Shown here one piece after another: positions 1 through 59,096 of a stretch of DNA of 59,096 nt. Source of the stretch: Candidatus Palauibacter scopulicola. GTDB taxonomy: Bacteria > Gemmatimonadota > Gemmatimonadetes > Palauibacterales > Palauibacteraceae. The notes under the pieces were generated by a model. It was not told the DNA's origin. It made no database searches and saw nothing but the letters and a program-made list of their open reading frames with translations. The translations under genes were made by a program, and so were the position numbers. The stretch spans positions 1-59,096 of the forward strand of contig NZ_CANPWG010000028.1 in NCBI RefSeq assembly GCF_947581915.1. The letters are read 5' to 3'. Position 1 is the first letter of the stretch. The number at the start of each line of letters is the position of its first letter.

Positions 1-958
1 ACCGGATGCTGATGGCCACGAAGTCCATGATCAGCAGGTTCGGATAGATGAGCAGGTTTCGCGACGTGTCGGCCATGCGGTAGGTGCGCTCTTCTCCGTA
101 TTTGTCCACCAGCCGCCGGCGCACGCGCGCAATGCGCTCCCTGGCCTCCTCGCCGAAGACGGGGTGCCAGCGGGCGATGGGACGGCCGTTCCGGGATATG
201 TTTTCCGATACGCAGTGGCCGCCGCCCAGGGCCTTCGCCACACCGGGCGGACGGGCGGCCACGGTGTCTCCACTGTCGTCCGCCCCGAAACCGGCGATGT
301 AGTCGACGTAGGTTCGGTGGGTCGGGAGCAGGTGATATCCGTCAAGGCTGTTTTCGGCCAGCAGCTTCCAGTTGGCCTTGATCGTGTACCTGTTGGAGCC
401 GGGAACGACCCGCATCCCCTCTTCGGCCTGGTCGACGACCAGGTCGAGATAGTCCCTGGCTCCCGCCAGATAGGTCACGAGGTCTTCGGCCTGCGGGTTG
501 AAGCTCACGAAAAGGAAGCCCCGGTAGCTGTCGACCCTGGGCGGTGACTTCAGGCAGAACTCCGTCCGGTCGAAGTGGGGGCCGTAGGCATCTTCCCCGG
601 GAACACCGATCAGATCGCCGTCCGTGCTGAAGGACCAGGCGTGATAGAAGCACTGCAGGACCCCGGCGTTCCCGGCGTCGCGGCGGCAGATCATGGCGCC
701 GCGGTGCGGGCAGGAGTTGAGGAAGACCCGAATCTGATCGTCGTTGCCGCGGATGAAGAACAGCGGCCGGCCGGCTACCGTGCGGCGGCGGTAGTCCCCG
801 GGGGCCTCCACCTCCGATTCGTGCCCCAGGTAGATCCAGCAGCGATCGAGAATCCGTTCCCGTTCCTGCCGGAACAGATCGGCGGACGTCATGCACGACC
901 GATGAACCCTGAACACCCCGCGGTCCCGGTCGTCGACGATCAGGTCCTTGATGTCCAC
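1..958 (-). CDS. Rieske non-heme iron oxygenase, alpha subunit (3' end cut by window)
   Basis: Catalytic subunit of an aromatic-ring-hydroxylating or related Rieske oxygenase, cytoplasmic. The visible 319 residues carry the Rieske [2Fe-2S] motif CPHRG...CFYHAW (Cys83, His85, Cys103, His106, spacing C-x-H-x17-C-x2-H), then the mononuclear-iron motif NSLDGYHLLPTH (bridging Asp206, His209 and His214). The C-terminal third, with the last iron ligand, lies outside the window. GTG at 958 is the only usable start, because an in-frame TAA lies three codons upstream (964-966); no strong ribosome site is seen. It follows the YciI-like gene by 23 bases on the same strand. The substrate cannot be told from sequence; choline- and betaine-type members of the family are possible as well as aromatic ones. 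Confidence 0.93.
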   Translation of the reverse strand, partial: MDIKDLIVDDRDRGVFRVHRSCMTSADLFRQERERILDRCWIYLGHESEVEAPGDYRRRTVAGRPLFFIRGNDDQIRVFLNSCPHRGAMICRRDAGNAGVLQCFYHAWSFSTDGDLIGVPGEDAYGPHFDRTEFCLKSPPRVDSYRGFLFVSFNPQAEDLVTYLAGARDYLDLVVDQAEEGMRVVPGSNRYTIKANWKLLAENSLDGYHLLPTHRTYVDYIAGFGADDSGDTVAARPPGVAKALGGGHCVSENISRNGRPIARWHPVFGEEARERIARVRRRLVDKYGEERTYRMADTSRNLLIYPNLLIMDFVAISIR

Positions 959-981
959 CGACGCTTAGCGGGGACGCCTCG

Positions 982-1281
982 CTAGCGGGGCCGCCCCGTC
1001 GTCCAGTCCCACGCGTGGACATGGCATTCGGCGAACACGTCCGCCTTGCCGAAGGGACTGTCGTCCAGGAAGGCGCGCGCCGCCGCGACGGATGGAGCCT
1101 CCATCACGATCAGCCGCCCGACAATGCTCTCGCCATCGTCCCCGAGCGTCGGCCCGCCGTGATGCACGACGACATCCGGATGGGCCGGATGACTGCGGAG
1201 ATACTCCATGAACGCCGGACGCGCTTCGTCCCGCGCCTGCGACACTGCCGACTTATCTGTGATGAATGCAGCGACGTACAT
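982..1281 (-). CDS. YciI-like (YCII-related, dimeric alpha-beta barrel) protein
   Basis: Small 99-residue protein of the YCII fold. It shows an N-terminal beta strand (YVAAFITDK), a RPAFMEYLRSHP helix segment, VVHHGGPTLGDDGESIVGRLIVME, and a DDSPFGKADVF segment near the end that matches the family DPF motif. Members are dimeric and some act as small hydrolases or chlorohydrolase-like enzymes, but most have unknown reactions. It lies directly upstream of the Rieske oxygenase on the same strand, so it may be part of the same degradation operon. That link is inference from position only. Confidence 0.85.
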   Translation of the reverse strand: MYVAAFITDKSAVSQARDEARPAFMEYLRSHPAHPDVVVHHGGPTLGDDGESIVGRLIVMEAPSVAAARAFLDDSPFGKADVFAECHVHAWDWTTGRPR

Positions 1282-1389
1282 TGATGCACCTCTCTGGCCT
1301 GTGTCCCATCACGGAGGGTATCCCACCGCTCAAGCCGTCAAGCTGCGATCCCGGTTGCGGTTCACGCAACGCTCCCGGAGGGGCGACCC

Positions 1390-3402
1390 TTACTGGCCGC
1401 GGAGGGCGTCGATGCGTCGCGCGACGCCCCCTTCGTAGCCGGATTCGACGAAGCCCCCGCGCTTGAACTGAATGAACCCCGCCTGGTCCAGGTAGAACGT
1501 CGTCGGATAGCCGAGGACCTCGTAGTCCAGGGCGAGGCCCTGTTCGTCGAACAGGACCGGGAACGTGAAGCCGCCCTCCTCGATCTGGGCGGCGACCTCA
1601 TCACGCGGCGACCCGGCCGTGGCGACGGTGAGGAACACCACATCCTCGTCGTCTTCGTACGTCTTCAGGAGTTCGACGAAGTGCGGGAACTCCTCGATGC
1701 AGGGGCCGCACCACGTCGCCCAGAACTTCAGCACGACGATCTTCCCCTCGAGGTCGCTCAGCCGCCACTCGAATCCGTTCTGGTCCGCGATCGCGAACTC
1801 CGGCGCCTCGCGCTCGATGCGCTGGCCGAGTTCCCGCCGCTCCAACTCTTCCGCCACGACGGGTTGCCGGATCGCGAGCCGCTCCTCCACCGTCTCGGGG
1901 GACAGTCCGGCTTCGGCGGCCGCTTCATCCGCGAGCGGGCGGAACCGGGACCCGCCGAACGCGATCGCCTCCACGAAGACGTCGAGAGCCTCCGCCGGTC
2001 GGTCCGTACGGAGGAGGTGACGCCCATACTCCCCCAGGGTGGCGGCACCGCGCGACTCGTCCGCCACCTGCTCGAACAACGCGCCGGCCGCCTCGATCTC
2101 CCCGAGTTGCGTGAGCGCGCGAGCCTGGAGGATGCGCGCGCCGGCGATCGAGGACTGTCGCGACCTCTCCCGCTCATCGCCCTGGCTGCCGGGGTACAGG
2201 TACCCGGGGCTGTGGGCGCGGAGGTTTTCCTCGATCGCGATCGCTTCCCCGAGCACGGCCTCGGGCTCGATCCCGAAGAAGAGCAGGCCGCGAAGCGTCG
2301 AGAACACGCTCTCCCGCCAGCGGACCGCGTCCATCGAGGCAGCGAGGAGCTGCCCGGCCACCTCCGGCTCGAGCCGCGCGTGCGGTGGTTCCCCGGCGAC
2401 GGCCGGCGCCCTCCAGACGGTCGTGCGGCTCGGCGCATCGCCCGTGATGGAAGCAAGCGCCTGCTGCGTCACGACCGTGTGGTTGTGGCTCACCCACACG
2501 GCGCGGCGCCCGAGATCCCTTGACTTCAGCCCTTCGGCGACGAGACGCGACGGCTCGGCCGGATCGCCTTCATCGGCGTCGCCGTAGAGGGCCTCCTGGA
2601 AATCGAACAACAGATCCCAGTAGCGCGGGTCGTCCGCCAGGGCCCCACGGTCGGGCGCGGCTTCGAGACGCTCCAGCCAGCGGTCCGCGTCGTCTTCCCG
2701 CCGCAGCACGCGGAAGTCGTATCCGGCCGCGAGCCGGTACAGGACCGGTGCCGCGACATCCGGATCGTCTTCGATCCCGGCGGCGAGCGCGTCGAGCACG
2801 ACGCCGATCGAGTCCCTCACGGCCTGACCCCGGTCCCCCTCCTCCTGATCCGCCAGCGCGACGCGGAGGGCTCCCACGGCATGAAGGAGGATCTGGTCGT
2901 CCGGCCGCATGGCCTGCAGCTCGGCGAGGATCGCGCCGTAGGCGTCGAGTTGTCCGAGGTCCGCCGCCGCCTCTTGCCCTTCGTCGTAGATGACGGGACG
3001 ATCCGGCGCGTGGCGGAGCGCCTCCGGGAGGACCTGCAGGATCTTCTCCGCGTACCTCCGGTCCGTCTCGAAGATGCCGGCCCAGCGAAGATCGTGGATG
3101 TACCCTTCCCAGGCGGCCGAATCGCCGGGTTCGAGTTCGAGCACGCGTTCCCACGCCCGCGCGGCCTCCGCGTGCAGGCTGAAATAGCTGGCCAGTTTCG
3201 CGTACTGCCGGTGGGCCTCCGCCTGGTCCGGAGCCTTCGTGCGCGCGGAGTCGTAGCGGGTCATGGCCTGTTCCAGCCGGACCGCCTCGACGTCCGCCGC
3301 CGCGTCCGCCATCAGGTCGGAGTGCGGGCGCGCGTCGCCGCACCCCGCCGCAAGCACCGCGAGGCCCGCGAGGCCCGCGAGTCGGACCGTGGAGAAAGTC
3401 AT
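1390..3402 (-). CDS. TPR-containing lipoprotein with C-terminal thioredoxin/TlpA domain
   Basis: 670-residue predicted lipoprotein. The N-terminus MTFSTVRLAGLAGLAVLAAGC ends in a lipobox, so the mature protein should be membrane-anchored on the periplasmic side. Residues about 30-500 are helical, with TPR-like pieces (MTRYDSARTKAPDQAEAHR, ARAWERVLELEPGDSAAWE). Residues about 530-670 form an AhpC/TSA-TlpA thioredoxin fold with active site WCGPC at 564-568 and the cis-Pro segment GYPTTFYLD. The likely role is periplasmic thiol reduction or redox-linked folding. ATG 3402 is chosen because GAGGGACAT precedes it and the signal peptide begins there; the open frame continues upstream to 5325 but is antisense to the symporter. 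It is divergent from the symporter at 3577. Confidence 0.9.
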   Translation of the reverse strand: MTFSTVRLAGLAGLAVLAAGCGDARPHSDLMADAAADVEAVRLEQAMTRYDSARTKAPDQAEAHRQYAKLASYFSLHAEAARAWERVLELEPGDSAAWEGYIHDLRWAGIFETDRRYAEKILQVLPEALRHAPDRPVIYDEGQEAAADLGQLDAYGAILAELQAMRPDDQILLHAVGALRVALADQEEGDRGQAVRDSIGVVLDALAAGIEDDPDVAAPVLYRLAAGYDFRVLRREDDADRWLERLEAAPDRGALADDPRYWDLLFDFQEALYGDADEGDPAEPSRLVAEGLKSRDLGRRAVWVSHNHTVVTQQALASITGDAPSRTTVWRAPAVAGEPPHARLEPEVAGQLLAASMDAVRWRESVFSTLRGLLFFGIEPEAVLGEAIAIEENLRAHSPGYLYPGSQGDERERSRQSSIAGARILQARALTQLGEIEAAGALFEQVADESRGAATLGEYGRHLLRTDRPAEALDVFVEAIAFGGSRFRPLADEAAAEAGLSPETVEERLAIRQPVVAEELERRELGQRIEREAPEFAIADQNGFEWRLSDLEGKIVVLKFWATWCGPCIEEFPHFVELLKTYEDDEDVVFLTVATAGSPRDEVAAQIEEGGFTFPVLFDEQGLALDYEVLGYPTTFYLDQAGFIQFKRGGFVESGYEGGVARRIDALRGQ

Positions 3403-3576
3403 ATGTCCCTCGATGCAGGGGTTGCGCGCATCCGGGACCCGCGGATCCCGCGCCGCCGACGTACGGCCACCGATACACCCCCGACACCGAATCCTCGGAC
3501 GATGGTTGTCAGCGGCGGGTCCGTGGCGGAAGGTAGGACACGCGAGGTCGCCCAAACAACGCGAACGGAGGCGTGA

Positions 3577-5082
3577 ATGCCCTCTCCCGTGATCATCGGC
3601 GTCGTGGTCGTCTACCTCCTCTTCCTCCTCGTCATCGGCGTGTGGGGCGGGAGGGAATCGCACGACGTGAAGGGCTATTACGCCGCGGGCAAGAAGCTCC
3701 CGTCGTGGGTCCTCGCCTTCTCCTCGAACGCGACGGGAGAGAGCGCCTGGCTCCTGCTCGGGCTCACGGGCATCGGGTACGCGCTCGGCATGCACGCGCT
3801 GTGGGTCGTTCTCGGCGAGGTGCTCGGCGTCGCCCTCGCGTGGGCCTTCGTGGCGCGGCCCTTCAAGGCGTTCACCGACCGCTACGGCTCGATCACCGTC
3901 CCCGACTACCTCGAGGACCGCTTCCGGGACAAGACGCACAGCTTCCGCATCGTCGGGGCCGTCATCGTCCTCTCCATGGTCGCCTTCTACGTGGGAGCGC
4001 AGCTCACGGCGACCGGCAAGGCCTTCGACTCCTTCCTCGGCACCGGCTACGGCGTGGGCGTCGGGCTCGGCCTCGCGGTGGTCCTCTTCTACACCGTCGT
4101 GGGCGGGTTCAAGGCGGTGGCGTATTCGGACTTCGCCCAGGGCGTGCTCATGTTCGCGTGCCTCCTCGTCCTGCCCTTCGTCGGCATCGGCGCGGTGGGA
4201 GGCTGGGGCGCCCTCATGGACGGGCTGCGCGCGGCCGAACCCCTCGCCGTGTTCGAGGGGCTGCAGGCGTCCGGCCCGGACCTCCTGCGGCTCGGCGGCG
4301 GACTCGGACTCACCCCGCTCGGGATCGCGAGCGCGGCCGGTTTCGTGGGCGTCGGGCTCGCGTTCCTCGGCGCCCCGCAGCTCCTGGCGCGCTTCCTCGC
4401 GGCGCGCGACCAGCGCGAGATCCGGAAGGCGGGGCCGATCGCCGTCGGCTGCATCATCGTGTTCGACCTGGGGGCCGTGTTCACAGGAATGGCCGCCCGC
4501 GTCCTCTACCCGGCCCTCGCCGACCCCGAGACGGCGCTCCCCGCCATGGCCGCGGGACTGCTGCCCGACCTGTTCACGGGCCTCGTCCTCATCGTCGTCC
4601 TCGCCGCCATCATGTCGACCGCCGATTCCCTGCTGATCCTCGCCTCCTCCGCGGCGGTGCGCGACGTCTATCAGAAGATCTTCCGCCCCGACGCCCGGCA
4701 GCGGGCGCTCTCCGTGCTGGGCAAGGCGGTGACGGTCGTGCTCGGCGTGACCGGCCTGCTCCTCGCGCTCACGGCCGAGCGGGCGATCTTCTGGTTCGTC
4801 CTCTTCGCCTGGTCCGGCCTCGCGGCGGCGTTCGCCCCGGTCGTGCTGTGCTCGCTCTTCTGGGCCCGGACCACCCGCGCGGGCGCGCTCGCCGGCATGA
4901 TCGCCGGCTTCCTCGTGACGATGCTGTGGGTCGTCCTCTTCAAGGAGAGCTTCTACGACCTGTACGAAATGCTCCCGGGCTTCGCGGCCGGCTTCGCCGT
5001 CACGATCGGCGTGAGCCTGTTCACCCAGCCCCCCGAGGGCGCCGCCGAGGAACTCGCCACCATCCGCCAGGAGATCCGTTAG
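3577..5082 (+). CDS. Sodium:solute symporter (SSS family, PutP-like)
   Basis: 501-residue inner-membrane protein with about 13 hydrophobic segments, the usual length for the family. Family features are seen: the GWGGRES...YYAAGKKLPSWVLAFSSNATGESAW N-terminal region, VVGGFKAVAYSDFAQGVLM in the middle (the PutP-type GGxxAVxxTDxxQ motif), and VVLAAIMSTADSLLILASSAAVRDVY near helix 9. It most resembles sodium/proline symporters, so an amino acid or other small solute is likely, but the substrate is not proven. ATG 3577 follows GGAGGCGTGA. Immediately after its stop codon lies the broken end of a PIN-domain gene on the other strand, suggesting a rearrangement breakpoint here. Confidence 0.95.
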   Translation: MPSPVIIGVVVVYLLFLLVIGVWGGRESHDVKGYYAAGKKLPSWVLAFSSNATGESAWLLLGLTGIGYALGMHALWVVLGEVLGVALAWAFVARPFKAFTDRYGSITVPDYLEDRFRDKTHSFRIVGAVIVLSMVAFYVGAQLTATGKAFDSFLGTGYGVGVGLGLAVVLFYTVVGGFKAVAYSDFAQGVLMFACLLVLPFVGIGAVGGWGALMDGLRAAEPLAVFEGLQASGPDLLRLGGGLGLTPLGIASAAGFVGVGLAFLGAPQLLARFLAARDQREIRKAGPIAVGCIIVFDLGAVFTGMAARVLYPALADPETALPAMAAGLLPDLFTGLVLIVVLAAIMSTADSLLILASSAAVRDVYQKIFRPDARQRALSVLGKAVTVVLGVTGLLLALTAERAIFWFVLFAWSGLAAAFAPVVLCSLFWARTTRAGALAGMIAGFLVTMLWVVLFKESFYDLYEMLPGFAAGFAVTIGVSLFTQPPEGAAEELATIRQEIR

Positions 5083-5325
5083 CTTTGGGGTCCGGTAACG
5101 GTTGAAGTAGGCAGCAGCGCGCCGCACGGCTGGCCCCGGCAAGCTGCGAACTTCGAGGCCCCCTTCGATCAAGTGGCGCTTCTCGGTACTCGATAGGCAG
5201 AGGAGTTCGTCCTGGAACAGCTTGTCGGGCATGAGAAAACGATAGGGAAGCTCCAGCAGGGCATGCAGAAGCTGAGCCTTGCCGAGGTCGATCACACAGG
5301 TCGTGTCGCTAACTACGAACCGCAT
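5083..5325 (-). pseudogene. PIN-domain (VapC-like) toxin fragment, 3' end missing
   Basis: About 80 residues of a PIN RNase are readable from ATG 5325. The first acidic residue is in place (VVSDTTCVIDL), followed by LPYRFLMPDKLFQDELL and ending near YFNRYRTPKL. A complete protein of this type runs to about 150 residues, with later catalytic acids (DAFALALA, TGD). Here those are absent: the frame runs straight into the antisense of the symporter 3' end. The start overlaps the end of the XRE-ImmA gene by 17 bases, as in a toxin-antitoxin pair. I read it as a disrupted toxin; the exact breakpoint is near 5083-5090. Confidence 0.75.
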
Positions 5326-6400
5326 CGCCTTTGACGGGCCCTTTCAGTCCAAGCTCGATGGCCGCCAGAGGCTGTTGCAACAACTCCGCCGCCTTGGCTG
5401 GCGTAATCAACTTCTCCGCAAGGGCGCGGTAGCAGAGTCGCTCGAAGCGTTGTGGGACCTCGTGTCTCCCTTTTGCTCCCTCCGGTTCGAGCGGCTCCGG
5501 CTCGGTCGTCCGCCAGCCGCGCGCAAACGTCCGGAATGCGTAGTCAAGCGTCGCCTCCGCGATGACGCCGACCTGCCCGAGGCGTACCAGAAGCGCGGCG
5601 GCGCTGACGCGGTACATGCGCTTCAGTTGAATCAGTTCCCGATATCCGAGCGCACGCCTGTGCCTGCCGATCTCTCGCACCAGATGATCCCGAGGCACCA
5701 GAAAGGCGCCCGCAAAGAAGTCCGAGGCCTTTTCCCGATCTACGGGTGAAACGTCATCAATCAGCCGATGCGCAAGTTCGTGCGCGACGGTCAACCGGCG
5801 GCGCTCCAGCGTATCGTGCCGGTTTGTCACGATCACGGGGACCCGTTGTCTCCGTCCGGATCGCCGTACGAGGCAGGTGAGCCCAGACACCCCGACGGGC
5901 AGCGGAATGACGAGAACCCTTATTCCGCGGTCCTCGACAAGCGCCGTCACATTCGGAATGGGATCGATTCCGAGCTTCCATTCCCGGCGAAGATCCTCGG
6001 CCACCACTTCGCCGTCTTCGGGCCGACCGAAGAAACGGTCTCCCCTCGGCGGATCCGCCGAGGAACAGTCGTTTGCCCCGAGGATCTCCTCAACGGTGAG
6101 ATATCTCTGAAGATGGTCGATGACCTCCGCGTCGACCCGCGAGCGCTCGCGAGCGCTCGTACCTGCGAACTTTCGGAATCTCACGCCTTCCAGTTCCTCG
6201 ACCTGCTCGCTCAGCAGGTATTCGAGCGACACACCGAGCACCTGGGCCAGGTCCAGAAGGACACTGGAACTGGGCATCATCTCGCCGCGCTCGTACTTCC
6301 CGATCGCCTGCGCCGTCACGTCCCCATCGAGCGCCCCCGACAGTCCGCGCAGCGAATAGCCTGCCCTTCTCCGAGCAAGTCTCAAACGGTCCCCAAACAT
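5309..6400 (-). CDS. XRE-family HTH / ImmA-IrrE metallopeptidase regulator
   Basis: 363 residues. Residues 4-60 form an XRE/Cro helix-turn-helix (RLRLARRRAGYSLRGLSGAL...IGKYERGEMMPS). Residues about 140-260 form an ImmA/IrrE zinc peptidase domain with HELAH at 207-211 and a downstream acid in DREKASDFFAGAFLVP. Such proteins bind DNA and cleave a partner repressor, or serve as the antitoxin-like half of toxin-antitoxin pairs. The downstream overlapping partner is the truncated PIN gene. ATG 6400 is supported by GGAGGG about 5 bases upstream. A long inverted repeat at 6422-6457 lies just upstream and is the likely self-operator. Confidence 0.93.
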   Translation of the reverse strand: MFGDRLRLARRRAGYSLRGLSGALDGDVTAQAIGKYERGEMMPSSSVLLDLAQVLGVSLEYLLSEQVEELEGVRFRKFAGTSARERSRVDAEVIDHLQRYLTVEEILGANDCSSADPPRGDRFFGRPEDGEVVAEDLRREWKLGIDPIPNVTALVEDRGIRVLVIPLPVGVSGLTCLVRRSGRRQRVPVIVTNRHDTLERRRLTVAHELAHRLIDDVSPVDREKASDFFAGAFLVPRDHLVREIGRHRRALGYRELIQLKRMYRVSAAALLVRLGQVGVIAEATLDYAFRTFARGWRTTEPEPLEPEGAKGRHEVPQRFERLCYRALAEKLITPAKAAELLQQPLAAIELGLKGPVKGDAVRS

Positions 6401-6421
6401 GGACCCTCCGGTAAGCTTGCG

Positions 6422-6457
6422 GTTTACAATACAACAAACTAAGCTTGTATCGTAAAC
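6422..6457. promoter_or_regulatory. Inverted-repeat operator upstream of XRE-ImmA gene
   Basis: Arms GTTTACAATACAA (6422-6434) and TTGTATCGTAAAC (6445-6457) match as an inverted repeat at 12 of 13 positions around a 10-base spacer. The AT-rich site sits 22 bases upstream of the XRE-ImmA start in an otherwise GC-rich window and between divergent genes. It is probably bound by the XRE domain and could also affect the DUF2188 gene at 6535. The function is inferred. Confidence 0.7.
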
Positions 6458-6534
6458 CCGGGTGACAGCTCGGTCAACATGGGAGACAGAACGCCGTTAT
6501 CAGGGCGCATGTCATTTTTTTAAAAGGACTTGTA

Positions 6535-6759
6535 ATGACAAGAAGGAACCAACACGTGGTGCCTCATGGCAGTCGCTGGGCGGTCCGAGGTTCCGGAAGC
6601 CGGCGTGCTACGTCGCTCCACCGAACGCAAGAACAAGCCGTTGAAGCTGCTCGATCCATTGCCCGGAATCAGAGGACCGAACTCTTCATCCACCGCAGGG
6701 ACGGGCGGATCCGGGAACGAGACTCCTACGGCGGCGATCCGTTCCCGCCACCCGGCTGA
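6535..6759 (+). CDS. DUF2188 family small protein
   Basis: 74 residues matching the DUF2188 pattern: N-terminal NQHVVPHGSRWAVRGSGS, then RRATSLHRTQEQAVEAARSIA, and the C-terminal RDGRIRERDSYGGDPFPPPG. The family has no established biochemical role; short members are often scattered near toxin-antitoxin genes. The start is ATG 6535 after AAAGGA. The start codon sits in the loop of a small inverted repeat CTTGT-AATG-ACAAG (6529-6542), which might hide it from ribosomes. It is divergent from the XRE-ImmA gene. Confidence 0.8.
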   Translation: MTRRNQHVVPHGSRWAVRGSGSRRATSLHRTQEQAVEAARSIARNQRTELFIHRRDGRIRERDSYGGDPFPPPG

Positions 6760-6807
6760 GCAAACGGCGGACACACACTTGTAGTGTGCGGATCCCGGCA
6801 GGGATCC

Positions 6808-8076
6808 CTACACGCGGGCGGCGATCACTCCGAGGAGGCGGTCGACGTCGGCGCGGTTGTTGAACATCGCGACGGCGGCGCGGAGGAGTTCCCCGCCCTC
6901 CTGGTAGCTGAAGAACACGCCTTCCTCGCGCAGCGCGTCGCCGAGTTCGTCCGGATCCATCCCGTGGTAGAAGCTCACGATCGGTGACGGGTTGGCCGGC
7001 GGCGTGAACAGTTTCATCCCCAGCCCCGCGGCTCCCTCGCGGAGTTCGCCGGCGAGCGCCTGCGTGTGTTCGGCGATCCGCGCCAGCCCCACCTCGTCGA
7101 TGAAGCCGAGGGCGGCGTCCATGGCCGCGACGGGCCCGAAGGCGAGGCTCCCATGCTCGAACTTCCGCGCGTCCGTCCTCAGCCGGTACTGGTGTTCCGG
7201 GAGCGTCTCGGCCACCTGACCGTGGCCGAAGCGGTCGGGCTGCATCCAGTCGTGGTGCTCGCGCCGCGCGTACAGGATCGAGCAGCCGAAGTCGGCATGG
7301 AGCCACTTGTACCCGTTGCCGCAGGCGAAGTCGACGTTCTCGGCGTGCAGGTCCGTCGGGAAGGTGCCGAACGCCTGGATCCCATCGGCGAACAGGTACC
7401 CGCCCCTGGCGTGCGCGATCTCGGCCAGCGCCGGCAGATCGTACCGGAACCCGTTTCGATTCGAGACCCACGCAACGCTGATGAGCCGCGTGCGGTCGTC
7501 GGTGTAGGCGTCGTAGTCCTCGGGGTGGGCGCGGCCCTCGCGCGAGGGGATGATCCGGAGTTCGACGCCCTCCCGCTTCTCGAGTTCCCGGTAGACGACG
7601 AACGCGGTGGTAAAGTGGAGTTCGTCGATGACGACGTTGTCGCCCGGCCGCCAGTCGATCGAGTTGGCCACGATGTTCTCGCCGTCGCTCGTGTTGAAGA
7701 GGAAGGCGATCTCCTCCTCGTCCGCGCCGAACAGGTTGGCGAAGCGGCTCCGCGCGCGGTCCACGGCGCGCCTGCGGCTCGCGGGATCCCGATACGTCAT
7801 CTTCTCGTCCGCGTAGCCGACGAGCGCCTCGCGGACCGGAAGCGGAAGCGGACCCGTAGAAGCCGTGTTCAGGTAGGCGAACTCCCCGGCGACCGGAAAC
7901 TGGCCCCTGATCCCCAGCGGATCATCGTCCGAGCGTGGACGTGAGCCGAGGACCGGCCCGGCGTCGTCAGCGCCTTCGGGCGCCCCGGCGGCGTGCGCGA
8001 GGGCGGGCGCGGCGGGCAGCGCCAGCCCCGCGGCGGCGGCCGTCCTGACGAAGTTGCGGCGGCTCCACTCGGTCAT
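6808..8076 (-). CDS. Tat-exported class V aminotransferase (PLP-dependent)
   Basis: 422 residues. The N-terminus SRRNFVRTAAAAGLALPAAPALA is a twin-arginine leader (Arg6-Arg7), so the folded, cofactor-loaded enzyme is probably exported. The remainder is a class V PLP fold: YLNTASTGPLP at the start of the domain, HFTTAF, cofactor Asp231 in FADGIQAFG, and the Schiff-base lysine Lys257 in NGYKWLHADFG. It resembles isopenicillin-N-epimerase-like or cysteine-desulfurase-like proteins. ATG 8076 is preceded by GGAGGGACGG. A perfect 18-bp palindrome lies 106 bases upstream. The reaction is unknown; a second, leaderless class V enzyme is encoded at 34224-35399. Confidence 0.92.
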   Translation of the reverse strand: MTEWSRRNFVRTAAAAGLALPAAPALAHAAGAPEGADDAGPVLGSRPRSDDDPLGIRGQFPVAGEFAYLNTASTGPLPLPVREALVGYADEKMTYRDPASRRRAVDRARSRFANLFGADEEEIAFLFNTSDGENIVANSIDWRPGDNVVIDELHFTTAFVVYRELEKREGVELRIIPSREGRAHPEDYDAYTDDRTRLISVAWVSNRNGFRYDLPALAEIAHARGGYLFADGIQAFGTFPTDLHAENVDFACGNGYKWLHADFGCSILYARREHHDWMQPDRFGHGQVAETLPEHQYRLRTDARKFEHGSLAFGPVAAMDAALGFIDEVGLARIAEHTQALAGELREGAAGLGMKLFTPPANPSPIVSFYHGMDPDELGDALREEGVFFSYQEGGELLRAAVAMFNNRADVDRLLGVIAARV

Positions 8077-8181
8077 CCGTCCCTCCTGATCCCTCTCGTG
8101 AGCGGTCTGTCGCAGACCCCCGAAAACGACCCTTGGAAGATACGTCCTCTTCCTGTGCGCAGGACAGCTACGCGCCCCGAA

Positions 8182-8199
8182 ACGTTCCCGCGGGAACGT
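8182..8199. promoter_or_regulatory. Perfect 18-bp palindrome, ACGTTCCCGCGGGAACGT
   Basis: The sequence is its own reverse complement over all 18 bases. It lies between the end of mazF (8240) and the start of the Tat aminotransferase (8076), 106 bases upstream of the latter. The same core recurs, extended to 20 bases, at 46354-46373 upstream of the TonB gene. Two intergenic copies make a shared transcription-factor operator likely. The factor is unknown. Confidence 0.65.
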
Positions 8200-8239
8200 G
8201 TACCGGCAGACATGGGAAGTCGGAGTCGCGCGGGACTCG

Positions 8240-8572
8240 CTACTCCCCGTACATCTCGGTAATGACTCGGCGGAGCTCGGCCGCCTTCCCCGGGGATAGC
8301 CGATCGATCCGGCGACGAAGCCGACGCTTGCTGATCGTGCGTATCTGATCCACGGCGATCTCCGCGTCTCGGCCCGCACACACGATCTGCACGCGCGTGC
8401 GCCACTGAGGATGGAGCGCTGTCGTCAGGGGACAGGCGACGACGGTTTCGAGCAACCGGTTCATGTCGTTCTGACTGACGACGACGACCGGCCTGACCTT
8501 CCTGATTTCCGCGCCGATCGTCGGGTTGAGATCGGCGAAGTGGATCGTGTAGCGCTTGGGGAAGTCCCCCAT
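8240..8572 (-). CDS. mazF: MazF/PemK-type endoribonuclease toxin
   Basis: 110 residues of the MazF/PemK/CcdB fold: YTIHFADLNPTIGAEIRKVRPVVVVS is the first beta-barrel segment with the family R-P-V-V-V signature, then ETVVACPLTTALHPQWRTRV, and AVDQIRTISKRRL, the conserved region around the catalytic threonine/serine. Members cleave mRNA at short sequence motifs. ATG 8572 overlaps the antitoxin stop codon (TGATG), so the pair is translationally coupled in the usual antitoxin-first order. Nothing looks broken. Confidence 0.93.
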   Translation of the reverse strand: MGDFPKRYTIHFADLNPTIGAEIRKVRPVVVVSQNDMNRLLETVVACPLTTALHPQWRTRVQIVCAGRDAEIAVDQIRTISKRRLRRRIDRLSPGKAAELRRVITEMYGE

Positions 8573-8826
8573 CAATCCAGACCATCGGCGATGGTGACGT
8601 CAAAATCGCTCCAGTCCTCAGCCTCAGCGGCCATGGCTCGATACGTATCCTCCCAGGAGGTTCGGGGCTCGGTCTCCCGCCGGAGAATCAGCCCGTCCTC
8701 CGCCTCCTCCACGACAACAGACTCCCCCCAGCCGTACTTGCGCAGCAGGACCTTCGGCAGCCGGATGCCCCTTGAGTTCCCGATCGCCACAAGCTTGACG
8801 GTGCGGGTCGTTGATGCTCGGCCCAT
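8572..8826 (-). CDS. mazE: MazE/AbrB-type antitoxin
   Basis: 84 residues. An N-terminal AbrB swapped-hairpin domain (VKLVAIGNSRGIRLPKVLLRKYG...VVVEEAEDGLILR) is followed by an acidic C-terminal tail (EAEDWSDFDVTIADGLD) of the kind that wraps the MazF toxin. It neutralises the downstream toxin and represses the operon. ATG 8826 follows GGGAGAAG. The twin palindrome at 8858-8874 lies 31 bases upstream and is the likely autoregulatory operator. Confidence 0.92.
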   Translation of the reverse strand: MGRASTTRTVKLVAIGNSRGIRLPKVLLRKYGWGESVVVEEAEDGLILRRETEPRTSWEDTYRAMAAEAEDWSDFDVTIADGLD

Positions 8827-8857
8827 GGTTGGATTCTTCTCCCTTGCGAGTTGTACG

Positions 8858-8874
8858 GTAATTACTGTAATTAC
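8858..8874. promoter_or_regulatory. Twin GTAATTAC operator of mazEF
   Basis: Two copies of the self-complementary octamer GTAATTAC are separated by one base, so the whole 17 bases are palindromic apart from the centre. The site is AT-only except for its ends, in very GC-rich surroundings, and lies just upstream of mazE. Binding by the MazE/MazEF complex is inferred from position and symmetry. Confidence 0.75.
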
Positions 8875-8982
8875 TCCCCGGCGCCAGTCAAGCCGTGGGG
8901 CGAGCCGTGGACCGGGACCCTCGGCCGTGCTTAGTGTCGGGGGCCGTCTCATCTCTCCATCAATCGGAACGGGAGCCGGACC

Positions 8983-9510
8983 ATGTCGAAGCTCATCGTC
9001 GCCGCCCTCACGGCGGGCATTCTCTGGAGCGCGGCGCCGGGGGACCGCCCGGACAACCCGCCGGCCACCTACATCTCCGCGGCCGACATCCTCGCCACGA
9101 TCGCCAACGCGCCGGAGGGCCGCGTCAGCGACCAGGCGATCCGGCACATCGACGCGGGCGGACACAACACCGGCGTCGGCGTCGTCCAGCGCCCGCCGTC
9201 CACGTCGCTCGGGGCGATCCAGCACCACAAGCAGACCGAGGTCTACTACGTCGTATCGGGCCGCGGCACGCTGGTGACCGGAGGCGAACTTTCGAACGCG
9301 CGGGAGCTGGACCCGGAAGGACAGACGGTGCGCACGCTCACCGGACCCAGTGCCGTGGGCGGGATCGTGGGCGGCGAGAGCCAGGAGATCGGACCCGGCG
9401 ACATGCTCATCATCCCGGCGGGCTCACCGCACGGCTTCAGCGAGATCACCGAGACGATCACCTACATCGTCGTGCGCGTGGACCCCGAACAACTCGTCGA
9501 GCTAAAGTAA
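8983..9510 (+). CDS. Secreted cupin-domain protein
   Basis: 175 residues with a weak N-terminal signal (MSKLIVAALTAGILWSAAPG), then a single cupin barrel. Motif 1 is seen as HHKQTEVYYVVSGRGTLVTGG and motif 2 as GDMLIIPAGSPHGFSEI, giving metal ligands His, His (or Gln), Glu and a final His. Cupins bind a metal and act as dioxygenases, isomerases or small-molecule sensors; this one cannot be assigned a reaction. ATG 8983 follows GGGAGCCGG. The next gene, a Tat amidohydrolase, starts 85 bases on, so they may be co-transcribed. Confidence 0.88.
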   Translation: MSKLIVAALTAGILWSAAPGDRPDNPPATYISAADILATIANAPEGRVSDQAIRHIDAGGHNTGVGVVQRPPSTSLGAIQHHKQTEVYYVVSGRGTLVTGGELSNARELDPEGQTVRTLTGPSAVGGIVGGESQEIGPGDMLIIPAGSPHGFSEITETITYIVVRVDPEQLVELK

Positions 9511-9595
9511 GATTCGGCTACGCAACAGCCGGCAAAGCGCGAGCCGGCGCACGGGGCAGCGCGGGATCCCGGGCGGCACCGATCAGGGGGGCGAG

Positions 9596-11305
9596 ATGAG
9601 CGACTTCACGCGGCGCGACTTCATGGCGCTCACGGGGCTGGCCGCGGGTGGCGCGGCCACGGCCGGGTGCGCGGGACCGGGCGGCGGCGGATCGGCCGGG
9701 GCGGGCGCGGCGGGAGGTCACGCGGACATCGTCGTGCGCGGCGCAACCGTCTACACGGTGGATGACGACGTACCGCGGGCCGAGGCGTTCGCGGTCAAGA
9801 GCGGCCGCTTCCTCGCCGTGGGCTCGAGCGACGACGTCTCGAACCTCATCGGCCCGGGCACGGACGTCATCGACGCCGCCGGCCAGACGGTCGTCCCGGG
9901 CTTCATCGACGCGCACAACCATCCCTTCTACTCCGGCACGAAGCACCTCAAGCAGGTGAGCCTCGACGTCCGTTCGATCGACGCGATCAAGAGCGCGCTG
10001 GGCGAGCGCGCCCAGAACACGCCGCCGGGCCAGTGGGTGCAGGGTTTCCTCTACGACGACACGAAGCTCGAGGACGGGCGTCCGCTGACCCGCGCGGACA
10101 TCGACGACGCGGTCCCGGACCACCCTGTCTCCGTCACGCACCGTGGCGGCCACACCGGCGTCTACAACTCCCGGGCGTTCGAACTCGCCGGCATCGCCGT
10201 CGAGACCCCCGACCCGCCCGGCGGCAAGTACTACAGGGAGGACGGCGAACTCACCGGACGCGTAGCCGAACTCGCCAAGGAACCACTCGAGAGCCTTATC
10301 CCCGCCGGCACGACCCGCGCGGAGCGGCAGGAGAGCATCCGCCTCATCGGCGAACGCATGGCGGCGGCCGGCCTCACCTCCGTCCACGAGACCGGCGCCG
10401 GCAACGATCTCGTGAGCTATCAGGACGCCTACGAGGCGGGCGAACTCCACTTCCGCGCCTACGTCTTCCCCAACGCCGGCGACGCCTCCTTCCTCTTCGC
10501 CAACCTCAAGGCAGCGGGCATCCGGACCGGCTTCGGGGACGAGTGGGTGAGAATCGGCGGGATCAAGTACGGGGCCGACGGCTCCGCCTCCGAGCGCACC
10601 ATGGCCATGTCCACGCCCTACGTCGGGCGCCCGGACGACTACGGGATCCTCACGATGAACCAGGAGGCGATCCACCACGCGGTGGACGACGCGGTCCGGA
10701 ACGGGTGGCAGATCGGGATCCACGCGAACGGCGACCTCGCGATCGACATGTGCCTCACCGCCTTCGAGCGCGCGCAGCGGGAGCTGCCGCAGGCCGACCC
10801 CCGCTTCCGCCTCGAGCACTGCTCGCTCGTGAACGACGATCTCCTGCGCAGGATCCGGGACGTGGGCGCCATCCCCACCCCGTTCTACACCTACGTCCAC
10901 TTCCACGGGAACAAGTGGGGCGAGTACGGGGCGGAGAAGATGGAATGGATGTTCGCGCACCGCCGGTTCATCGACTACGGGATCCCCGTGGCGGGCGCCT
11001 CCGACTATCCACCGGGGCCGTTCGAGACGCTGATGGGCATCCAGAGCATGGTCACACGCACGGACATGCAGGGGCGCGAGTGGGGTCCGAGCCAGAAGAT
11101 CACGGTCGAGGAGGCGCTCCGCGTCTGCACCATCAACGGAGCCCATGCCTCCTTCGAGGAAGGGATCAAGGGATCGATCACCGCGGGCAAGCTGGCGGAT
11201 TTCGTGATCCTCGCGGAGGACCCGCACACCGTCGACCCGTTCGCGATCAAGGAGATCGAGATCCTGCGCACCGTCGTCGGCGGGCGCGCCACCTACGAAG
11301 CCTGA
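9596..11305 (+). CDS. Tat-exported amidohydrolase (YtcJ-like, amidohydrolase_3), copy 1
   Basis: 569 residues. Twin-arginine leader RRDFMALTGLAAGGAATAGC, possibly lipidated at Cys25. The metal-dependent hydrolase domain opens with ADIVVRGATVYTVDD and the metal motif GFIDAHNHP (His107, His109), with further conserved pieces HRGGHTGVYNS, ADGSASERTMAM, IHANGDLAIDMCLTAFE, RLEHCSL and GASDYPPGP. It ends in the usual GKLADFVILAEDP...VVGGRATYE. YtcJ-like enzymes hydrolyse amide or formamide bonds of varied substrates. A close paralogue follows after 10 bases with the same length and motifs, so this is a tandem duplication. RBS AGGGGGGCGAG. Confidence 0.93.
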   Translation: MSDFTRRDFMALTGLAAGGAATAGCAGPGGGGSAGAGAAGGHADIVVRGATVYTVDDDVPRAEAFAVKSGRFLAVGSSDDVSNLIGPGTDVIDAAGQTVVPGFIDAHNHPFYSGTKHLKQVSLDVRSIDAIKSALGERAQNTPPGQWVQGFLYDDTKLEDGRPLTRADIDDAVPDHPVSVTHRGGHTGVYNSRAFELAGIAVETPDPPGGKYYREDGELTGRVAELAKEPLESLIPAGTTRAERQESIRLIGERMAAAGLTSVHETGAGNDLVSYQDAYEAGELHFRAYVFPNAGDASFLFANLKAAGIRTGFGDEWVRIGGIKYGADGSASERTMAMSTPYVGRPDDYGILTMNQEAIHHAVDDAVRNGWQIGIHANGDLAIDMCLTAFERAQRELPQADPRFRLEHCSLVNDDLLRRIRDVGAIPTPFYTYVHFHGNKWGEYGAEKMEWMFAHRRFIDYGIPVAGASDYPPGPFETLMGIQSMVTRTDMQGREWGPSQKITVEEALRVCTINGAHASFEEGIKGSITAGKLADFVILAEDPHTVDPFAIKEIEILRTVVGGRATYEA

Positions 11306-11315
11306 GGAGGCGAAG

Positions 11316-13022
11316 ATGAGCGAGGTCAATCGCCGGGAGTTCATGGCCCTTTCCGGGCTCGCGGCCGGGGGCGCGGCCCTGGCGGGCTGCGGGACGCCGG
11401 GCGGGGGCGGCCGACAGGCCGGCGACGGCGCCGCCCATCACGCCGACCAGGTCGTGACCAACGCGACCGTCTACACGGTGGACGACGCGAACCCGCGGGC
11501 GGAGGCGCTCGCCGTGAGGAACGGCCGCTTCCTCGCCGCGGGCTCGAACGACGACATCGCCAACCTCATCGGGCCGCGCACCGAGCGCATCGACGCGGGC
11601 GGCGGCACCGTCGTCCCCGGCTTCATCGACGCCCACAACCATCCCTCCTCCGCGGGCATGCGCCACCTCACCGAGGTGGACATGAACATCCGCACGATCG
11701 AGGGGATGAAGTCCGCGCTCCGCGAGCGCGCGCAGAACACGCCTCCCGGCGAGTGGGTCGTCGGCTTCCTCTACGACGACACCAAGATCGAGGAGGGGCG
11801 CCCGCTCAACCGGCGCGACATCGACGAGGCCGTCCCCGACCACCCCGTCCAGGTCACGCACCGGGGCGGGCACACGAGCGTCTACAACTCGAAGGCGTTC
11901 GAACTGGCCGGGATCACCGTGGACACGCCCGACCCGACCGGCGGGCACTTCTACCGCGAGGACGGCGAACTCACGGGCAAGGTCGCCTCGCTCGCGCGCC
12001 GCCCCCTGCAGCGCCTCGTCCCCGGCGGGAGCACGCGGGAGGACCGCCAGGCGGGCGTCGCCCTCATCGGCCAACTGATGTCCGCGGCCGGCATCACGTC
12101 AGTTCACGAGACGGGCGGGAACAGCCAGGGCCTGACCGCGCTGCAGGACGCCTACGACGCGGGGGACCTCCGCTTCCGCATGTACTACTTCCCCTCCGGG
12201 GGCAGCCTGCTGTTCTCGGCGCTCAAGCAGGCGGGGGTTCGCACCGGCTTCGGAGACGAGAACCTGCGCATCGGCGCGGTCAAGTACAGCGCGGACGGCT
12301 CCGCTTCGGAGCGCACGATGGCGATGCGCACCCCGTACGTGGGCCGTCCGGATGACTACGGCATCAGCACCATGACCCAGGAGGACATCGACCGGGCGGT
12401 GGACGACGCCGTCCGCGCCGGCTTCCAGATCGCGATCCACGCGAACGGCGACAAGACGATCGACATGTGCCTCAACGCATACGAGCGAGTCCAGCGCGAG
12501 ATACCGCAGGCCGACCCCCGTTTCCGCCTCGAGCACTGCTCGCTCGTGGACGATCCGCTCCTCCAGCGCATCAAGGACGTCGGCGCCATCCCCACCCCCT
12601 TCTACACCTACATCCACTTCCACGGGAACAAGTGGGGCGAGTACGGGGCGGAGAAGATGGAATGGATGTTCGCGCACCGCCGCTTCCTCGACTACGACAT
12701 CCCCGTGGCGGGCGCCTCCGACTACCCGCCGGGCCCGTTCGAGGCCTTGATGGCGATCCAGAGCATGGTCACGCGCACGGACATGCAGGGGCGCGAGTGG
12801 GGCCCGAGCCAGAGAATCTCCGTCCCCGAGGCGCTTCGCATCTGCACGATCAACGGGGCGCACGCCTCTTTCGAGGAGCACATCAAGGGCTCGATCACCG
12901 GGGGGAAGCTGGCGGATTACGTCATCCTGGGCGACGATCCCCACACGGCCGACCCGTACGCAATCAAGGAGATCGAAGTCGTCCGCACCGTCGTCGGCGG
13001 CCGCACCACCCACGAAGCGTAG
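11316..13022 (+). CDS. Tat-exported amidohydrolase (YtcJ-like), copy 2
   Basis: 568 residues, nearly co-linear with the gene before it: leader RREFMALSGLAAGGAALAGC with a good lipobox (LAGC), GFIDAHNHPSSAG, HRGGHTSVYNS, ADGSASERTMAMRTPYVG, IHANGDKTIDMC, RLEHCSLVDD, and a shared stretch around GNKWGEYGAEKMEWMF. The differences are scattered, mostly in the N-terminal third and around residues 270-310, consistent with an older duplication and possible change of substrate. RBS GAGGAGGCGAAG before ATG 11316. It is probably the last gene of the cupin-amidohydrolase operon. Confidence 0.93.
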   Translation: MSEVNRREFMALSGLAAGGAALAGCGTPGGGGRQAGDGAAHHADQVVTNATVYTVDDANPRAEALAVRNGRFLAAGSNDDIANLIGPRTERIDAGGGTVVPGFIDAHNHPSSAGMRHLTEVDMNIRTIEGMKSALRERAQNTPPGEWVVGFLYDDTKIEEGRPLNRRDIDEAVPDHPVQVTHRGGHTSVYNSKAFELAGITVDTPDPTGGHFYREDGELTGKVASLARRPLQRLVPGGSTREDRQAGVALIGQLMSAAGITSVHETGGNSQGLTALQDAYDAGDLRFRMYYFPSGGSLLFSALKQAGVRTGFGDENLRIGAVKYSADGSASERTMAMRTPYVGRPDDYGISTMTQEDIDRAVDDAVRAGFQIAIHANGDKTIDMCLNAYERVQREIPQADPRFRLEHCSLVDDPLLQRIKDVGAIPTPFYTYIHFHGNKWGEYGAEKMEWMFAHRRFLDYDIPVAGASDYPPGPFEALMAIQSMVTRTDMQGREWGPSQRISVPEALRICTINGAHASFEEHIKGSITGGKLADYVILGDDPHTADPYAIKEIEVVRTVVGGRTTHEA

Positions 13023-13072
13023 ACGCTTCGCTCCCCGACGGCCGCACGTCGACACGGCGGGCGGGTGCACGC

Positions 13073-13101
13073 CGATTCAGATTTTCCTACTTTCTGAATC
13101 G
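13073..13101. promoter_or_regulatory. Inverted repeat upstream of AbrB/PemK pair
   Basis: Perfect 9-base arms CGATTCAGA (13073-13081) and TCTGAATCG (13093-13101) flank an 11-base AT-rich spacer. The repeat lies 49 bases before the antitoxin start. An operator for the toxin-antitoxin operon is the most likely role. A factor-independent terminator for the amidohydrolase operon is less likely, since the stem is not GC-rich and no T-run follows. Confidence 0.6.
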
Positions 13102-13149
13102 TCGGACTCCGCCGTGGATGAGCGAGGGAGCGAGCGAGGGGAGCGAGCG

Positions 13150-13374
13150 ATGGAAGTCTCAAGGATCACGGCCCGCGGGCAGACTACGATCCCGAAGAGG
13201 ATCCGCGAGCAGGCGAATCTCTCGGAGGGCGATCTCCTGTCGTTCGAAATCGAGGACGATCACCTGCTGGTTCACAAGATCTCACCCAACCGCGACGGCT
13301 ACCTGCACGCCGTATCGGAGGGATTGAACGAATGGGTCTCCCGCGAGGACGAGGACGCCTGGCGTGACCTTTGA
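13150..13374 (+). CDS. AbrB/SpoVT-type antitoxin
   Basis: 74 residues. A SpoVT-AbrB DNA-binding hairpin (VSRITARGQTTIPKRIREQANLSEGDLLSFEIEDDHLLVHK) leads into an acidic C-terminal arm (SREDEDAWRDL) suited to toxin binding. ATG 13150 is preferred, with GAGGGGAG upstream; a GTG 36 bases earlier is in frame but would add a low-complexity arginine/glutamate leader encoded by GAGCGAGG repeats. The gene overlaps the toxin by 11 bases. Confidence 0.88.
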   Translation: MEVSRITARGQTTIPKRIREQANLSEGDLLSFEIEDDHLLVHKISPNRDGYLHAVSEGLNEWVSREDEDAWRDL

Positions 13375-13696
13375 GCCGTACGATGTCGTCGTCGTTCCCT
13401 TCCCCTTCACGGACAGGCTCGCGTCCCGGCGGCGGCCGGCGCTCGTCGTTTCGTCGGAGAGCTTCCACGCGGAACACGAACAGTCGATCCTGGCGATGAT
13501 CACCACGACCCGCGCCGGGTGGCCGAGCGATGTGTCGATCCGGCGCTGGCGGGAGGCCGGCCTTCACGTCCCGTGCCGCGTTCGCTTCAAGCTGTTCACC
13601 CTCGATCACTCCCTGATCCTCCGTAGAGTCGGCGGGCTGGCCGAAGGTGACCGGGAGGCTGCGGCCAAGGCCCTCACGCGCGTGCTTGCGAACTGA
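13364..13696 (+). CDS. PemK/MazF-type endoribonuclease toxin
   Basis: 110 residues. It starts with the family pattern EPYDVVVVPFPFTDRLASRRRPALVVS, followed by ILAMITTTRAGWPSDV and CRVRFKLFTLDHSLILRRVGGL, where the conserved K-x-x-T-L segment falls. This is the mRNA-cleaving half of the second MazEF-like module in the window, and it is a different subfamily from the toxin at 8240. The GTG start lies inside the antitoxin gene. Confidence 0.9.
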   Translation: MTFEPYDVVVVPFPFTDRLASRRRPALVVSSESFHAEHEQSILAMITTTRAGWPSDVSIRRWREAGLHVPCRVRFKLFTLDHSLILRRVGGLAEGDREAAAKALTRVLAN

Positions 13697-13785
13697 GCCG
13701 GGGAGGGACCGGTTCGGGTGGTATCGGATGATCCCCCGTGATAGCGTTCGACCCGCGGGCAGCCAACCTGTAGCCTGGAGTCGTC

Positions 13786-14565
13786 ATGAGTGACGTTCTT
13801 CTCGTCGAGAAGCTCGACGGACATATCGCCAAGCTCACGGTCAACCGGCCGGAGAAGCTCAACGCGCTGAACGGCGCCGTCCGCTGCGCCATCTTCGCCG
13901 CGCTCGATCGCCTCGCGGGCGACGACGACGTACGCGTCGTCGTGATCACCGGAGCGGGCGACCGCTCGTTCATCGCGGGCGCCGACATTTCGGAGTTCAA
14001 GGACGCGCGTCCCGTCGAGCAGTACCGCAGCATGACGCGCGGCGACATGTACAGCGCGATCGAGTCCTTCCCCAAGCCCGTCATCGCCATGATCAACGGG
14101 TTCTGCCTGGGCGGAGGGTGCGAACTCGCCATGTCGTGCGACATGCGCGTCGCCTCGACGGCGGCCCGCATCGGCCAGCCGGAGATCAACCTCGGGCTCA
14201 TCCCCGGCGCCGGCGGCACGCAGCGGCTCCCGCGGCTGGTGGGCGAGGGCTGGGCGATGCGGCTCGTGATGAGCGGCGAACTGATCCCGGGGGAGAAGGC
14301 CGAGCAGATCGGCCTCGTGGAGGCGGCCGTCGCGCCCGAGGAGCTCGAAGCTCACGTGATGGAACTCGCCTCGAACATCGCGAGCCGCAGCCCGGTCGCG
14401 CTTCAGGCCGCCAAGGAGTCCATCCTCGCCGCGCGGCGGATGCCGCTGGATGAGGGGCTGAAGTTCGAGCGGAGCTGGTTCTCGCTCCTCTTCTCGACGG
14501 ACGACATGGCGGAGGGCGTAGGCGCCTTCCTGGAGAAGCGGAAGCCCGAGTTCAGGGGCTCCTGA
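13786..14565 (+). CDS. Enoyl-CoA hydratase/isomerase (crotonase family)
   Basis: 259 residues, full crotonase length. The oxyanion-hole segments are seen (RSFIAGADISEF and INGFCLGGGCELAMSCDMRVA), and both catalytic glutamates appear to be kept: one in GGGCELA and one in GQPEINLGLIPGAGGTQRLPRL. This predicts a true 2-enoyl-CoA hydratase of fatty-acid or amino-acid beta-oxidation. A single gene between the toxin-antitoxin pair and the oppositely oriented rpmA. The ribosome site is weak (CTGGAG). Confidence 0.93.
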   Translation: MSDVLLVEKLDGHIAKLTVNRPEKLNALNGAVRCAIFAALDRLAGDDDVRVVVITGAGDRSFIAGADISEFKDARPVEQYRSMTRGDMYSAIESFPKPVIAMINGFCLGGGCELAMSCDMRVASTAARIGQPEINLGLIPGAGGTQRLPRLVGEGWAMRLVMSGELIPGEKAEQIGLVEAAVAPEELEAHVMELASNIASRSPVALQAAKESILAARRMPLDEGLKFERSWFSLLFSTDDMAEGVGAFLEKRKPEFRGS

Positions 14566-14643
14566 GGGCGGCGGGGACGGCCCGGCGCGGCTGCAGCCGG
14601 TGGCGGTGCGGCTGCGAGCGCGCGGCGGGCCGGTGTCGCGACG

Positions 14644-14901
14644 CTAGGACGCCGGCGTCACGACGCTGACGAAGCGGCGGCCTCGCCGGCGGTGAAATTC
14701 GACCTGTCCATCGGCGAGCGCGAACAGCGTGTCGTCCTTCCCCCGGCCGACGTTGCGGCCCGGGTGGAACGGCGTGCCCCGCTGCCGGATGAGGATGTTG
14801 CCCGCGACCACGTGCTCGCCGCCGTATTTCTTGACGCCGAGGTACTGCGGGTTCGAATCGCGTCCGTTGCGGCTCGAGCCGACACCTTTCTTGTGCGCCA
14901 T
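14644..14901 (-). CDS. rpmA: 50S ribosomal protein L27
   Basis: 85 residues starting [22 protein letters not shown], then [42 protein letters not shown], which is the full L27 sequence pattern. It binds 23S rRNA near the peptidyl-transferase centre. The N-terminus begins directly with AHKKG, so no Firmicutes-type cleaved extension is present. ATG 14901 shares one base with the rplU stop (TGATG), the standard rplU-rpmA order. Confidence 0.98.
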
Positions 14902-15509
14902 CAGTCGCCTTCCTTCGCCGCAATGGCCTTGTCCACATCGCTCTTGAGGATGCGGCCGTCCTTGCCCGTCCCCTCGATCGCGCCCAGGTCGAGTCCGTGC
15001 TCCTCCGCCAGCTTCCGCGCGACGGGCGTGATGTCCACCGCCGCCGGCTCGGGGGCCCCGGCTTCCGGAGCCGCTTCGGCTTCCGGAGCCGCAGGTGCGG
15101 GCGTGGCCTTGGCCTTCGGGGCGGCCTTCGGCTTCGGAGCGGCCTTGGGCCTGGGCTCCGCGGCCACCGGCTTCGCCGCCGCCTCCCGCGGCTCGTCGGG
15201 CAGATCGATGCCCAGGATGCGGATCTCCGTGTAGCCCTGGCGGTGCCCCTGCTTCCGCCGGTAGCCCTTCCGCCGCTTCATCTTGTAGACGACGATCTTG
15301 TCGCCGCGCCCGTGGCTCACTACCTCGGCCGCGACCGAGGCGCCCGCCACGCACGGCGCTCCGACGTGAACATCCCCGTCCTGCTCGGCGAGCAGCACGT
15401 CGTCGAACTTGACCGTGTCCCCGGGCTCGGCCTCGAGGGAGGGGATGCGGAGCACCGCGTCCTCCACCGCTCGAAACTGCTTCCCCTGGGCCTTGAAAAT
15501 CGCGTACAT
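14901..15509 (-). CDS. rplU: 50S ribosomal protein L21 with C-terminal peripheral subunit-binding-like domain
   Basis: 202 residues against a usual length of about 103. Residues 1-102 are a normal L21 ([39 protein letters not shown]). Residues 108-158 are an Ala/Pro/Lys linker resembling those of 2-oxo-acid dehydrogenase E2 chains. Residues about 159-196 ([19 protein letters not shown], then [12 protein letters not shown]) match the small E3-binding domain of E2 enzymes. The L21 part serves the large ribosomal subunit; the added domain could tether another protein, which is inference. The extension is in frame, lacks internal stops and runs directly into rpmA. Confidence 0.96.
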
Positions 15510-15636
15510 ATCGTCAGATCACCGCTGGAATTCCACGAATTGCGAGCCGCTGAGATTACCCGCGGCGGGCGGATGTGTCAAACAAAACGGCGTGCATCCG
15601 ACCCGACGTCACGGCCGGCGATGGGGCAGTGGGCTC

Positions 15637-17178
15637 CTAGCTCGAAATATACTTTTTCGTGACGTCGGCGTCGGCCGGATGGGCGAGGAGCCGGAACTCG
15701 TCGAGCCCGAGCAGAGGGTCGTCGCGCAGATCGATCGCGATCCCGCCGCTGTCCCTCATCCGGCCCAGGAACTCGCGTTCGCGCTCCAGCAGGTGGAGGG
15801 CGATCACCGGGTGCGTGAGGATGGTGATCCCGCTCTCCCGGCCGGCCGCGGCGACGCGGTCAAGCGCCCGCTCCAGGCGGCGCACCACCGTCTCCGAGGC
15901 GAGGATTCTCCCCGAGCCCTCGCAGTAAGGACACGGTTCCATCATCCGCTGGTGCAGGCTGGGGCTCACGCGCTGCCGGCTGAGCTGCAGCAGGCCGAGT
16001 TCGGAGAGCCCGAACACCTTCGTGCGCGCGCGGTCGTGGCCGAGCAGCGTCCGCATCTGCTGCACGACCTTGTTGCGCGACTCCTCCTCGTTCATGTCGA
16101 TGAAGTCGATGACGATGATCCCGCCCACGTCGCGCAGACGGAGCTGGCGGGCGATCTCTCCCGCCGCCTCGAGGTTCGTCTTGAGGATGGTCTTCGCCGG
16201 GTCCCGGCGGCCCGTGTAGCGGCCCGTGTTCACGTCGATCGAGACGAGGGCCTCGGTCTGTTCGATCACGACGTGGCCGCCGGACTTCAGGTGCACGGTG
16301 CGGCGGAACGCGCGCCGGATCTCCTCCTCGATCCCGAACTCGTCGAAGATGGGAGCCGCGCCGTCGTACCGGCTCACGCGCTCGAGCAGGTCCGGGTCCA
16401 CCTGTCCCAGGTAGGAGCGGATCTCGTGGTACAGCTCCGCCGAATCCACCGTGAGCAGGTCGATCCGGTCGCTGAACAGATCGCGCATGATGCCGGACGT
16501 CAGCCGCGCGTCCTGGTACACGAGGGCCGGCGCCTTCATCCCGTTCTGCCGGCGCCGCACCTTGCGCCACGTCTTGCGCAGCGACTTGAGTTCCCGTTCG
16601 CAGGCCTCCTTCGTCAGCTCCTCGCCGACGGTCCGGACGATGACCCCGCCGTCGTCGCCGAGGATGTCCCGCACCATGCGCCGCAGGCGGGCGCGCGTCT
16701 CCCGGTCGCCGATCTTGCGGCTGACGCCCACGTGGGAGGAGTCCGGGATATACACGAGGAAGCGGCCCGGGAGCGAGACCTGCGTCGTGACGCGGGCCCC
16801 CTTCGTGCCGATCGGTTCCTTCACGACCTGGACGAGGAGCGTCTGATCCTTGCGGATCGCCTCCTCGATGCGGGGTGCGTTCTCGTTGCGCCCCCTCCGG
16901 CGCCCCCCGTTTCGTTCCCGCCCCTCGTTCCCGTTTTCGTCGGGATCTTCGTCGGACTGTAGATCGGAGGCGTGCAGGAAGGCGGACTTCTCGGCGCCGA
17001 TGTCGACGAAGGCGGCCTGAAGCCCGGGCACGATCGCCTCGACCGCACCGAGATAGATATCGCCGGCGATGCGGCGCTCGTCGGGCCGTTCGTACAGCAG
17101 CTCGACGAGCTTGCGGTCTTCCAAGATCGCGACCCGTTTCTCGCGGGTCGTGGCGTTTACGACGATCTCGCGGCGCAC
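15637..17178 (-). CDS. rng: Ribonuclease G (RNase E/G family)
   Basis: 513 residues. An N-terminal S1-like domain (IYLGAVEAIVPGLQAAFVDIG) is interrupted at about residues 75-100 by an Asn/Arg/Glu-rich insert. The catalytic half carries the two metal-binding aspartates in VSIDVNTGRYTG and IVIDFIDMNEEE, and the zinc-link CPYCEGSG. There is no long RNase E C-terminal scaffold, so RNase G is the better name. It trims 16S rRNA and decays mRNA. The GTG start at 17178 is followed at once by the family RREIVVN. It lies upstream of rplU-rpmA on the same strand, a common arrangement. Confidence 0.96.
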   Translation of the reverse strand: MRREIVVNATTREKRVAILEDRKLVELLYERPDERRIAGDIYLGAVEAIVPGLQAAFVDIGAEKSAFLHASDLQSDEDPDENGNEGRERNGGRRRGRNENAPRIEEAIRKDQTLLVQVVKEPIGTKGARVTTQVSLPGRFLVYIPDSSHVGVSRKIGDRETRARLRRMVRDILGDDGGVIVRTVGEELTKEACERELKSLRKTWRKVRRRQNGMKAPALVYQDARLTSGIMRDLFSDRIDLLTVDSAELYHEIRSYLGQVDPDLLERVSRYDGAAPIFDEFGIEEEIRRAFRRTVHLKSGGHVVIEQTEALVSIDVNTGRYTGRRDPAKTILKTNLEAAGEIARQLRLRDVGGIIVIDFIDMNEEESRNKVVQQMRTLLGHDRARTKVFGLSELGLLQLSRQRVSPSLHQRMMEPCPYCEGSGRILASETVVRRLERALDRVAAAGRESGITILTHPVIALHLLEREREFLGRMRDSGGIAIDLRDDPLLGLDEFRLLAHPADADVTKKYISS

Positions 17179-17354
17179 GTCAGCACGCGCACGGGGTCGC
17201 CGCGCCCGATTGTGCTACCAGGGGGCTGGCATCCTGTAAGGCTCGATTCTTCGCTGCGAACCGCCGGCCGCTGCCGGGGGTTCGTGTATCTCTCCGTTAC
17301 TGCCCGGTTTCTTTCGCTTACGGCCGTAACGCATGGCCGAACCGCTCCCCCAAA

Positions 17355-18581
17355 CTAATCGAGGGAGCCCGCTTCGCGCAGCATCTCCCTTGAAATCACG
17401 ATCTTCAGTATCTCGCTCGTCCCCTCGCCGATCTCCGTGATCTTCGCGTCGCGCATCATCCGTTCGACGGGATACTCGCGGGAATAGCCGTACCCGCCGT
17501 GCAACTGCACCGCCATCGTCGTCACGTCCATCGCCGTCTCCGAGGCGAAGAGCTTGGCCATCGCGGCCTCCTTCTTGTGCTTCGCCCCCGCCATCCGGAG
17601 GCGCGCCGCGTGGTGCATCATGAGCCGCGCCGCGTGAATGCGCGTCTGCGCTTCGGCCAGCATGAAGCGGACGCCCTGGAAGTCGTGGATCTTCCTGCTG
17701 AACTGCTTCCGCTCGCCGGTGTAGCGAACCGTCTCGTCCAGCGCCCCCTGCGCGATCCCGATCGCGTGGGCGGCGATCCCGACCCGTCCGCCGTCCAGGG
17801 TGTCGAGGAAGACGGGGAAACCCCGGTCCACCTCGCCGAGCACGTTCTCCTCCGGAACCTCCACGTCCTCCAGCGTGAGTTCGCGCGTGTCGGAAGCGTT
17901 CCAGCCCAGCTTGCGCAGCTTCTGCCCGGCGCTGAAGCCCGGCATCGGCTCGAGATCCTCGGAGTGGCCGAACCCGACGCGCGCGGCGTCTTCGAGATCG
18001 CACGTCTCCTTGGTGAGGACGAACGCCGTGATGCCGCGCGAACCCTTCTCGGGGGACGTGAGGGCGCCGACGACGAACACCTCTCCCACCCCCCCGTGCG
18101 TGATCCACGTCTTGCGGCCGTTGAGGATCCAGCGGTCCCCTGCCTTCCGGGCCGTCGTCCGCATGGCGCCCGCGTCGGAACCCGACCCCGGCTCCGTGAG
18201 CCCGAATCCGCCGAGCACGCGGCCGCTCGCGAGAGGGCGGAGGAAACGTTCCTTCTGTGCATCCGTCCCCCAGCGCGCGATCGGGGTCGCGGCCAGGCTC
18301 ATGTGCGCCCCGATCATGATCGAGTGACTCGCATCCACGCGCGCGAGTTCCTCGACGGCGATGGACGCGGCGAGAAGGTCCATGCCGGCGCCGCCGATCT
18401 CCTCCTCGAAGGGAATCCCGAACAGCCCCAGTTCGGACATGAGGGCGCCCGTATCCCACGGAAAATCCTCCGATTCATCGTAGCCGGCGGCGACGGGCGC
18501 GATCTCCGCCTTGGCGAACTCCCGCACCATCTCGCGGATCATCTCGTGATGGTCTTCCAGTTGGAAACTCGGGTCTCCCAT
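17355..18581 (-). CDS. Acyl-CoA dehydrogenase
   Basis: 408 residues, FAD-dependent. Three-domain acyl-CoA dehydrogenase: N-terminal helices, a middle beta domain with FGLTEPGSGSDAGAM and WILNGRKTWITHGG, and C-terminal helices with QLHGGYGYSREYPVERMMRDAKI. The segment TEIGEGTSEILKIVI carries the glutamate used as catalytic base in short-chain and butyryl-type enzymes. The likely substrate is a short or branched acyl-CoA. ATG 18581 follows GAGGAGTGA. It stands alone, but the acyl-CoA operon at 24.9-29.6 kb would use its products. Confidence 0.95.
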   Translation of the reverse strand: MGDPSFQLEDHHEMIREMVREFAKAEIAPVAAGYDESEDFPWDTGALMSELGLFGIPFEEEIGGAGMDLLAASIAVEELARVDASHSIMIGAHMSLAATPIARWGTDAQKERFLRPLASGRVLGGFGLTEPGSGSDAGAMRTTARKAGDRWILNGRKTWITHGGVGEVFVVGALTSPEKGSRGITAFVLTKETCDLEDAARVGFGHSEDLEPMPGFSAGQKLRKLGWNASDTRELTLEDVEVPEENVLGEVDRGFPVFLDTLDGGRVGIAAHAIGIAQGALDETVRYTGERKQFSRKIHDFQGVRFMLAEAQTRIHAARLMMHHAARLRMAGAKHKKEAAMAKLFASETAMDVTTMAVQLHGGYGYSREYPVERMMRDAKITEIGEGTSEILKIVISREMLREAGSLD

Positions 18582-18866
18582 TCACTCCTCTGTTCGGTGC
18601 GTGCGGCCGGCGCCGCAAATCAGGACTTCTCACTTGCGCGCCAGGATCGGGTGCGTGGCCCGGCGGCGGGCGGGCTGTGACTTCGGGACGCCGCGTGCCT
18701 AACGTACCGGAGGCGGGCCTCCCGCCGAAACGTCTGGCAGAAACGGGAGATCTGGAAGGGCCGGACGCGTCACGATCGGGCGCCGGCAGGCGTTGACCCT
18801 ATGGATGGCAAGGGTGCAAGCCCGCGGCGCTCTTCGCGTACCGGAAACGGTGTGGAGGAGAAAACC

Positions 18867-19382
18867 GTGGACTTCGAGGCGGCATACAAGAACCACTGGA
18901 CGCCACTCCTTCGGTATGTCGACCGGCTGGTGGGTGACGCCGACCTTGCGGCGGATGTCGTACAGGAGGCGTTCGTTCGGCTGTTGGAACAGACGCTTCC
19001 GGACGAGGAGGTGCGGCGCTGGCTGTTCACGGTGGCGACGAACCTGGTGCGGGACGACGCTCGCATGAGCGCGCGACGGCGAAGGTTGCTGTCGCAGCGC
19101 TACGACCAGACCGATCTCGCGCACGATCCGGTCGAGTCGCCGGATCAGCCGGTCTTGCGGGCTGAACGGGTCGCGGCGGTGCGCGCCGCGCTGGCGGAGA
19201 TGCCCGAACGCGACCGTCGGTTGCTGTTGATGAGAGAGGAAGGATTCCGGTACGCCGAGATCGCCGAAGTGATCGAAGTCGCGCCGGGATCGGTCGGAAC
19301 GCTGCTTGCACGGGCGCTGCGCCGGTTCACGGAGGCGCTGGATCCGCGGATCGTGGAGGACGAGACCGGTCGGGGCCGGTGA
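18867..19382 (+). CDS. ECF-type RNA polymerase sigma factor
   Basis: 171 residues. Region 2 is seen in YKNHWTPLLRYVDRLVGDADLAADVVQEAFVRLLEQ...WLFTVATNLVRDDAR. Region 4 is AALAEMPERDRRLLLMREEGFRYAEIAEVIEVAPGSVGTLLARALRRF. GTG 18867 is preferred since GGAGGAG sits 6 bases upstream; an ATG at 18801 is in frame but has no ribosome site and adds an unalignable leader. The next genes are a membrane anti-sigma factor and a TonB-dependent receptor, so it probably controls an envelope or uptake response. Confidence 0.93.
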   Translation: MDFEAAYKNHWTPLLRYVDRLVGDADLAADVVQEAFVRLLEQTLPDEEVRRWLFTVATNLVRDDARMSARRRRLLSQRYDQTDLAHDPVESPDQPVLRAERVAAVRAALAEMPERDRRLLLMREEGFRYAEIAEVIEVAPGSVGTLLARALRRFTEALDPRIVEDETGRGR

Positions 19383-19404
19383 GGGGGGACGATGGGTGAC
19401 CGGT

Positions 19405-19446
19405 CGGGATGCGACTGGAAATCTGCGGGATGCGACTGGAAATCTG
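19405..19446 (+). repeat. Tandem direct repeat, 2 x 21 bp
   Basis: Two perfect adjacent copies of a 21-base unit beginning CGGGATGCGACTGG, at 19405-19425 and 19426-19446. They fill about half of the 88-base gap between the sigma and anti-sigma genes. Twenty-one bases is two helical turns, so the copies would present the same face to a bound protein. They end 24 bases before the anti-sigma start. Confidence 0.9.
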
Positions 19447-19470
19447 CGTTGAAAATAGTGAGGATTGAGT

Positions 19471-20244
19471 ATGTCTACGCGTGAACAGCCACATGTCGAC
19501 GACGGAGCGCTGCTCGCGCTGCTCGACGGTGAGCTGACCACAGCAGAACGGAGAGCCGTCGAAGAGCGCGTGGCGGCGTGCCCGGATTCCCGGGCGCGCC
19601 TCGATGAGATGCGCTTCGCGACGCGGCGTGCGACGGCGGCGCTCGACCTGCTTTCGGCGCCGGAATCGCGGGCCGGGATGCCGGCGGCGCTGCGCGAAGC
19701 CGCGCGCCGGGCGCCGGCGTCTCTCGCAAGCGCGCGGGCGCGACGCTGGGCGAGGCTGAGCCGCCGCTCCGTCGCGGTGGCCGCGGGGATCACGCTTCTC
19801 GTCGCCGCGGGCGCGTACGCGGTGCCGGGATCGCCGGTCCGGGGCTGGGTCGACGGCGGGATCGAGGCCGTTGCGGCCTGGATCGCGGGCGATTCCCAGG
19901 TTGCCGGGGACGCCGGACCCTCCCGGGTGTCGGTGGACCCCCGCGACGGCGCCGTGCGCATCATGGTGGTCGGCGGGCACGAAGGCACGCGGTTGACGGT
20001 CGAGCTGTCCGACGAAGAGACGGCCACGGTGGAGACCCGTGACGCGAGCTTCCACGTGGAGCCGGGCGTCATCGAGGTTGCGGGGGCGGCGGATGAGATC
20101 CGCGTGACCTTGCCGCGGAACGCCGCGACCGGTTCTGTAATCATCGATGAGAGCGAGGTCGTCCGCCTCGAGGGCGGCGAGTTGCGGCGCACGGATTCGG
20201 CGGCTGAGAGTCGCGTGGAGATCTTTCTCGGCACCGACGGGTAG
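19471..20244 (+). CDS. Membrane-bound anti-sigma factor
   Basis: 257 residues. An N-terminal anti-sigma domain (DDGALLALLDGELTTAERRAVEERVAACPDS) resembles the zinc-binding ZAS type, but the second cysteine of the CxxC is replaced by serine, so zinc binding may be lost. One membrane helix lies at about residues 95-112 (VAVAAGITLLVAAGAYAV). The remaining 145 residues are periplasmic, beta-rich and unassigned. It should hold the ECF sigma factor of 18867-19382 at the membrane until an envelope signal arrives. ATG 19471 follows GAGGA. Confidence 0.82.
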   Translation: MSTREQPHVDDGALLALLDGELTTAERRAVEERVAACPDSRARLDEMRFATRRATAALDLLSAPESRAGMPAALREAARRAPASLASARARRWARLSRRSVAVAAGITLLVAAGAYAVPGSPVRGWVDGGIEAVAAWIAGDSQVAGDAGPSRVSVDPRDGAVRIMVVGGHEGTRLTVELSDEETATVETRDASFHVEPGVIEVAGAADEIRVTLPRNAATGSVIIDESEVVRLEGGELRRTDSAAESRVEIFLGTDG

Positions 20245-20320
20245 CAGCGCAGGCACCGGACGCCGCCGCGGCGGACGACGATGACCTGACGGACTGCCAG
20301 CCTGAGGGGTGGATCCCGGG

Positions 20321-22645
20321 ATGACGAAGCCCATGCACCGAAGGTCGGGGCCCGTCTCCCATCCGTGGCGATTCGCACTGCTCCTCGGCCCCGTTTCGAC
20401 CTGCCTCTTCGCTCCGCCGGTTCTCGCTCAGGATCCCCCACCGCCCCCCCCTCCCGAGGACGCGCCGGTTGTTGGCGCCGTGTTCGGCCGCGTGCTGCGC
20501 GCCGAATCCCAGACGCCGATCGCAGCCGCTTCGGTGGAAGTCCGCTTTCCCGCGTTTTCCTGGTTCCTCGTCACGGACGACGACGGTTTCTACCGGGCGG
20601 AAGGGCTTCCGGCGGGCCCCATCCATCTCGTCGCGCGCGCGCTGGATCGCGACCCGCTCGCCGCCAGCATCCTGGTGCCGGCGGGCGGCGACGTCCCGCT
20701 CGACCTGGCTCTGGAGCGGCGGCCCGTCGCGATGCCGAGCCTGTTCGCCCACATCCTCGCGCGGCGGCTGCCCGCTCCGGGCCTCACCCGCGACGGGTTC
20801 CGGGAGGAAGGAGAAACGGAGCTCCGCGCGCTGGATTCATCTCCAGGCGTGGCGGAGGCGGGTCTGACGCTGGACGAAACCGGCATCGATCCCGCGGATC
20901 CGACCAGCGTGCTCTACGTGCGGGGCGCCGCGTCGGACCTGAAGCTCGTGCTGCTCGATGGCGCGCCCGTCTACGCGCCGTTCCACCTCAGCGGACTCCT
21001 CGACGCCTTCCCGGACGGCGTGCTCGACGAAGCGTCCCTTTACATCGGCGGCACGCCGGCGCGCTACGACGGGGGACTTTCCTATGTCCTCGATCTCAAG
21101 ATCCGGGAGGGAGACGCGGAGAGGTTCCGCGTCGCCGGCGCGGCCGACCTCCTGGGCGGCACCCTGCGGGCGGAGGGCCCGGTCGGACCCGCGGGGCGAG
21201 TGCTCCTCAGCGGCCGGGCGCTGCACGGGCTCGGCTATCGGGTCATCACGAACGGGCGCGAGATGCCGTACGGGTACGGCGACCTCCTGGGTCGGCTGGA
21301 CTATCGCCTGGGGCCTGGGAAGCTTACGGCCACCGGGTTCTGGAACCGCGAGTCCGTGCTGCTCGACATCGGTCGCCTGGAGGACGCCGGGGCGGTGGAG
21401 TCGGCCTACTGGGGCAACCTGGCGGGGTCGGCGAGCTATCGCGTTCCGCTGGGCAACGGGACGTTCACGTTGCGGGGCGCGCACGGGCGGTTCGGCACGG
21501 GCCTGCCGTTGCCGCGCGACAAGGAACTCGACTTCGAGGTCTCGTTCGCGGACGTCATTGCACGGACCGTACGCACCCGCACCGAGGCGCTGTTCGAGTC
21601 GGGAGGCCGCGAATTCCGCTGGGCCGCGGGCGGCGGCTTCGACTCGTACGAGACGGTCGTGGACCGGAGAACCGTACTCGGTGGCCGAACGGCGCACGAC
21701 CTGACCCACGCGGTGCGGCGCGCGGACGTGGTGGCCGGCTGGGGCGAGGCCATCTGGGAAGTGGCCCCCGAAGTCGAGGTGAGGGGGGGATTCCGGACCA
21801 GCTATTTCGCCCCCTCCCGCCGCGCGAAGTTCGCGCCGCGGGGCACCGTCACCTGGCACCTTACGGAAGCGGCGGACCTCCGCGTCTCCGCCGGGAGGTT
21901 CTACCAGGTGGTGCGCGGACCCGAATCCATCCTCTCGGGAGACCTCACCGGACCCACCATCGGCGGCGTCCTACCCACGTTGGACCCCGACTACATCCCG
22001 CCGACGACGCCGGGGTCCAGTATCGCGGGCGCCTCCCATCTGGTGGTCGGATTCGAGAACGCGCTCGAGAACGGCGTCGACGTCGGCGTCGAAGCCTACC
22101 TCAAGTCCTTCGACGATCTCCCCGACGCAAACCAGCTCTACTCCTGGGGCGGGGATCTGTGGCTGCAGGCGAAGGAGGGTCCGATCCGAGGCTGGATCGG
22201 CTACTCGATCGCGTTCGTGTGGACGACCGATCCGGCCGAGGACACCCCGTTCGTGGGCCGGCAACTCCTCAGCGGCGGGCTCTCCTCGAACGTGCGCGAG
22301 TTCGACTTCGGGATCCGGCTCGCCTACGGGGCCGGCCTGTCCTTCGCGTCGGTGACCGGAGGAGGCGAGGAGAAGGGCGCGCCGAGCGGTGACGATCCCC
22401 TGCCGGTGCTCTCCGGGGCGCCGGAGGATTCGTATCTCCGGGTCGACGCCGAGATTTCCCGACGCTGGGTCGCGAGCATCGGCCGCTCGTCCGTCGTGAT
22501 CGCCCCGTATGTGCGGGTGCTCAACGCGCTGGATCGCCGGGACGCGCTCTTCTACCAGACCACGTCGGACCAGCAACTCACGCGTCCCGCCCCGCTCGCT
22601 TCCCTCCCCGTGATCGCCATCTTCGGCGTGTCGTGGTCCTTCTGA
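20321..22645 (+). CDS. TonB-dependent outer-membrane receptor with N-terminal carboxypeptidase-regulatory-like domain
   Basis: About 774 residues. A signal peptide (WRFALLLGPVSTCLFAPPVLAQ) is followed by a proline run, a CarboxypepD_reg-like beta-sandwich (VFGRVLRAESQTPIAAASVEV...DGFYRAEGLPAGP), a plug domain (SVLYVRGAASDLKLVLLDGAPVYAPFHLSG...YIGGTPARYDGGLS) and a beta barrel ending in aromatic VSWSF. The order resembles polysaccharide- or peptide-type receptors. There is no STN signalling domain. ATG 20321 is the chosen start; GAGGGG at 20304-20309 lies 11 bases upstream. Its last 68 bases overlap recQ on the other strand. Substrate unknown. Confidence 0.87.
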   Translation: MTKPMHRRSGPVSHPWRFALLLGPVSTCLFAPPVLAQDPPPPPPPEDAPVVGAVFGRVLRAESQTPIAAASVEVRFPAFSWFLVTDDDGFYRAEGLPAGPIHLVARALDRDPLAASILVPAGGDVPLDLALERRPVAMPSLFAHILARRLPAPGLTRDGFREEGETELRALDSSPGVAEAGLTLDETGIDPADPTSVLYVRGAASDLKLVLLDGAPVYAPFHLSGLLDAFPDGVLDEASLYIGGTPARYDGGLSYVLDLKIREGDAERFRVAGAADLLGGTLRAEGPVGPAGRVLLSGRALHGLGYRVITNGREMPYGYGDLLGRLDYRLGPGKLTATGFWNRESVLLDIGRLEDAGAVESAYWGNLAGSASYRVPLGNGTFTLRGAHGRFGTGLPLPRDKELDFEVSFADVIARTVRTRTEALFESGGREFRWAAGGGFDSYETVVDRRTVLGGRTAHDLTHAVRRADVVAGWGEAIWEVAPEVEVRGGFRTSYFAPSRRAKFAPRGTVTWHLTEAADLRVSAGRFYQVVRGPESILSGDLTGPTIGGVLPTLDPDYIPPTTPGSSIAGASHLVVGFENALENGVDVGVEAYLKSFDDLPDANQLYSWGGDLWLQAKEGPIRGWIGYSIAFVWTTDPAEDTPFVGRQLLSGGLSSNVREFDFGIRLAYGAGLSFASVTGGGEEKGAPSGDDPLPVLSGAPEDSYLRVDAEISRRWVASIGRSSVVIAPYVRVLNALDRRDALFYQTTSDQQLTRPAPLASLPVIAIFGVSWSF

Positions 22646-23945
22646 CGCTCCGACCGGGGGTGCGGGCGGGCGCGGCCCGGTCGCGATCGCAGTTGTCGCA
22701 GCCGTCGCAGACCGGAGCGCGTTCGCCGAAGTAGGCGGCGATGGCCGCCCGGCGGCAGGTGGGGGTTTCGATGTAGGCCTGCATGGCGGCTTGCCGTTCG
22801 GCGTGGGCGGCGGCCCGGTCGGAGCCGGGCGGCGGGCTGCCCGGCCGGGGACGCTCGCGCCGGCCGAACGGAAGGGCGCGGCGGCGTTTCCCGCGGATCG
22901 CGACCATCGCGCAGCGCGCCGGTTCGCCGTCACGGCCGGCGCGACCCGCTTCCTGGACGTACTCCTCCAGCGACCCCGGGGCGCCGAGATGCGCGACGAG
23001 GCGCACGTGCGGGTGGTCGATCCCCATGCCGAACGCGGTCGTGGCGCAAACCACGCGAATGCTCCCGTCCAGGAAGGCCCGCTGCGTCGCCTGGCGCCGC
23101 TCGATCGGCAGGCGCGCGTGGTACGGCGCGCTCGGCACGCCCATCCTCGAGAGCGCGATCGCAAGCTGCGCGCTGAGTCCCCGCGTGCGCGCGTAGACGA
23201 CCGCCGATGCTCCCCCGCACGCCGCCACCTCGCGCCGCACGCGCCGGTAGGCCTCGCGCACATCCGGGGCGATCTCCACGGAGTAGCGCAGGTTCGGCCG
23301 GTTCGCGGGCACGAAGATGCGGATCGGCCCTTCCATCCCCAGGAACCGCTCGATTTCGCGCCGCGTTCGCCACGTCGCGGTCGCCGTGAGGGCCGTCAGC
23401 GGGGGGCGGCCCAGCCTCTCCCTCGCCCGCCCGATCCGCAGGTACGACGGACGGAAGTCGTGCCCCCACTGGGACACGCAGTGCGCCTCGTCGACCGCGA
23501 TGCCCGCCACGCCCACTTCGCGCAGACGATCGCACACGGCCCGGTTCTCCAGGCGCTCGGGCGCCAGGTACAGGAGGTCGAGTTCGCCGAGCCGGGCGCG
23601 CTCCAGGGCCTCGTCCACCTCCTGCCGCGGGGTCGCGCTCGTCCAGCCGAGCACGCGCATGCCCCGGCGCTCGGCCCCGGCGACCTGATCCTCGATGAGC
23701 GAGATGAGCGGCGAGACGACGAGCGTGGCCCGCGGACGCAGCAGGGCGGGGATCTGGAAGCACACGGACTTGCCGAAGCCCGTCGGCAGCACCGCGAGCG
23801 TGTCCCGTCCGCTGAGCACCGCCTCCACCACGCGCGACTGGGCGGGACGGAAATCGTCGTAGCCGAACCGGTCCCTGAGGAGGTCGCGCGCATCGTCGAG
23901 GGTGGCCACGGGGCGCCCCGCGCCGGTGCTGTCGTCGGTCGTCAC
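22578..23945 (-). CDS. recQ: Short RecQ-type ATP-dependent DNA helicase
   Basis: 455 residues. Helicase motifs: FGYDDFRPAQ (motif 0), Walker A LPTGFGKS with Lys59, VDEAHCVSQWGHDFRPSY (DEAH and aromatic-rich loop), TATAT, and motif VI QEAGRAGRDG. The zinc module cysteines are seen as TCRRAAIAAYF...CDGCDNC. The protein then ends in about 30 Arg/Ser-rich residues, so the winged-helix and HRDC domains of E. coli RecQ (about 610 residues) are missing. It unwinds 3'-5' and acts in recombination repair. GTG 23945 follows GAGGGGT. The 3' end overlaps the convergent receptor gene by 68 bases. Confidence 0.95.
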   Translation of the reverse strand: MTTDDSTGAGRPVATLDDARDLLRDRFGYDDFRPAQSRVVEAVLSGRDTLAVLPTGFGKSVCFQIPALLRPRATLVVSPLISLIEDQVAGAERRGMRVLGWTSATPRQEVDEALERARLGELDLLYLAPERLENRAVCDRLREVGVAGIAVDEAHCVSQWGHDFRPSYLRIGRARERLGRPPLTALTATATWRTRREIERFLGMEGPIRIFVPANRPNLRYSVEIAPDVREAYRRVRREVAACGGASAVVYARTRGLSAQLAIALSRMGVPSAPYHARLPIERRQATQRAFLDGSIRVVCATTAFGMGIDHPHVRLVAHLGAPGSLEEYVQEAGRAGRDGEPARCAMVAIRGKRRRALPFGRRERPRPGSPPPGSDRAAAHAERQAAMQAYIETPTCRRAAIAAYFGERAPVCDGCDNCDRDRAAPARTPGRSVRRTTTRRRWRSRGGKRAGRDA

Positions 23946-24006
23946 ACCCCTCGATGCGCCGCGCGGTCAACGCGGGATCAACGCGGGATCCACCCCCGGG
24001 GCCGGG

Positions 24007-24195
24007 TCAGGCTCTCGTGCGCCCCAGGCGGAGGACGACGGCAGCGACGAGGAGGCCGCAGCCAACGCCGGCGACGAAGTCCTGCTCCGTGAACGCGCCG
24101 ATGAACCACGTGGCGCCCCCGGCCAGGCCGAGTCCGACCTGCAGCCGGAGCCACCAGTCGCGGCCCGCCGTCGACGCCCCCGCCGGGTCGTTCAC
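24007..24195 (-). CDS. Small two-helix membrane protein, unknown
   Basis: 62 residues from a GTG at 24195. A short polar start (NDPAGASTAGRDWWLRLQ) is followed by two hydrophobic stretches (VGLGLAGGATWFIGAF and VAGVGCGLLVAAVVLRL) and a basic end. It begins 4 bases after the stop of the larger membrane protein, so co-translation is likely. No family is recognised. The start is weakly supported, with only GGA close by. Confidence 0.55.
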   Translation of the reverse strand: MNDPAGASTAGRDWWLRLQVGLGLAGGATWFIGAFTEQDFVAGVGCGLLVAAVVLRLGRTRA

Positions 24196-24199
24196 TCCG

Positions 24200-24886
24200 C
24201 TATTCGTCGATCGGGCGGGCGGCCGGGGTCTCGTCGCCCGCTTCCCCCCAGCCGAGGGTCGCGCCGGCGATCGCCCCCCACAGCACGTTGACCGCGAGGA
24301 TGGAGAAGACGGCGAACACGCCCCGCCCCGCATAGAGCGCGAGCGCGGACACCAGCGGGAGGTCCCCTCTGGCGAAGTCGAGCGCGGGCTCGCCGAGGCC
24401 GAGCCGGATGACGACGTACAGGGTCGGCGCCAGCGCGAAGGTCGCGCCGCGGGCGGCGGGCGAGCCGGCGAGATAGGTGTAGAGCACGCCGAGCATGAGG
24501 CCCCAGACCGCGCCGCTGCCGAGGTGCGACAGGAACTCCGCCCCCGTCCATCCGGAGGTCAGTCCCATGCTCACCGCGCCGATGGAGCCGAACGTCGCCA
24601 CGACCGTGCGCGCCACGGCGGAGACCGCGGCCCCGAGGAGGCCGCCGAGCAACCCGAGCCCGAGGCGGGCGCTGAGGTCGAGCGGGCCCTCGACCGCGGC
24701 GCCGTGCGCGCCGCCGCCCAGCAGCACGCCCGCCGCGGCGAGCGCCGCGATGAGCAGGAGGACGGCGAGGGTGAGCGGCGCCCCTTCCGTCGCGAGGAGG
24801 ACGATGCCCGACGCGCCGGCGCCAAGCGCCCCGACCCGCCACAGGAAGCCCGACCCCAACGCCGAAGCCGCGCCGTTCTCGCTCAT
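24200..24886 (-). CDS. Polytopic membrane protein, unknown
   Basis: 228 residues with about six Ala/Gly/Leu-rich membrane segments, for example VGALGAGASGIVLLATEG, LTLAVLLLIAALAAAGVLLGG, LGLGLLGGLLGAAVSAVA and GVFAVFSILAVNVLWGAIAGATLGWG. The short polar loops carry no recognised catalytic motif. ATG 24886 follows GGGGAGTGAGC and lies 2 bases after the enoyl-CoA hydratase stop, so it belongs to the same operon. A DUF of small integral membrane proteins is possible; I cannot name it. Confidence 0.75.
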   Translation of the reverse strand: MSENGAASALGSGFLWRVGALGAGASGIVLLATEGAPLTLAVLLLIAALAAAGVLLGGGAHGAAVEGPLDLSARLGLGLLGGLLGAAVSAVARTVVATFGSIGAVSMGLTSGWTGAEFLSHLGSGAVWGLMLGVLYTYLAGSPAARGATFALAPTLYVVIRLGLGEPALDFARGDLPLVSALALYAGRGVFAVFSILAVNVLWGAIAGATLGWGEAGDETPAARPIDE

Positions 24887-24888
24887 GC

Positions 24889-25677
24889 TCACTCCCCTTT
24901 CTCCCGTTTCCCCCCGCGATCCAGGAACCGGCGGATGCCGGACTGGCAGTCGTCCGTCATGCGGGCGAGCGCGTTCACGCGCGCGCCGGTGGCCACCGCC
25001 GCCTCGAAGCTCTGCCCCTCCGTGCCGTACAGCAGCTTCTTCGTGAGCGCGAGCGCGGACGCGCTCCGCCCCGCGAGTTCGGCCAGGAAGGCGGCACTCT
25101 CCGCCTCGAACGCCGCGTCCCCATAGATCCGGTTCACGAGACCCAGCCGCGACGCCTCCGCCGCATCGATCGTGTCTCCGATCGCCATCAACTCGAAGGC
25201 GCGCTTCTCCCCCAGGTTCCGGCGCAGGATCGCCGTCACCATCGCGGGCACGAAACCGAGCTGCACCTCCGGGTAGCCGAAGCGGGCGCTCTCCGCCGCG
25301 AGCACGAGATCGCACGCCGTCGCGAGACCGCAACCGCCCGCCAGCGCCCGGCCGTGCACGACCGCGACGACCGGCTTCGAGAGCTTCCGCAGGAGGGTGA
25401 AGAGTTCGCCCAGCGCCTCCGCCTCCCGCAAGCTGGCCATGACCCCCTCCTCGACCGAGGCCTGCACCTCCGCCAGGTCGGCGCCGGCGCAGAAGTCCGG
25501 GCCGCGCCCTCCGATCCCGATCACGCGCACCCGGGCGTCCGCCTCGGCGAGCGCGAGCGCCTCCTTGATCTCCGCCACGAGCGCCCCGCTCAGCGCGTTG
25601 CGGCGCTCCGCGCGGTCGAGACGGATCCGGTTCACGCCGGTCCGGTCGTCGATCTCGATCTCGAGGTATTCGAACAT
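24889..25677 (-). CDS. Enoyl-CoA hydratase, LiuC/methylglutaconyl-CoA hydratase-like
   Basis: 262 residues of the crotonase family. Oxyanion-hole segments PDFCAGADLAEV and VHGRALAGGCGLATACDLVLA; the second acid is in FGYPEVQLGFVPAMV. The first catalytic Glu (GGCEL in classic hydratases) is Gly here, a pattern I associate with LiuC-type methylglutaconyl-CoA hydratases, whose motif reads SEVRLGLIPA. The likely role is leucine/isovalerate or acyclic terpenoid breakdown, fitting the carboxyltransferase and AtuA genes directly upstream in the same operon. The exact substrate is inferred from context. Confidence 0.88.
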   Translation of the reverse strand: MFEYLEIEIDDRTGVNRIRLDRAERRNALSGALVAEIKEALALAEADARVRVIGIGGRGPDFCAGADLAEVQASVEEGVMASLREAEALGELFTLLRKLSKPVVAVVHGRALAGGCGLATACDLVLAAESARFGYPEVQLGFVPAMVTAILRRNLGEKRAFELMAIGDTIDAAEASRLGLVNRIYGDAAFEAESAAFLAELAGRSASALALTKKLLYGTEGQSFEAAVATGARVNALARMTDDCQSGIRRFLDRGGKREKGE

Positions 25678-25704
25678 GAGGGCCTCCGAGTCCCCGCGCC
25701 GAGC

Positions 25705-26043
25705 CTAGTCCGCCCGGTTCAGGAGGTGGTCCGGCACGTCGATCTCCATCCTCAGCAGCGCGGTGGCGAACGTCTTCCCCTGGGCATCGAGCATGAGCGA
25801 CACGGTGCCGCCCCCTCCCAGCGAGCGGTGGAGGAGGAAGTTCAGCGCGCGCAGGTTGGGAAGCTCGAACCGCTCGACCTCGCCTTCGCAGATTCCCTTG
25901 AAGTGATACTTCACACGTTCAGCGGTAACTTCCTTTACCAAAATCGGATAAATGGACGGGCGAAAGGCGATGAGGCCCACGTTCGCGGTGTCTCCCTTGT
26001 CGCCCGAACGGGCGAATGCGATCTCCCTCAACTGCACTCTCAC
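25705..26043 (-). CDS. AtuA C-terminal-like (ferredoxin-fold) domain protein
   Basis: 112 residues containing the pattern that normally forms the C-terminal piece of AtuA/DUF1446 proteins: LREIAFARSGDKGDTANVGLIA near the start, then YHFKGICEGEVERFELPNLRALNFLL and a C-terminal GGGTVSLMLDAQGK. Here it is a separate gene. The GTG start overlaps the AtuA stop as GTGA, so both chains should be made in equal amounts and probably assemble together. Biochemical function is unknown in the family. Confidence 0.85.
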   Translation of the reverse strand: MRVQLREIAFARSGDKGDTANVGLIAFRPSIYPILVKEVTAERVKYHFKGICEGEVERFELPNLRALNFLLHRSLGGGGTVSLMLDAQGKTFATALLRMEIDVPDHLLNRAD

Positions 26044-27512
26044 AGCTCCATCGTCTCCACTCTCACGTTGCCCTCCACGACGCCGCGGTCGATGAGCGCG
26101 GGCCAGTAGGCGACGACCTCCTGAACGCGGGGGCGGCCGCCCGCGAAGCCGGTGACGGTGGGCGGGCCCGCGAGGATGAGGGGCGCGATCTCCCGGCTGA
26201 AGCGCGACACGGCGTGCCGGTCCGGACTGCGGACGCCGACCCGCAGCGTGACCTCGGGCAGATCCTCGGAGGGAGCGCCCGCCAGCGGCCCGTGACAGGC
26301 GCCGGCGCCGACGATCTCCGTGCGGATCTCGTCGAACTCGAGCCCCAGGTGCCGCAGGCGGCCGCGGAGGATCTCGTCCGCGCGCCGCGCCTTGTCCACC
26401 GCGTCGGGCCAGGCGTAGGTCAGGGCGCCCACCGCCTTGAAACCATCGTGGTACGCGATGGACACCTTGAGCTTGTCCGTGCGCGAGCGGCCGGCCACGC
26501 CATCGACCCTCACGCGGTCCTTCCCCAGATCGCGGAGACGGATGGTCGAGAAGTCCGCGATCACGTCCGGCGTGATGTACTCCTTCGGGTCGCCCAGTTC
26601 GTACAGGACCTGCTCCGCGACCGTCTCCCACGTCACCCGCCCGCCGAGCCCCGGGTGCTTCGTCACCACGAAGGTCCCGTCCTCTTCGGCCTCGACGATG
26701 GGATAGCCCGGCAGCGTGAGGTCGATCTCCCGCCAGTCGACGAGCGAGTTCCCGCCGGAGGCCTGGCAGCCGCATTCGTTGATGTGCCCGGCGACGACCC
26801 CGTGCGCGAGCCGGTCCCAGTCGTCGGCCGGCCAGGAGAACTCGTGCATGAGCGGCGCGTAGGTGAGCGCGGTGTCCGTCGAGCGCCCGGCCACGACGAT
26901 GTCCGCCCCCTGCCCGAGCGCCTCGATGATCGGTTCGGCGCCGAGGTACGCGTTCGCGGCGGCCACCCGGTCGCGCACGGTGGAGAGCGGCTCGCCCGTC
27001 TCCATGTGGCGGAGTTCGTGTCCCGCCGCGAGGAGGTCGTCGAGCGAGTCCATCAGGTCGTCGCCCGTGATCACCGCCACCCGCGGCCGGCGCGGCAGCG
27101 ACTCGTCCGCGAACGCGAACCCCAGTTCGGCCCGGCACCCCTCCGGGTTCACGCCGCCCGCGTTCGAGACCACGCGGATCTCCTTCTCGAGGAGATCGTG
27201 GATGAGGTCGTCCATCAGGGGCACGAAGTCGCGCGCGTAGCCGGCGGCCGGGTTCCGGTCCCGCTGCTTCTGCATGATCGACATCGTGATCTCGGCCAGG
27301 TAGTCGAGCATCAGGTAGTCGATCGATCCGCGCCGCACCTGCAGCTTGGGCGCCTCCTGCCAGTCTCCCCAGAACCCCTGCCCGGAGGCGACGCGCACCC
27401 GGCGGCTGCCGTCGGTCCGGGCGCGGGCCGGGAGCGGCCGCTCCTCGAGTCCCACCGCGGCGGATGGCTCCTCGAGCGCGAGGGCTTCCGGCGCCCCTGG
27501 CTGCGCGTTCAC
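26040..27512 (-). CDS. AtuA family protein (DUF1446), main domain
   Basis: 490 residues. After about 40 low-complexity residues comes the DUF1446/AtuA domain: VRVASGQGFWGDW, QVRRGSIDYLMLDYLAEITMSIM, VSNAGGVNPEGC, DIVVAGRSTDTALTYAPL, GHINECGCQASGGN and GLGGRVTWETVAEQ. AtuA is needed for growth on citronellol in Pseudomonas, but its reaction is not established. The GTG start overlaps the carboxyltransferase stop (GTGA), and its own stop overlaps the next gene, so three genes are chained by coupling. The first 40 residues are unlike the family and the true start could be later. Confidence 0.88.
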   Translation of the reverse strand: MNAQPGAPEALALEEPSAAVGLEERPLPARARTDGSRRVRVASGQGFWGDWQEAPKLQVRRGSIDYLMLDYLAEITMSIMQKQRDRNPAAGYARDFVPLMDDLIHDLLEKEIRVVSNAGGVNPEGCRAELGFAFADESLPRRPRVAVITGDDLMDSLDDLLAAGHELRHMETGEPLSTVRDRVAAANAYLGAEPIIEALGQGADIVVAGRSTDTALTYAPLMHEFSWPADDWDRLAHGVVAGHINECGCQASGGNSLVDWREIDLTLPGYPIVEAEEDGTFVVTKHPGLGGRVTWETVAEQVLYELGDPKEYITPDVIADFSTIRLRDLGKDRVRVDGVAGRSRTDKLKVSIAYHDGFKAVGALTYAWPDAVDKARRADEILRGRLRHLGLEFDEIRTEIVGAGACHGPLAGAPSEDLPEVTLRVGVRSPDRHAVSRFSREIAPLILAGPPTVTGFAGGRPRVQEVVAYWPALIDRGVVEGNVRVETMEL

Positions 27513-29119
27513 AGGCGGTCCGGAAGCGTGAAGGGTCCGAGGTGCGGCCCCGGGTTTCCGAGGGAGCAACGGAGCGCGAGCGACAACACCGCCCGCGTAT
27601 CCTCCGGGGTCACGATCGCGTCCACGAAGCCGCGCGCCGCCGCGTATTTCGCATCGAGCTGCTCCTCGTAGTTCTCCCGGGTCCGTGCGATCGCCGCCGC
27701 CGTCTCCTCGTCCAGTTCCCCGCCCGCCGCCTCCTCCAGCTTGCGTCCGAACGCGGCCTGCACGGCGGCCTCTCCCTCCATCACCCCCATCCGCCCCGTC
27801 GGCCAGGTGAAGATGAAGTCGGGGTCGAACCCCTGCGCCGCCATCGCGTAATACCCCGCCCCGCTCGCGTGGTTGACCGTGAGCACGATCTTGGGCACGC
27901 GGGCCGTCGCCATCGACTCCACCATGCGCGCGCCCGCCCGGATGATGCCGGACTGCTCCGCCTCCGGCCCGACCATGAACCCGCTCACGTCCTGCACGAA
28001 GAGGAGCGGCGTGTCGTGCCGGTCGCACAGCTCCATGAAGTAAGCCACCTTCTCGGCGCTCTCCGTGTACACGATCCCGCCGAACTTCGGCGGTTCGCCG
28101 GCCTCGCCCCGGAACATGCCCCGCCGGTTCGCGATGACCCCCACGCGGTAGCCGTCGATGTGCCCCGTGCCCGTGAGCATCTCCGGCGCGCGGTCCGCCT
28201 GGAACTCATCGAACGGACCCTCGTCGAGGATCGTGTCCAGGACCGCCTCCATGTCGAAGGGCTGCCGGTGATCGCCGGGCAGGAGGGCGTAGGCCTCCTC
28301 CGCGGCGCGCGCCGCGTCCCGCGGTCGGGCGGCGGGGTCCGGGCGCAGTCCGGCGGGGAGTCCGGCGACGAGCGCGCGGACCTTCTCGATGCACGCGCGG
28401 TCGTCCTCCACCCGGTAGTGCGCCACGCCGCTCACGCGGTTGTGCATGAGCGCCCCGCCGAGTTCCTCGGCCTCGACCTCCTGCCCGGTCGCCCCCTTCA
28501 CCAGGTTCGGCCCCCCGAGACCCATGAAGCTCGTCCCCTCGACCATCACGATCACGTCCGACAGGGCGGGGAGATAGGCGCCCCCCGCGATGCACTGGCC
28601 CATCACGGCGGAGATCTGCGGCACCTCCAGGTAGTGTCGCATGATCGAGTTGTAGTAGAAGATGCGGCTGGCGCCGTACTGTCCCGGGAAGACTCCGCCC
28701 TGATACGGCAGGTTCACGCCGGCCGAGTCCACGAGATAGACGATCGGCACGCGGCACCGCATCGCGATCTCCTGCGCCCGCAGGATCTTCACGATCGTCT
28801 CGGGCCACCAGCTCCCGGCCTTCACCGTCTGGTCGTTCGCGACGATCGCGACCTCGCGCCCGCAGACCTCGCCCACCCCGGTGACGACGCCGGCGGCCGG
28901 CGCCTTGCCGTCGTACCGGTCGTGCGCGATCAGGAGGCCGATCTCGAGGAAGCCGCCGCCCTCGTCGATGAGAAGGTCGACCCGCTCGCGGGCCGTGAGT
29001 TTTCCCTGGGCGTGCTGCCGGGCCACGCGCGCTTCCCCGCCGCCGCGCTGGATCCGGGCTTCGAGCTCGCGCAGTTCGGCCACGAGCGCGCCCATCCGGC
29101 TGTCGTCGGTTTTGCCCAC
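27509..29119 (-). CDS. Acyl-CoA carboxylase carboxyltransferase (beta) subunit, methylcrotonyl/geranyl-CoA type
   Basis: 536 residues, full length for the beta chain of biotin-dependent acyl-CoA carboxylases. Seen: HAQGKLTARERVDLLIDEGG, a first crotonase-like half with DSAGVNLPYQGGVFPGQYGASRIFY and GQCIAGGAYLPALSDVIVMV, and a second half with FVQDVSGFMVGPEAEQSGII and NHASGAGYYAMAAQGFDPDFIFTWP. The sequence pattern and the AtuA/LiuC neighbours favour methylcrotonyl- or geranyl-CoA over propionyl-CoA. No biotin carboxylase alpha subunit is in the window, so it must come from elsewhere. GTG start at 29119. Confidence 0.93.
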   Translation of the reverse strand: MGKTDDSRMGALVAELRELEARIQRGGGEARVARQHAQGKLTARERVDLLIDEGGGFLEIGLLIAHDRYDGKAPAAGVVTGVGEVCGREVAIVANDQTVKAGSWWPETIVKILRAQEIAMRCRVPIVYLVDSAGVNLPYQGGVFPGQYGASRIFYYNSIMRHYLEVPQISAVMGQCIAGGAYLPALSDVIVMVEGTSFMGLGGPNLVKGATGQEVEAEELGGALMHNRVSGVAHYRVEDDRACIEKVRALVAGLPAGLRPDPAARPRDAARAAEEAYALLPGDHRQPFDMEAVLDTILDEGPFDEFQADRAPEMLTGTGHIDGYRVGVIANRRGMFRGEAGEPPKFGGIVYTESAEKVAYFMELCDRHDTPLLFVQDVSGFMVGPEAEQSGIIRAGARMVESMATARVPKIVLTVNHASGAGYYAMAAQGFDPDFIFTWPTGRMGVMEGEAAVQAAFGRKLEEAAGGELDEETAAAIARTRENYEEQLDAKYAAARGFVDAIVTPEDTRAVLSLALRCSLGNPGPHLGPFTLPDRL

Positions 29120-29127
29120 CGCCGCCG

Positions 29128-29610
29128 CTAGCCGTTCGCCGCGGAGGCTTCGCGCCCGTGCTCGTCGAACCAGGCGCGGATGTAGTCGACGGCCTCGGCG
29201 GTCGAGGTCCCCGGCCCGAAGAGGCGGCCGACGCCGAGGTCGTTCAGCGCCTCCATGTCCTCGGCGGGGATGATCCCTCCCCCCGTGAGCAGCACGCCGT
29301 CCATCCCCTGGCCGTCGAGGAGCGACTTCACGCGCGGGAAGAGCGTCATGTGCGCCCCCGACAGGATCGAGAGCGCCACGACGTCCACGTCCTCCTGGAG
29401 CGCGGTGGCGGCGATCATCTCGGGCGTCTGGTGGAGTCCGGTGTAGATGACCTCCATCCCCGCGTCCTGGAGGGCGGCCGCCATCACCTTCGCACCACGG
29501 TCGTGGCCGTCGAGCCCCGGCTTGGCCACGAGCACACGGATCTTCGGTTCGATCAAGCGCTTCTTCCCGGCGGTTCGTCCCGGACGTTCATCCCGGGAGT
29601 TTTCGGTCAC
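29128..29610 (-). CDS. Methylmalonyl-CoA mutase C-terminal (B12-binding) subunit
   Basis: About 160 residues. The cobalamin-binding fold is clear: [22 protein letters not shown] holds the DxHxxG motif whose His ligates cobalt, followed by [14 protein letters not shown] and [20 protein letters not shown] stand-alone B12-binding chain of this kind pairs with a separate mutase large chain, not seen here. It heads the minus-strand acyl-CoA operon. The start is uncertain: GTG 29610 is given, but TTG 29556, with GGGAAGAAG upstream, would give the usual domain length. Confidence 0.92.
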
Positions 29611-29723
29611 GAGGGGACGGTCGAAAGTATCCGCCGAAAGGCGCGCGCTGCAACGACGATCCGGCGTCGGCGCCCGCCATCTCCGGGGTTGCCCCGGCCC
29701 GCTCCGGCGCGCACCCTCGTGTG

Positions 29724-30830
29724 ATGCGTGACGACGCGACACGAGTACACCGAACCCTTCTGAACCTGGCGGCCTTCGTCATCATCGTGGCCGGGATGCG
29801 GGCCGCCTCCGCGCTCGTCGTCTCCTTCGTGCTCGCGCTGTTTCTCACCATCCTGTGTTCGACGCCGCTGCGCTGGATGACGGACCACCGGATTCCCAAG
29901 TCCGTCGCGGTCCTCGTCCTCGTGCTCGTCATCCTCGCCCTCGGCACGGTGGCCGGGACTCTGCTGGCGACCCCCGTCGTCGAACTCGGACGCTCGGAAG
30001 CGCAGCTCGACCGACTCTTCGCGGAGCAGATCGAGGCGGTGGAGGCCACGCTGAGCGACTACATGGTGCGGTTCGGGCTCCAGTCGCCTCTGCTCGACAC
30101 CGACGAACTCATCGCGATCTCGCCGGGCTGGATGCTCGGCCTGATGCGGGAACTCGTCGAGAACCTCGGCTTCATCCTCGCCAACGGGCTCCTCATCATC
30201 CTCACGATGGTCTTCATGCTGCTCGAGGTCTCGAGCTTTCCCACCAAGGTGCGGGTCGCCCTGGGCGAGGCGGATGCGATGGAGGCGCGGGAGAACTGGG
30301 AGAAGGTCGGGAGCGCGGTCCGGCGCTACGTCGTGCTCAAGACGATCGTCAGCCTCGGCACCGGGCTCTGCGTGTGGGGGCTGATGGCGCTCCTGGGCGT
30401 CAACTACCCGATCCTGTGGGGCGTGCTCGCGTTCCTGCTGAACTACGTGCCCAACATCGGGTCCTTCATCGCCGCCGTGCCCGCCGTGCTGGTCGCGTGG
30501 CTCACGGTCGGGGTCGGGACGGCGGTCGCCGCCGCGGCCGGCTTCCTCGTCGTCAACATCGTGTGGGGCAACCTCATCGAGCCGAAGGTCATGGGGTACA
30601 GCGTGGGCCTGTCGACGCTCGTCGTGTTCGCTTCGCTCGTCTTCTGGGGATGGGTCCTGGGACCGGTGGGGATGCTGCTGTCGGTGCCGCTCACGGTGAT
30701 GTTCCGCATCGTGCTGGGGACGAACGAGTCCACCCGCTGGATCGCGGTCCTGCTGGGCTCGGAGCGCTCGGACGAGATCACCTCCGCGATCGACGCCGAA
30801 GTCGCCGTCGCGCTCGGAAAAGAAGGCTAG
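29724..30830 (+). CDS. AI-2E family permease
   Basis: 369-residue inner-membrane protein with about seven to eight membrane segments in the AI-2E/PerM pattern: three N-terminal hydrophobic stretches, a polar stalk ([24 protein letters not shown]), then the conserved C-terminal half with [23 protein letters not shown] and [20 protein letters not shown]. Despite the name, many family members export unrelated compounds or ions. ATG 29724 is chosen over a GTG one codon earlier. It is divergent from the B12-subunit gene and convergent with the threonine aldolase. Confidence 0.93.
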
Positions 30831-30852
30831 GCGGGCACATCCGTAAGCCGCG

Positions 30853-31893
30853 CTAGGCCGCGGCGGCCGCGCGGAAGATGTCCAGTGCCGCCCTCACATC
30901 GTCATCCGTCGTGTGGAGGTTGGGGATGACCCGCAGGTCCCGCCGGCTGTAGGCGTTCAGCAGCACCCCTTCGTTGCGGCAGCGGGCCGCGAACTCCGGC
31001 GCGTCGACCGCGGTCGTCCGGAAGCGGACGATGTTCGTCTCCACCCCTTCAACGTCGACTTCCAGCCCGGGGATCGCGGAGAGTCCGCGAACCAGCGTTC
31101 TCGCCCGGGCATGGTCCTCCGCGAGCCGCCCGCGGTGGTGCTCGAGCGCGTACAGGGCGCCGGCGGCGACGATCCCCGCCTGCCGGAAGCCGCCGCCGTA
31201 CAGCTGCTTGAAGCGGCGGGCGCGCTCGATGAGGTCGGCCGGGCCGGCGAGGGCGGAGCCCAGCGGGGCGCCGAGCGCCTTGGAGAAGCAGACGTTCACC
31301 GTGTCGAAGCCCGCCGCGAACTCGGCCTCGGGGATGCCGGTGGCGGCGGTCGCGTTCCACAGCCGGGCGCCGTCGAGGTGGGTCGCGAGGCCGGCCTCGC
31401 GCGCGGCAGCGAGCATCTCGCGCAGGAGCTCCGGCGGCCACACGGCGCCGCCCGCCCCGTTGTGCGTGTTCTCGGCGCAGACGAGGCGCACGGGCGACTG
31501 CATGCGGGCCCGCACGGTCCCCATGTCGAGGTTGAGCGCCGCCCGCAGCGTCGCCGCGCCGAACATGCCGCGTTCGCCCTCGAGCGGCCGGATGACGACC
31601 CCGGAGATCGGCGACGGGGCGCCCCCCTCGCCGAACCAGATGTGCGCGCCCGGCCCGATGAGCACGGCGTCGCCCGGCTCGGTGTGCGCGCGCAGGGCGA
31701 GCTGGTTGCTCATCGTCCCCGTCGGCACGTACATGGCGGCTTCCTTGCCGAGGATCGCCGCCGTCCGCCGCTCCAGCTCGAGCACCGTGGGGTCGTCGCC
31801 GTAGCAGTCGTCGCCCACGGGGGCCGCCGCCATCGCCGCCCGCATCGCCTCCGTGGGGCGCGTCACCGTGTCGCTGCGGAGGTCGATCGTCAC
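30853..31893 (-). CDS. ltaE: Low-specificity L-threonine aldolase (beta-eliminating lyase family)
   Basis: 346 residues, PLP-dependent. Begins TIDLRSDTVTRPTEAMRAAM, with GDDCYGDDPTV, VPTGTMSNQLAL, ENTHNGAGG and HLDGARLWNA; the Schiff-base lysine is in CFSKALGAPLGS and the C-terminal GGGFRQAG loop follows. It cleaves threonine or allo-threonine to glycine and acetaldehyde. GTG 31893 overlaps the stop of the upstream amidase gene (GTGA), so the two were built as one translational unit. Confidence 0.95.
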   Translation of the reverse strand: MTIDLRSDTVTRPTEAMRAAMAAAPVGDDCYGDDPTVLELERRTAAILGKEAAMYVPTGTMSNQLALRAHTEPGDAVLIGPGAHIWFGEGGAPSPISGVVIRPLEGERGMFGAATLRAALNLDMGTVRARMQSPVRLVCAENTHNGAGGAVWPPELLREMLAAAREAGLATHLDGARLWNATAATGIPEAEFAAGFDTVNVCFSKALGAPLGSALAGPADLIERARRFKQLYGGGFRQAGIVAAGALYALEHHRGRLAEDHARARTLVRGLSAIPGLEVDVEGVETNIVRFRTTAVDAPEFAARCRNEGVLLNAYSRRDLRVIPNLHTTDDDVRAALDIFRAAAAA

Positions 31894-33642
31894 GACGCGA
31901 ACCGCGGCGGGCGCCGCAGGTGGTGCTCCGTCGCGTCCTGCACCGCCATCGCGAGCCGCAGCGCCTCCGCGTCGCCGAACAGCTTCCCGACGAACGAAAT
32001 GCTCGTCGGCGTCCCGTCCTCCGACCGAAACCCGTTCGGGATCACGACCTGCGGGTGGCCCGTGAGGTTCGTGAGCAGGAGCATCGATCCCCCGAAACTC
32101 GGCGTGACGACGACGTCGATCCCCTCCATCGTCCGCGCGAAGCGGTGCATGGCGATCGTGCGCGCCCGGTTCGCCTGGATGTATTCGGACGCGGGAATCA
32201 TGCGGCCGGTGCGCATGATGTTGGGGCGCGCGTTCTCCCCCTGCTGCACGAGTTCATCCTCCCGCCCGCTCACGATCAGGTCGTCGAAGGCCGCCCCCTG
32301 CTCGGCGCTGAGGATGATCCGCATCGCGTCGTAGGGGAGGTCGTCCGGGAGTTCGACGGGCACCGGGTCGATCCCGAACCCGCGCACGACCTCCAGCGAC
32401 GCCTCGTCGAACGCCTTCCACTCCGCGTCCTCCCGCTCCGCCTCGAAGGCCGAGGGCACGTAGGCGACGCGCAGCTCCGAGAGCGGGCGCTCCGGGTCCC
32501 AGTCGAAGGCCACATCGCGTGCCGTCGGATCCTGGTCGTCCGATCCCTGAATCGCGTCGAGCACGATCGCGCAGTCCTCCACGCTGCGGCAGATCGGCCC
32601 CAGCTTGTCCATCGACCACGAGAGGGCCATCGCCCCCGCCCGGCTCACGCGCCCGAAGGTGGGCCGGAGCCCCGAGGCGCCGCAGCGGGTGGAGGGAGAG
32701 ACGATCGAGCCCAGCGTCTCGCTCCCGATCGCAAATCCGACGAGCCCCGCCACGACGGCCGCCGTGGAACCGGCGGGAGGACCCGCTCGACCCCTGCTCG
32801 AGGTTCCACGGGTTCCGCGTCAGTCCCCCGTACCACACATCCCCGCGCGCCAGCGCCCCCAGCGTGAGCTTCGCGACGAGCACCGCGCCCGCCTCCTCGA
32901 GCTTCCGCCCCACGGTGGAGTCTTCCGGGATGTACTGGTCCTCGTACGGCCTGGCGCCCCATGTCGTGAGGGTTTCGTCTTCGGAGAGAAGGTCCTTCGC
33001 ACCCCAGGGGATCCCGTGCAGCGGACCCCGGTAGTAGCCCCGCGCGATCTCGGCGTCCGCGCGCGCCGCCTGTCGCATGGCGAGGTCCTCGGTGAGCGCG
33101 ATCACGGCCAGCAGCGTATCGCCGTGGGCGCGCAGCCTGCCCAGGTACATCTCCGTGAGTTCCGTCGACGTCACCTGCCGGGAGCGGATCAACTGAGCCA
33201 GGTCGGTCACCGGCCAAAACGCGAGGGCATCGAGGTCCGCGGGCCGCTCGAGACCCCGCGGACGCGTGTAGTGGAAGACGGTCGACGCGGATGGGGCCGG
33301 ATACGAGGTCCCCGGAAGCACGGGATCGAAGTGGAGGGCGGGGACGACGGAGTTCGGCATCCCCAGCGTGCGGAGCTGCGCGTACCGCTCCCGCATCGCG
33401 TTCACTTCCTCCACCATGAGTTCGACTTCGTCCTCGCTGAAGTCGAGTCCGGCGACGCGCACGGCGGCGCTGACGTCAGCCCGGGTCACGGCCTCCTGCC
33501 CCTGGTTGGTGCGCGCCCACAGCGCGGCCGGGAGCGCCGTCCCGCCCAACCCGAGCGCCGACAGCGACGCCACGAACCCCCGCCGATCCAAGCGTCCGGC
33601 GGACAGGGTTCGAGATTCTTCTCTTCGATGGTCCTGTGACAT
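31890..33642 (-). pseudogene. Tat-leader amidase (amidase signature family), single-base frameshift
   Basis: Two frames together make one amidase. From ATG 33642 (GAGGGGTGA upstream) come a twin-arginine leader (LDRRGFVASLSALGLGGTALP) and the N-terminal half to the catalytic lysine (GIPWGAKDLL) and NPWNLEQGSSGSS. The reading then fails in the middle of the signature. An extra C on the coding strand (GGG at 32775-32777 on the plus strand, where GG is expected) shifts the frame. The second frame continues with VAGLVGFAIGSETLGSIVSPS, holding the nucleophile serine, to the stop at 31890. Everything else is intact, so this is either a recent loss or a sequencing error. Confidence 0.88.
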
Positions 33643-33745
33643 GATCGTCACCCCTCACAGCGGCGCTCGTACAGTTGATTGGGGGAATGTTGTCGGCAGG
33701 TGGGGTATCGCCAGGCCGACCGCCGCCGGGCGGCTACCGCAGTTG

Positions 33746-33958
33746 CTATGCCGGCACGTCGACCGACGCAACCGAAGTCTGCGGCTCCGGGATGGGGTCT
33801 CCGTGCTCTCGAAGGGATTCAACATGGAGGGCGACCGCATGGCGGAGCAGTTTCTCCGCCTCCTCACATGAGTCTCCGGCGGCCACGCACCCAGGCAAGT
33901 CAGGCACATAACCGGAGTAACCATTCGTGGTTTTCTCGATGACGGCCGCGTATTTCAA
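33746..33958 (-). CDS. hicB: HicB-type antitoxin
   Basis: 70 residues with the HicB partial RNase-H fold: KYAAVIEKTTNGYSGYVPDLPGCVAAGDSCEEAEKLLRHAVALHVE. It is a short form that lacks an obvious C-terminal DNA-binding domain. The start is TTG 33958, overlapping the hicA stop as TTGA. It neutralises HicA. The order is toxin first, antitoxin second, as usual for this family. Confidence 0.93.
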   Translation of the reverse strand: MKYAAVIEKTTNGYSGYVPDLPGCVAAGDSCEEAEKLLRHAVALHVESLREHGDPIPEPQTSVASVDVPA

Positions 33959-34158
33959 TGCAACCTCCCCTGTCCGATTCCCGCTTGTTTGAGGATACTC
34001 CTCCACGTTCCAAGGGCCAAGTCTTTGCTCGGTCGACCCGCTATGGTCACCGTACCGGGCTTCTCGGGGTGTTGATACTGTCGATGACTTCCGCGTGTTC
34101 GGACCAGTCTCCAGCCGTCGGCCGTCACGAGCCGTATGGCCTCTCGCACCTTGGGCAT
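33955..34158 (-). CDS. hicA: HicA-type mRNA interferase toxin
   Basis: 67 residues: PKVREAIRLVTADGWRLVRTRGSHRQYQHP, then VTIAGRPSKDLALGTWRSILKQAGI. The double-stranded-RNA-binding-like HicA fold with the catalytic histidine in GSHRQY is complete. It cleaves mRNA and is held by HicB. ATG 34158 is preferred over a farther upstream in-frame start because family members begin with this K-x-x-E pattern. Confidence 0.93.
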   Translation of the reverse strand: MPKVREAIRLVTADGWRLVRTRGSHRQYQHPEKPGTVTIAGRPSKDLALGTWRSILKQAGIGQGRLH

Positions 34159-34223
34159 CGAGCTCTCCGCGCAGTTGTTCGTTCCTGGCTGCGCCAAGTG
34201 TCCGATCACTCTTCAACGGGGTC

Positions 34224-35399
34224 TCAATTCGTGCTGCACCAGGCTTGAGCGGCCTTCAGGACGCGGTCGATGTCGGACTTGTCGTTGTAGGCGCCGATGG
34301 AGAAGCGGAGCATGCCGGTGCGGATCGCGAGGCGGATGCCGGCGGCCGTCAGGTGGTCGTAAAGCGAGTTCATGGCGGGGTCGTCGGCCGTGTAGTGGCG
34401 GCCGCCGCCGCTCTCGCCAACGGAGACGATGTGCGCCAGGTGGGGGCCGGGCCTCCCGCCGACGACCGGGAGGCCGAGGTCCAGCAACCCGTTCGCCAGG
34501 TCGGCTGCCAGACCGCGCACGTGCCGCTCGACGCGCCCGACGCCCCAGTCGGAGAGCAGGTCCAGCGCCGCGTCCGTGGCCGCCGCCCCGAGGTAGTTGT
34601 AGTTGCCCACGTCGAAGCGCAGCGCGCCCGGTCGGAAGCGGAGTTCGTCGTCCGAGTACGCCGTCTCGTGCGCGTCGAGTTCGATCCCGAAGCGCGCCAC
34701 GTGGACCGGCGTCAGCGTCTCGGCCACCTCGCGCCGCACATACAGGAAGCCGAACCCGTACACCGAGAGCAGGGCCTTCTGCGCCGCGACGGCCAGCGCG
34801 TCCACGCCGAGATCTTCGACGTCCGTGCGGTGGGCGCCGACCGACTGCGCCGCGTCCACCAGCGTCAGCGCTCCGACGCCGCGGGCCGCCGTAGCGATCG
34901 CCTTCATGTCCGTGACGAAGCCCGGGGCGAACGTGATGCTCGGGAGGGTCACGAGCCGCGTTCGTTCGTCCATCGCCGCGGCCATCGCCTCGACCGGAAC
35001 GTGCCCCTCCTCCGGCGCGACCGGCCGCACCTCGATCCCGTCCGTGCGGACCAGGCTGTACCAGAGGTAGATGTTGTTCGGGTGCTCGAGCGCGGGACAC
35101 AGCACCACGTTGTCCCCCGCCCGCCACGGAAGGCTGGCGCCGAACAGGTTGAGGCCGTCCGAGACGTTCTTCGTGATCGCGACCTCGTCGGGACGCGCGC
35201 CGATCAGCGACGCGAAGGAGGCCCGCGCGCGATTGACGGTGGCCACCATCTCCGTCTTGTCTCCCCGCCCCGACATCCTCGCCCCGAGGTGACGCTCGAT
35301 GGCCGCCCGCACCGGCTCGGCCATGAGTGAGTTCGCGGAGATGTCGAAGTAGGGCTGCTCGCGCGCGCCGGGGAAGAGCGCTCTCACATCCGGGTTCAT
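34224..35399 (-). CDS. Class V aminotransferase, cytoplasmic
   Basis: 391 residues, PLP-dependent, no leader. Seen: YFDISANSLMAEPVRAAIERHL, ITKNVSDGLNLFGASLPW, the cofactor-binding aspartate in LTLVDAAQSVGAH, and the Schiff-base lysine in AVAAQKALLSVYGFGFLYV. It belongs to the cysteine desulfurase/kynureninase-like group, but active-site loops that would define the substrate are not recognisable. It follows the dicarboxylate symporter by 31 bases on the same strand and may use an amino acid brought in by it. Confidence 0.9.
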   Translation of the reverse strand: MNPDVRALFPGAREQPYFDISANSLMAEPVRAAIERHLGARMSGRGDKTEMVATVNRARASFASLIGARPDEVAITKNVSDGLNLFGASLPWRAGDNVVLCPALEHPNNIYLWYSLVRTDGIEVRPVAPEEGHVPVEAMAAAMDERTRLVTLPSITFAPGFVTDMKAIATAARGVGALTLVDAAQSVGAHRTDVEDLGVDALAVAAQKALLSVYGFGFLYVRREVAETLTPVHVARFGIELDAHETAYSDDELRFRPGALRFDVGNYNYLGAAATDAALDLLSDWGVGRVERHVRGLAADLANGLLDLGLPVVGGRPGPHLAHIVSVGESGGGRHYTADDPAMNSLYDHLTAAGIRLAIRTGMLRFSIGAYNDKSDIDRVLKAAQAWCSTN

Positions 35400-35430
35400 G
35401 GGCGCCTCCGGGTCGCCATCGGGCTCCGCC

Positions 35431-36627
35431 TCACGCTCGCCTCGCTTCGGAGCGGGCGACGAGCGCCGTGCCGACCATGTCTCCCATGATGTTCACCGTC
35501 GTGTTGCTCATGTCCACCAGCCGGTAGATCCCGCCCACGATCGCCGCAACCTCGATCGGCAGGTTCAGCGCCTGCACGTAGATGAGCGCGACCACGAACC
35601 CGCCCCCCGGAACCCCGCCCGTCCCGTGCGAGAGCAGCATGCCCAGGAGCAGGATGGTGACGAAGTCCGCCGGGGAGAAGGTGACGCCGGCGGCCTGCGC
35701 CGTGAAGAGGAGGACGGCCGCGAGCATGACCGAGGTCCCGTCCTTGTTCAGTTGCGCCCCGAGGGGAAGGACGAAGGAGTAGACGCGGCGCGGGAGGTCG
35801 AGGCGCCCGGCCGTCTCCAGACCGACGGAGAGCGAGGCGAGGCTGGACGTCGTGGCGGCGGTCGTCGCCCACAGCGAACCCGTGGCGCGCAGGAAGCGGG
35901 CAGGACGGAAGTCGCTGAAGAAGCTGAGCAGGAGCATGTACCCGGTCACGATGACGACCTGCGCCCCCCAGAGTCCCGCGAGGAAGCGGGCCATCGGGCC
36001 GATCAGGTCGGCCCCGTAGCGGCCCACCGTGACCGCGACGAGGGCGCCGATCCCGACGGGTGCGATCCACAGGATCATGTGGACGAGCCGCCGAAAGAGC
36101 CCCGCCAGGTCCTCGAACAGCGTGGCGAGGCGAGCGCGCGGGCCGGCCCCCAGCGCCATGGTCGCGATCCCCAGCATCAGCGCGAGGATGACGATTTGCA
36201 CCACGTTCCCTTCGGCGAAGGCGCGGAAGACGTTCGTCGGGATCATGTCGAGGAGGACATCGCCCACCGACGGGGCCTCGCCCACCGCCCCCGAGACCGC
36301 CTCCGGCCCCGTCTCCGTGAGCCGCAGGCCAACGCCGGGGCGGAGGAGCGCCATGGCGCCCAATCCGAGCGAGAGCGCGACCAGTTCCGTCGTGAGGAAG
36401 AACCCGACGGTCTTGCCCGCGAGCCGCCCCAGCGTCCGCAGATCCGTGAGCGAGGTCAGACCCGCGAGGAGATTGAAGAAGACGAGGGGGGCGGCCGCCA
36501 GAATCAGGAGGGTGATGAAGAGGTCGCCCAGCGGCTGGATCGCGCCGACGCGCTCCCCGAGCACCGCCCCCAGGACGACGCCGGCGAGCATCCCAATGAG
36601 GATCCGCCCGCCCGGCCCCACCTTCAT
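35431..36627 (-). CDS. Dicarboxylate/amino acid:cation symporter (DAACS family)
   Basis: 398-residue inner-membrane carrier. The glutamate-transporter fold is shown by LLILAAAPLVFFNLLAG, the serine/threonine-rich hairpin ATTAATTSSLASLSVG, the TM7 motif LGAQLNKDGTS (NMDGT in relatives) and the TM8 residues in YRLVDMSNTTVNIMGD. It takes up acidic or neutral amino acids or C4-dicarboxylates with sodium or protons. The ATG at 36627 comes directly after the stop of a broken PIN gene (TGA-ATG), with no ribosome site of its own visible. Confidence 0.93.
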   Translation of the reverse strand: MKVGPGGRILIGMLAGVVLGAVLGERVGAIQPLGDLFITLLILAAAPLVFFNLLAGLTSLTDLRTLGRLAGKTVGFFLTTELVALSLGLGAMALLRPGVGLRLTETGPEAVSGAVGEAPSVGDVLLDMIPTNVFRAFAEGNVVQIVILALMLGIATMALGAGPRARLATLFEDLAGLFRRLVHMILWIAPVGIGALVAVTVGRYGADLIGPMARFLAGLWGAQVVIVTGYMLLLSFFSDFRPARFLRATGSLWATTAATTSSLASLSVGLETAGRLDLPRRVYSFVLPLGAQLNKDGTSVMLAAVLLFTAQAAGVTFSPADFVTILLLGMLLSHGTGGVPGGGFVVALIYVQALNLPIEVAAIVGGIYRLVDMSNTTVNIMGDMVGTALVARSEARRA

Positions 36628-36823
36628 TCAGCGCACTTCGGAGAACGGATTAGGGTGCGGACGACTGGGTCTTGTGACCTGGTGGTAGAACTCCTGCAGG
36701 ACCTGCACCGAAAGGGCCAGGTCTTCTCGATTCAGGAGGGCGTGCGCGGCCCGGCGCTTGCCGGCTTCCTCGGCCGAAAGGCTCGCCGCATAGATGAGTG
36801 ACGTTCGTATCAACGAACCGCAC
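36628..36823 (-). pseudogene. VapC-like PIN toxin, frameshifted and 3'-truncated
   Basis: From GTG 36823, 14 bases inside the end of the antitoxin gene, the frame begins VRFVDTNV, the first catalytic acid of a PIN domain. One extra base near 36799 then shifts it. The second frame continues correctly with IYAASLSAEEAGKRRAAHALLNREDLALSVQVLQEFYHQVTRPSR, then stops at 36628 after about 65 residues, against about 140 expected. The later catalytic acids are gone. The 3' end is replaced by the symporter gene, whose ATG follows immediately. The toxin must be inactive. Confidence 0.8.
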
Positions 36824-37100
36824 GGCGCTCGTAAAGCTCGTCGCGAGGGATGTTTTCGGACGCCCGGAAGCCCCCGCTGGTGGCACGGATGTCTTCGCGC
36901 AATTCCTTCAGAAGCCTGCGCCGGCGCTCGTTGGGCGTCTCCACGGCACGCGAGTCGCCTCCCGCCGCCACCCCATCCTCAGCGGCAAGACTTCTCAGGT
37001 ATCCCCTGACGAGCGCCGAGACCGACGTATCCAGCTCCGCGGCCCGGACGCGCGCCATCCGATGCGTCTCTTCATCCACGGACACGGTGATGTTCCTCAT
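36810..37100 (-). CDS. Ribbon-helix-helix antitoxin (VapB-like)
   Basis: 96 residues. MRNITVSVDEETHRMARVRAAELDTSVSALVRGYLRSL is a ribbon-helix-helix DNA-binding domain. The C-terminal half (NERRRRLLKELREDIRATSGGFRASENIPRDELYERR) is the usual partner-binding tail ending just before the PIN gene. The gene itself is intact while its toxin is broken, so it may persist as an orphan regulator. The small palindrome at 37110-37124 lies 10 bases upstream of ATG 37100. Confidence 0.85.
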   Translation of the reverse strand: MRNITVSVDEETHRMARVRAAELDTSVSALVRGYLRSLAAEDGVAAGGDSRAVETPNERRRRLLKELREDIRATSGGFRASENIPRDELYERRAVR

Positions 37101-37109
37101 GACACAGCC

Positions 37110-37124
37110 TCACAGTTAATGTGA
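37110..37124. promoter_or_regulatory. TCACA-GTTAA-TGTGA inverted repeat upstream of antitoxin
   Basis: Perfect 5-base arms around a 5-base AT-rich centre, 10 bases upstream of the ribbon-helix-helix gene. The position fits an autoregulatory operator. The short arms make chance possible. Confidence 0.45.
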
Positions 37125-37180
37125 TCCACAGCGTAAGAATGCGTGGAACGTGACGCAATGAGACCATCGAGATTCCCCCG

Positions 37181-37204
37181 CTCCATGTCCCACTCCATGT
37201 CCCG
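37181..37204 (+). repeat. Short tandem repeat, 2 x 12 bp
   Basis: CTCCATGTCCCA followed by CTCCATGTCCCG, then a partial third copy CTCCAG. It lies in the 180-base gap between the antitoxin gene and the amidohydrolase end. I see no gene in this gap. Confidence 0.6.
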
Positions 37205-37280
37205 CTCCAGCCGGCTCCGGGCGTATTCCCGCTCCTGCGGGCCGAGGGGCGGCCCGGGCCGGGCGGCCCGACGACCGCGG

Positions 37281-38789
37281 TCAGGGACGGCGCGAGGGTT
37301 GGGTGCCGAGTTCGAATTCGTCCCGGTCGAAGCGGCCGCCGCGCTTCAGTGTGAAGCGTATGGACTTGAGGTTTTCGACGCCTGCCGTGGGATCCGCTTC
37401 CAGGAAGACGAGGTTGGCGTACTTCCCTTCCTCGACCGTCCCGATCTCCCCCTCGAGACCGAGCGTGAGCGCGCCGTTGCGCGTGGCGGTCTGGATGACG
37501 TCCGCCATGGGCATGCCCACGCGCTCGTGGAAGTAAGCCAATTCCTCGTAGAGTGCCGGCCATTCGGCGCCCGGGGCCGGCGGGGCGTCGGTTCCCGCCG
37601 CGATCAGGACGCCGGCCTCATGGGCGCGGCGCGTGAGGCCAATGCTCTCCTCGGCGCTGCACGCGGCGCGGACGCCTCGCCGGCGCGGATCGGGAGGCGG
37701 CGCGTCCGGCCCTTCACTCGGGGCGTCGGGTCTCGGGGCGTCCGGCCTCGGCGCCGGGGGCGCCGGGGGTGCGGCGGCGCTGTCCCGGGCCATCGTCATC
37801 TGCTCGCGGAAGAAGCCGACCTTGAGCGTCGCGTCGAGCACCGTGCCCTGGCGTTTCATCTCCTCGAGGACCGCGTCGATGCGGGGATCGTCGAGGTCCA
37901 CGTCGACCCTGCCGGAGCGGCGGCCCGCCAGCGCCTCCGCCATCACTTCGTCCGGGATCGCGGTGCTCGCCAGGCTGCACACGTGGGACATCGAGGTGAC
38001 GCCCGCCCTCGCGACGTCCATCGGGAGGGCCGGGCCGACGTGCGTGTGGGACCACACCGGCATCCCCTGCCGCCGCGCCTCCGCCGCGATCCGCGCCAGG
38101 AGGGGACCCTCGATCGAAGCGTAGGTCTTGAGCCCCGTCGCCCAGGTGCCGCGGGCCAGCGCGATCGTCTCGGCCAGATCCGTCTCGTCGTCGACGATCT
38201 GCAGCCAGGGCACGCGCCCAGGCACTTCTCCCATCGACGAGGACCGTGTGCGCGGGTCGACGAAGAAGGACTCGCCCGCGACCAGAGCCGCGTAGTGGAT
38301 GTCCGGCGCCGGGATCTCGCCCACCAGCGCCGCCCGCTGGAGTTCCGCGAGCGCCCGCACATCGCCCGCCATGTCCCGGACCGTCGTCACGCCGCCGTAG
38401 ATGAAGCGGTTGAGTTCGAACTCGGCCGCCGCCCGATCCGCGCGCGTGGCGAGGTGCGTGTGGCTCTCAATGAGTCCCGGGATGACGTACAGCCCCCGCG
38501 CATCCTCGGCCTCCGCCTCGGGCCAGTCTTCGAGCGACAGTCCGTCCGTCGGGGCGAGCGCCGCGATCCGTCCGTCTCGCACGACGATCGACATGTCCCG
38601 CATGAGCGGCGCGCCGGTGCCGTCGAGGATGGCCACGCCCTCGTAAATCGTCGTCTCGGACTCCGCGTTCGGATTCCGCGGCGGTTCCCCGCTCCGCGAC
38701 TGGCCCGCGAGGGGGGCGGCGAGCACGCAGAGTACCATCGCCGCCGACCATGCCAGCGGCCTGCGCGCGGCCCGTCTCCACATCCTCAT
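37281..38789 (-). CDS. Secreted metal-dependent amidohydrolase
   Basis: 502 residues. A signal peptide (LAWSAAMVLCVLAAPLAGQ) is followed by an amidohydrolase_1 fold: YEGVAILDGTGAPLMRDMSIVVRDGRI, metal motif VIPGLIESHTHL, YGGVTTVRDMAG, later His in VWSHTHVG and MSHVCSL, the acidic ligand in LIAAGTDAPP, and the C-terminal EGKYANLVFLEADP. A Pro/Asp-rich insert lies at about residues 340-370. It probably hydrolyses peptides or amides in the periplasm. ATG 38789 overlaps the dipeptidase stop (ATGA), so the pair is coupled. Confidence 0.92.
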   Translation of the reverse strand: MRMWRRAARRPLAWSAAMVLCVLAAPLAGQSRSGEPPRNPNAESETTIYEGVAILDGTGAPLMRDMSIVVRDGRIAALAPTDGLSLEDWPEAEAEDARGLYVIPGLIESHTHLATRADRAAAEFELNRFIYGGVTTVRDMAGDVRALAELQRAALVGEIPAPDIHYAALVAGESFFVDPRTRSSSMGEVPGRVPWLQIVDDETDLAETIALARGTWATGLKTYASIEGPLLARIAAEARRQGMPVWSHTHVGPALPMDVARAGVTSMSHVCSLASTAIPDEVMAEALAGRRSGRVDVDLDDPRIDAVLEEMKRQGTVLDATLKVGFFREQMTMARDSAAAPPAPPAPRPDAPRPDAPSEGPDAPPPDPRRRGVRAACSAEESIGLTRRAHEAGVLIAAGTDAPPAPGAEWPALYEELAYFHERVGMPMADVIQTATRNGALTLGLEGEIGTVEEGKYANLVFLEADPTAGVENLKSIRFTLKRGGRFDRDEFELGTQPSRRP

Positions 38790-39985
38790 TCTCCCCAGAC
38801 GTCGCGCAGGACGCGCAGCGCGTTGAGTCCCAGGATTCGCTCGATGCGCTCCGACGAGTGTCCGCGCGCGGCGAGCATGCCGGCCAGCTTCCGGAACTGG
38901 TCGGGGCCCTGAAGGTCGGGGATGAAGGGGACGACGCCGGGGCGCTCCCCCGCCGCGCTGATCCCCGCCCTGCGCCGCGCCTCGACCTCCCTGCGCGCCG
39001 CCTCGTACGCCGCGTCGAGATCGTCCACGGCCGTCGTCCCCCCGTCGGTGCCGATCCCGACGTGTTCCTCGCCGCACACCTGCACCGCGTGCTCGATGTG
39101 CCGCACCACGTCCTCCGCCACGGCCATACCGTCGGCCGCGAGGAAGGGCATGAAGTAGATCCCGACGATCCCGCCGCCCTCGGCGACGAGCCGCAGTTCC
39201 CGGTCCGTCTTGTTGCGCGGCAGGTCCGTCACCGCCCGGCAGCCGGTGTGCGTGATCGCGACGGGCGCGGCGGAGGCTTCGATCCCGTCCAGGCAGGTCC
39301 GCTCGCCGCTGTGGCTCAGGTCCACCAGCGTCCGCGTGGCGTTGAGTTCGGCGACCACATCCCGCCCGAAGTCCGTGAGCCCCCCGTTCTCCGGCACCAT
39401 CGACCCATGCCCGAGTTGGTTGGGGCCGTTGTACGTGAGCTGGATGATCTTGACGCCGAGCCCCGCGAAGACGCCGACCCGCCCCGCGTCCTCCCCCAGC
39501 ATGGCCCCGTTCTGGAACCCCTGGATGACGCCGACCCGGCCGTCGCGGGCGGCACGCTCGATGTCGCTCGCCGCCCGGACCTTGAGGAGCACGTCCGGAT
39601 GGTTCCGAATGATCCGGTTCCAGCGCGCCACCTCCGCGACGGAGTACTCGAACGGCTCCTGCAGCCCCGCCACGTACCCGATCGTCGTGTTGACGGCGGC
39701 CGTCCCCGAGGCAAGGGCGTCGGAGAGCGCCCGCTCATCCAGCGTGAGCGGCCCGTCCTCCGGATCGCCACCAAGAGGCCCCCGCGACCCCCGCCGATTC
39801 GGGTTCCGGATTCCCCCCAGCATGTTGACAACAAACGGATCGGCCTGCCCCCGGCGTCCCGCCGCCCAGACTCGACCCCCGACTCCCGTAGCCGCCAGCG
39901 CGAGTCCGGCTCCGACCCCGAGAAAGGCCCGCCGCCCCAGGCTCCGTGCGTTCGTGGTCTCCATCGTCTCCATACCCCGGATCAC
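38786..39985 (-). CDS. Tat-exported membrane-dipeptidase-family (M19) peptidase
   Basis: 399 residues. Twin-arginine leader (LGRRAFLGVGAGLALAATGVGG), then the renal dipeptidase barrel: GVIQGFQNGAMLGEDAGRV, LTYNGPNQLGHGS, LVDLSHSGERTCLDGIEASAAPVAITHTGCRAV with the zinc-binding histidines, and GIGTDGG. The usual N-terminal HxD motif of the family is not obvious (DPFVVNMLGG in its place), so metal binding may differ. It cleaves dipeptides. GTG 39985 has GGAGGAG 4 bases upstream; ATG 39973 is an alternative. First gene of a two-gene operon with the amidohydrolase. Confidence 0.9.
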   Translation of the reverse strand: MIRGMETMETTNARSLGRRAFLGVGAGLALAATGVGGRVWAAGRRGQADPFVVNMLGGIRNPNRRGSRGPLGGDPEDGPLTLDERALSDALASGTAAVNTTIGYVAGLQEPFEYSVAEVARWNRIIRNHPDVLLKVRAASDIERAARDGRVGVIQGFQNGAMLGEDAGRVGVFAGLGVKIIQLTYNGPNQLGHGSMVPENGGLTDFGRDVVAELNATRTLVDLSHSGERTCLDGIEASAAPVAITHTGCRAVTDLPRNKTDRELRLVAEGGGIVGIYFMPFLAADGMAVAEDVVRHIEHAVQVCGEEHVGIGTDGGTTAVDDLDAAYEAARREVEARRRAGISAAGERPGVVPFIPDLQGPDQFRKLAGMLAARGHSSERIERILGLNALRVLRDVWGE

Positions 39986-40069
39986 AGGCTCCTCCGTCGC
40001 TCTCCCGGGTTCGCTCTCCGGCGAAGCCGCGAAACCGCATCGGTTATAGCACGGTCCCGTACAGTAGGA

Positions 40070-41248
40070 TCAAGGGGACGCGCAGGCACTCCGCGTGCGG
40101 GAAATTCGGGTTCTTCCGTCCATGAACAGCGCCGCGAGGGGCACGAGGAGGGTCGTCGCGGCGATCGCGGTGATTGCGACCAGGTCTCCGCACATCGTTC
40201 CACAGAGCGCCAGTTCGCGGATCGGGGGGACGAGGAGGTGGATGACGACGAAGGTGTAGCAGACGCCGATCCGGATCTGCAGCCACGCTTCCAGGCGGCC
40301 ACCATCGGAAGCGAACCATAGTGTTTCGCCGACGGCGCGATACTCGTTCGCGTGGTCCTCGTGCGTGGCGGTCGCCATGGCGCGGTATCGATGGTACAGG
40401 ACTTCCCGTACTGCGAACATCATCACCATGCAGATCGCCGCCAGGCCGACGGTCAGTGGATGGTAGAGCCTGTCGTTGTCGGGCATCCCGAGCGCGCTCA
40501 ACCCGAGGGCGTTCACGCCCAGAAAAAGCGGAATGGAGCTTCCCCAGGCGAACGCCCCGATCGCGGTGTGCCGGTCCGCTCGACACCACCGCAGCAGGAC
40601 CCCGCCCAGGACGTACACGATGGCGAGCAGTAGAAACATCGCCAGCGCCGCGGCTGCGGGACCGTACTCCGCAAGTCCGGCCGCAACCGCTGGGGCCTGC
40701 GTCATCGCGATGGCGAATGCCACGACCGATGTCGCGACACCGATGGCGAGGGCCTGACGGACGCCCTTGTCGCGGATGACTCTGATGCGGATGACCCTGA
40801 TGCGGTTCCGCAGGCCGGAGACCAGAGATCCGACGTCTCTGCGTTCGGGCGTTGTCTGCCTCTCGAGGGCGGCAAGCCGCGCGTCGATGAACGCTTTGCG
40901 GTTGCGTCTTCGAATCGTCTCTACGTCGTCGAGATACCTGCGCCGGGGGAGCTGCACCCGGAGGAGCAGCCACAGTCGTGCATAGGAGCGGCTGAATGCG
41001 GCGCCGGCGCCGCGTGTCGAGGCGTGGCGCACCACCGCCCTTTCCTCCGTGGCCCTGTCGCTGAGCGTCAACCACGACTCGAGCCTACGGCTCGCCCGCC
41101 GAACATTGGACAGGTGCGTCGCGGAGTTGACGGAAATCGTGCCGGCCGCCATGCCGACCATCAGCACGGGCAGTGCGATACCGAGGATCCAATACAGGTT
41201 GCCTTCCGCGAGCCAGTTCTGCGGTTCGAGCTGCAGAGAGAAATGCAT
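40070..41248 (-). CDS. Integral membrane protein, unknown
   Basis: 392 residues. One hydrophobic segment near the N-terminus (YWILGIALPVLMVGMAAGTI) is followed by about 110 basic, helical, cytoplasmic residues, then five to six membrane segments (LAIGVATSVVAFAIAM, ALAMFLLLAIVYVLGGVLL, PLTVGLAAICMVMMFAV, LVAITAIAATTLLVPLAALF). No conserved family motif is recognised. A 15-base in-frame tandem repeat encodes RIRVI twice at about residue 150. It stands alone. The start ATG 41248 is reasonable but not confirmed by a strong ribosome site. Confidence 0.75.
   Translation of the reverse strand: MHFSLQLEPQNWLAEGNLYWILGIALPVLMVGMAAGTISVNSATHLSNVRRASRRLESWLTLSDRATEERAVVRHASTRGAGAAFSRSYARLWLLLRVQLPRRRYLDDVETIRRRNRKAFIDARLAALERQTTPERRDVGSLVSGLRNRIRVIRIRVIRDKGVRQALAIGVATSVVAFAIAMTQAPAVAAGLAEYGPAAAALAMFLLLAIVYVLGGVLLRWCRADRHTAIGAFAWGSSIPLFLGVNALGLSALGMPDNDRLYHPLTVGLAAICMVMMFAVREVLYHRYRAMATATHEDHANEYRAVGETLWFASDGGRLEAWLQIRIGVCYTFVVIHLLVPPIRELALCGTMCGDLVAITAIAATTLLVPLAALFMDGRTRISRTRSACASP
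40772..40805 (+). repeat. In-frame tandem repeat, 2 x 15 bp plus 4 bases
   Basis: GCGGATGACTCTGAT followed by GCGGATGACCCTGAT and GCGG, inside the membrane protein gene. On the coding strand it gives RIRVIRIRVI. The length is a multiple of three, so the frame is kept; copy number could vary between strains. Confidence 0.85.
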
Positions 41249-41441
41249 GTTCGTCGTGTCGCCGGAGGCAGCGTGTCGGCAGGGTTTCCGGTTGGGGCGG
41301 TCGAGAGGTCAAAACCTGCATCCGACCGTGACGGCGGAACAGGACGCAACCCTATGAAATAGGAGTCACAGCGGACTGTTGCGGCACAGATCGGATGGGT
41401 CTGCTCAGGGGGCGCGGCGGCCGGTCGGCCGCGGACCCGCG

Positions 41442-42221
41442 TCAGTTCCCGCCGTCTGGCGGCGGCGGGTCGAGGAGCGGGGCGAAATGCTCCATGGCGA
41501 AGGCGGCGAGGAGCTGGTTGGGGGGGATGCGTTCAAGCTCGAGGAGATTGCAGCCCAGCCACCTCTGCGCCTTCCGGCGGAGGGTCTCCCGCGGGAGTCC
41601 AAGTTGCGCGCTCACCTGCTTCCACTTCGCGCCGGTCGCTCGAACCTGTTGCGCCCGGAGGATGGCGAGCGCGCCAAGGAGCCGGTTGAACGTCGTCCGG
41701 CCGCGGGCGCGGGCCTGAAACTGCTGAAACAGCGTCACGGGAGAGCAGTCCACCGCCGCCGCGAGTTCCTGCACGTTGCGGACGGGCGTGCGGCGGGCCT
41801 CCCGAAGGGCGTGAGCCACGGCGGAACGGAGGGCCGGCGGCGCCGTCGACCGCCGCATCTTCTCCGCCATCTGCAGCAGCGCGGACCCGCCGCGTGCGGA
41901 CTCGATGCGGGACGCGAGCTGGCGATCGACATCCTCGAACCAGACGAGATCCGCCACCTGCACTCTGCTCAGGAGACGCGCGATGGAGATTCTTCGGTCC
42001 GTCACCAGGATGACCGGAACCCACGGCAGTTTCCGCTCGACCTCACGCAGGAGCGAGATCCTCTCCTCCAGGAGCCCGCTGCGGCTGCTGAACACCAGGC
42101 ACTCGATCTCGAGGTCGGTGGCCGCGAGGTCGTTCGCCGCGTGGATTACGCGAGCACCGCCGACGACGGCCCGTCGCATGAGCTCCGCATCGCGAGGCGT
42201 GTCCGCGAGGATGCCGATCAT
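41442..42221 (-). CDS. Transcription regulator with receiver-like N-terminus and AraC-like C-terminus
   Basis: 259 residues. The first 110 resemble a degenerate response-regulator fold (MIGILADTPRDAELMRRAVV, ECLVFSSRSGLLEERISLL, VPVILVTDRRISIARLLS), but the phospho-acceptor Asp after the third strand is not evident. The C-terminal half has two helix-turn-helix-like units (VQELAAAVDCSPVTLFQQFQAR and KQVSAQLGLPRETLRRKAQRWLG). Likely a one-component regulator. It starts 14 bases after the stop of the HAAS-like membrane gene, so it is probably in the PadR operon. Family name uncertain. Confidence 0.7.
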   Translation of the reverse strand: MIGILADTPRDAELMRRAVVGGARVIHAANDLAATDLEIECLVFSSRSGLLEERISLLREVERKLPWVPVILVTDRRISIARLLSRVQVADLVWFEDVDRQLASRIESARGGSALLQMAEKMRRSTAPPALRSAVAHALREARRTPVRNVQELAAAVDCSPVTLFQQFQARARGRTTFNRLLGALAILRAQQVRATGAKWKQVSAQLGLPRETLRRKAQRWLGCNLLELERIPPNQLLAAFAMEHFAPLLDPPPPDGGN

Positions 42222-42235
42222 TCGTCGACGCCCGG

Positions 42236-42946
42236 CTACGCCAGCGATTGCTTCGGGTCCATCGGCGAGCCCTTCGGCGGCGGGGAGAGCCACTCGCGCT
42301 CCCGCAGCCACAAGGCGCAGCCCGCCAGGGCGAAGGAGGCCGACCACGCCCAATAGGTCGGGCCCAGGTGCCCGTACACGACGAGTTCGGCGTCGACCGC
42401 GATCGGGATAGGTCGGAGGAGGCTCAGCATTCCCAGTCCAAGCGCTGAAGCGCCGACGGCGACGAGGACGTGTCTCACCCACGCGTCGACCGAGCGTCGG
42501 GCACGCCGAAAGGCCAGCGACGTGGACGCCATGACCAGGGCCGTGAACGCCCCGAGGATCCAAACGGAGATCGGGGCGGGCGTCAGAAGCTCCTGCCACG
42601 AGACCGCCATCCTGAAGTCCGGTTGCGACGGCTCGAATGCCACGGTGCCGAAGTCCGAGAGTATCAGCGACAGCGCGTACAGCCCCCACCCCGCCAGCAG
42701 GAGGCTTCGCCACGCGGGGGCGTCCTGCTTCGCGAACTCGCGGGAGAGTACGGTCGGGTCGCCCAGTTCTTCCCGGGCGGCAGCCTCGACTCCGGCGGCG
42801 GAGCCCGGGGCGGCGTCCCGCGCCCGTTCGTCGGCCGCGTGGGCCCGCAGGTGGTCCTCGAGTTCAGCCAGTTCGCGTCTTGAGAACCGACCCCCGGCCG
42901 CCAGACCCCTGCGCCAGTTCCGGATCTCGTCATCCAGCCGGGACAT
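42236..42946 (-). CDS. Membrane protein with N-terminal permease-prefix/HAAS-like domain
   Basis: 236 residues. The first 75 are a charged helical domain (SRLDDEIRNWRRGLAAGGRFSRRELAELEDHLRAHAADE...ELGDPTVLSREFAKQ), of the type found next to PadR regulators. Four hydrophobic segments follow (LLLAGWGLYALSLILSDF, SVWILGAFTALVMASTSLAF, VLVAVGASALGLGMLSLL, YWAWSASFALAGCALWL). Function unknown. It overlaps the padR end by 17 bases, the standard regulator-membrane partner arrangement. Confidence 0.8.
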   Translation of the reverse strand: MSRLDDEIRNWRRGLAAGGRFSRRELAELEDHLRAHAADERARDAAPGSAAGVEAAAREELGDPTVLSREFAKQDAPAWRSLLLAGWGLYALSLILSDFGTVAFEPSQPDFRMAVSWQELLTPAPISVWILGAFTALVMASTSLAFRRARRSVDAWVRHVLVAVGASALGLGMLSLLRPIPIAVDAELVVYGHLGPTYWAWSASFALAGCALWLREREWLSPPPKGSPMDPKQSLA

Positions 42947-43280
42947 CGCCGCCTCGCCAGGATAACTCGAGCACTCCGTACACAGCCCGCCAGCTCTTCC
43001 GGTCGGTGGCCAACCGGCGCCGCCCGCGGGTCGTCAGCGTGTAGTACTTGCGCGGTCGTCCATCCTCGGCGGGTTCCCAGTAGCCTTCGATGAGGCCGTC
43101 CTTCTCCAGCCGGTGCAGGAGGGGATAGAGCATCCCGCCCGACCACTCCAGGTCGCCGCCGGAAATCCGCTTCACCTGCTTGATGATCTCGTAGCCGTAC
43201 GTGTCTCGACCGGCGAGGATCGAGAGCACCAAGGGGCGCGACGAAGCCGCCACCAGCTCCTTGTAGATCGAGTTCTTCAT
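42930..43280 (-). CDS. PadR family transcriptional regulator
   Basis: 116 residues: the winged helix SRPLVLSILAGRDTYGYEIIKQVKRISGGDLEWSGGMLYPLLHRLEKDGLIEGYWE...RPRKYYTLTTRGRRRL is textbook PadR. A short C-terminal tail replaces the long dimerisation helices (PadR-s2 size class). ATG 43280 follows AAGGTGG. It probably represses its own operon through the inverted repeat at 43306-43326, upstream of the start. Confidence 0.95.
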   Translation of the reverse strand: MKNSIYKELVAASSRPLVLSILAGRDTYGYEIIKQVKRISGGDLEWSGGMLYPLLHRLEKDGLIEGYWEPAEDGRPRKYYTLTTRGRRRLATDRKSWRAVYGVLELSWRGGDVPAG

Positions 43281-43305
43281 CCACCTTTCGACATATAGAA
43301 GTGCC

Positions 43306-43326
43306 ACGTAGGTTGAATAACTACAT
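43306..43326. promoter_or_regulatory. PadR-type operator candidate
   Basis: ACGTAG and CTACAT arms (5 of 6 complementary) around a 9-base centre. The ATGT...ACAT outline is the motif commonly bound by PadR proteins. It lies 26 bases upstream of padR in an AT-rich patch. Confidence 0.55.
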
Positions 43327-43357
43327 ATCATGCATGGCGAAGCGCGGCAACTCGCTC

Positions 43358-44170
43358 TCAAGCGCCCGAGACTCGGGGGCGCATTCTCCGCAATCGCGCG
43401 ACTAGGTATCCCAGCAAGCCTAGGATGAGGACCGCCACGGCGCATCTCATCGCCACCGACTGAAGGAACTGCGCTCGTACCGCCTCCAGGAGCGCTTCCT
43501 CCTCCCGCAGCAGCTCGGCCAGACGCTCGTCCCTGGCCCTCCCCGCGGGGGTGAGGCCGCCCATGGTCTCGGCCGAAAGGTCGGCGCCGCGCCTGATCAG
43601 CACGTCCACGATGGCGGGATTCGGGTTCCCCATGGTGCCGTCCCGAACTCTTCTGGCGGCGTCGTGCAGCGGCGTCCCTCCGTTGTGCTTCCGGACGTTG
43701 ACGTCGGTCACGCCGGCGAGCGTATCCACGACGAGCGGGTTCTCGTTGACCAGCGCGGCGAGGTGAAGGGGTGTACGGCCGTGTCGCGTCTCGGCATATG
43801 CGTCCGCCCCGTATTCCAGCAGCGCCCCTGCGACTGTCGGGTTCCGGTTGTACCGGGCCGCCCAGTGCAGGGGAGTCAGACGCGCGCGCGTCGTGGCTTC
43901 CAGGCGGGCACCCGCCCTGACCAGCGTGCCGATCACGTCGGGATCGTCGCTGAACCGCGCCGCCCAATGCAGGGGCGTGGCCTCATTGGGGGCGGACCGG
44001 TCGTCGACGCTGTATCCGGCGGAAAGACAGGCCCTCACCGCCCCCGGATCCGCCTTTTCCCAGAACGGCCCGGTCAACCAGCCCTCGCACGGCGCCTGGA
44101 CCGGCGCGACGCCGACCGCTGCCAGAACGGGAAGAGCAAGGAGCGTCGACAACAGCGTTGCCTCCGTCAC
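43358..44170 (-). CDS. Ankyrin-repeat protein with signal peptide and C-terminal membrane helix
   Basis: 270 residues. N-terminal signal (LLSTLLALPVLAAVGVAPVQA), then about four to five ankyrin repeats marked by ATPLHWAARFSDDPDVIGTLVRAGA, LTPLHWAARYNRNPTVAGALLEYGA, RTPLHLAALVNENPLVVDTL and GTPLHDAARR. Near the C-terminus is one membrane helix (AVAVLILGLLGYLVARL) with a basic end. The repeats, which mediate protein contacts, should face the periplasm. The GTG start at 44170 overlaps the stop of the VOC gene (GTGA). Partner unknown. Confidence 0.88.
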   Translation of the reverse strand: MTEATLLSTLLALPVLAAVGVAPVQAPCEGWLTGPFWEKADPGAVRACLSAGYSVDDRSAPNEATPLHWAARFSDDPDVIGTLVRAGARLEATTRARLTPLHWAARYNRNPTVAGALLEYGADAYAETRHGRTPLHLAALVNENPLVVDTLAGVTDVNVRKHNGGTPLHDAARRVRDGTMGNPNPAIVDVLIRRGADLSAETMGGLTPAGRARDERLAELLREEEALLEAVRAQFLQSVAMRCAVAVLILGLLGYLVARLRRMRPRVSGA

Positions 44171-44613
44171 GAGGCGCCCTCCTCGTCGACATCAACGGGG
44201 CCGGCCGCGAGGGCCGCCTCGAGATCGAGCCAGAACGGTTCCCAGATGTGCCCGTCCGGGTCCGCGAAGGCGCGGGCGTACATGAAGCCGTAGTCCATCG
44301 GTTCCCGCGGTTCGTCCGCCCCGTGCGCGAGCGCCGTCTCCATGAAGCCGTCCACCTCCTCGCGGCTCTCCAGTTGGAGGGAGACCAGGACCTCCGTCGC
44401 CTCCCGAGCTTCCGCGAGGGGTCGCGGCGTGAAAGTGGAGAACCGCTCGTGCGTTACGAGCATGCAGTAGCAGTTCCCGTTGATCTCCATCCCGAGCGTC
44501 GCCTCGTCGCTGAAATCGTCATCGAAGGCGAAACCGAGAGCGGCGAAAAAGGCCCGCGCGCGAGCGAGATCCTCCACCGGGAGGTTGATAAAGACGTTCC
44601 TCGTTGTTTGCAT
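44167..44613 (-). CDS. VOC (glyoxalase/bleomycin-resistance) superfamily protein
   Basis: 148 residues: VFINLPVEDLARARAFFAALGFAFDDDFSDEATLGMEI is the first beta-alpha-beta-beta unit, and FADPDGHIWEPFWLD the second with a likely metal-binding His/Glu. It is of the type annotated as lactoylglutathione-lyase-like, but without substrate evidence. It is coupled to the ankyrin gene by a 4-base overlap and is divergent from the rhodanese gene. Confidence 0.9.
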   Translation of the reverse strand: MQTTRNVFINLPVEDLARARAFFAALGFAFDDDFSDEATLGMEINGNCYCMLVTHERFSTFTPRPLAEAREATEVLVSLQLESREEVDGFMETALAHGADEPREPMDYGFMYARAFADPDGHIWEPFWLDLEAALAAGPVDVDEEGAS

Positions 44614-44791
44614 GGCTCAAGGTTGGCGATCATCGCGAGTTATGACAACTCCGCGCGACAGCCACCGGCCCGCACCTGGCCCGCACTTGCACCAGCTCAT
44701 GCTCTTCGGTAGTAGGAGCGTGACCCCCGCAGCCGGCTGGCCCGCGCCCACACCTCCTTCGGGAACCTTCCAGATGAAATCGGAGCGAACC

Positions 44792-45187
44792 ATGAACACC
44801 GCCCAGATGGATCACTACAGGCAGAAGCTTGCCTTCGAGACCGACGCGTGGGACCTCAAGGAAGCGCTGGACCGGGACGATCCCGTCGTCGTGATCGACG
44901 GCCGGTCCGCCGGAGCGTACGCCCGCGAGCGCATCCCCGGCGCCGTGAACCTTCCGCACCGGGAGATCAGCGCCGAGACGACGGCGTCGCTCGACCGGTC
45001 GAGGCTCTACGTCTGCTACTGCGACGGCATCGGCTGCAACGCTTCCACGAAGACCGCGCTCAAGCTCCTCAGCCTGGGGTTCGAGGTGCGCGAACTCATG
45101 GGCGGCCTCGACTGGTGGAAGCGCGACGGCCACGCGACCGAGGGCGCCGAAGCCCGCGCCGGCACCGAGATCGCCTGCGGCTGCTGA
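44792..45187 (+). CDS. Rhodanese-like sulfurtransferase domain protein
   Basis: 131 residues, a single rhodanese domain: PVVVIDGRSAGAYARERIPGAVNLPHREI, then the active-site strand and loop VCYCDGIGCNASTKTALKLLSLGFEVRELMGGLDWWKRDG. The cysteine at the loop base would carry persulfide. The C-terminus EIACGC adds a further Cys pair. ATG 44792 follows CGGAG. The next gene, an FAD oxidoreductase, starts 7 bases after, so they are one operon. Confidence 0.9.
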   Translation: MNTAQMDHYRQKLAFETDAWDLKEALDRDDPVVVIDGRSAGAYARERIPGAVNLPHREISAETTASLDRSRLYVCYCDGIGCNASTKTALKLLSLGFEVRELMGGLDWWKRDGHATEGAEARAGTEIACGC

Positions 45188-45194
45188 ACCCGCT

Positions 45195-46316
45195 GTGGGG
45201 TCGCGGGAGTCGGCGGACTACGATCTTGTCGTGGTGGGGGCCGGGTTCGCGGGGCTGGCCTGCGCGCGGCGGGCGGCGGAGCGCGGGCTCTCCGTGCTCG
45301 TCCTGGAGCGGCAGTCGGAACCGGGCGAGCGCATCCACACGACCGGGATCCTCGTCAAGGAGGCGTGGGAGGAATGGGCCGCCCCGGCATCGCTCGTCCG
45401 CCGAATCCAGCGCGTCCGGGTCTACGATCCGAGCCACCGCTTCGTCGAATTGGAGCGGGACTCCTACTTCTTCATGGCGACGGATACGGCAGGGCTTCTC
45501 CGCCACATCGTCGATGAGACGCGCCGCTCGGGCGCCGAGGTCCGCTTCGGCGCTCCCTTCGAGGGCGTGGTGTCGACGCAGGGCTCGAGCCCGCTGACGC
45601 TCGCGGGCTCAGGCCCGGCTTCCGGCGTGACGTGCCGGTTCCTCGTCGGGGCCGACGGGGCACGCTCCCGGGTGGCCGAGAGCTTCGGACTGGACCGCAA
45701 CCGCCGGCTCCTCAAGGGCGTGGAGTGGGAGTACGAGTTCCGAGGCGGCGACGGCGACTGCCTGCACTGCTTCATCGATCCCGAGTGCGCGCCGGGCTAC
45801 ATCGGGTGGGTCGTGCCCGGCGTCGGGGCCACGCAGGTCGGGCTGGCGCTCCACCGGGACCGCCGCGCCGACCTGCGCCGGTTCAGCGAGAAGATCGACG
45901 GGCTGTTCGGGTTGGCCGGGAGACGCGTGCTGGAGAAGCGCGGCGGCGTCATCCCGATCGGGGGGCGGCTGCGTAATTTTTATGCGGACCGGGTCCTGCT
46001 CGTCGGAGACGCGGCCGGAATGGTGTCGCCGCTCACCGCCGGCGGCATTCACCAGGCCTACCGGTTCGGCAAGCTCGCCGCCGACGCGATCACCGACCAC
46101 CTGGGCGGAGGCGGCCCCGGAGCCGGCGGCGACCGCCCAGGCGCTCCCCACCCCGGCGAGGTCGTGCGCCGCGCGTATCCGAACCACGCCCTGAAACGCG
46201 TCGCCCGCTGGGGATTCGACCACCTTCCCGTGGCGCGCGCGTTGCAGGCCGGGCTCCTGAGCCGGAGTCTGTTCCGGAGACTGGCCGAAGGGGTGTTCTT
46301 CCACCGCTCCCGGTAG
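45195..46316 (+). CDS. FAD-dependent oxidoreductase (geranylgeranyl-reductase-like family)
   Basis: 373 residues. The FAD dinucleotide fold opens as YDLVVVGAGFAGLACARRAAERGLSVLVLER (GxGxxG). The middle GADGARSRVAESFGL and the late RVLLVGDAAGMVSPLTAGGIHQAYRFG motifs (GD segment) are those of the geranylgeranyl-reductase/flavin hydroxylase group. It could saturate isoprenoid chains or act on a quinone-like compound. Seven bases after the rhodanese gene. The GTG start 45195 is supported by the fold beginning a few residues later. Confidence 0.9.
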   Translation: MGSRESADYDLVVVGAGFAGLACARRAAERGLSVLVLERQSEPGERIHTTGILVKEAWEEWAAPASLVRRIQRVRVYDPSHRFVELERDSYFFMATDTAGLLRHIVDETRRSGAEVRFGAPFEGVVSTQGSSPLTLAGSGPASGVTCRFLVGADGARSRVAESFGLDRNRRLLKGVEWEYEFRGGDGDCLHCFIDPECAPGYIGWVVPGVGATQVGLALHRDRRADLRRFSEKIDGLFGLAGRRVLEKRGGVIPIGGRLRNFYADRVLLVGDAAGMVSPLTAGGIHQAYRFGKLAADAITDHLGGGGPGAGGDRPGAPHPGEVVRRAYPNHALKRVARWGFDHLPVARALQAGLLSRSLFRRLAEGVFFHRSR

Positions 46317-46353
46317 GCCTCCCACGGGCCCGGCAGGATGGAACCGCCCATGT

Positions 46354-46373
46354 GACGTTCCCGCGGGAACGTC
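46354..46373. promoter_or_regulatory. Perfect 20-bp palindrome, second copy
   Basis: GACGTTCCCGCGGGAACGTC is its own reverse complement over 20 bases and contains the full 18-base palindrome found at 8182-8199. It lies in the 145-base gap before the TonB gene, 88 bases upstream of its start. Probably an operator of the same unknown regulator. Confidence 0.7.
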
Positions 46374-46461
46374 CGTCAATGAGATTGGGGGGGTGGGGAC
46401 AACCGGAGGGGCGAACGGTGGCGGGCCTCGGGAGGGCCGCGGGAACCGGGAGGTGATTCTG

Positions 46462-47115
46462 ATGGAAGACACCGGCATTCGGCTCACGGCGAACGACAGG
46501 TTCAAGCGCGCCAGTACGAACTTCACACGGATCGGTTTGCTGGTCGCCGTCTTTCTCCACATCGGGCTCTTCGTCCTCGTGCGGCCGTTCGAGGCGGCGG
46601 CCCTGGGGTCCGTCGCGAACGAGATCGAGTCGATCCGGCTCCCGCCGGAGGTGAGGATTCCGCCCCCGCCGGAAGCGATCGCGCGTCCCGCCACGCCGAG
46701 GGTTTCCACCGTCGACATTTCCCCGGACATCACGATCGCGCCCACGGTCCCGGACCGGGCCCCGAGGGGTCTGCCTCCGCGTCCCCGGGCCCCCGACCCG
46801 TCGGAGCGTCCGATCCTGATCCCCTACGACACGCCCCCCGTGCTGCTGAACGGAGCGGACGTCCTGCAAGTGCTGGAACGGGAATATCCGCGGGCGCTGA
46901 TGGACGCCGGCATCGAAGGGCGCGTCGAACTGTGGATCTACCTGTCGGAGGAGGGCCGGGTCGAGAGATCCGAGGTCAAGACGTCCTCCGGTAATCCGCT
47001 CCTCGACGAGGCAGCGGGCAGGGTCGTTCCGGCGATGCGGTTCAGTCCGGCGAAGAGCCGCGACAGGGCCACCGCCGTCTGGGTCTCGCAGTGGGTGACG
47101 TTCCGCGTGAACTAG
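46462..47115 (+). CDS. TonB family energy transducer
   Basis: 217 residues. A single N-terminal membrane helix (IGLLVAVFLHIGLFVLV) contains the Ser/His-type motif of TonB (His in FLHIGL). A Pro-rich linker follows (PEVRIPPPPEAIARPATPR, PPRPRAPDPSERP). The C-terminal TonB domain reads YPRALMDAGIEGRVELWIYLSEEGRVERSEVKTSSGNPLLDEAAGRVVPAMRFSPA. It links inner-membrane proton force to outer-membrane receptors such as those at 20.3 and 51.5 kb. ATG 46462 follows a near-perfect Shine-Dalgarno GGAGGTGA. Confidence 0.93.
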   Translation: MEDTGIRLTANDRFKRASTNFTRIGLLVAVFLHIGLFVLVRPFEAAALGSVANEIESIRLPPEVRIPPPPEAIARPATPRVSTVDISPDITIAPTVPDRAPRGLPPRPRAPDPSERPILIPYDTPPVLLNGADVLQVLEREYPRALMDAGIEGRVELWIYLSEEGRVERSEVKTSSGNPLLDEAAGRVVPAMRFSPAKSRDRATAVWVSQWVTFRVN

Positions 47116-47178
47116 CGCCAACGCCCGGGCGCGGACGGGAGCCTCCCTCCCTTCCCCTGCCCCCCCGACCGGCGCAGA

Positions 47179-48780
47179 ATGCTGCGCATGTCGACCCACT
47201 GGGCCATCGATCTCGGGACGTCCAACACCACCATCTGCGAAGACCGGTCCGGGCGGCCGCACATCGTGAACCTGCCGGACCTCGCGAAGCTGGAGCCCGT
47301 CACGCAGACCCCGGTCATTCCGTCGTGCGCGTGCGTCATGGACGGGGACGGCGAGGAAGTCCTCATCGGGCAGGCGGCGGTCACCTACAACTGGGACGGA
47401 CAGGCCACCGGCTTCGCGCGCGGCTTCAAGCGCTACCTCGGCACGGAGAGCGGCCGGGCCCTGGCGCGGGCCGGCGGGAGGGCCTTCACCGCCCAGGACA
47501 TCGCGGCGCTCTTCCTGCGGGAGGTCATCGGCGCCCTCGAGACGCGGTTCGGGGAAGAAGTCACCGACCTCACGATCGCCACGCCGAGCGGCTTCTACGA
47601 GACGTACCGGGCCGAACTGCAGGCGATCGTCCGGCGCCTGAAGCGCCGCGGCTGGTGGGCGCGCGTGTGGGCGCGGCTTCGGCGGCGGCCGGCCGGGATC
47701 GTGTTCCGGACGCTCGACGAGCCCGTCGCGGCCGCACTCGGCTACGGCGTGGATGTCGGACGCCCCACCACGCTCGTCGCCTTCGATTTCGGGGGCGGAT
47801 CGATGGAGGCCGCCGTCGTGAGGACCCACGGCGCGCAGACCGTGGAGACGGGGCGCGCGGAGGTGCTGGCGAAGCAGGCGGTGGAACTCGGCGGGGACGA
47901 CGTCGACGGCTGGATCCTGGAGCGCTTCGTCCCCACGGCGCTACACGACTGGCCCGAATGGGAGGTCGCGCTCCGCTGGGAGGCCGAGCGCGTGAAGCTG
48001 CTCGCGAGCGCCGGGAACGAGGGTGACTTCACTTTCCGCAACGAGTCGTACGGGAAGCTCGACTATCCCGTCCTGAACGACATTCTCGCCGCGAACGGCC
48101 TGTACGTGCGGATCCGGGAACTGCTCGACGCGCTTCTCGCCGAGCTGCGCGCCCGGCACGGGATCCTCGCCGACGGCATCGACGATGTCATCCTCGAGGG
48201 CGGGTCGACGCTGCTGCCGGAGGTGCGGAACGTCGTGGGCGACGTGCTCGGCCGGGAGAAGGTGCGGGAATGGCTCCCCTTCGCGGCCGTCGCGCGCGGC
48301 GCATGCATCTTCGCCGGCGGCGCGCACGTCGAGGACTTCATCTACCACGACTACGCGCTGCGCGTCCTCCCCGACGACGATGCCGACGCCGAGTACGAAC
48401 TGCTCATCCCCGGCGGCACGTGCTTCCCTACGGTCGACAACTTCGCGACGCGCTACTACGCCCCCGGCCGAGATGGCCAGCGGCACATCAACCTCTTCAT
48501 CTGCGAGGTCGGACGCGTGGCCGGACGCCCGATCGACTGGACGGAGCGCAGCAACGGCTCCAGCTATTTCGTGCCCCGGACCGCGGGCGAGCGGGCGTTC
48601 TGCCTGTGCCTCAACGAGGCGGACCCCGCCCTCCCGCTGGACCCGCCCGGCAGAGGCACGGCGCCCCGGCTGCGCGTCACGTACTCGGTGGACGAAAACC
48701 GCTGGCTGTGTGTAACCGTACATGACCTGCACCGGAAGACGGACCTGAAAGTCAGGCACCCCGTGGTGAGACTGCGATGA
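47179..48780 (+). CDS. Hsp70-like ATPase (DnaK-family homologue)
   Basis: 533 residues. Actin-like nucleotide-binding domain: WAIDLGTSNTTICED (phosphate 1), RTLDEPVAAALGYG, VAFDFGGGSMEAAVV (phosphate 2) and DDVILEGGSTLLPEVRNVV (adenosine). An insert of basic residues (RLKRRGWWARVWARLRRRP) follows subdomain IA. The C-terminal 180 residues are beta-rich but do not resemble the classic DnaK substrate domain closely, so this is a divergent Hsp70. The next gene, 7 bases on, encodes a HEAT-repeat protein that may be its partner. The ATG at 47188 is an equally good start. Confidence 0.87.
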   Translation: MLRMSTHWAIDLGTSNTTICEDRSGRPHIVNLPDLAKLEPVTQTPVIPSCACVMDGDGEEVLIGQAAVTYNWDGQATGFARGFKRYLGTESGRALARAGGRAFTAQDIAALFLREVIGALETRFGEEVTDLTIATPSGFYETYRAELQAIVRRLKRRGWWARVWARLRRRPAGIVFRTLDEPVAAALGYGVDVGRPTTLVAFDFGGGSMEAAVVRTHGAQTVETGRAEVLAKQAVELGGDDVDGWILERFVPTALHDWPEWEVALRWEAERVKLLASAGNEGDFTFRNESYGKLDYPVLNDILAANGLYVRIRELLDALLAELRARHGILADGIDDVILEGGSTLLPEVRNVVGDVLGREKVREWLPFAAVARGACIFAGGAHVEDFIYHDYALRVLPDDDADAEYELLIPGGTCFPTVDNFATRYYAPGRDGQRHINLFICEVGRVAGRPIDWTERSNGSSYFVPRTAGERAFCLCLNEADPALPLDPPGRGTAPRLRVTYSVDENRWLCVTVHDLHRKTDLKVRHPVVRLR

Positions 48781-48787
48781 GATTGCG

Positions 48788-50077
48788 ATGAACTTCCTCA
48801 AAGCCCTGTTCGGACCGAGGCGGAGAGACGTCTGGCGGCAGCTCGCGGGCGAGGTGGACGGGCAGTTCCACGAAGGCGGTCTCTTCAACCCGTTCGCCGT
48901 CCAGGCCCGCACCGGCGACTGGATCCTCACGCTCGACACCTTCACGTCGGGCGACGGCAAGACGAACCAGACGTTCACAAGACTCCGCGCGCCCTATTTC
49001 AATCCGGACGGGTTCCGGTTCGAGATCTACCGCGCGGGCCTCCTGAGCGGGCTGGGGAAGGCGATGGGCCTGCAGGACATCGAGGTCGGCCATCCCCGGT
49101 TCGACCGGGACTTCGTGATCAAGGGCAACGCGCCGCGACGCCTGCGGCGGCTCTTCGACAACCGGAAGATCCGGGCGGGCATCCAGGTCCAGCCCAAGAT
49201 CCACCTGTCCGTCAAGGGTCATGCCGGGTGGTTCAGCAGGTTCCCCGACGGGGTGGACGAACTCCACTTCCGGGCGGAGCGGGCGATCAAGGACCTCGCG
49301 CAACTCCGGGCCCTGTTCGACCTCTTCGGCGAGATCCTGCGGCACGTCTGCCACAACGGAAAGGCACAGCCGGACGATGTCCCGGTCCACATCCGGCGGC
49401 TCGGCTCGCCCGGGGGCCAGATCATGGACAAGTACGTCCTCTGGGAGGGAGACCGACCGCGGCGCGACGCGGCCGCCAAACTCGGACGGCTCGGGGACCC
49501 GGCGGCGATCCCGGCCCTGGCGGATGTCCTCTGGGACGACGACGCGGTGCTCCGGCTGCGGGCGGTCGAGGCGCTCGCGGCGATTCGGCACCCCGACGCG
49601 ATCGGGCCGCTCGTCCCGCTGCTCGGCGACGCGCGGAAGGCCGCCGGCCTGCGATTCCGCGACGGGGTCGCCGAGGCGTTGCGGCAACTGGGCGAGGCGG
49701 AGCTGGTCGTCACCGTGGGCGCGGCGCTCGGCGGCGACTTCGGGCGTCTCAAGGCCTACGACGGCGGACACCGGGCGGGGATCGTCGCGGCGCTCGGCCA
49801 CGCGCTCGGGGGGTCCTCCGGCGCGCACGCCGCGAACGCCCTTGCCGAGATCCACGCCGTGGAAGCGCTCCCACGGCTCCGCGAGGTGCACAGGAGCGCT
49901 GGCACGCGCGACGACCTGGGCCAGGCCATCTCCGCCGCGATCGGAAAGCTCGAGGCACGCGCCGCCCTCCCACGCGCCGCCAGCGCGGCCGACGTCGAAG
50001 TCGAGACCCTCCCCCGCTCCGCCCAGGCCCCGGCCCCCGACCCCGGCACCCTCCCCCGCAGCTCCCCAGCCCCCTGA
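48788..50077 (+). CDS. DUF3137-like / HEAT-repeat protein, Hsp70 partner candidate
   Basis: 429 residues. Residues 1-215 form a mixed alpha-beta domain (RRDVWRQLAGEVDGQFHEGG, FTSGDGKTNQTFTRLRAPYF, DRDFVIKGNAPRRLRRLFDN) that looks like DUF3137 proteins. Residues 215-395 are HEAT/PBS-lyase repeats (RRDAAAKLGRLGDPAAIPALADVLWDDDAVLRLRAVEALAAI and three further units). The tail is Pro/Ala-rich. No signal or membrane helix. It starts 7 bases after the Hsp70-like gene, so both are one transcription unit. Function unknown; repeats suggest binding of another protein. Confidence 0.8.
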   Translation: MNFLKALFGPRRRDVWRQLAGEVDGQFHEGGLFNPFAVQARTGDWILTLDTFTSGDGKTNQTFTRLRAPYFNPDGFRFEIYRAGLLSGLGKAMGLQDIEVGHPRFDRDFVIKGNAPRRLRRLFDNRKIRAGIQVQPKIHLSVKGHAGWFSRFPDGVDELHFRAERAIKDLAQLRALFDLFGEILRHVCHNGKAQPDDVPVHIRRLGSPGGQIMDKYVLWEGDRPRRDAAAKLGRLGDPAAIPALADVLWDDDAVLRLRAVEALAAIRHPDAIGPLVPLLGDARKAAGLRFRDGVAEALRQLGEAELVVTVGAALGGDFGRLKAYDGGHRAGIVAALGHALGGSSGAHAANALAEIHAVEALPRLREVHRSAGTRDDLGQAISAAIGKLEARAALPRAASAADVEVETLPRSAQAPAPDPGTLPRSSPAP

Positions 50078-50129
50078 GTCGAACGGTGAGGCCCCTCGCC
50101 CGACTCCTCGAAGCCGTGATCTGCTCGTC

Positions 50130-50160
50130 TTGACCCTGACGTTACGTAAGGGTTTACCGT
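50130..50160 (+). promoter_or_regulatory. MerR-type promoter with dyad in a long spacer
   Basis: A -35-like TTGACC (50130-50135) and a weak -10-like TACCGT (50155-50160) are 19 bases apart, the long spacing typical of MerR-regulated promoters. Between them lies a dyad with perfect ACCCT...AGGGT outer arms (50133-50153) and ACGT repeats inside. It ends just before the MerR gene, so it is probably self-regulated, with a very short leader. Confidence 0.6.
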
Positions 50161-50166
50161 GGGCGC

Positions 50167-50952
50167 ATGGAAAGCGGGCAACTTCATACGGTGGGGGAGG
50201 TCGCGCGGCTGGCCGGCGTGACGGTGCGCACGCTGCATCACTACGACCGGATCGGGCTGCTCGTTCCGTCGGGGCGGGCGGAGAACGGGTATCGGCTCTA
50301 CGCCTACGACGACCTCGAGCGGCTGCGCCAGATCCGGCTGATGCGCGAGCTGCGGTTCAGCCTGGACGCGATCGGCCGGCTGCTCGACGCCCCCGCCTAC
50401 GACCGGCGGAGCGCGCTGGAGGCGCAGCGTGAGTTGCTCAGGGAACGACAGCGGAGGACCGACGGCATCATCCGAGGGGTCGACCGGGCCCTGAGGGCGA
50501 TGGATGAGGAGACGGAGATGGACAGGACGGAGATGTTCGAGGGGTTGGAGGAGTTCGATCACGAGCAGTACCGGGAGGAGGTCGAGCGGCGCTGGGGCGG
50601 CACGGAGGCCTACGCGGAGTCGATACGGCGCACGCGCGGGTACGGCAAGGACGACTGGGCGCGGATCACCGAGGAGGGCGAGACGGTGGTGGCCGGGCTG
50701 GCCGCGCTGATGGCGGAGGGCGCCCAGGCCGCCGGACGCGCGGCGATGGACCTGGCCGAGGAGCACCGGCGCCACATCGACCGCTGGTTCTATCCGTGCA
50801 GCCACGGCATGCACCGGAACCTCGCCGACATGTACACCGCCGACGCGCGCTTCGAGGCGTACTTCGAGAAGCGCGGGGAGGGGCTCGCCGTATTCGTGCA
50901 GGACGCGATCCGCGCCAACGAAGCCCGCTGGAGAAACCGTGAGCGTGAGTGA
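50167..50952 (+). CDS. MerR family regulator with TipAS effector domain
   Basis: 261 residues. MerR DNA-binding half: YTVGEVARLAGVTVRTLHHYDRIGLLVPSGRAENGYRLY pattern (here LHTVGEVARLAG), then the coiled-coil dimer helix (ALEAQRELLRERQRRTDGIIRGVDRALRAM). Residues about 125-255 are a TipAS-type drug-binding domain (FEGLEEFDHEQYREEVERRWGGTEAY...HRRHIDRWFYPCSHGMHRNLADMYTADARFEAYFEK). TipA binds thiopeptide and other hydrophobic antibiotics and activates resistance genes. The natural ligand here is unknown. Confidence 0.93.
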   Translation: MESGQLHTVGEVARLAGVTVRTLHHYDRIGLLVPSGRAENGYRLYAYDDLERLRQIRLMRELRFSLDAIGRLLDAPAYDRRSALEAQRELLRERQRRTDGIIRGVDRALRAMDEETEMDRTEMFEGLEEFDHEQYREEVERRWGGTEAYAESIRRTRGYGKDDWARITEEGETVVAGLAALMAEGAQAAGRAAMDLAEEHRRHIDRWFYPCSHGMHRNLADMYTADARFEAYFEKRGEGLAVFVQDAIRANEARWRNRERE

Positions 50953-50978
50953 TGCGCGGGCCTCGCGTGACAGGGGGC

Positions 50979-50997
50979 GATAATGCGTTATCATTAT
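50979..50997. promoter_or_regulatory. Fur/Zur-type operator before the regulator gene
   Basis: GATAATGCGTTATCATTAT: GATAA and TTATC arms form a 14-base dyad overlapped by an ATAATG...CATTAT dyad. It matches the site at 51444-51463 in 14 of 17 aligned bases. It lies 29 bases upstream of ATG 51026 and would block transcription of the regulator itself. Confidence 0.75.
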
Positions 50998-51025
50998 GGT
51001 CCAACTGCACGGGGGGTGTACTTCG

Positions 51026-51394
51026 ATGCAACGAGATACTCGACAACGCCGCGCGATTCGCCGCGTGTTCACGAACGCGGGGCGCCCGCTCACGCTCGAC
51101 GAGATCCTCGAGTACGGCCAGCGGATCGTGCCGTCGCTCGGCGTGGCGACCGTCTACCGGAACGTGAAGACCCTGGTCCGCGAGGGGTGGCTGTCGAGGG
51201 TGAAGCTCCCGGGCGGCGGGCTTCGCTACGAGTTGGCCGACCGTCCGCATCACCACCATTTCCTCTGCAACTCCTGCGACCAGGCGTTCGACGTCCACCG
51301 GTGCCCCGACGAGGTCGAGACGCTGGCGCCCGACGGCTTCCAGGTCGACAGCCACGAGTTGGTTCTCTTCGGCCGCTGCGCGGCGTGCGCGTGA
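51026..51394 (+). CDS. zur: Fur-family metal regulator, probably Zur
   Basis: 122 residues from ATG 51026 (GGGGG upstream; an ATG at 50996 lies inside the operator and is rejected). A winged helix (RAIRRVFTNAGRPLTLDEILEYG...GVATVYRNVKTLVREGWLSRVKL) leads to the metal half: HHHHF at 75-79, CNSC at 81-84 and CAAC at 118-121, the structural Cys4 zinc site. This is the Fur/Zur/PerR family. Zur is favoured because the next gene resembles the zinc receptor ZnuD and both share one operator sequence. Confidence 0.88.
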   Translation: MQRDTRQRRAIRRVFTNAGRPLTLDEILEYGQRIVPSLGVATVYRNVKTLVREGWLSRVKLPGGGLRYELADRPHHHHFLCNSCDQAFDVHRCPDEVETLAPDGFQVDSHELVLFGRCAACA

Positions 51395-51443
51395 CGCACC
51401 TCTGACCCGGCCGCTCCCCACGGCCCCCCACCCTTTGCCGTTT

Positions 51444-51463
51444 AACGATAACCCGTTATCATT
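51444..51463. promoter_or_regulatory. Fur/Zur-type operator before the TonB receptor
   Basis: AACGATAACCCGTTATCATT is a near-perfect dyad (only one arm pair and the centre differ). It lies 50 bases upstream of the receptor start at 51514 and repeats the site before the regulator. Repression when metal is plentiful is the expected logic. Confidence 0.8.
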
Positions 51464-51513
51464 AAGAATCGGGCGCAGGCAAGCCTCCCCTCCACCCCTC
51501 GCACCGGGCCCAC

Positions 51514-53559
51514 ATGATGATGTCCAGACGCTCCTACATCCTCTTTCTCCTCCTCGGAATCACCCTCGCGGGCGTGCCGGCGGGCGCCGCGGGCTCGCCG
51601 CCGGTCGCGCAGCAGGCCGCGCACGAGCAGCAGGCCGCGGACACCGTCGAGGTGGCCTCCGAGGTCGCCGCCATCACCCTGCCGGACATCGTCGTCACGG
51701 CGGTCCTGAGTCCCACGGCCGTGAGCGAGGCGATCCGGCCTTCCGCCGTCTTCTCGGACGAGACGCTGCAGCGGCACCTCGCGGGAACCCTCGCGCAGAC
51801 GGTGGAATCGGTTCCGGGGGTCACCGTGACCAGCATGGGGCCGGGCACGTCCCAGCCCGTCATCCGCGGCCTGAGCGGAGACCGCATCCTCGTGCTCGAG
51901 GACGGACAGAGGGTGGGGGACGTCCTCAGCAGCGGCCCGGACCACGCCTCGGCGGTCACCACCTCCTCCGCTCAGCGGATCGACGTGATTCGCGGACCGA
52001 GCGCGATCCTGTACGGCAGCAACGCGCTCGGGGGCGTGATCAACGTGATTCGGGATGAGGTTCCGCGGACGGTGCCTGGCCGCGCGACCGGGTTCACCTC
52101 GCTTCAGGGGCAGGGAGCGACCCGCGGCATCGGGGGGAGCAGCCAGCTCACCGTCGGCGTCACCGAGAACATCCCGCTTCGCGTCGAGGTCTCGAAGCGC
52201 GAGGGAGGGGACCTGCGGACGCCCATCGGGAGGCTGGTGGGCACCCAGACCGATGTGCGGAGCGTGGCGGCCGGAACGTCATGGGTGGACGACTGGGGCT
52301 ACGCGGGCGGTTCGTTTCGCTACTTCGCGAACGACTACGGGATCCCCGGAGGTTTCGTCGGCGGCCACACGAACGCGGTGCGCACGGAGCAGGAGCGAGC
52401 CGCCGGCCGGCTCCGCAGCGTCATCCGGCCCGGGCACGGCCTGGAGGCGATCGAAGTCGATGCCGGCTACACGTGGTACCGGCACCACGAGATGGAACCC
52501 CCGGACATCCTCGGCGCCCAATACGATCGCGAGATCGTGAGCGGGGAGGCCCGGGCGCGGCACGCGGGATGGGGGCCGTTCGCATCGGGGGCCGTCGGGG
52601 CGAGAGTCTCGTGGGAAGACTTCGGATTCGCGGGCGCGCTGTACACCCCGAATTCGCGGCGCAGGACGCAGGCCGCATACCTCCTCGAGGAGATTCGACT
52701 CGATCCGGTCAGGGTCGAGGCCGGGCTCCGCTACGACCGGGTCGAACTTGAACCGGAGGAGGAAGACGCGTCCTCCGACATCGGACACATCCGCGCGCGT
52801 TCCTTCGACGCGGTCTCCGGATCGCTGGGCGCGCTTCTGCCGGTGACGGGGCAGTTCACCCTCGGCGCGAGCGTGGGTCGCGCCTTTCGTACCCCCGATG
52901 TACACGAACTCTACTCGGAGGGGCCGCACCTCGCGGCCAATTCATACGACGTCGGCAATCCCTCGCTCGAGACGGAGAAGGGGCTCGGCATCGACGTGTT
53001 CGGGCGCGTCACGGGACAGCGCGTGAGCGCCGAGGCGACGTGGTTCAGGAACACGATCGCGGGCTACATTTTTCCGCAGGCGACGGGGCGACTCAGCCGC
53101 GTACGGCTCCCCATCTATCAGTTCGTGGGGGAGGACGCCGTGCTGACCGGCTTCGAGAGCCAGCTCGAATGGTCGGTGCCGGCCGGATTCAGGCTGGAGG
53201 CCGCCGCGTCGTACGTGCGCGGCACGATCCGCGCCACCGACGAGCCCCTCCCGTTCATGCCCCCGCTCCAGGGTCGCGTGGCGATCGGCTATTCGCCGGT
53301 GAACTGGTTCGTGGAGGCCGAGACGCGGATGGCCTCAAGCCAGGAACGGACCGGGCGGTTCGAGGACCCCACCGATGGATACGCGGTCTTCGGCTTCTCC
53401 GGCGGCGTGCGCTTCACCTTCGCCGGGCGGCCGCACGTCCTGACGCTCCACCTCGACAACATCGGCAACACGGAGTACAGGCGGCACCTGTCGCGGGTGA
53501 AGGAGATCATGCCCGAGGCCGGGAGGAGCCTGAGCGTGACGTACCGCGTCGTGTACTAG
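51514..53559 (+). CDS. znuD: ZnuD-like TonB-dependent receptor (putative zinc uptake)
   Basis: 681 residues. Signal peptide (YILFLLLGITLAGVPAGAAG), TonB box-like segment (LPDIVVTAVL), plug (LAQTVESVPGVTV...PVIRGLSGDRILVLEDGQRVGDVLSSGPDHASAVTTSSAQRIDVIRGPSAILYGSNALGGVINV) and a beta barrel. The GPDHA plug segment and the C-terminal YRRHLSRVKEIMPEAGRSLSVTYRVVY resemble ZnuD zinc receptors, whose C-terminus reads NHLSPLKD..PEMGRN. It should import zinc (possibly a zinc chelate) using TonB energy. It follows the Zur gene by 119 bases with its own operator. Confidence 0.88.
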   Translation: MMMSRRSYILFLLLGITLAGVPAGAAGSPPVAQQAAHEQQAADTVEVASEVAAITLPDIVVTAVLSPTAVSEAIRPSAVFSDETLQRHLAGTLAQTVESVPGVTVTSMGPGTSQPVIRGLSGDRILVLEDGQRVGDVLSSGPDHASAVTTSSAQRIDVIRGPSAILYGSNALGGVINVIRDEVPRTVPGRATGFTSLQGQGATRGIGGSSQLTVGVTENIPLRVEVSKREGGDLRTPIGRLVGTQTDVRSVAAGTSWVDDWGYAGGSFRYFANDYGIPGGFVGGHTNAVRTEQERAAGRLRSVIRPGHGLEAIEVDAGYTWYRHHEMEPPDILGAQYDREIVSGEARARHAGWGPFASGAVGARVSWEDFGFAGALYTPNSRRRTQAAYLLEEIRLDPVRVEAGLRYDRVELEPEEEDASSDIGHIRARSFDAVSGSLGALLPVTGQFTLGASVGRAFRTPDVHELYSEGPHLAANSYDVGNPSLETEKGLGIDVFGRVTGQRVSAEATWFRNTIAGYIFPQATGRLSRVRLPIYQFVGEDAVLTGFESQLEWSVPAGFRLEAAASYVRGTIRATDEPLPFMPPLQGRVAIGYSPVNWFVEAETRMASSQERTGRFEDPTDGYAVFGFSGGVRFTFAGRPHVLTLHLDNIGNTEYRRHLSRVKEIMPEAGRSLSVTYRVVY

Positions 53560-53690
53560 CGCGGACGGCGGGCGCCCCCCGTCCAACGCGGCGTCCGCCC
53601 CCCCGGCATCCGAGGCTCCGTACGCAAACCCGCTCCGACCCGCTATGCTGAGGCGCGAATTCGCGGAAGCTCTCGGTCTGTGCGGGGGAC

Positions 53691-54230
53691 ATGACGGTTT
53701 TCGAGGAGCATAGAGACGCCTTCGCCAGCGCGGAGGCGTTCTGCGGCCGCGTGGCGGCGGGGTTCGCCGTCGCCGGCGGGGTCGCACTCGCTGTGCTGCT
53801 GGCCATCACGGTGGCCGAGGTCTTCTGGCGCTACGTCCTCAACGATTCCCTGCTCTGGATCGAGGACGTCTCGACGATGTCGCTCGCCGTCGTCGTGGCG
53901 GCGGCGGTCGCGTACGGCGCGCGCGAGGGCTCGCACGTGTGCGTGAACCTGCTCGCGCGCCTCGCGGGCCGGCGCGTCACGAGGATCACGGACGCCGTCG
54001 CCCGGCTGCTCGGCGTGGGCGCGACCGCCGCGGCCGCGTACGCGCTGTTCGCGCACGGCAGTTGCGGTCTTCCCTGCGGCGCCGTCACCGGCAGCGTGTC
54101 GATCCCGCACCTCCCGTTCTACTACGCGCTCGGCGCGTCGCTCGCCGCCTACGGACTGCTGCTCCTGTCCCAACTCCTCCTGGGGTTCGCGGCGTGGAAC
54201 GCCGAAGACCCCAACGAGCCGGCCGAGTGA
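53691..54230 (+). CDS. TRAP transporter small permease (DctQ-like)
   Basis: 179 residues with four membrane helices in the DctQ pattern: LAVLLAITVAEVFWRYVLNDSLLWIEDVSTMSLAVVVAAAVAYGAREGSHVCVNLLARL. The C-terminus ends NEPAE. Works with the large permease as the membrane part of a TRAP transporter. The stop shares one base with the dctM start (TGATG), so the two are coupled. RBS GGGGG. Confidence 0.9.
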   Translation: MTVFEEHRDAFASAEAFCGRVAAGFAVAGGVALAVLLAITVAEVFWRYVLNDSLLWIEDVSTMSLAVVVAAAVAYGAREGSHVCVNLLARLAGRRVTRITDAVARLLGVGATAAAAYALFAHGSCGLPCGAVTGSVSIPHLPFYYALGASLAAYGLLLLSQLLLGFAAWNAEDPNEPAE

Positions 54231-55534
54231 TGGACGGGACCGGCATCGCCCTCGCGGGCTTTCTCGCCCTCTTCGTCCTGCTCTTCATCCGGGTGCCGGT
54301 GGGGCTGGCGATGCTCGTCGTGGGCCTCGGCGGGATCGCCGCGGTCCGCCCGGGCGCCGTCACGGCGGTGCTGGCGGGCGAGATCTTCGCCGTCGCCTCG
54401 CGCTATCCCCTCACCATCCTCCCGCTGTTCATGCTGATGGGGAGTCTGGCCGTCGTCTCCGGGATGAGTCGGGACCTGTACCGCGCGGCCCACAGCTGGC
54501 TGGGCCGCTTCCGGGGCAGTCTCGCGTCCGCGTCGATCGTCGCCTGCGCCGGGTTCTCGGCCCTTTCCGGCTCGTCGCTGGCCGCCGCGCTCACCATGGG
54601 CCGCGTCTCGCTGCCCGAGATGCGGCGCTTCAGGTACGACGACTCGCTCGCGACCGGGGCCATCGCCGCCGGCGGCACGCTCGGCTTCCTGATCCCGCCC
54701 TCGGCGGGCCTCGTCATCTACGGGATCGTCACCGAAGAGAGCATCGGCCGGCTGTTCATGGCCGGCGTCGTGCCCGGGATCGTGCTCACGCTGCTCTTCG
54801 TGCTCACCGTCTGGGTCGTCGTCCGCCGCGACCCGGACAAGGCGCCGCACGCCCGGAGGCCCGTTCCGTGGCGGGAGCGCCTGCGCGCCACCGCGAGCGC
54901 CGCGTGGATCGTGGGCATCGTCATCGTGACCATCGGCGGCATCTACGCCGGCATCTTCTCCGCCATCGAGGCGGCCGGCGTCGGCGCGTGCCTCACGCTC
55001 ATCGCGGCCTGCGTGCGGCGGGCCCTGAACCGGAAGACGGTCGTCGACGTCGTCAACGGAACGCTGAAAGCGAGCGGCACGGCGTTCCTCGTCCTGTTCG
55101 GCGCCTTCGTGTTCAAGGTCTTCCTCGGACTCACGGGCATCGCGTTCGTCGCGGCGGAGTGGGTCGGCGAGCAGGGGTTTTCGGGCGCGCAGGTCGTCGT
55201 GCTCGTGCTGCTCATGTTCATCGTGCTCGGCACCTTCCTGGACGGGTTCGCGATGCTCGTGCTGACCGTGCCACTCGTGCAGCCGATCCTCGAGTCGCTG
55301 GGGGTGGACATGATCTGGTTCGGCGTGATGATCGTGGTCACGCTCGAGATGGGCCTGATCTCGCCGCCCGTGGGGCTCAACATCTTCGTGGTGAAGGGGG
55401 TCGCGCCGGACGTGGCGGTGCGCACGATGTTCCGCGGCATCCTGCCGTTCTGGCTCGCGATGCTGGCGGCGCTGATCCTGATCGCGCTCTTCCCGCGCAT
55501 CGCCACGTTCCTCCCGAACGCGATGTACGGATGA
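54230..55534 (+). CDS. TRAP transporter large permease (DctM-like)
   Basis: 434 residues, about twelve membrane helices: FIRVPVGLAMLVVGLGGI, YPLTILPLFMLMGSLAVVSGMSRDLYRAA, GFSALSGSSLAAALTMGRVSLPEMRRFRYDDSLATGAIAAGGTLGFLIPPSAGLVIYGIVTEESIGRLFMAGVVPGI, and EMGLISPPVGLNIFVVKGVAPDV near the C-terminus. These are the DctM signature segments. It carries sodium-driven import of a solute delivered by the binding protein at 57343. Confidence 0.95.
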   Translation: MDGTGIALAGFLALFVLLFIRVPVGLAMLVVGLGGIAAVRPGAVTAVLAGEIFAVASRYPLTILPLFMLMGSLAVVSGMSRDLYRAAHSWLGRFRGSLASASIVACAGFSALSGSSLAAALTMGRVSLPEMRRFRYDDSLATGAIAAGGTLGFLIPPSAGLVIYGIVTEESIGRLFMAGVVPGIVLTLLFVLTVWVVVRRDPDKAPHARRPVPWRERLRATASAAWIVGIVIVTIGGIYAGIFSAIEAAGVGACLTLIAACVRRALNRKTVVDVVNGTLKASGTAFLVLFGAFVFKVFLGLTGIAFVAAEWVGEQGFSGAQVVVLVLLMFIVLGTFLDGFAMLVLTVPLVQPILESLGVDMIWFGVMIVVTLEMGLISPPVGLNIFVVKGVAPDVAVRTMFRGILPFWLAMLAALILIALFPRIATFLPNAMYG

Positions 55535-55563
55535 GGGTCCACGGATGAGAGTCCACGGATGAG
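55529..55563 (+). repeat. Tandem 14-bp repeat spanning the dctM stop and NCS2 start
   Basis: GGATGAGGGTCCAC, then GGATGAGAGTCCAC, then GGATGAG. The first copy contains the dctM stop (TGA 55532-55534) and the last contains the NCS2 start (ATG 55559). It looks like slippage duplication of the intergenic junction and provides three ATG triplets. Confidence 0.8.
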
Positions 55564-57346
55564 CGCGGCCGACGGTCTCCGATACGAGGTGGAGGACCGG
55601 GTTCCGGGGCCGGTCGCCCTGGGGCTCGGCCTGCAGCTCGCCGCGATGGGGATCAACGGGGCCGTGCTGATCCCGACGATCGTGTTCCAGGCGGGGGGCG
55701 CCGACGAACTCGTGCTGTGGGCGGTGTTCGCCTCCGTCCTCGCGTGCAGCGTCGCCACCATCCTCCAGGGCCGGCGCGTGGGGCGGATCGGAGCGGGGTA
55801 CGCGCTGCCGCACGTCAGTTCGGCGATCTTCATCGGCGTGTGCGCGGAGGCGCTGATCCAGGGAGGACCGGGGCTGCTCGCCACGCTGGTCGTCCTCTCG
55901 GCGCTCGCGCAGGCGGCGTTTTCCGCGCGGCTCTCGCTGCTGCACCGGGTGCTGACGCCCGTCATCACGGGGACGGTGGTCATGCTCCTTCCCGTCACGG
56001 TGATGCCGATCCTCTTCGGCATGCTCAACGAGTTGCCGCCGGGAGCCCCCGTGCCGGCCGGGCCGCTGAGCGCCGCCGTGACGATCGTCGCCACCCTCGG
56101 GATCGCGCTCCGGACGAGAGGGACGCTCCGCCTCTGGGCCCCCGCCATCGGCATCCTCGCCGGCTCCGTGACCGGGGCGGCCTTCGGCATCTACGACACC
56201 GGCCTCGTGGCCGACGCCGACTGGATCGGCTTCCCGGTCGGCGGGCCGCCCGCGCTGGACGTCGGCTTCGGCCCCGCGTTCTGGGGATTGCTGCCCGCGT
56301 TCCTGTTCGTGGCGCTCGTCGGCACGACCAAGTCGGTCGCCGTCGCGGTCGCCGCCCAGCGCCTGTCGTGGCGCCGGCCGCGGGCGGTCGATTATCGCGC
56401 CGTGCAGCGTGCCGTGGCCGCGAAGGGCGCCGGGAACCTGCTCGCGGGCCTGGCGGGAACGATGCCGAACACGCTCAACGTGAACGCCGTGGCCGCCATC
56501 GAGGTCACGGGCGTCGCGGCGCGCCGGGTCGGCGTCGCGGCCGGACTCGTCTTCCTCGTCCTCGCCTTCGTCCCCAAGGCGCTCGCCCTCATTCTCGCCA
56601 TTCCCGGAGCCGTCGTGGCCGCCGCCATGGCCGTGATCATGGCCACGCTGTTCACGGTCGGGATGCGCGAGGTCGCGCGGAGCATCGGGTCGAACCCCCG
56701 CAACGGCATCATCGCGGGCGTCTCGTTCTGGACGGGCGTCGCCTGCGAGTTCGACATGATCTTTCCCGCATTCTTCGCGGAGTTCGCGGGCGGGCTGCTG
56801 AGCAGCGGGCTCACGACGGGAGGCCTGGTGGCGCTGCTGCTCACGGGGCTCACCGCGCGGCGGAAGCGCCGGCTCAGGGGCACGCTCGACATGGCCGAAC
56901 TGCCCCGGATCCGTGAGTTCATCCAGGCCTTCTCGGCCCGGCACGGGCTGGCGCCGGTCCTGGACCGGCTCGAAGCCGCGAGCGAGGAGGCGCTGCTCAC
57001 GCTCCTGGAGTCGCGGGAGGCGGCGGCGGCGAAGGAGGCGGACGGGGCGGACGAGACGGAGGGAACACCGGACGATGGGAGGCGCGAACTGCTCCTGACG
57101 GCGAGCGTGGAGGACGACGAGGCCGTGCTGGAGTTCCGGGTCGGCGCCGAGGACAGCGACGATCTCAACCTCCAGGACCGCCTGGCCTGGCTCGAGGCCG
57201 ACACCCCGGCGGCCGACGTGGAGCAGGAGATCTCGCTCCGGCTGCTCCGGCATCTCGCCTCCTCCGTCCGGCACCGGCAGTTTCACGACGTGGACATCCT
57301 GACCCTCCGAGTTTCCGCCGTCCCCGAGCGCGAGTCCCGCCAATGA
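55559..57346 (+). CDS. NCS2 (xanthine/uracil) permease fused to a degenerate HATPase-like domain
   Basis: 595 residues. Residues about 15-440 form an NCS2 nucleobase permease with about 14 segments (GLGLQLAAMGINGAVLIPTIVFQAGG, VATLGIALRT, LPAFLFVALVGTTKSVAV, GTMPNTLNVNAVAAIEVTGVAARRVGVAAG). Residues 443-590 are extra: ELPRIREFIQAFSARHGLAPVLDRLEAASEEALLTLLE, a variable acidic stretch, then ELLLTASVEDDEAVLEFRVG and the final SLRLLRHLASSVRHRQFHDVDILTLRV. Their order resembles RsbW/HATPase_c_2 kinases, with the N-box altered. Lies inside a TRAP operon; its stop overlaps dctP (ATGA). Confidence 0.85.
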   Translation: MSAADGLRYEVEDRVPGPVALGLGLQLAAMGINGAVLIPTIVFQAGGADELVLWAVFASVLACSVATILQGRRVGRIGAGYALPHVSSAIFIGVCAEALIQGGPGLLATLVVLSALAQAAFSARLSLLHRVLTPVITGTVVMLLPVTVMPILFGMLNELPPGAPVPAGPLSAAVTIVATLGIALRTRGTLRLWAPAIGILAGSVTGAAFGIYDTGLVADADWIGFPVGGPPALDVGFGPAFWGLLPAFLFVALVGTTKSVAVAVAAQRLSWRRPRAVDYRAVQRAVAAKGAGNLLAGLAGTMPNTLNVNAVAAIEVTGVAARRVGVAAGLVFLVLAFVPKALALILAIPGAVVAAAMAVIMATLFTVGMREVARSIGSNPRNGIIAGVSFWTGVACEFDMIFPAFFAEFAGGLLSSGLTTGGLVALLLTGLTARRKRRLRGTLDMAELPRIREFIQAFSARHGLAPVLDRLEAASEEALLTLLESREAAAAKEADGADETEGTPDDGRRELLLTASVEDDEAVLEFRVGAEDSDDLNLQDRLAWLEADTPAADVEQEISLRLLRHLASSVRHRQFHDVDILTLRVSAVPERESRQ

Positions 57347-58356
57347 CGCGCGCGAGGGCGGCGCTCGTCCTCGGACTGCTCGCCGGGGGCGGGGTCGCGG
57401 GCGGATGCGGAGAAACGTCCGACACGGGCGGTACGAGGGAGTTGTCGCTGGCGCACTTCCTGCCGGCGGATCACGTCCTCACCGGAGACATGTTCACGCC
57501 GTTAGGGGAGAAACTCGCGGAACTCTCGGGCGGCAAGCTCACCGTCCGGCAGTTCCCCGCCGGGGCCCTGAACTCGGCGGCGCCGGCGCAGTACTCGATC
57601 CTGCGGAGCGGCGTGGCCGACATCGCCCTCGCCATTCCCGCCTACACGCCGGACCTCTTTCCGAAGACGGACCTCATCGCCTACCCGGGCATCTGCAAGA
57701 CCGCGGTAGCGTGCACCGAGGCCATGCGGCGCGCCCGGCCGGCGCTGGAGGCGGAGTACGACGCGAAGGTCCTGGGGCTGTGGGCCAACGACGCCGCGGT
57801 GCTGCTCACGCGCGAGAGGCCGGTGCGGACGCTCGAGGACATGAGCGGGCTCAAGATCCGGGTCTCGACGCGGAGCCTCATCCCATTCATCGAGGCGCTC
57901 GGCGCGAGCGCGGTCATGCAGCCCGGCACCGTGGTCCACCAGAGCCTGACCACCGGCGTCATCGACGGCGTCGCCATCTCCCCGTCGGGGATCGGGACGT
58001 TCCAGCTTCACGAGCCCGCCGCCTACCTCACGACCTGGCTCCCCACGTCCGGCCTGCCCTTCGTCCTGCTGATGAACCGCGGGGTCTACGAGACCCTGTC
58101 ACCCGAGGAACGGGGCTGGATCGATGAAGCCGCGGACGCCTCCCTGTCGATGGCCGGGGCCACCGCCTACGCGCGCGCCGGCGCCGACGGCCTGCGGATG
58201 GCGCAGGAAGCCGGCGTCGAGATCATCGACCTCCCCGAGAACGAGATCCGCCGCTTCGAACAGGCCATCGCCCCCGCCCGCGCCGCCGGCCTCGACCGCC
58301 AGGTCGGCGACATGACCGCCGCCGACGTCATCCGCCTCTTCGGCGGGGCGCCCTAG
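57343..58356 (+). CDS. TRAP transporter solute-binding protein (DctP-like lipoprotein)
   Basis: 337 residues. Lipoprotein signal (LVLGLLAGGGVAGGC), then the DctP fold: LSLAHFLPADHVLTGDMFTPLGEKLAELSGGKLTVRQFPAGAL, the conserved arginine region LEDMSGLKIRVSTRSLIPFIEALGASAVMQP, and HQSLTTGVIDGVAISPSG. A lipid anchor, rather than the usual soluble periplasmic form, is noteworthy. Binds the ligand for the permease encoded upstream. ATG 57343 overlaps the stop of the NCS2 gene. Ligand unknown. Confidence 0.93.
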   Translation: MTRARAALVLGLLAGGGVAGGCGETSDTGGTRELSLAHFLPADHVLTGDMFTPLGEKLAELSGGKLTVRQFPAGALNSAAPAQYSILRSGVADIALAIPAYTPDLFPKTDLIAYPGICKTAVACTEAMRRARPALEAEYDAKVLGLWANDAAVLLTRERPVRTLEDMSGLKIRVSTRSLIPFIEALGASAVMQPGTVVHQSLTTGVIDGVAISPSGIGTFQLHEPAAYLTTWLPTSGLPFVLLMNRGVYETLSPEERGWIDEAADASLSMAGATAYARAGADGLRMAQEAGVEIIDLPENEIRRFEQAIAPARAAGLDRQVGDMTAADVIRLFGGAP

Positions 58357-58396
58357 CCGCCGGCCGGACCGCCCGAGCGCCAATGGCCGTGCCCTC

Positions 58397-59008
58397 ATGA
58401 CGCCGGGACAGCTTCTTGCGTTCAACGTGGCTCTGCTGTTCGCGATCGCGAGCCCGGGGCCCGCCCTCCTGGTGGCCGTTCAGACCACGCTCCGCTCCGG
58501 ACGCGCGGCCGGAATCGCCGTCGGGGCCGGGCTCGGTGCGATGGCCGCGACGTGGACGCTGCTCGCCGCGGGCGGGCTGGGACTCATCTTCGAGCGGCTG
58601 CCGTGGCTGTACGGGTCCATGAGAACCGCCGGGGCGCTCTACCTGTTCTACCTCGCGTACCGGATGTGGACGAACGCCGCGAAACCCCCGCAGGCCCGCT
58701 CCGCTCCCAACCGGCAGGCTTTCCTCCGGGGCGTTCTCATCAATCTGTCGAACCCCAAGTCGGTGCTCTTCGCGGCCGCCGTGATCGTCGCGGTCTTTCC
58801 CGCCGGATTGAGTCCGGCCAACGGTCTCGTGATCGTCGCCAACCACCTCCTGGTCGAGATCGTGTTCTACACGACGCTCGCCTTCTGCATGAGCACACAG
58901 GCGGTCGCCGCGCGCTACATGCGGGCGAGACTCTACCTCGATCGCGCCTCGGCCTCGATTCTCGGCGCCCTCGGGCTCTGGATCGCCGTTTCGGCCCTCG
59001 CTGTGTGA
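58397..59008 (+). CDS. LysE family amino acid exporter
   Basis: 203 residues, five to six helices: LLAFNVALLFAIASPGPALLVAVQTTLRSGRAAGIAVGAGLGAMAATWTLLAAGGLGLIF holds the LysE signature (SPGP and GxxxG), followed by AFLRGVLINLSNPKSVLFAAAVIVAVFP and a C-terminal helix pair. Exports amino acids or related metabolites across the inner membrane. Starts 40 bases after the TRAP binding-protein gene, and may be in that operon. Confidence 0.92.
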   Translation: MTPGQLLAFNVALLFAIASPGPALLVAVQTTLRSGRAAGIAVGAGLGAMAATWTLLAAGGLGLIFERLPWLYGSMRTAGALYLFYLAYRMWTNAAKPPQARSAPNRQAFLRGVLINLSNPKSVLFAAAVIVAVFPAGLSPANGLVIVANHLLVEIVFYTTLAFCMSTQAVAARYMRARLYLDRASASILGALGLWIAVSALAV

Positions 59009-59020
59009 CGATTGCCGCCC

Positions 59021-59096
59021 TCAGGCTGCTCTCAGCGGGGTCTCGTCGTACTGTGCCCAGAGGACGAAGAGCGCCCAGTCGAGGTCCAGCGGATCG
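59021..59096 (-). CDS. C-terminal end of an unidentified gene (cut by window)
   Basis: The last 25 codons of a minus-strand frame are open, reading DPLDLDWALFVLWAQYDETPLRAA to a TGA at 59021-59023. It is convergent with the LysE gene after a 12-base gap. Too short to name. Confidence 0.5.
   Translation of the reverse strand, partial: DPLDLDWALFVLWAQYDETPLRAA

Follow-up and report, generated by a model that had tools for sequence, protein, structure and literature searches.

A UraA/UapA-fold transporter with a degenerate RsbW-like C-terminal domain in Candidatus Palauibacter scopulicola and other bacteria

Candidatus Palauibacter scopulicola encodes a 595-residue protein in which an NCS2/SLC23-type membrane domain is joined to a degenerate RsbW-like domain. 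The gene lies in the window, a stretch of 59,096 nucleotides (contig NZ_CANPWG010000028.1 of assembly GCF_947581915.1, positions 1 to 59,096). Computation established the order of the two domains, the fold of the second, the loss of its ATP boxes, its conservation across phyla, the purifying selection acting on it, and the linkage of the gene to TRAP transporter genes. For the protein as a whole, we lean toward an elevator transporter of the UraA/UapA fold that carries an RsbW-derived regulatory tail working without ATP. Both halves are known. No description of the NCS2-pseudoRsbW combination was found in the open-access literature; automatic domain databases may list it.

Architecture of the fusion gene

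The open reading frame that the first-pass annotation had assigned to this gene was recovered at the same coordinates (Table 1). The AlphaFold model of the full-length protein has a pLDDT of 87 and a pTM of 0.83. PF00860 (Xan_ur_permease) covers residues 23-395 (E=9e-37; 127 bits, against a curated Pfam cut-off of 27) and is the only Pfam family matched by the window's fusion protein; its own tail has no significant Pfam match, PF13581 included. An extension of about 150 residues had been described after the NCS2 domain. It is present, but it starts near residue 435, with a first strand at residues 437-442, slightly ahead of the residue 443 first proposed. In the full model, the extension ends near residue 586, and residues 587-595 form a loose tail.

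Table 1. Features of the fusion gene and its neighbors in the window.
Feature	Residues	Positions	Strand	Basis
TonB-dependent receptor, upstream of dctQ		51514..53559	+	PF00593/PF07715
dctQ, TRAP small membrane subunit; 4-base overlap with dctM		53691..54230	+	PF04290, E=8.7e-18
dctM, TRAP large membrane subunit		54227..55534	+	PF06808, E=6.7e-92
NCS2-pseudoRsbW fusion gene		55559..57346	+	single open frame, 595 aa, ATG start
NCS2/SLC23-type membrane domain	16-432	55604..56854	+	PF00860, Foldseek
TM8 site aligned with UapA Glu356/Asp360: Lys258, Val262	258-262	56330..56344	+	family profile alignment to UapA
TM10 part of NAT signature; Gln408/Asn409/Gly411 replaced by Asn309/Ala310/Ala312	303-318	56465..56512	+	profile alignment to UapA
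Pseudo-RsbW (degenerate GHKL/HATPase_c_2) domain, ~150 residues	435-586	56861..57316	+	AlphaFold, Foldseek, PF13581 in relatives
N-box equivalent (EEALLTLLE): Glu477 kept, Asn replaced by Thr481	476-484	56984..57010	+	hhalign register to own RsbW
ATP-lid region, low confidence, without G1 box	531-557	57149..57229	+	residues 535-557 with pLDDT<50 in full model
Signature LRLLRHLASSVRHxQ(Y/F)HDxDIxT, replacing G2 box and last strands	560-582	57236..57304	+	family alignment
dctP, TRAP substrate-binding protein; start overlaps fusion stop by 4 bases		57343..58356	+	PF03480, E=1e-34
LysE-type exporter, co-directional after dctP		58397..59008	+	open frame and Pfam

Fold of the C-terminal domain

The tail almost certainly has the RsbW-type GHKL fold. 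Its AlphaFold model, for which 37 relatives were in the alignment, has a pLDDT of 81 and a pTM of 0.76. The elements of the model follow one another as strand, helix, helix, strand, strand, lid, helix, strand, and strand, and the same order is found in the full-length model. A Foldseek search of the PDB with the tail model returned 16 matches at E<0.001, all of which are RsbW, SpoIIAB, or UsfX (TM 0.62-0.77 by target). The likeness to an anti-sigma HATPase that the first-pass annotation had seen by eye is thus borne out, with anti-sigma factors as the only matches at this threshold.

In the extension, no Pfam family recurs other than PF13581 (HATPase_c_2), which matches 15 of the 37 relatives and 8 of 9 additional or divergent members. 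Two family members score above its curated cut-off of 27.4 (L163 at 27.8 bits and the member on contig C13 of G291 at 29.8 bits), many score just below it, and single tail sequences are near the detection limit of profile searches. The NCBIfam model RsbA_anti_sig matches residues 447-578 of the L006 paralog (E=0.0048). When the tail was compared by hhalign with RsbW-type proteins of its own genome and of relatives, the alignment was collinear over 115 columns (E=0.0081), with a probability of only 4.9% from shallow alignments. Searching PDB sequences with the alignment of the tails gave no matches, so homology had to be drawn from structure and family profiles together. A STAS domain was considered as the identity of the tail and was rejected because the tail folds as RsbW and is not matched in a PF01740 search of the genome.

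Loss of the ATP-binding site

The ATP-binding residues of the tail are altered, as had been claimed. The N-box Asn is absent from every aligned member (0/126), and its position is occupied by Thr, Ile, Met, Leu, Ser, Val, Phe, or Tyr. Glu477, four residues ahead of this position, is invariant (126/126). An alignment of 119 members gives the same picture, with 0/119 for the Asn and 119/119 for Glu477. The majority sequences are without the G1 (DxGxG) and G2 (GxGL) boxes, and divergent members keep one Gly near G2. Judged from these sequences, the loss of the N-box Asn, the G1 Asp, and most of the G2 Gly residues makes the tail probably an inactive pseudo-ATPase. A search of the divergent members for an ancestral fusion with a working ATP-binding site found none.

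Asn537, in the ATP-lid region, is invariant in the aligned members. Together with LxxLxHxASSxxH (residues 560-572) it is nearly invariant across the family, an invariance that is overstated for loci L043-L122 because the motif used to scan the GTDB representative genomes includes part of the signature and biases H565, A567, S569, and H572. In divergent members, H565 does vary, and so do parts of the ASS stretch.

Distribution, copy number, and selection

This genome has six NCS2 genes, five of them with the tail, and the tails are 38-48% identical to that of the window protein. Of 297 genomes sampled across the phylum, 43 have the tail (9 of 119 genera); in the window's own genus it is present in 12 of the 13 genomes sampled. 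It also occurs in f6, a second family of the phylum, with as many as 12 copies in one genome, and there is one weak match elsewhere in the phylum. No tail is present in the listed genomes that belong to the window's family but to other genera. Among sampled genomes of other groups, the tail is present in 8 of 197 Nitrospirota, 13 of 289 Alphaproteobacteria (two weak), and 15 of 297 Acidobacteriota. The scan of GTDB representative genomes yielded 589 confirmed places, so the fusion recurs in other genomes, which was the check proposed at the outset. Many hosts carry 2-12 fusion copies per genome.

Every tail in the fetched loci shares its frame with an NCS2 domain and has the same junction point. 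The unfused domain was never seen: of the short frames fetched from G209, G035, and G059, the two that were read (L123 and L124) are frameshifted or deleted fusions. At L123:2035-3805, the reading frame of the broken fusion gene shifts after the membrane domain and ahead of the tail, which is either real or an assembly error. A long NCS2 frame in G079 was also rejected as a fusion, as its extra length is a spurious stretch at the N-terminus of an ordinary permease. In a Longimicrobiales genome, three fusion genes stand in tandem, two of them intact and one broken (L085:3621-8656). A tblastn search of plasmids with a divergent tail gave no match.

The tail is under purifying selection, with dN/dS values against close relatives of 0.16-0.36, similar to the 0.28-0.40 of the membrane domain. 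Low dN/dS and the recurrence of the tail in paralogs, sampled genomes, and GTDB places argue that the extension is not a chance feature. In a tree of the fusions the phyla are interleaved, and the window protein is 98% identical to that of L048. The interleaving is compatible with transfer, paralogy, or mis-binning.

Almost all of the 80 named loci come from bins with sponge-like isolate codes. For the jk18x bins, an origin in sponge (Ircinia) was verified in the literature (PMC9531527). The order to which Palauibacter belongs occurs in sponges, sediments, and soils (PMC10469786). A strict restriction of the family to sponges was rejected, as the divergent members L161 and L166-L170 come from genomes outside this named set.

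Membrane domain and substrate site

The UraA/UapA 7+7 TM fold is present in the window protein, as seen with AlphaFold and Foldseek. The best Foldseek match of the full-length model is UapA (5i6c; E=2.4e-14, TMt 0.76), followed by SVCT1 and UraA. The NCBIfam scores are far under the nucleobase-symporter cut-offs (ncs2, 112 vs 291.8 bits; pbuX, 141 vs 414).

The position of UapA Glu356 in TM8 holds Lys in all 42 members of the window's clade and Glu in all 7 divergent members; Glu, Asp, Arg, Gln, or, in two cases, Lys occupies it in the remaining members. This register is that of the profile alignment to UapA, from which a pairwise phmmer alignment to UraA differs by four residues. In TM10, the equivalents of UapA Asn409 and Gly411 are absent in 126 of 126 rows, and Gln408 is also replaced. 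Glu241 and Glu290 of UraA lie at the same sites as these TM8 and TM10 residues of UapA. Both bind uracil in UraA (PMC5539350). The first-pass annotation had named the protein a nucleobase permease. The NCS2 fold stands, but the function is doubtful because the residues that coordinate the nucleobase in UraA/UapA are replaced, and a nucleobase-symporter function of the window protein is not supported by its sequence.

The probable TRAP operon of the window

The genes dctQ, dctM, the fusion gene, and dctP are probably one operon, given the 4-base overlaps of dctQ with dctM and of the fusion gene with dctP and the gap of about 25 bases between dctM and the fusion gene. The fusion protein was considered as a TRAP component itself and was rejected, as it matches PF00860 only and P, Q, and M are encoded by separate genes. 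In the window's clade (L043-L084), TRAP genes adjoin the fusion gene in 38 of 42 loci, in the order dctQ-dctM-fusion-dctP or fusion-dctP-dctQ-dctM. The TRAP-linked bins of this clade are labeled Gemmatimonadota, Acidobacteriota, Bacteroidota, and Pseudomonadota, and some of these labels may be due to mis-binning.

A TonB-dependent receptor gene is also found upstream in the closest relatives L043, L044, L046, and L047, and its retention suggests a single uptake route across both membranes. Just upstream of the receptor gene, positions 50167-51394 of the window encode a TipAS-type MerR regulator and a Fur-family regulator. A TipA-like gene also adjoins the TRAP-less relatives L045 and L049.

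Neighbors of other subfamilies

A second clade (L100, L101, L103, L108, and L113) has DctP/DctM neighbors, and its TM8/TM10 pattern is different (Gln; TMPLGFRP or similar). TRAP linkage is absent from most other subfamilies and therefore cannot explain the domain in general. The L005 paralog (L005:8-1426; L158:6378-9985, contig C62 of G000) stands directly after a gene for a CysN-CysC fusion, which functions in sulfate activation. This order recurs in the window's genus (L174-L176), and in two f6 genomes the genes are adjacent but convergent (L178 and L179). The L006 paralog (L159:8182-14192, contig C26 of G000), with Arg at the TM8 site, is flanked by a type I polyketide synthase gene on one side and an alpha/beta hydrolase gene on the other. 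The same trio recurs in L098, L106, L117, and L120, under several phylum labels, and one of the two neighbors is kept in several other loci, again under several phylum labels. At L157:8328-11498, a sister fusion gene adjoins a HipA-type gene.

Linkage of the fusion genes to a gene for a STAS protein or a sigma factor was not seen. The three STAS matches of the genome in the PF01740 search are on other contigs, and the genome encodes STAS proteins, as well as true RsbW homologs, elsewhere. The substrate-site residues vary between subfamilies along with the neighboring genes, a correlation with the operon partner that suggests substrate diversification across subfamilies.

Proposed mechanism and alternatives

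The fusion protein would act in the inner membrane as an elevator transporter with the UraA/UapA (NCS2/SLC23) fold. Its C-terminal domain would lie in the cytosol and is predicted to descend from RsbW/SpoIIAB-type anti-sigma kinases and to have lost ATP binding. Beneath the transporter dimer, the tail may itself dimerize or bind a partner protein, and it would set the activity or abundance of the transporter without ATP hydrolysis. Such a role has been proposed in SLC26 transporters for STAS, the domain normally bound by RsbW. For UraA, dimers are needed for transport (PMC5539350). SLC26 proteins have the same membrane fold and a regulatory STAS domain (PMC6497670). By analogy with STAS in SLC26, the tail is most likely a non-catalytic regulator that binds a dimer mate or a partner. 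The window's subfamily may bind an organic anion that is handled jointly with the adjacent TRAP system; we infer this more weakly, because the nucleobase/proton Glu is Lys in every member of the clade. The coupling of uptake to signaling or self-gating, which the first-pass annotation had put forward, is plausible.

The main rival, which we regard as unlikely, is a transceptor that mainly senses its substrate. Its tail would free or capture a STAS protein or sigma factor without phosphorylation, so that the transport state controls expression, for example of the neighboring TRAP operon. The known partners of the RsbW-like fold are STAS proteins and sigma factors, the polar residues E477, N537, H565, and H572 are invariant, and both STAS proteins and true RsbW homologs are encoded elsewhere in the genome. 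Precedents are the SLC26 protein DauA, which transduces signals together with DctA (PMC5703999), and Sul1/Sul2, which are sulfate transporters of yeast. However, this genome has no linked STAS gene, several subfamilies adjoin enzymes and not regulators, and the substrate-site residues vary with the neighbor as if each protein transports something.

A purely structural tail, be it a relic, a generic dimer clamp, or an assembly aid with no regulatory role, is decidedly improbable. The loss of all nucleotide boxes and the dimerization of both RsbW-type proteins and NCS2 transporters (for UraA, PMC5539350) would fit such a tail, but the sharply conserved motif and the invariant polar residues exceed the needs of a clamp, and the domain is kept over wide divergence in several phyla. 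It is very hard to credit that the tail still binds nucleotide or phosphorylates a partner through a non-canonical site using Glu477: this Glu is invariant in all 126 members and divergent members keep one G2-region Gly, but the N-box Asn is absent everywhere, the G1 Asp and most G2 Gly residues are missing in majority and divergent sequences alike, and the ATP-lid is poorly ordered in the model.

Returning to the regulatory tail, a wider reading is put forward tentatively, as a serious possibility. The fusions may form a large and so far undescribed family of transporters whose catalytically dead regulatory tail was made from the RsbW side of the module, as the mirror of the STAS/RsbV tail of SLC26. 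This family would have expanded, spread chiefly among sponge symbionts, and had its substrate site re-tuned to its operon partners (TRAP organic-acid uptake, sulfate activation, and polyketide synthesis). Being abundant, found mainly in sponge-symbiont-like bins, and variable in substrate site with the operon, it may govern symbiont uptake from the host. Counts of 'xanthine permease' in such genomes should be read as nucleobase salvage only with caution. An enrichment of xanP in marine Gemmatimonadota was found in one comparative study (PMC11596202).

Comparison with known systems

The open-access literature on anti-sigma/STAS transporters and on RsbW pseudokinases provided background only. 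The fusion shares its membrane fold and order with NCS2/SLC23 transporters (UraA, UapA, XanQ, and PbuX; COG2233), whereas its TM8/TM10 substrate and proton residues are replaced and its NCBIfam ncs2 and pbuX scores are far lower. The solved UraA, UapA, and SVCT1 structures match it over the membrane domain only. With RsbW, SpoIIAB, and UsfX, the tail shares the fold, the order of strands and helices, and the catalytic-type Glu; unlike them, it is without the N-box Asn, G1, and G2, it is always joined to a transporter, and no linked STAS gene was found. To our knowledge, P, Q, and M are sufficient in all TRAP systems yet described. The window's subfamily sits inside a complete TRAP (DctPQM) operon in several phyla, with the fusion protein as an extra component.

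The SLC26/SulP transporters with a STAS tail, such as DauA and BicA, share the class of membrane fold, and in both families the tail is cytosolic, C-terminal, and derived from an anti-sigma partner-switching system. The tail of the fusion is the RsbW side (GHKL) of that system, whereas the SLC26 tail is the RsbV side (STAS), and the membrane domain of the fusion is NCS2 and not SulP. The role of the RsbV-like tail in SLC26 is still debated. A family of sister fold with the opposite partner offers a natural counterpart for asking how transporters came under the control of anti-sigma modules.
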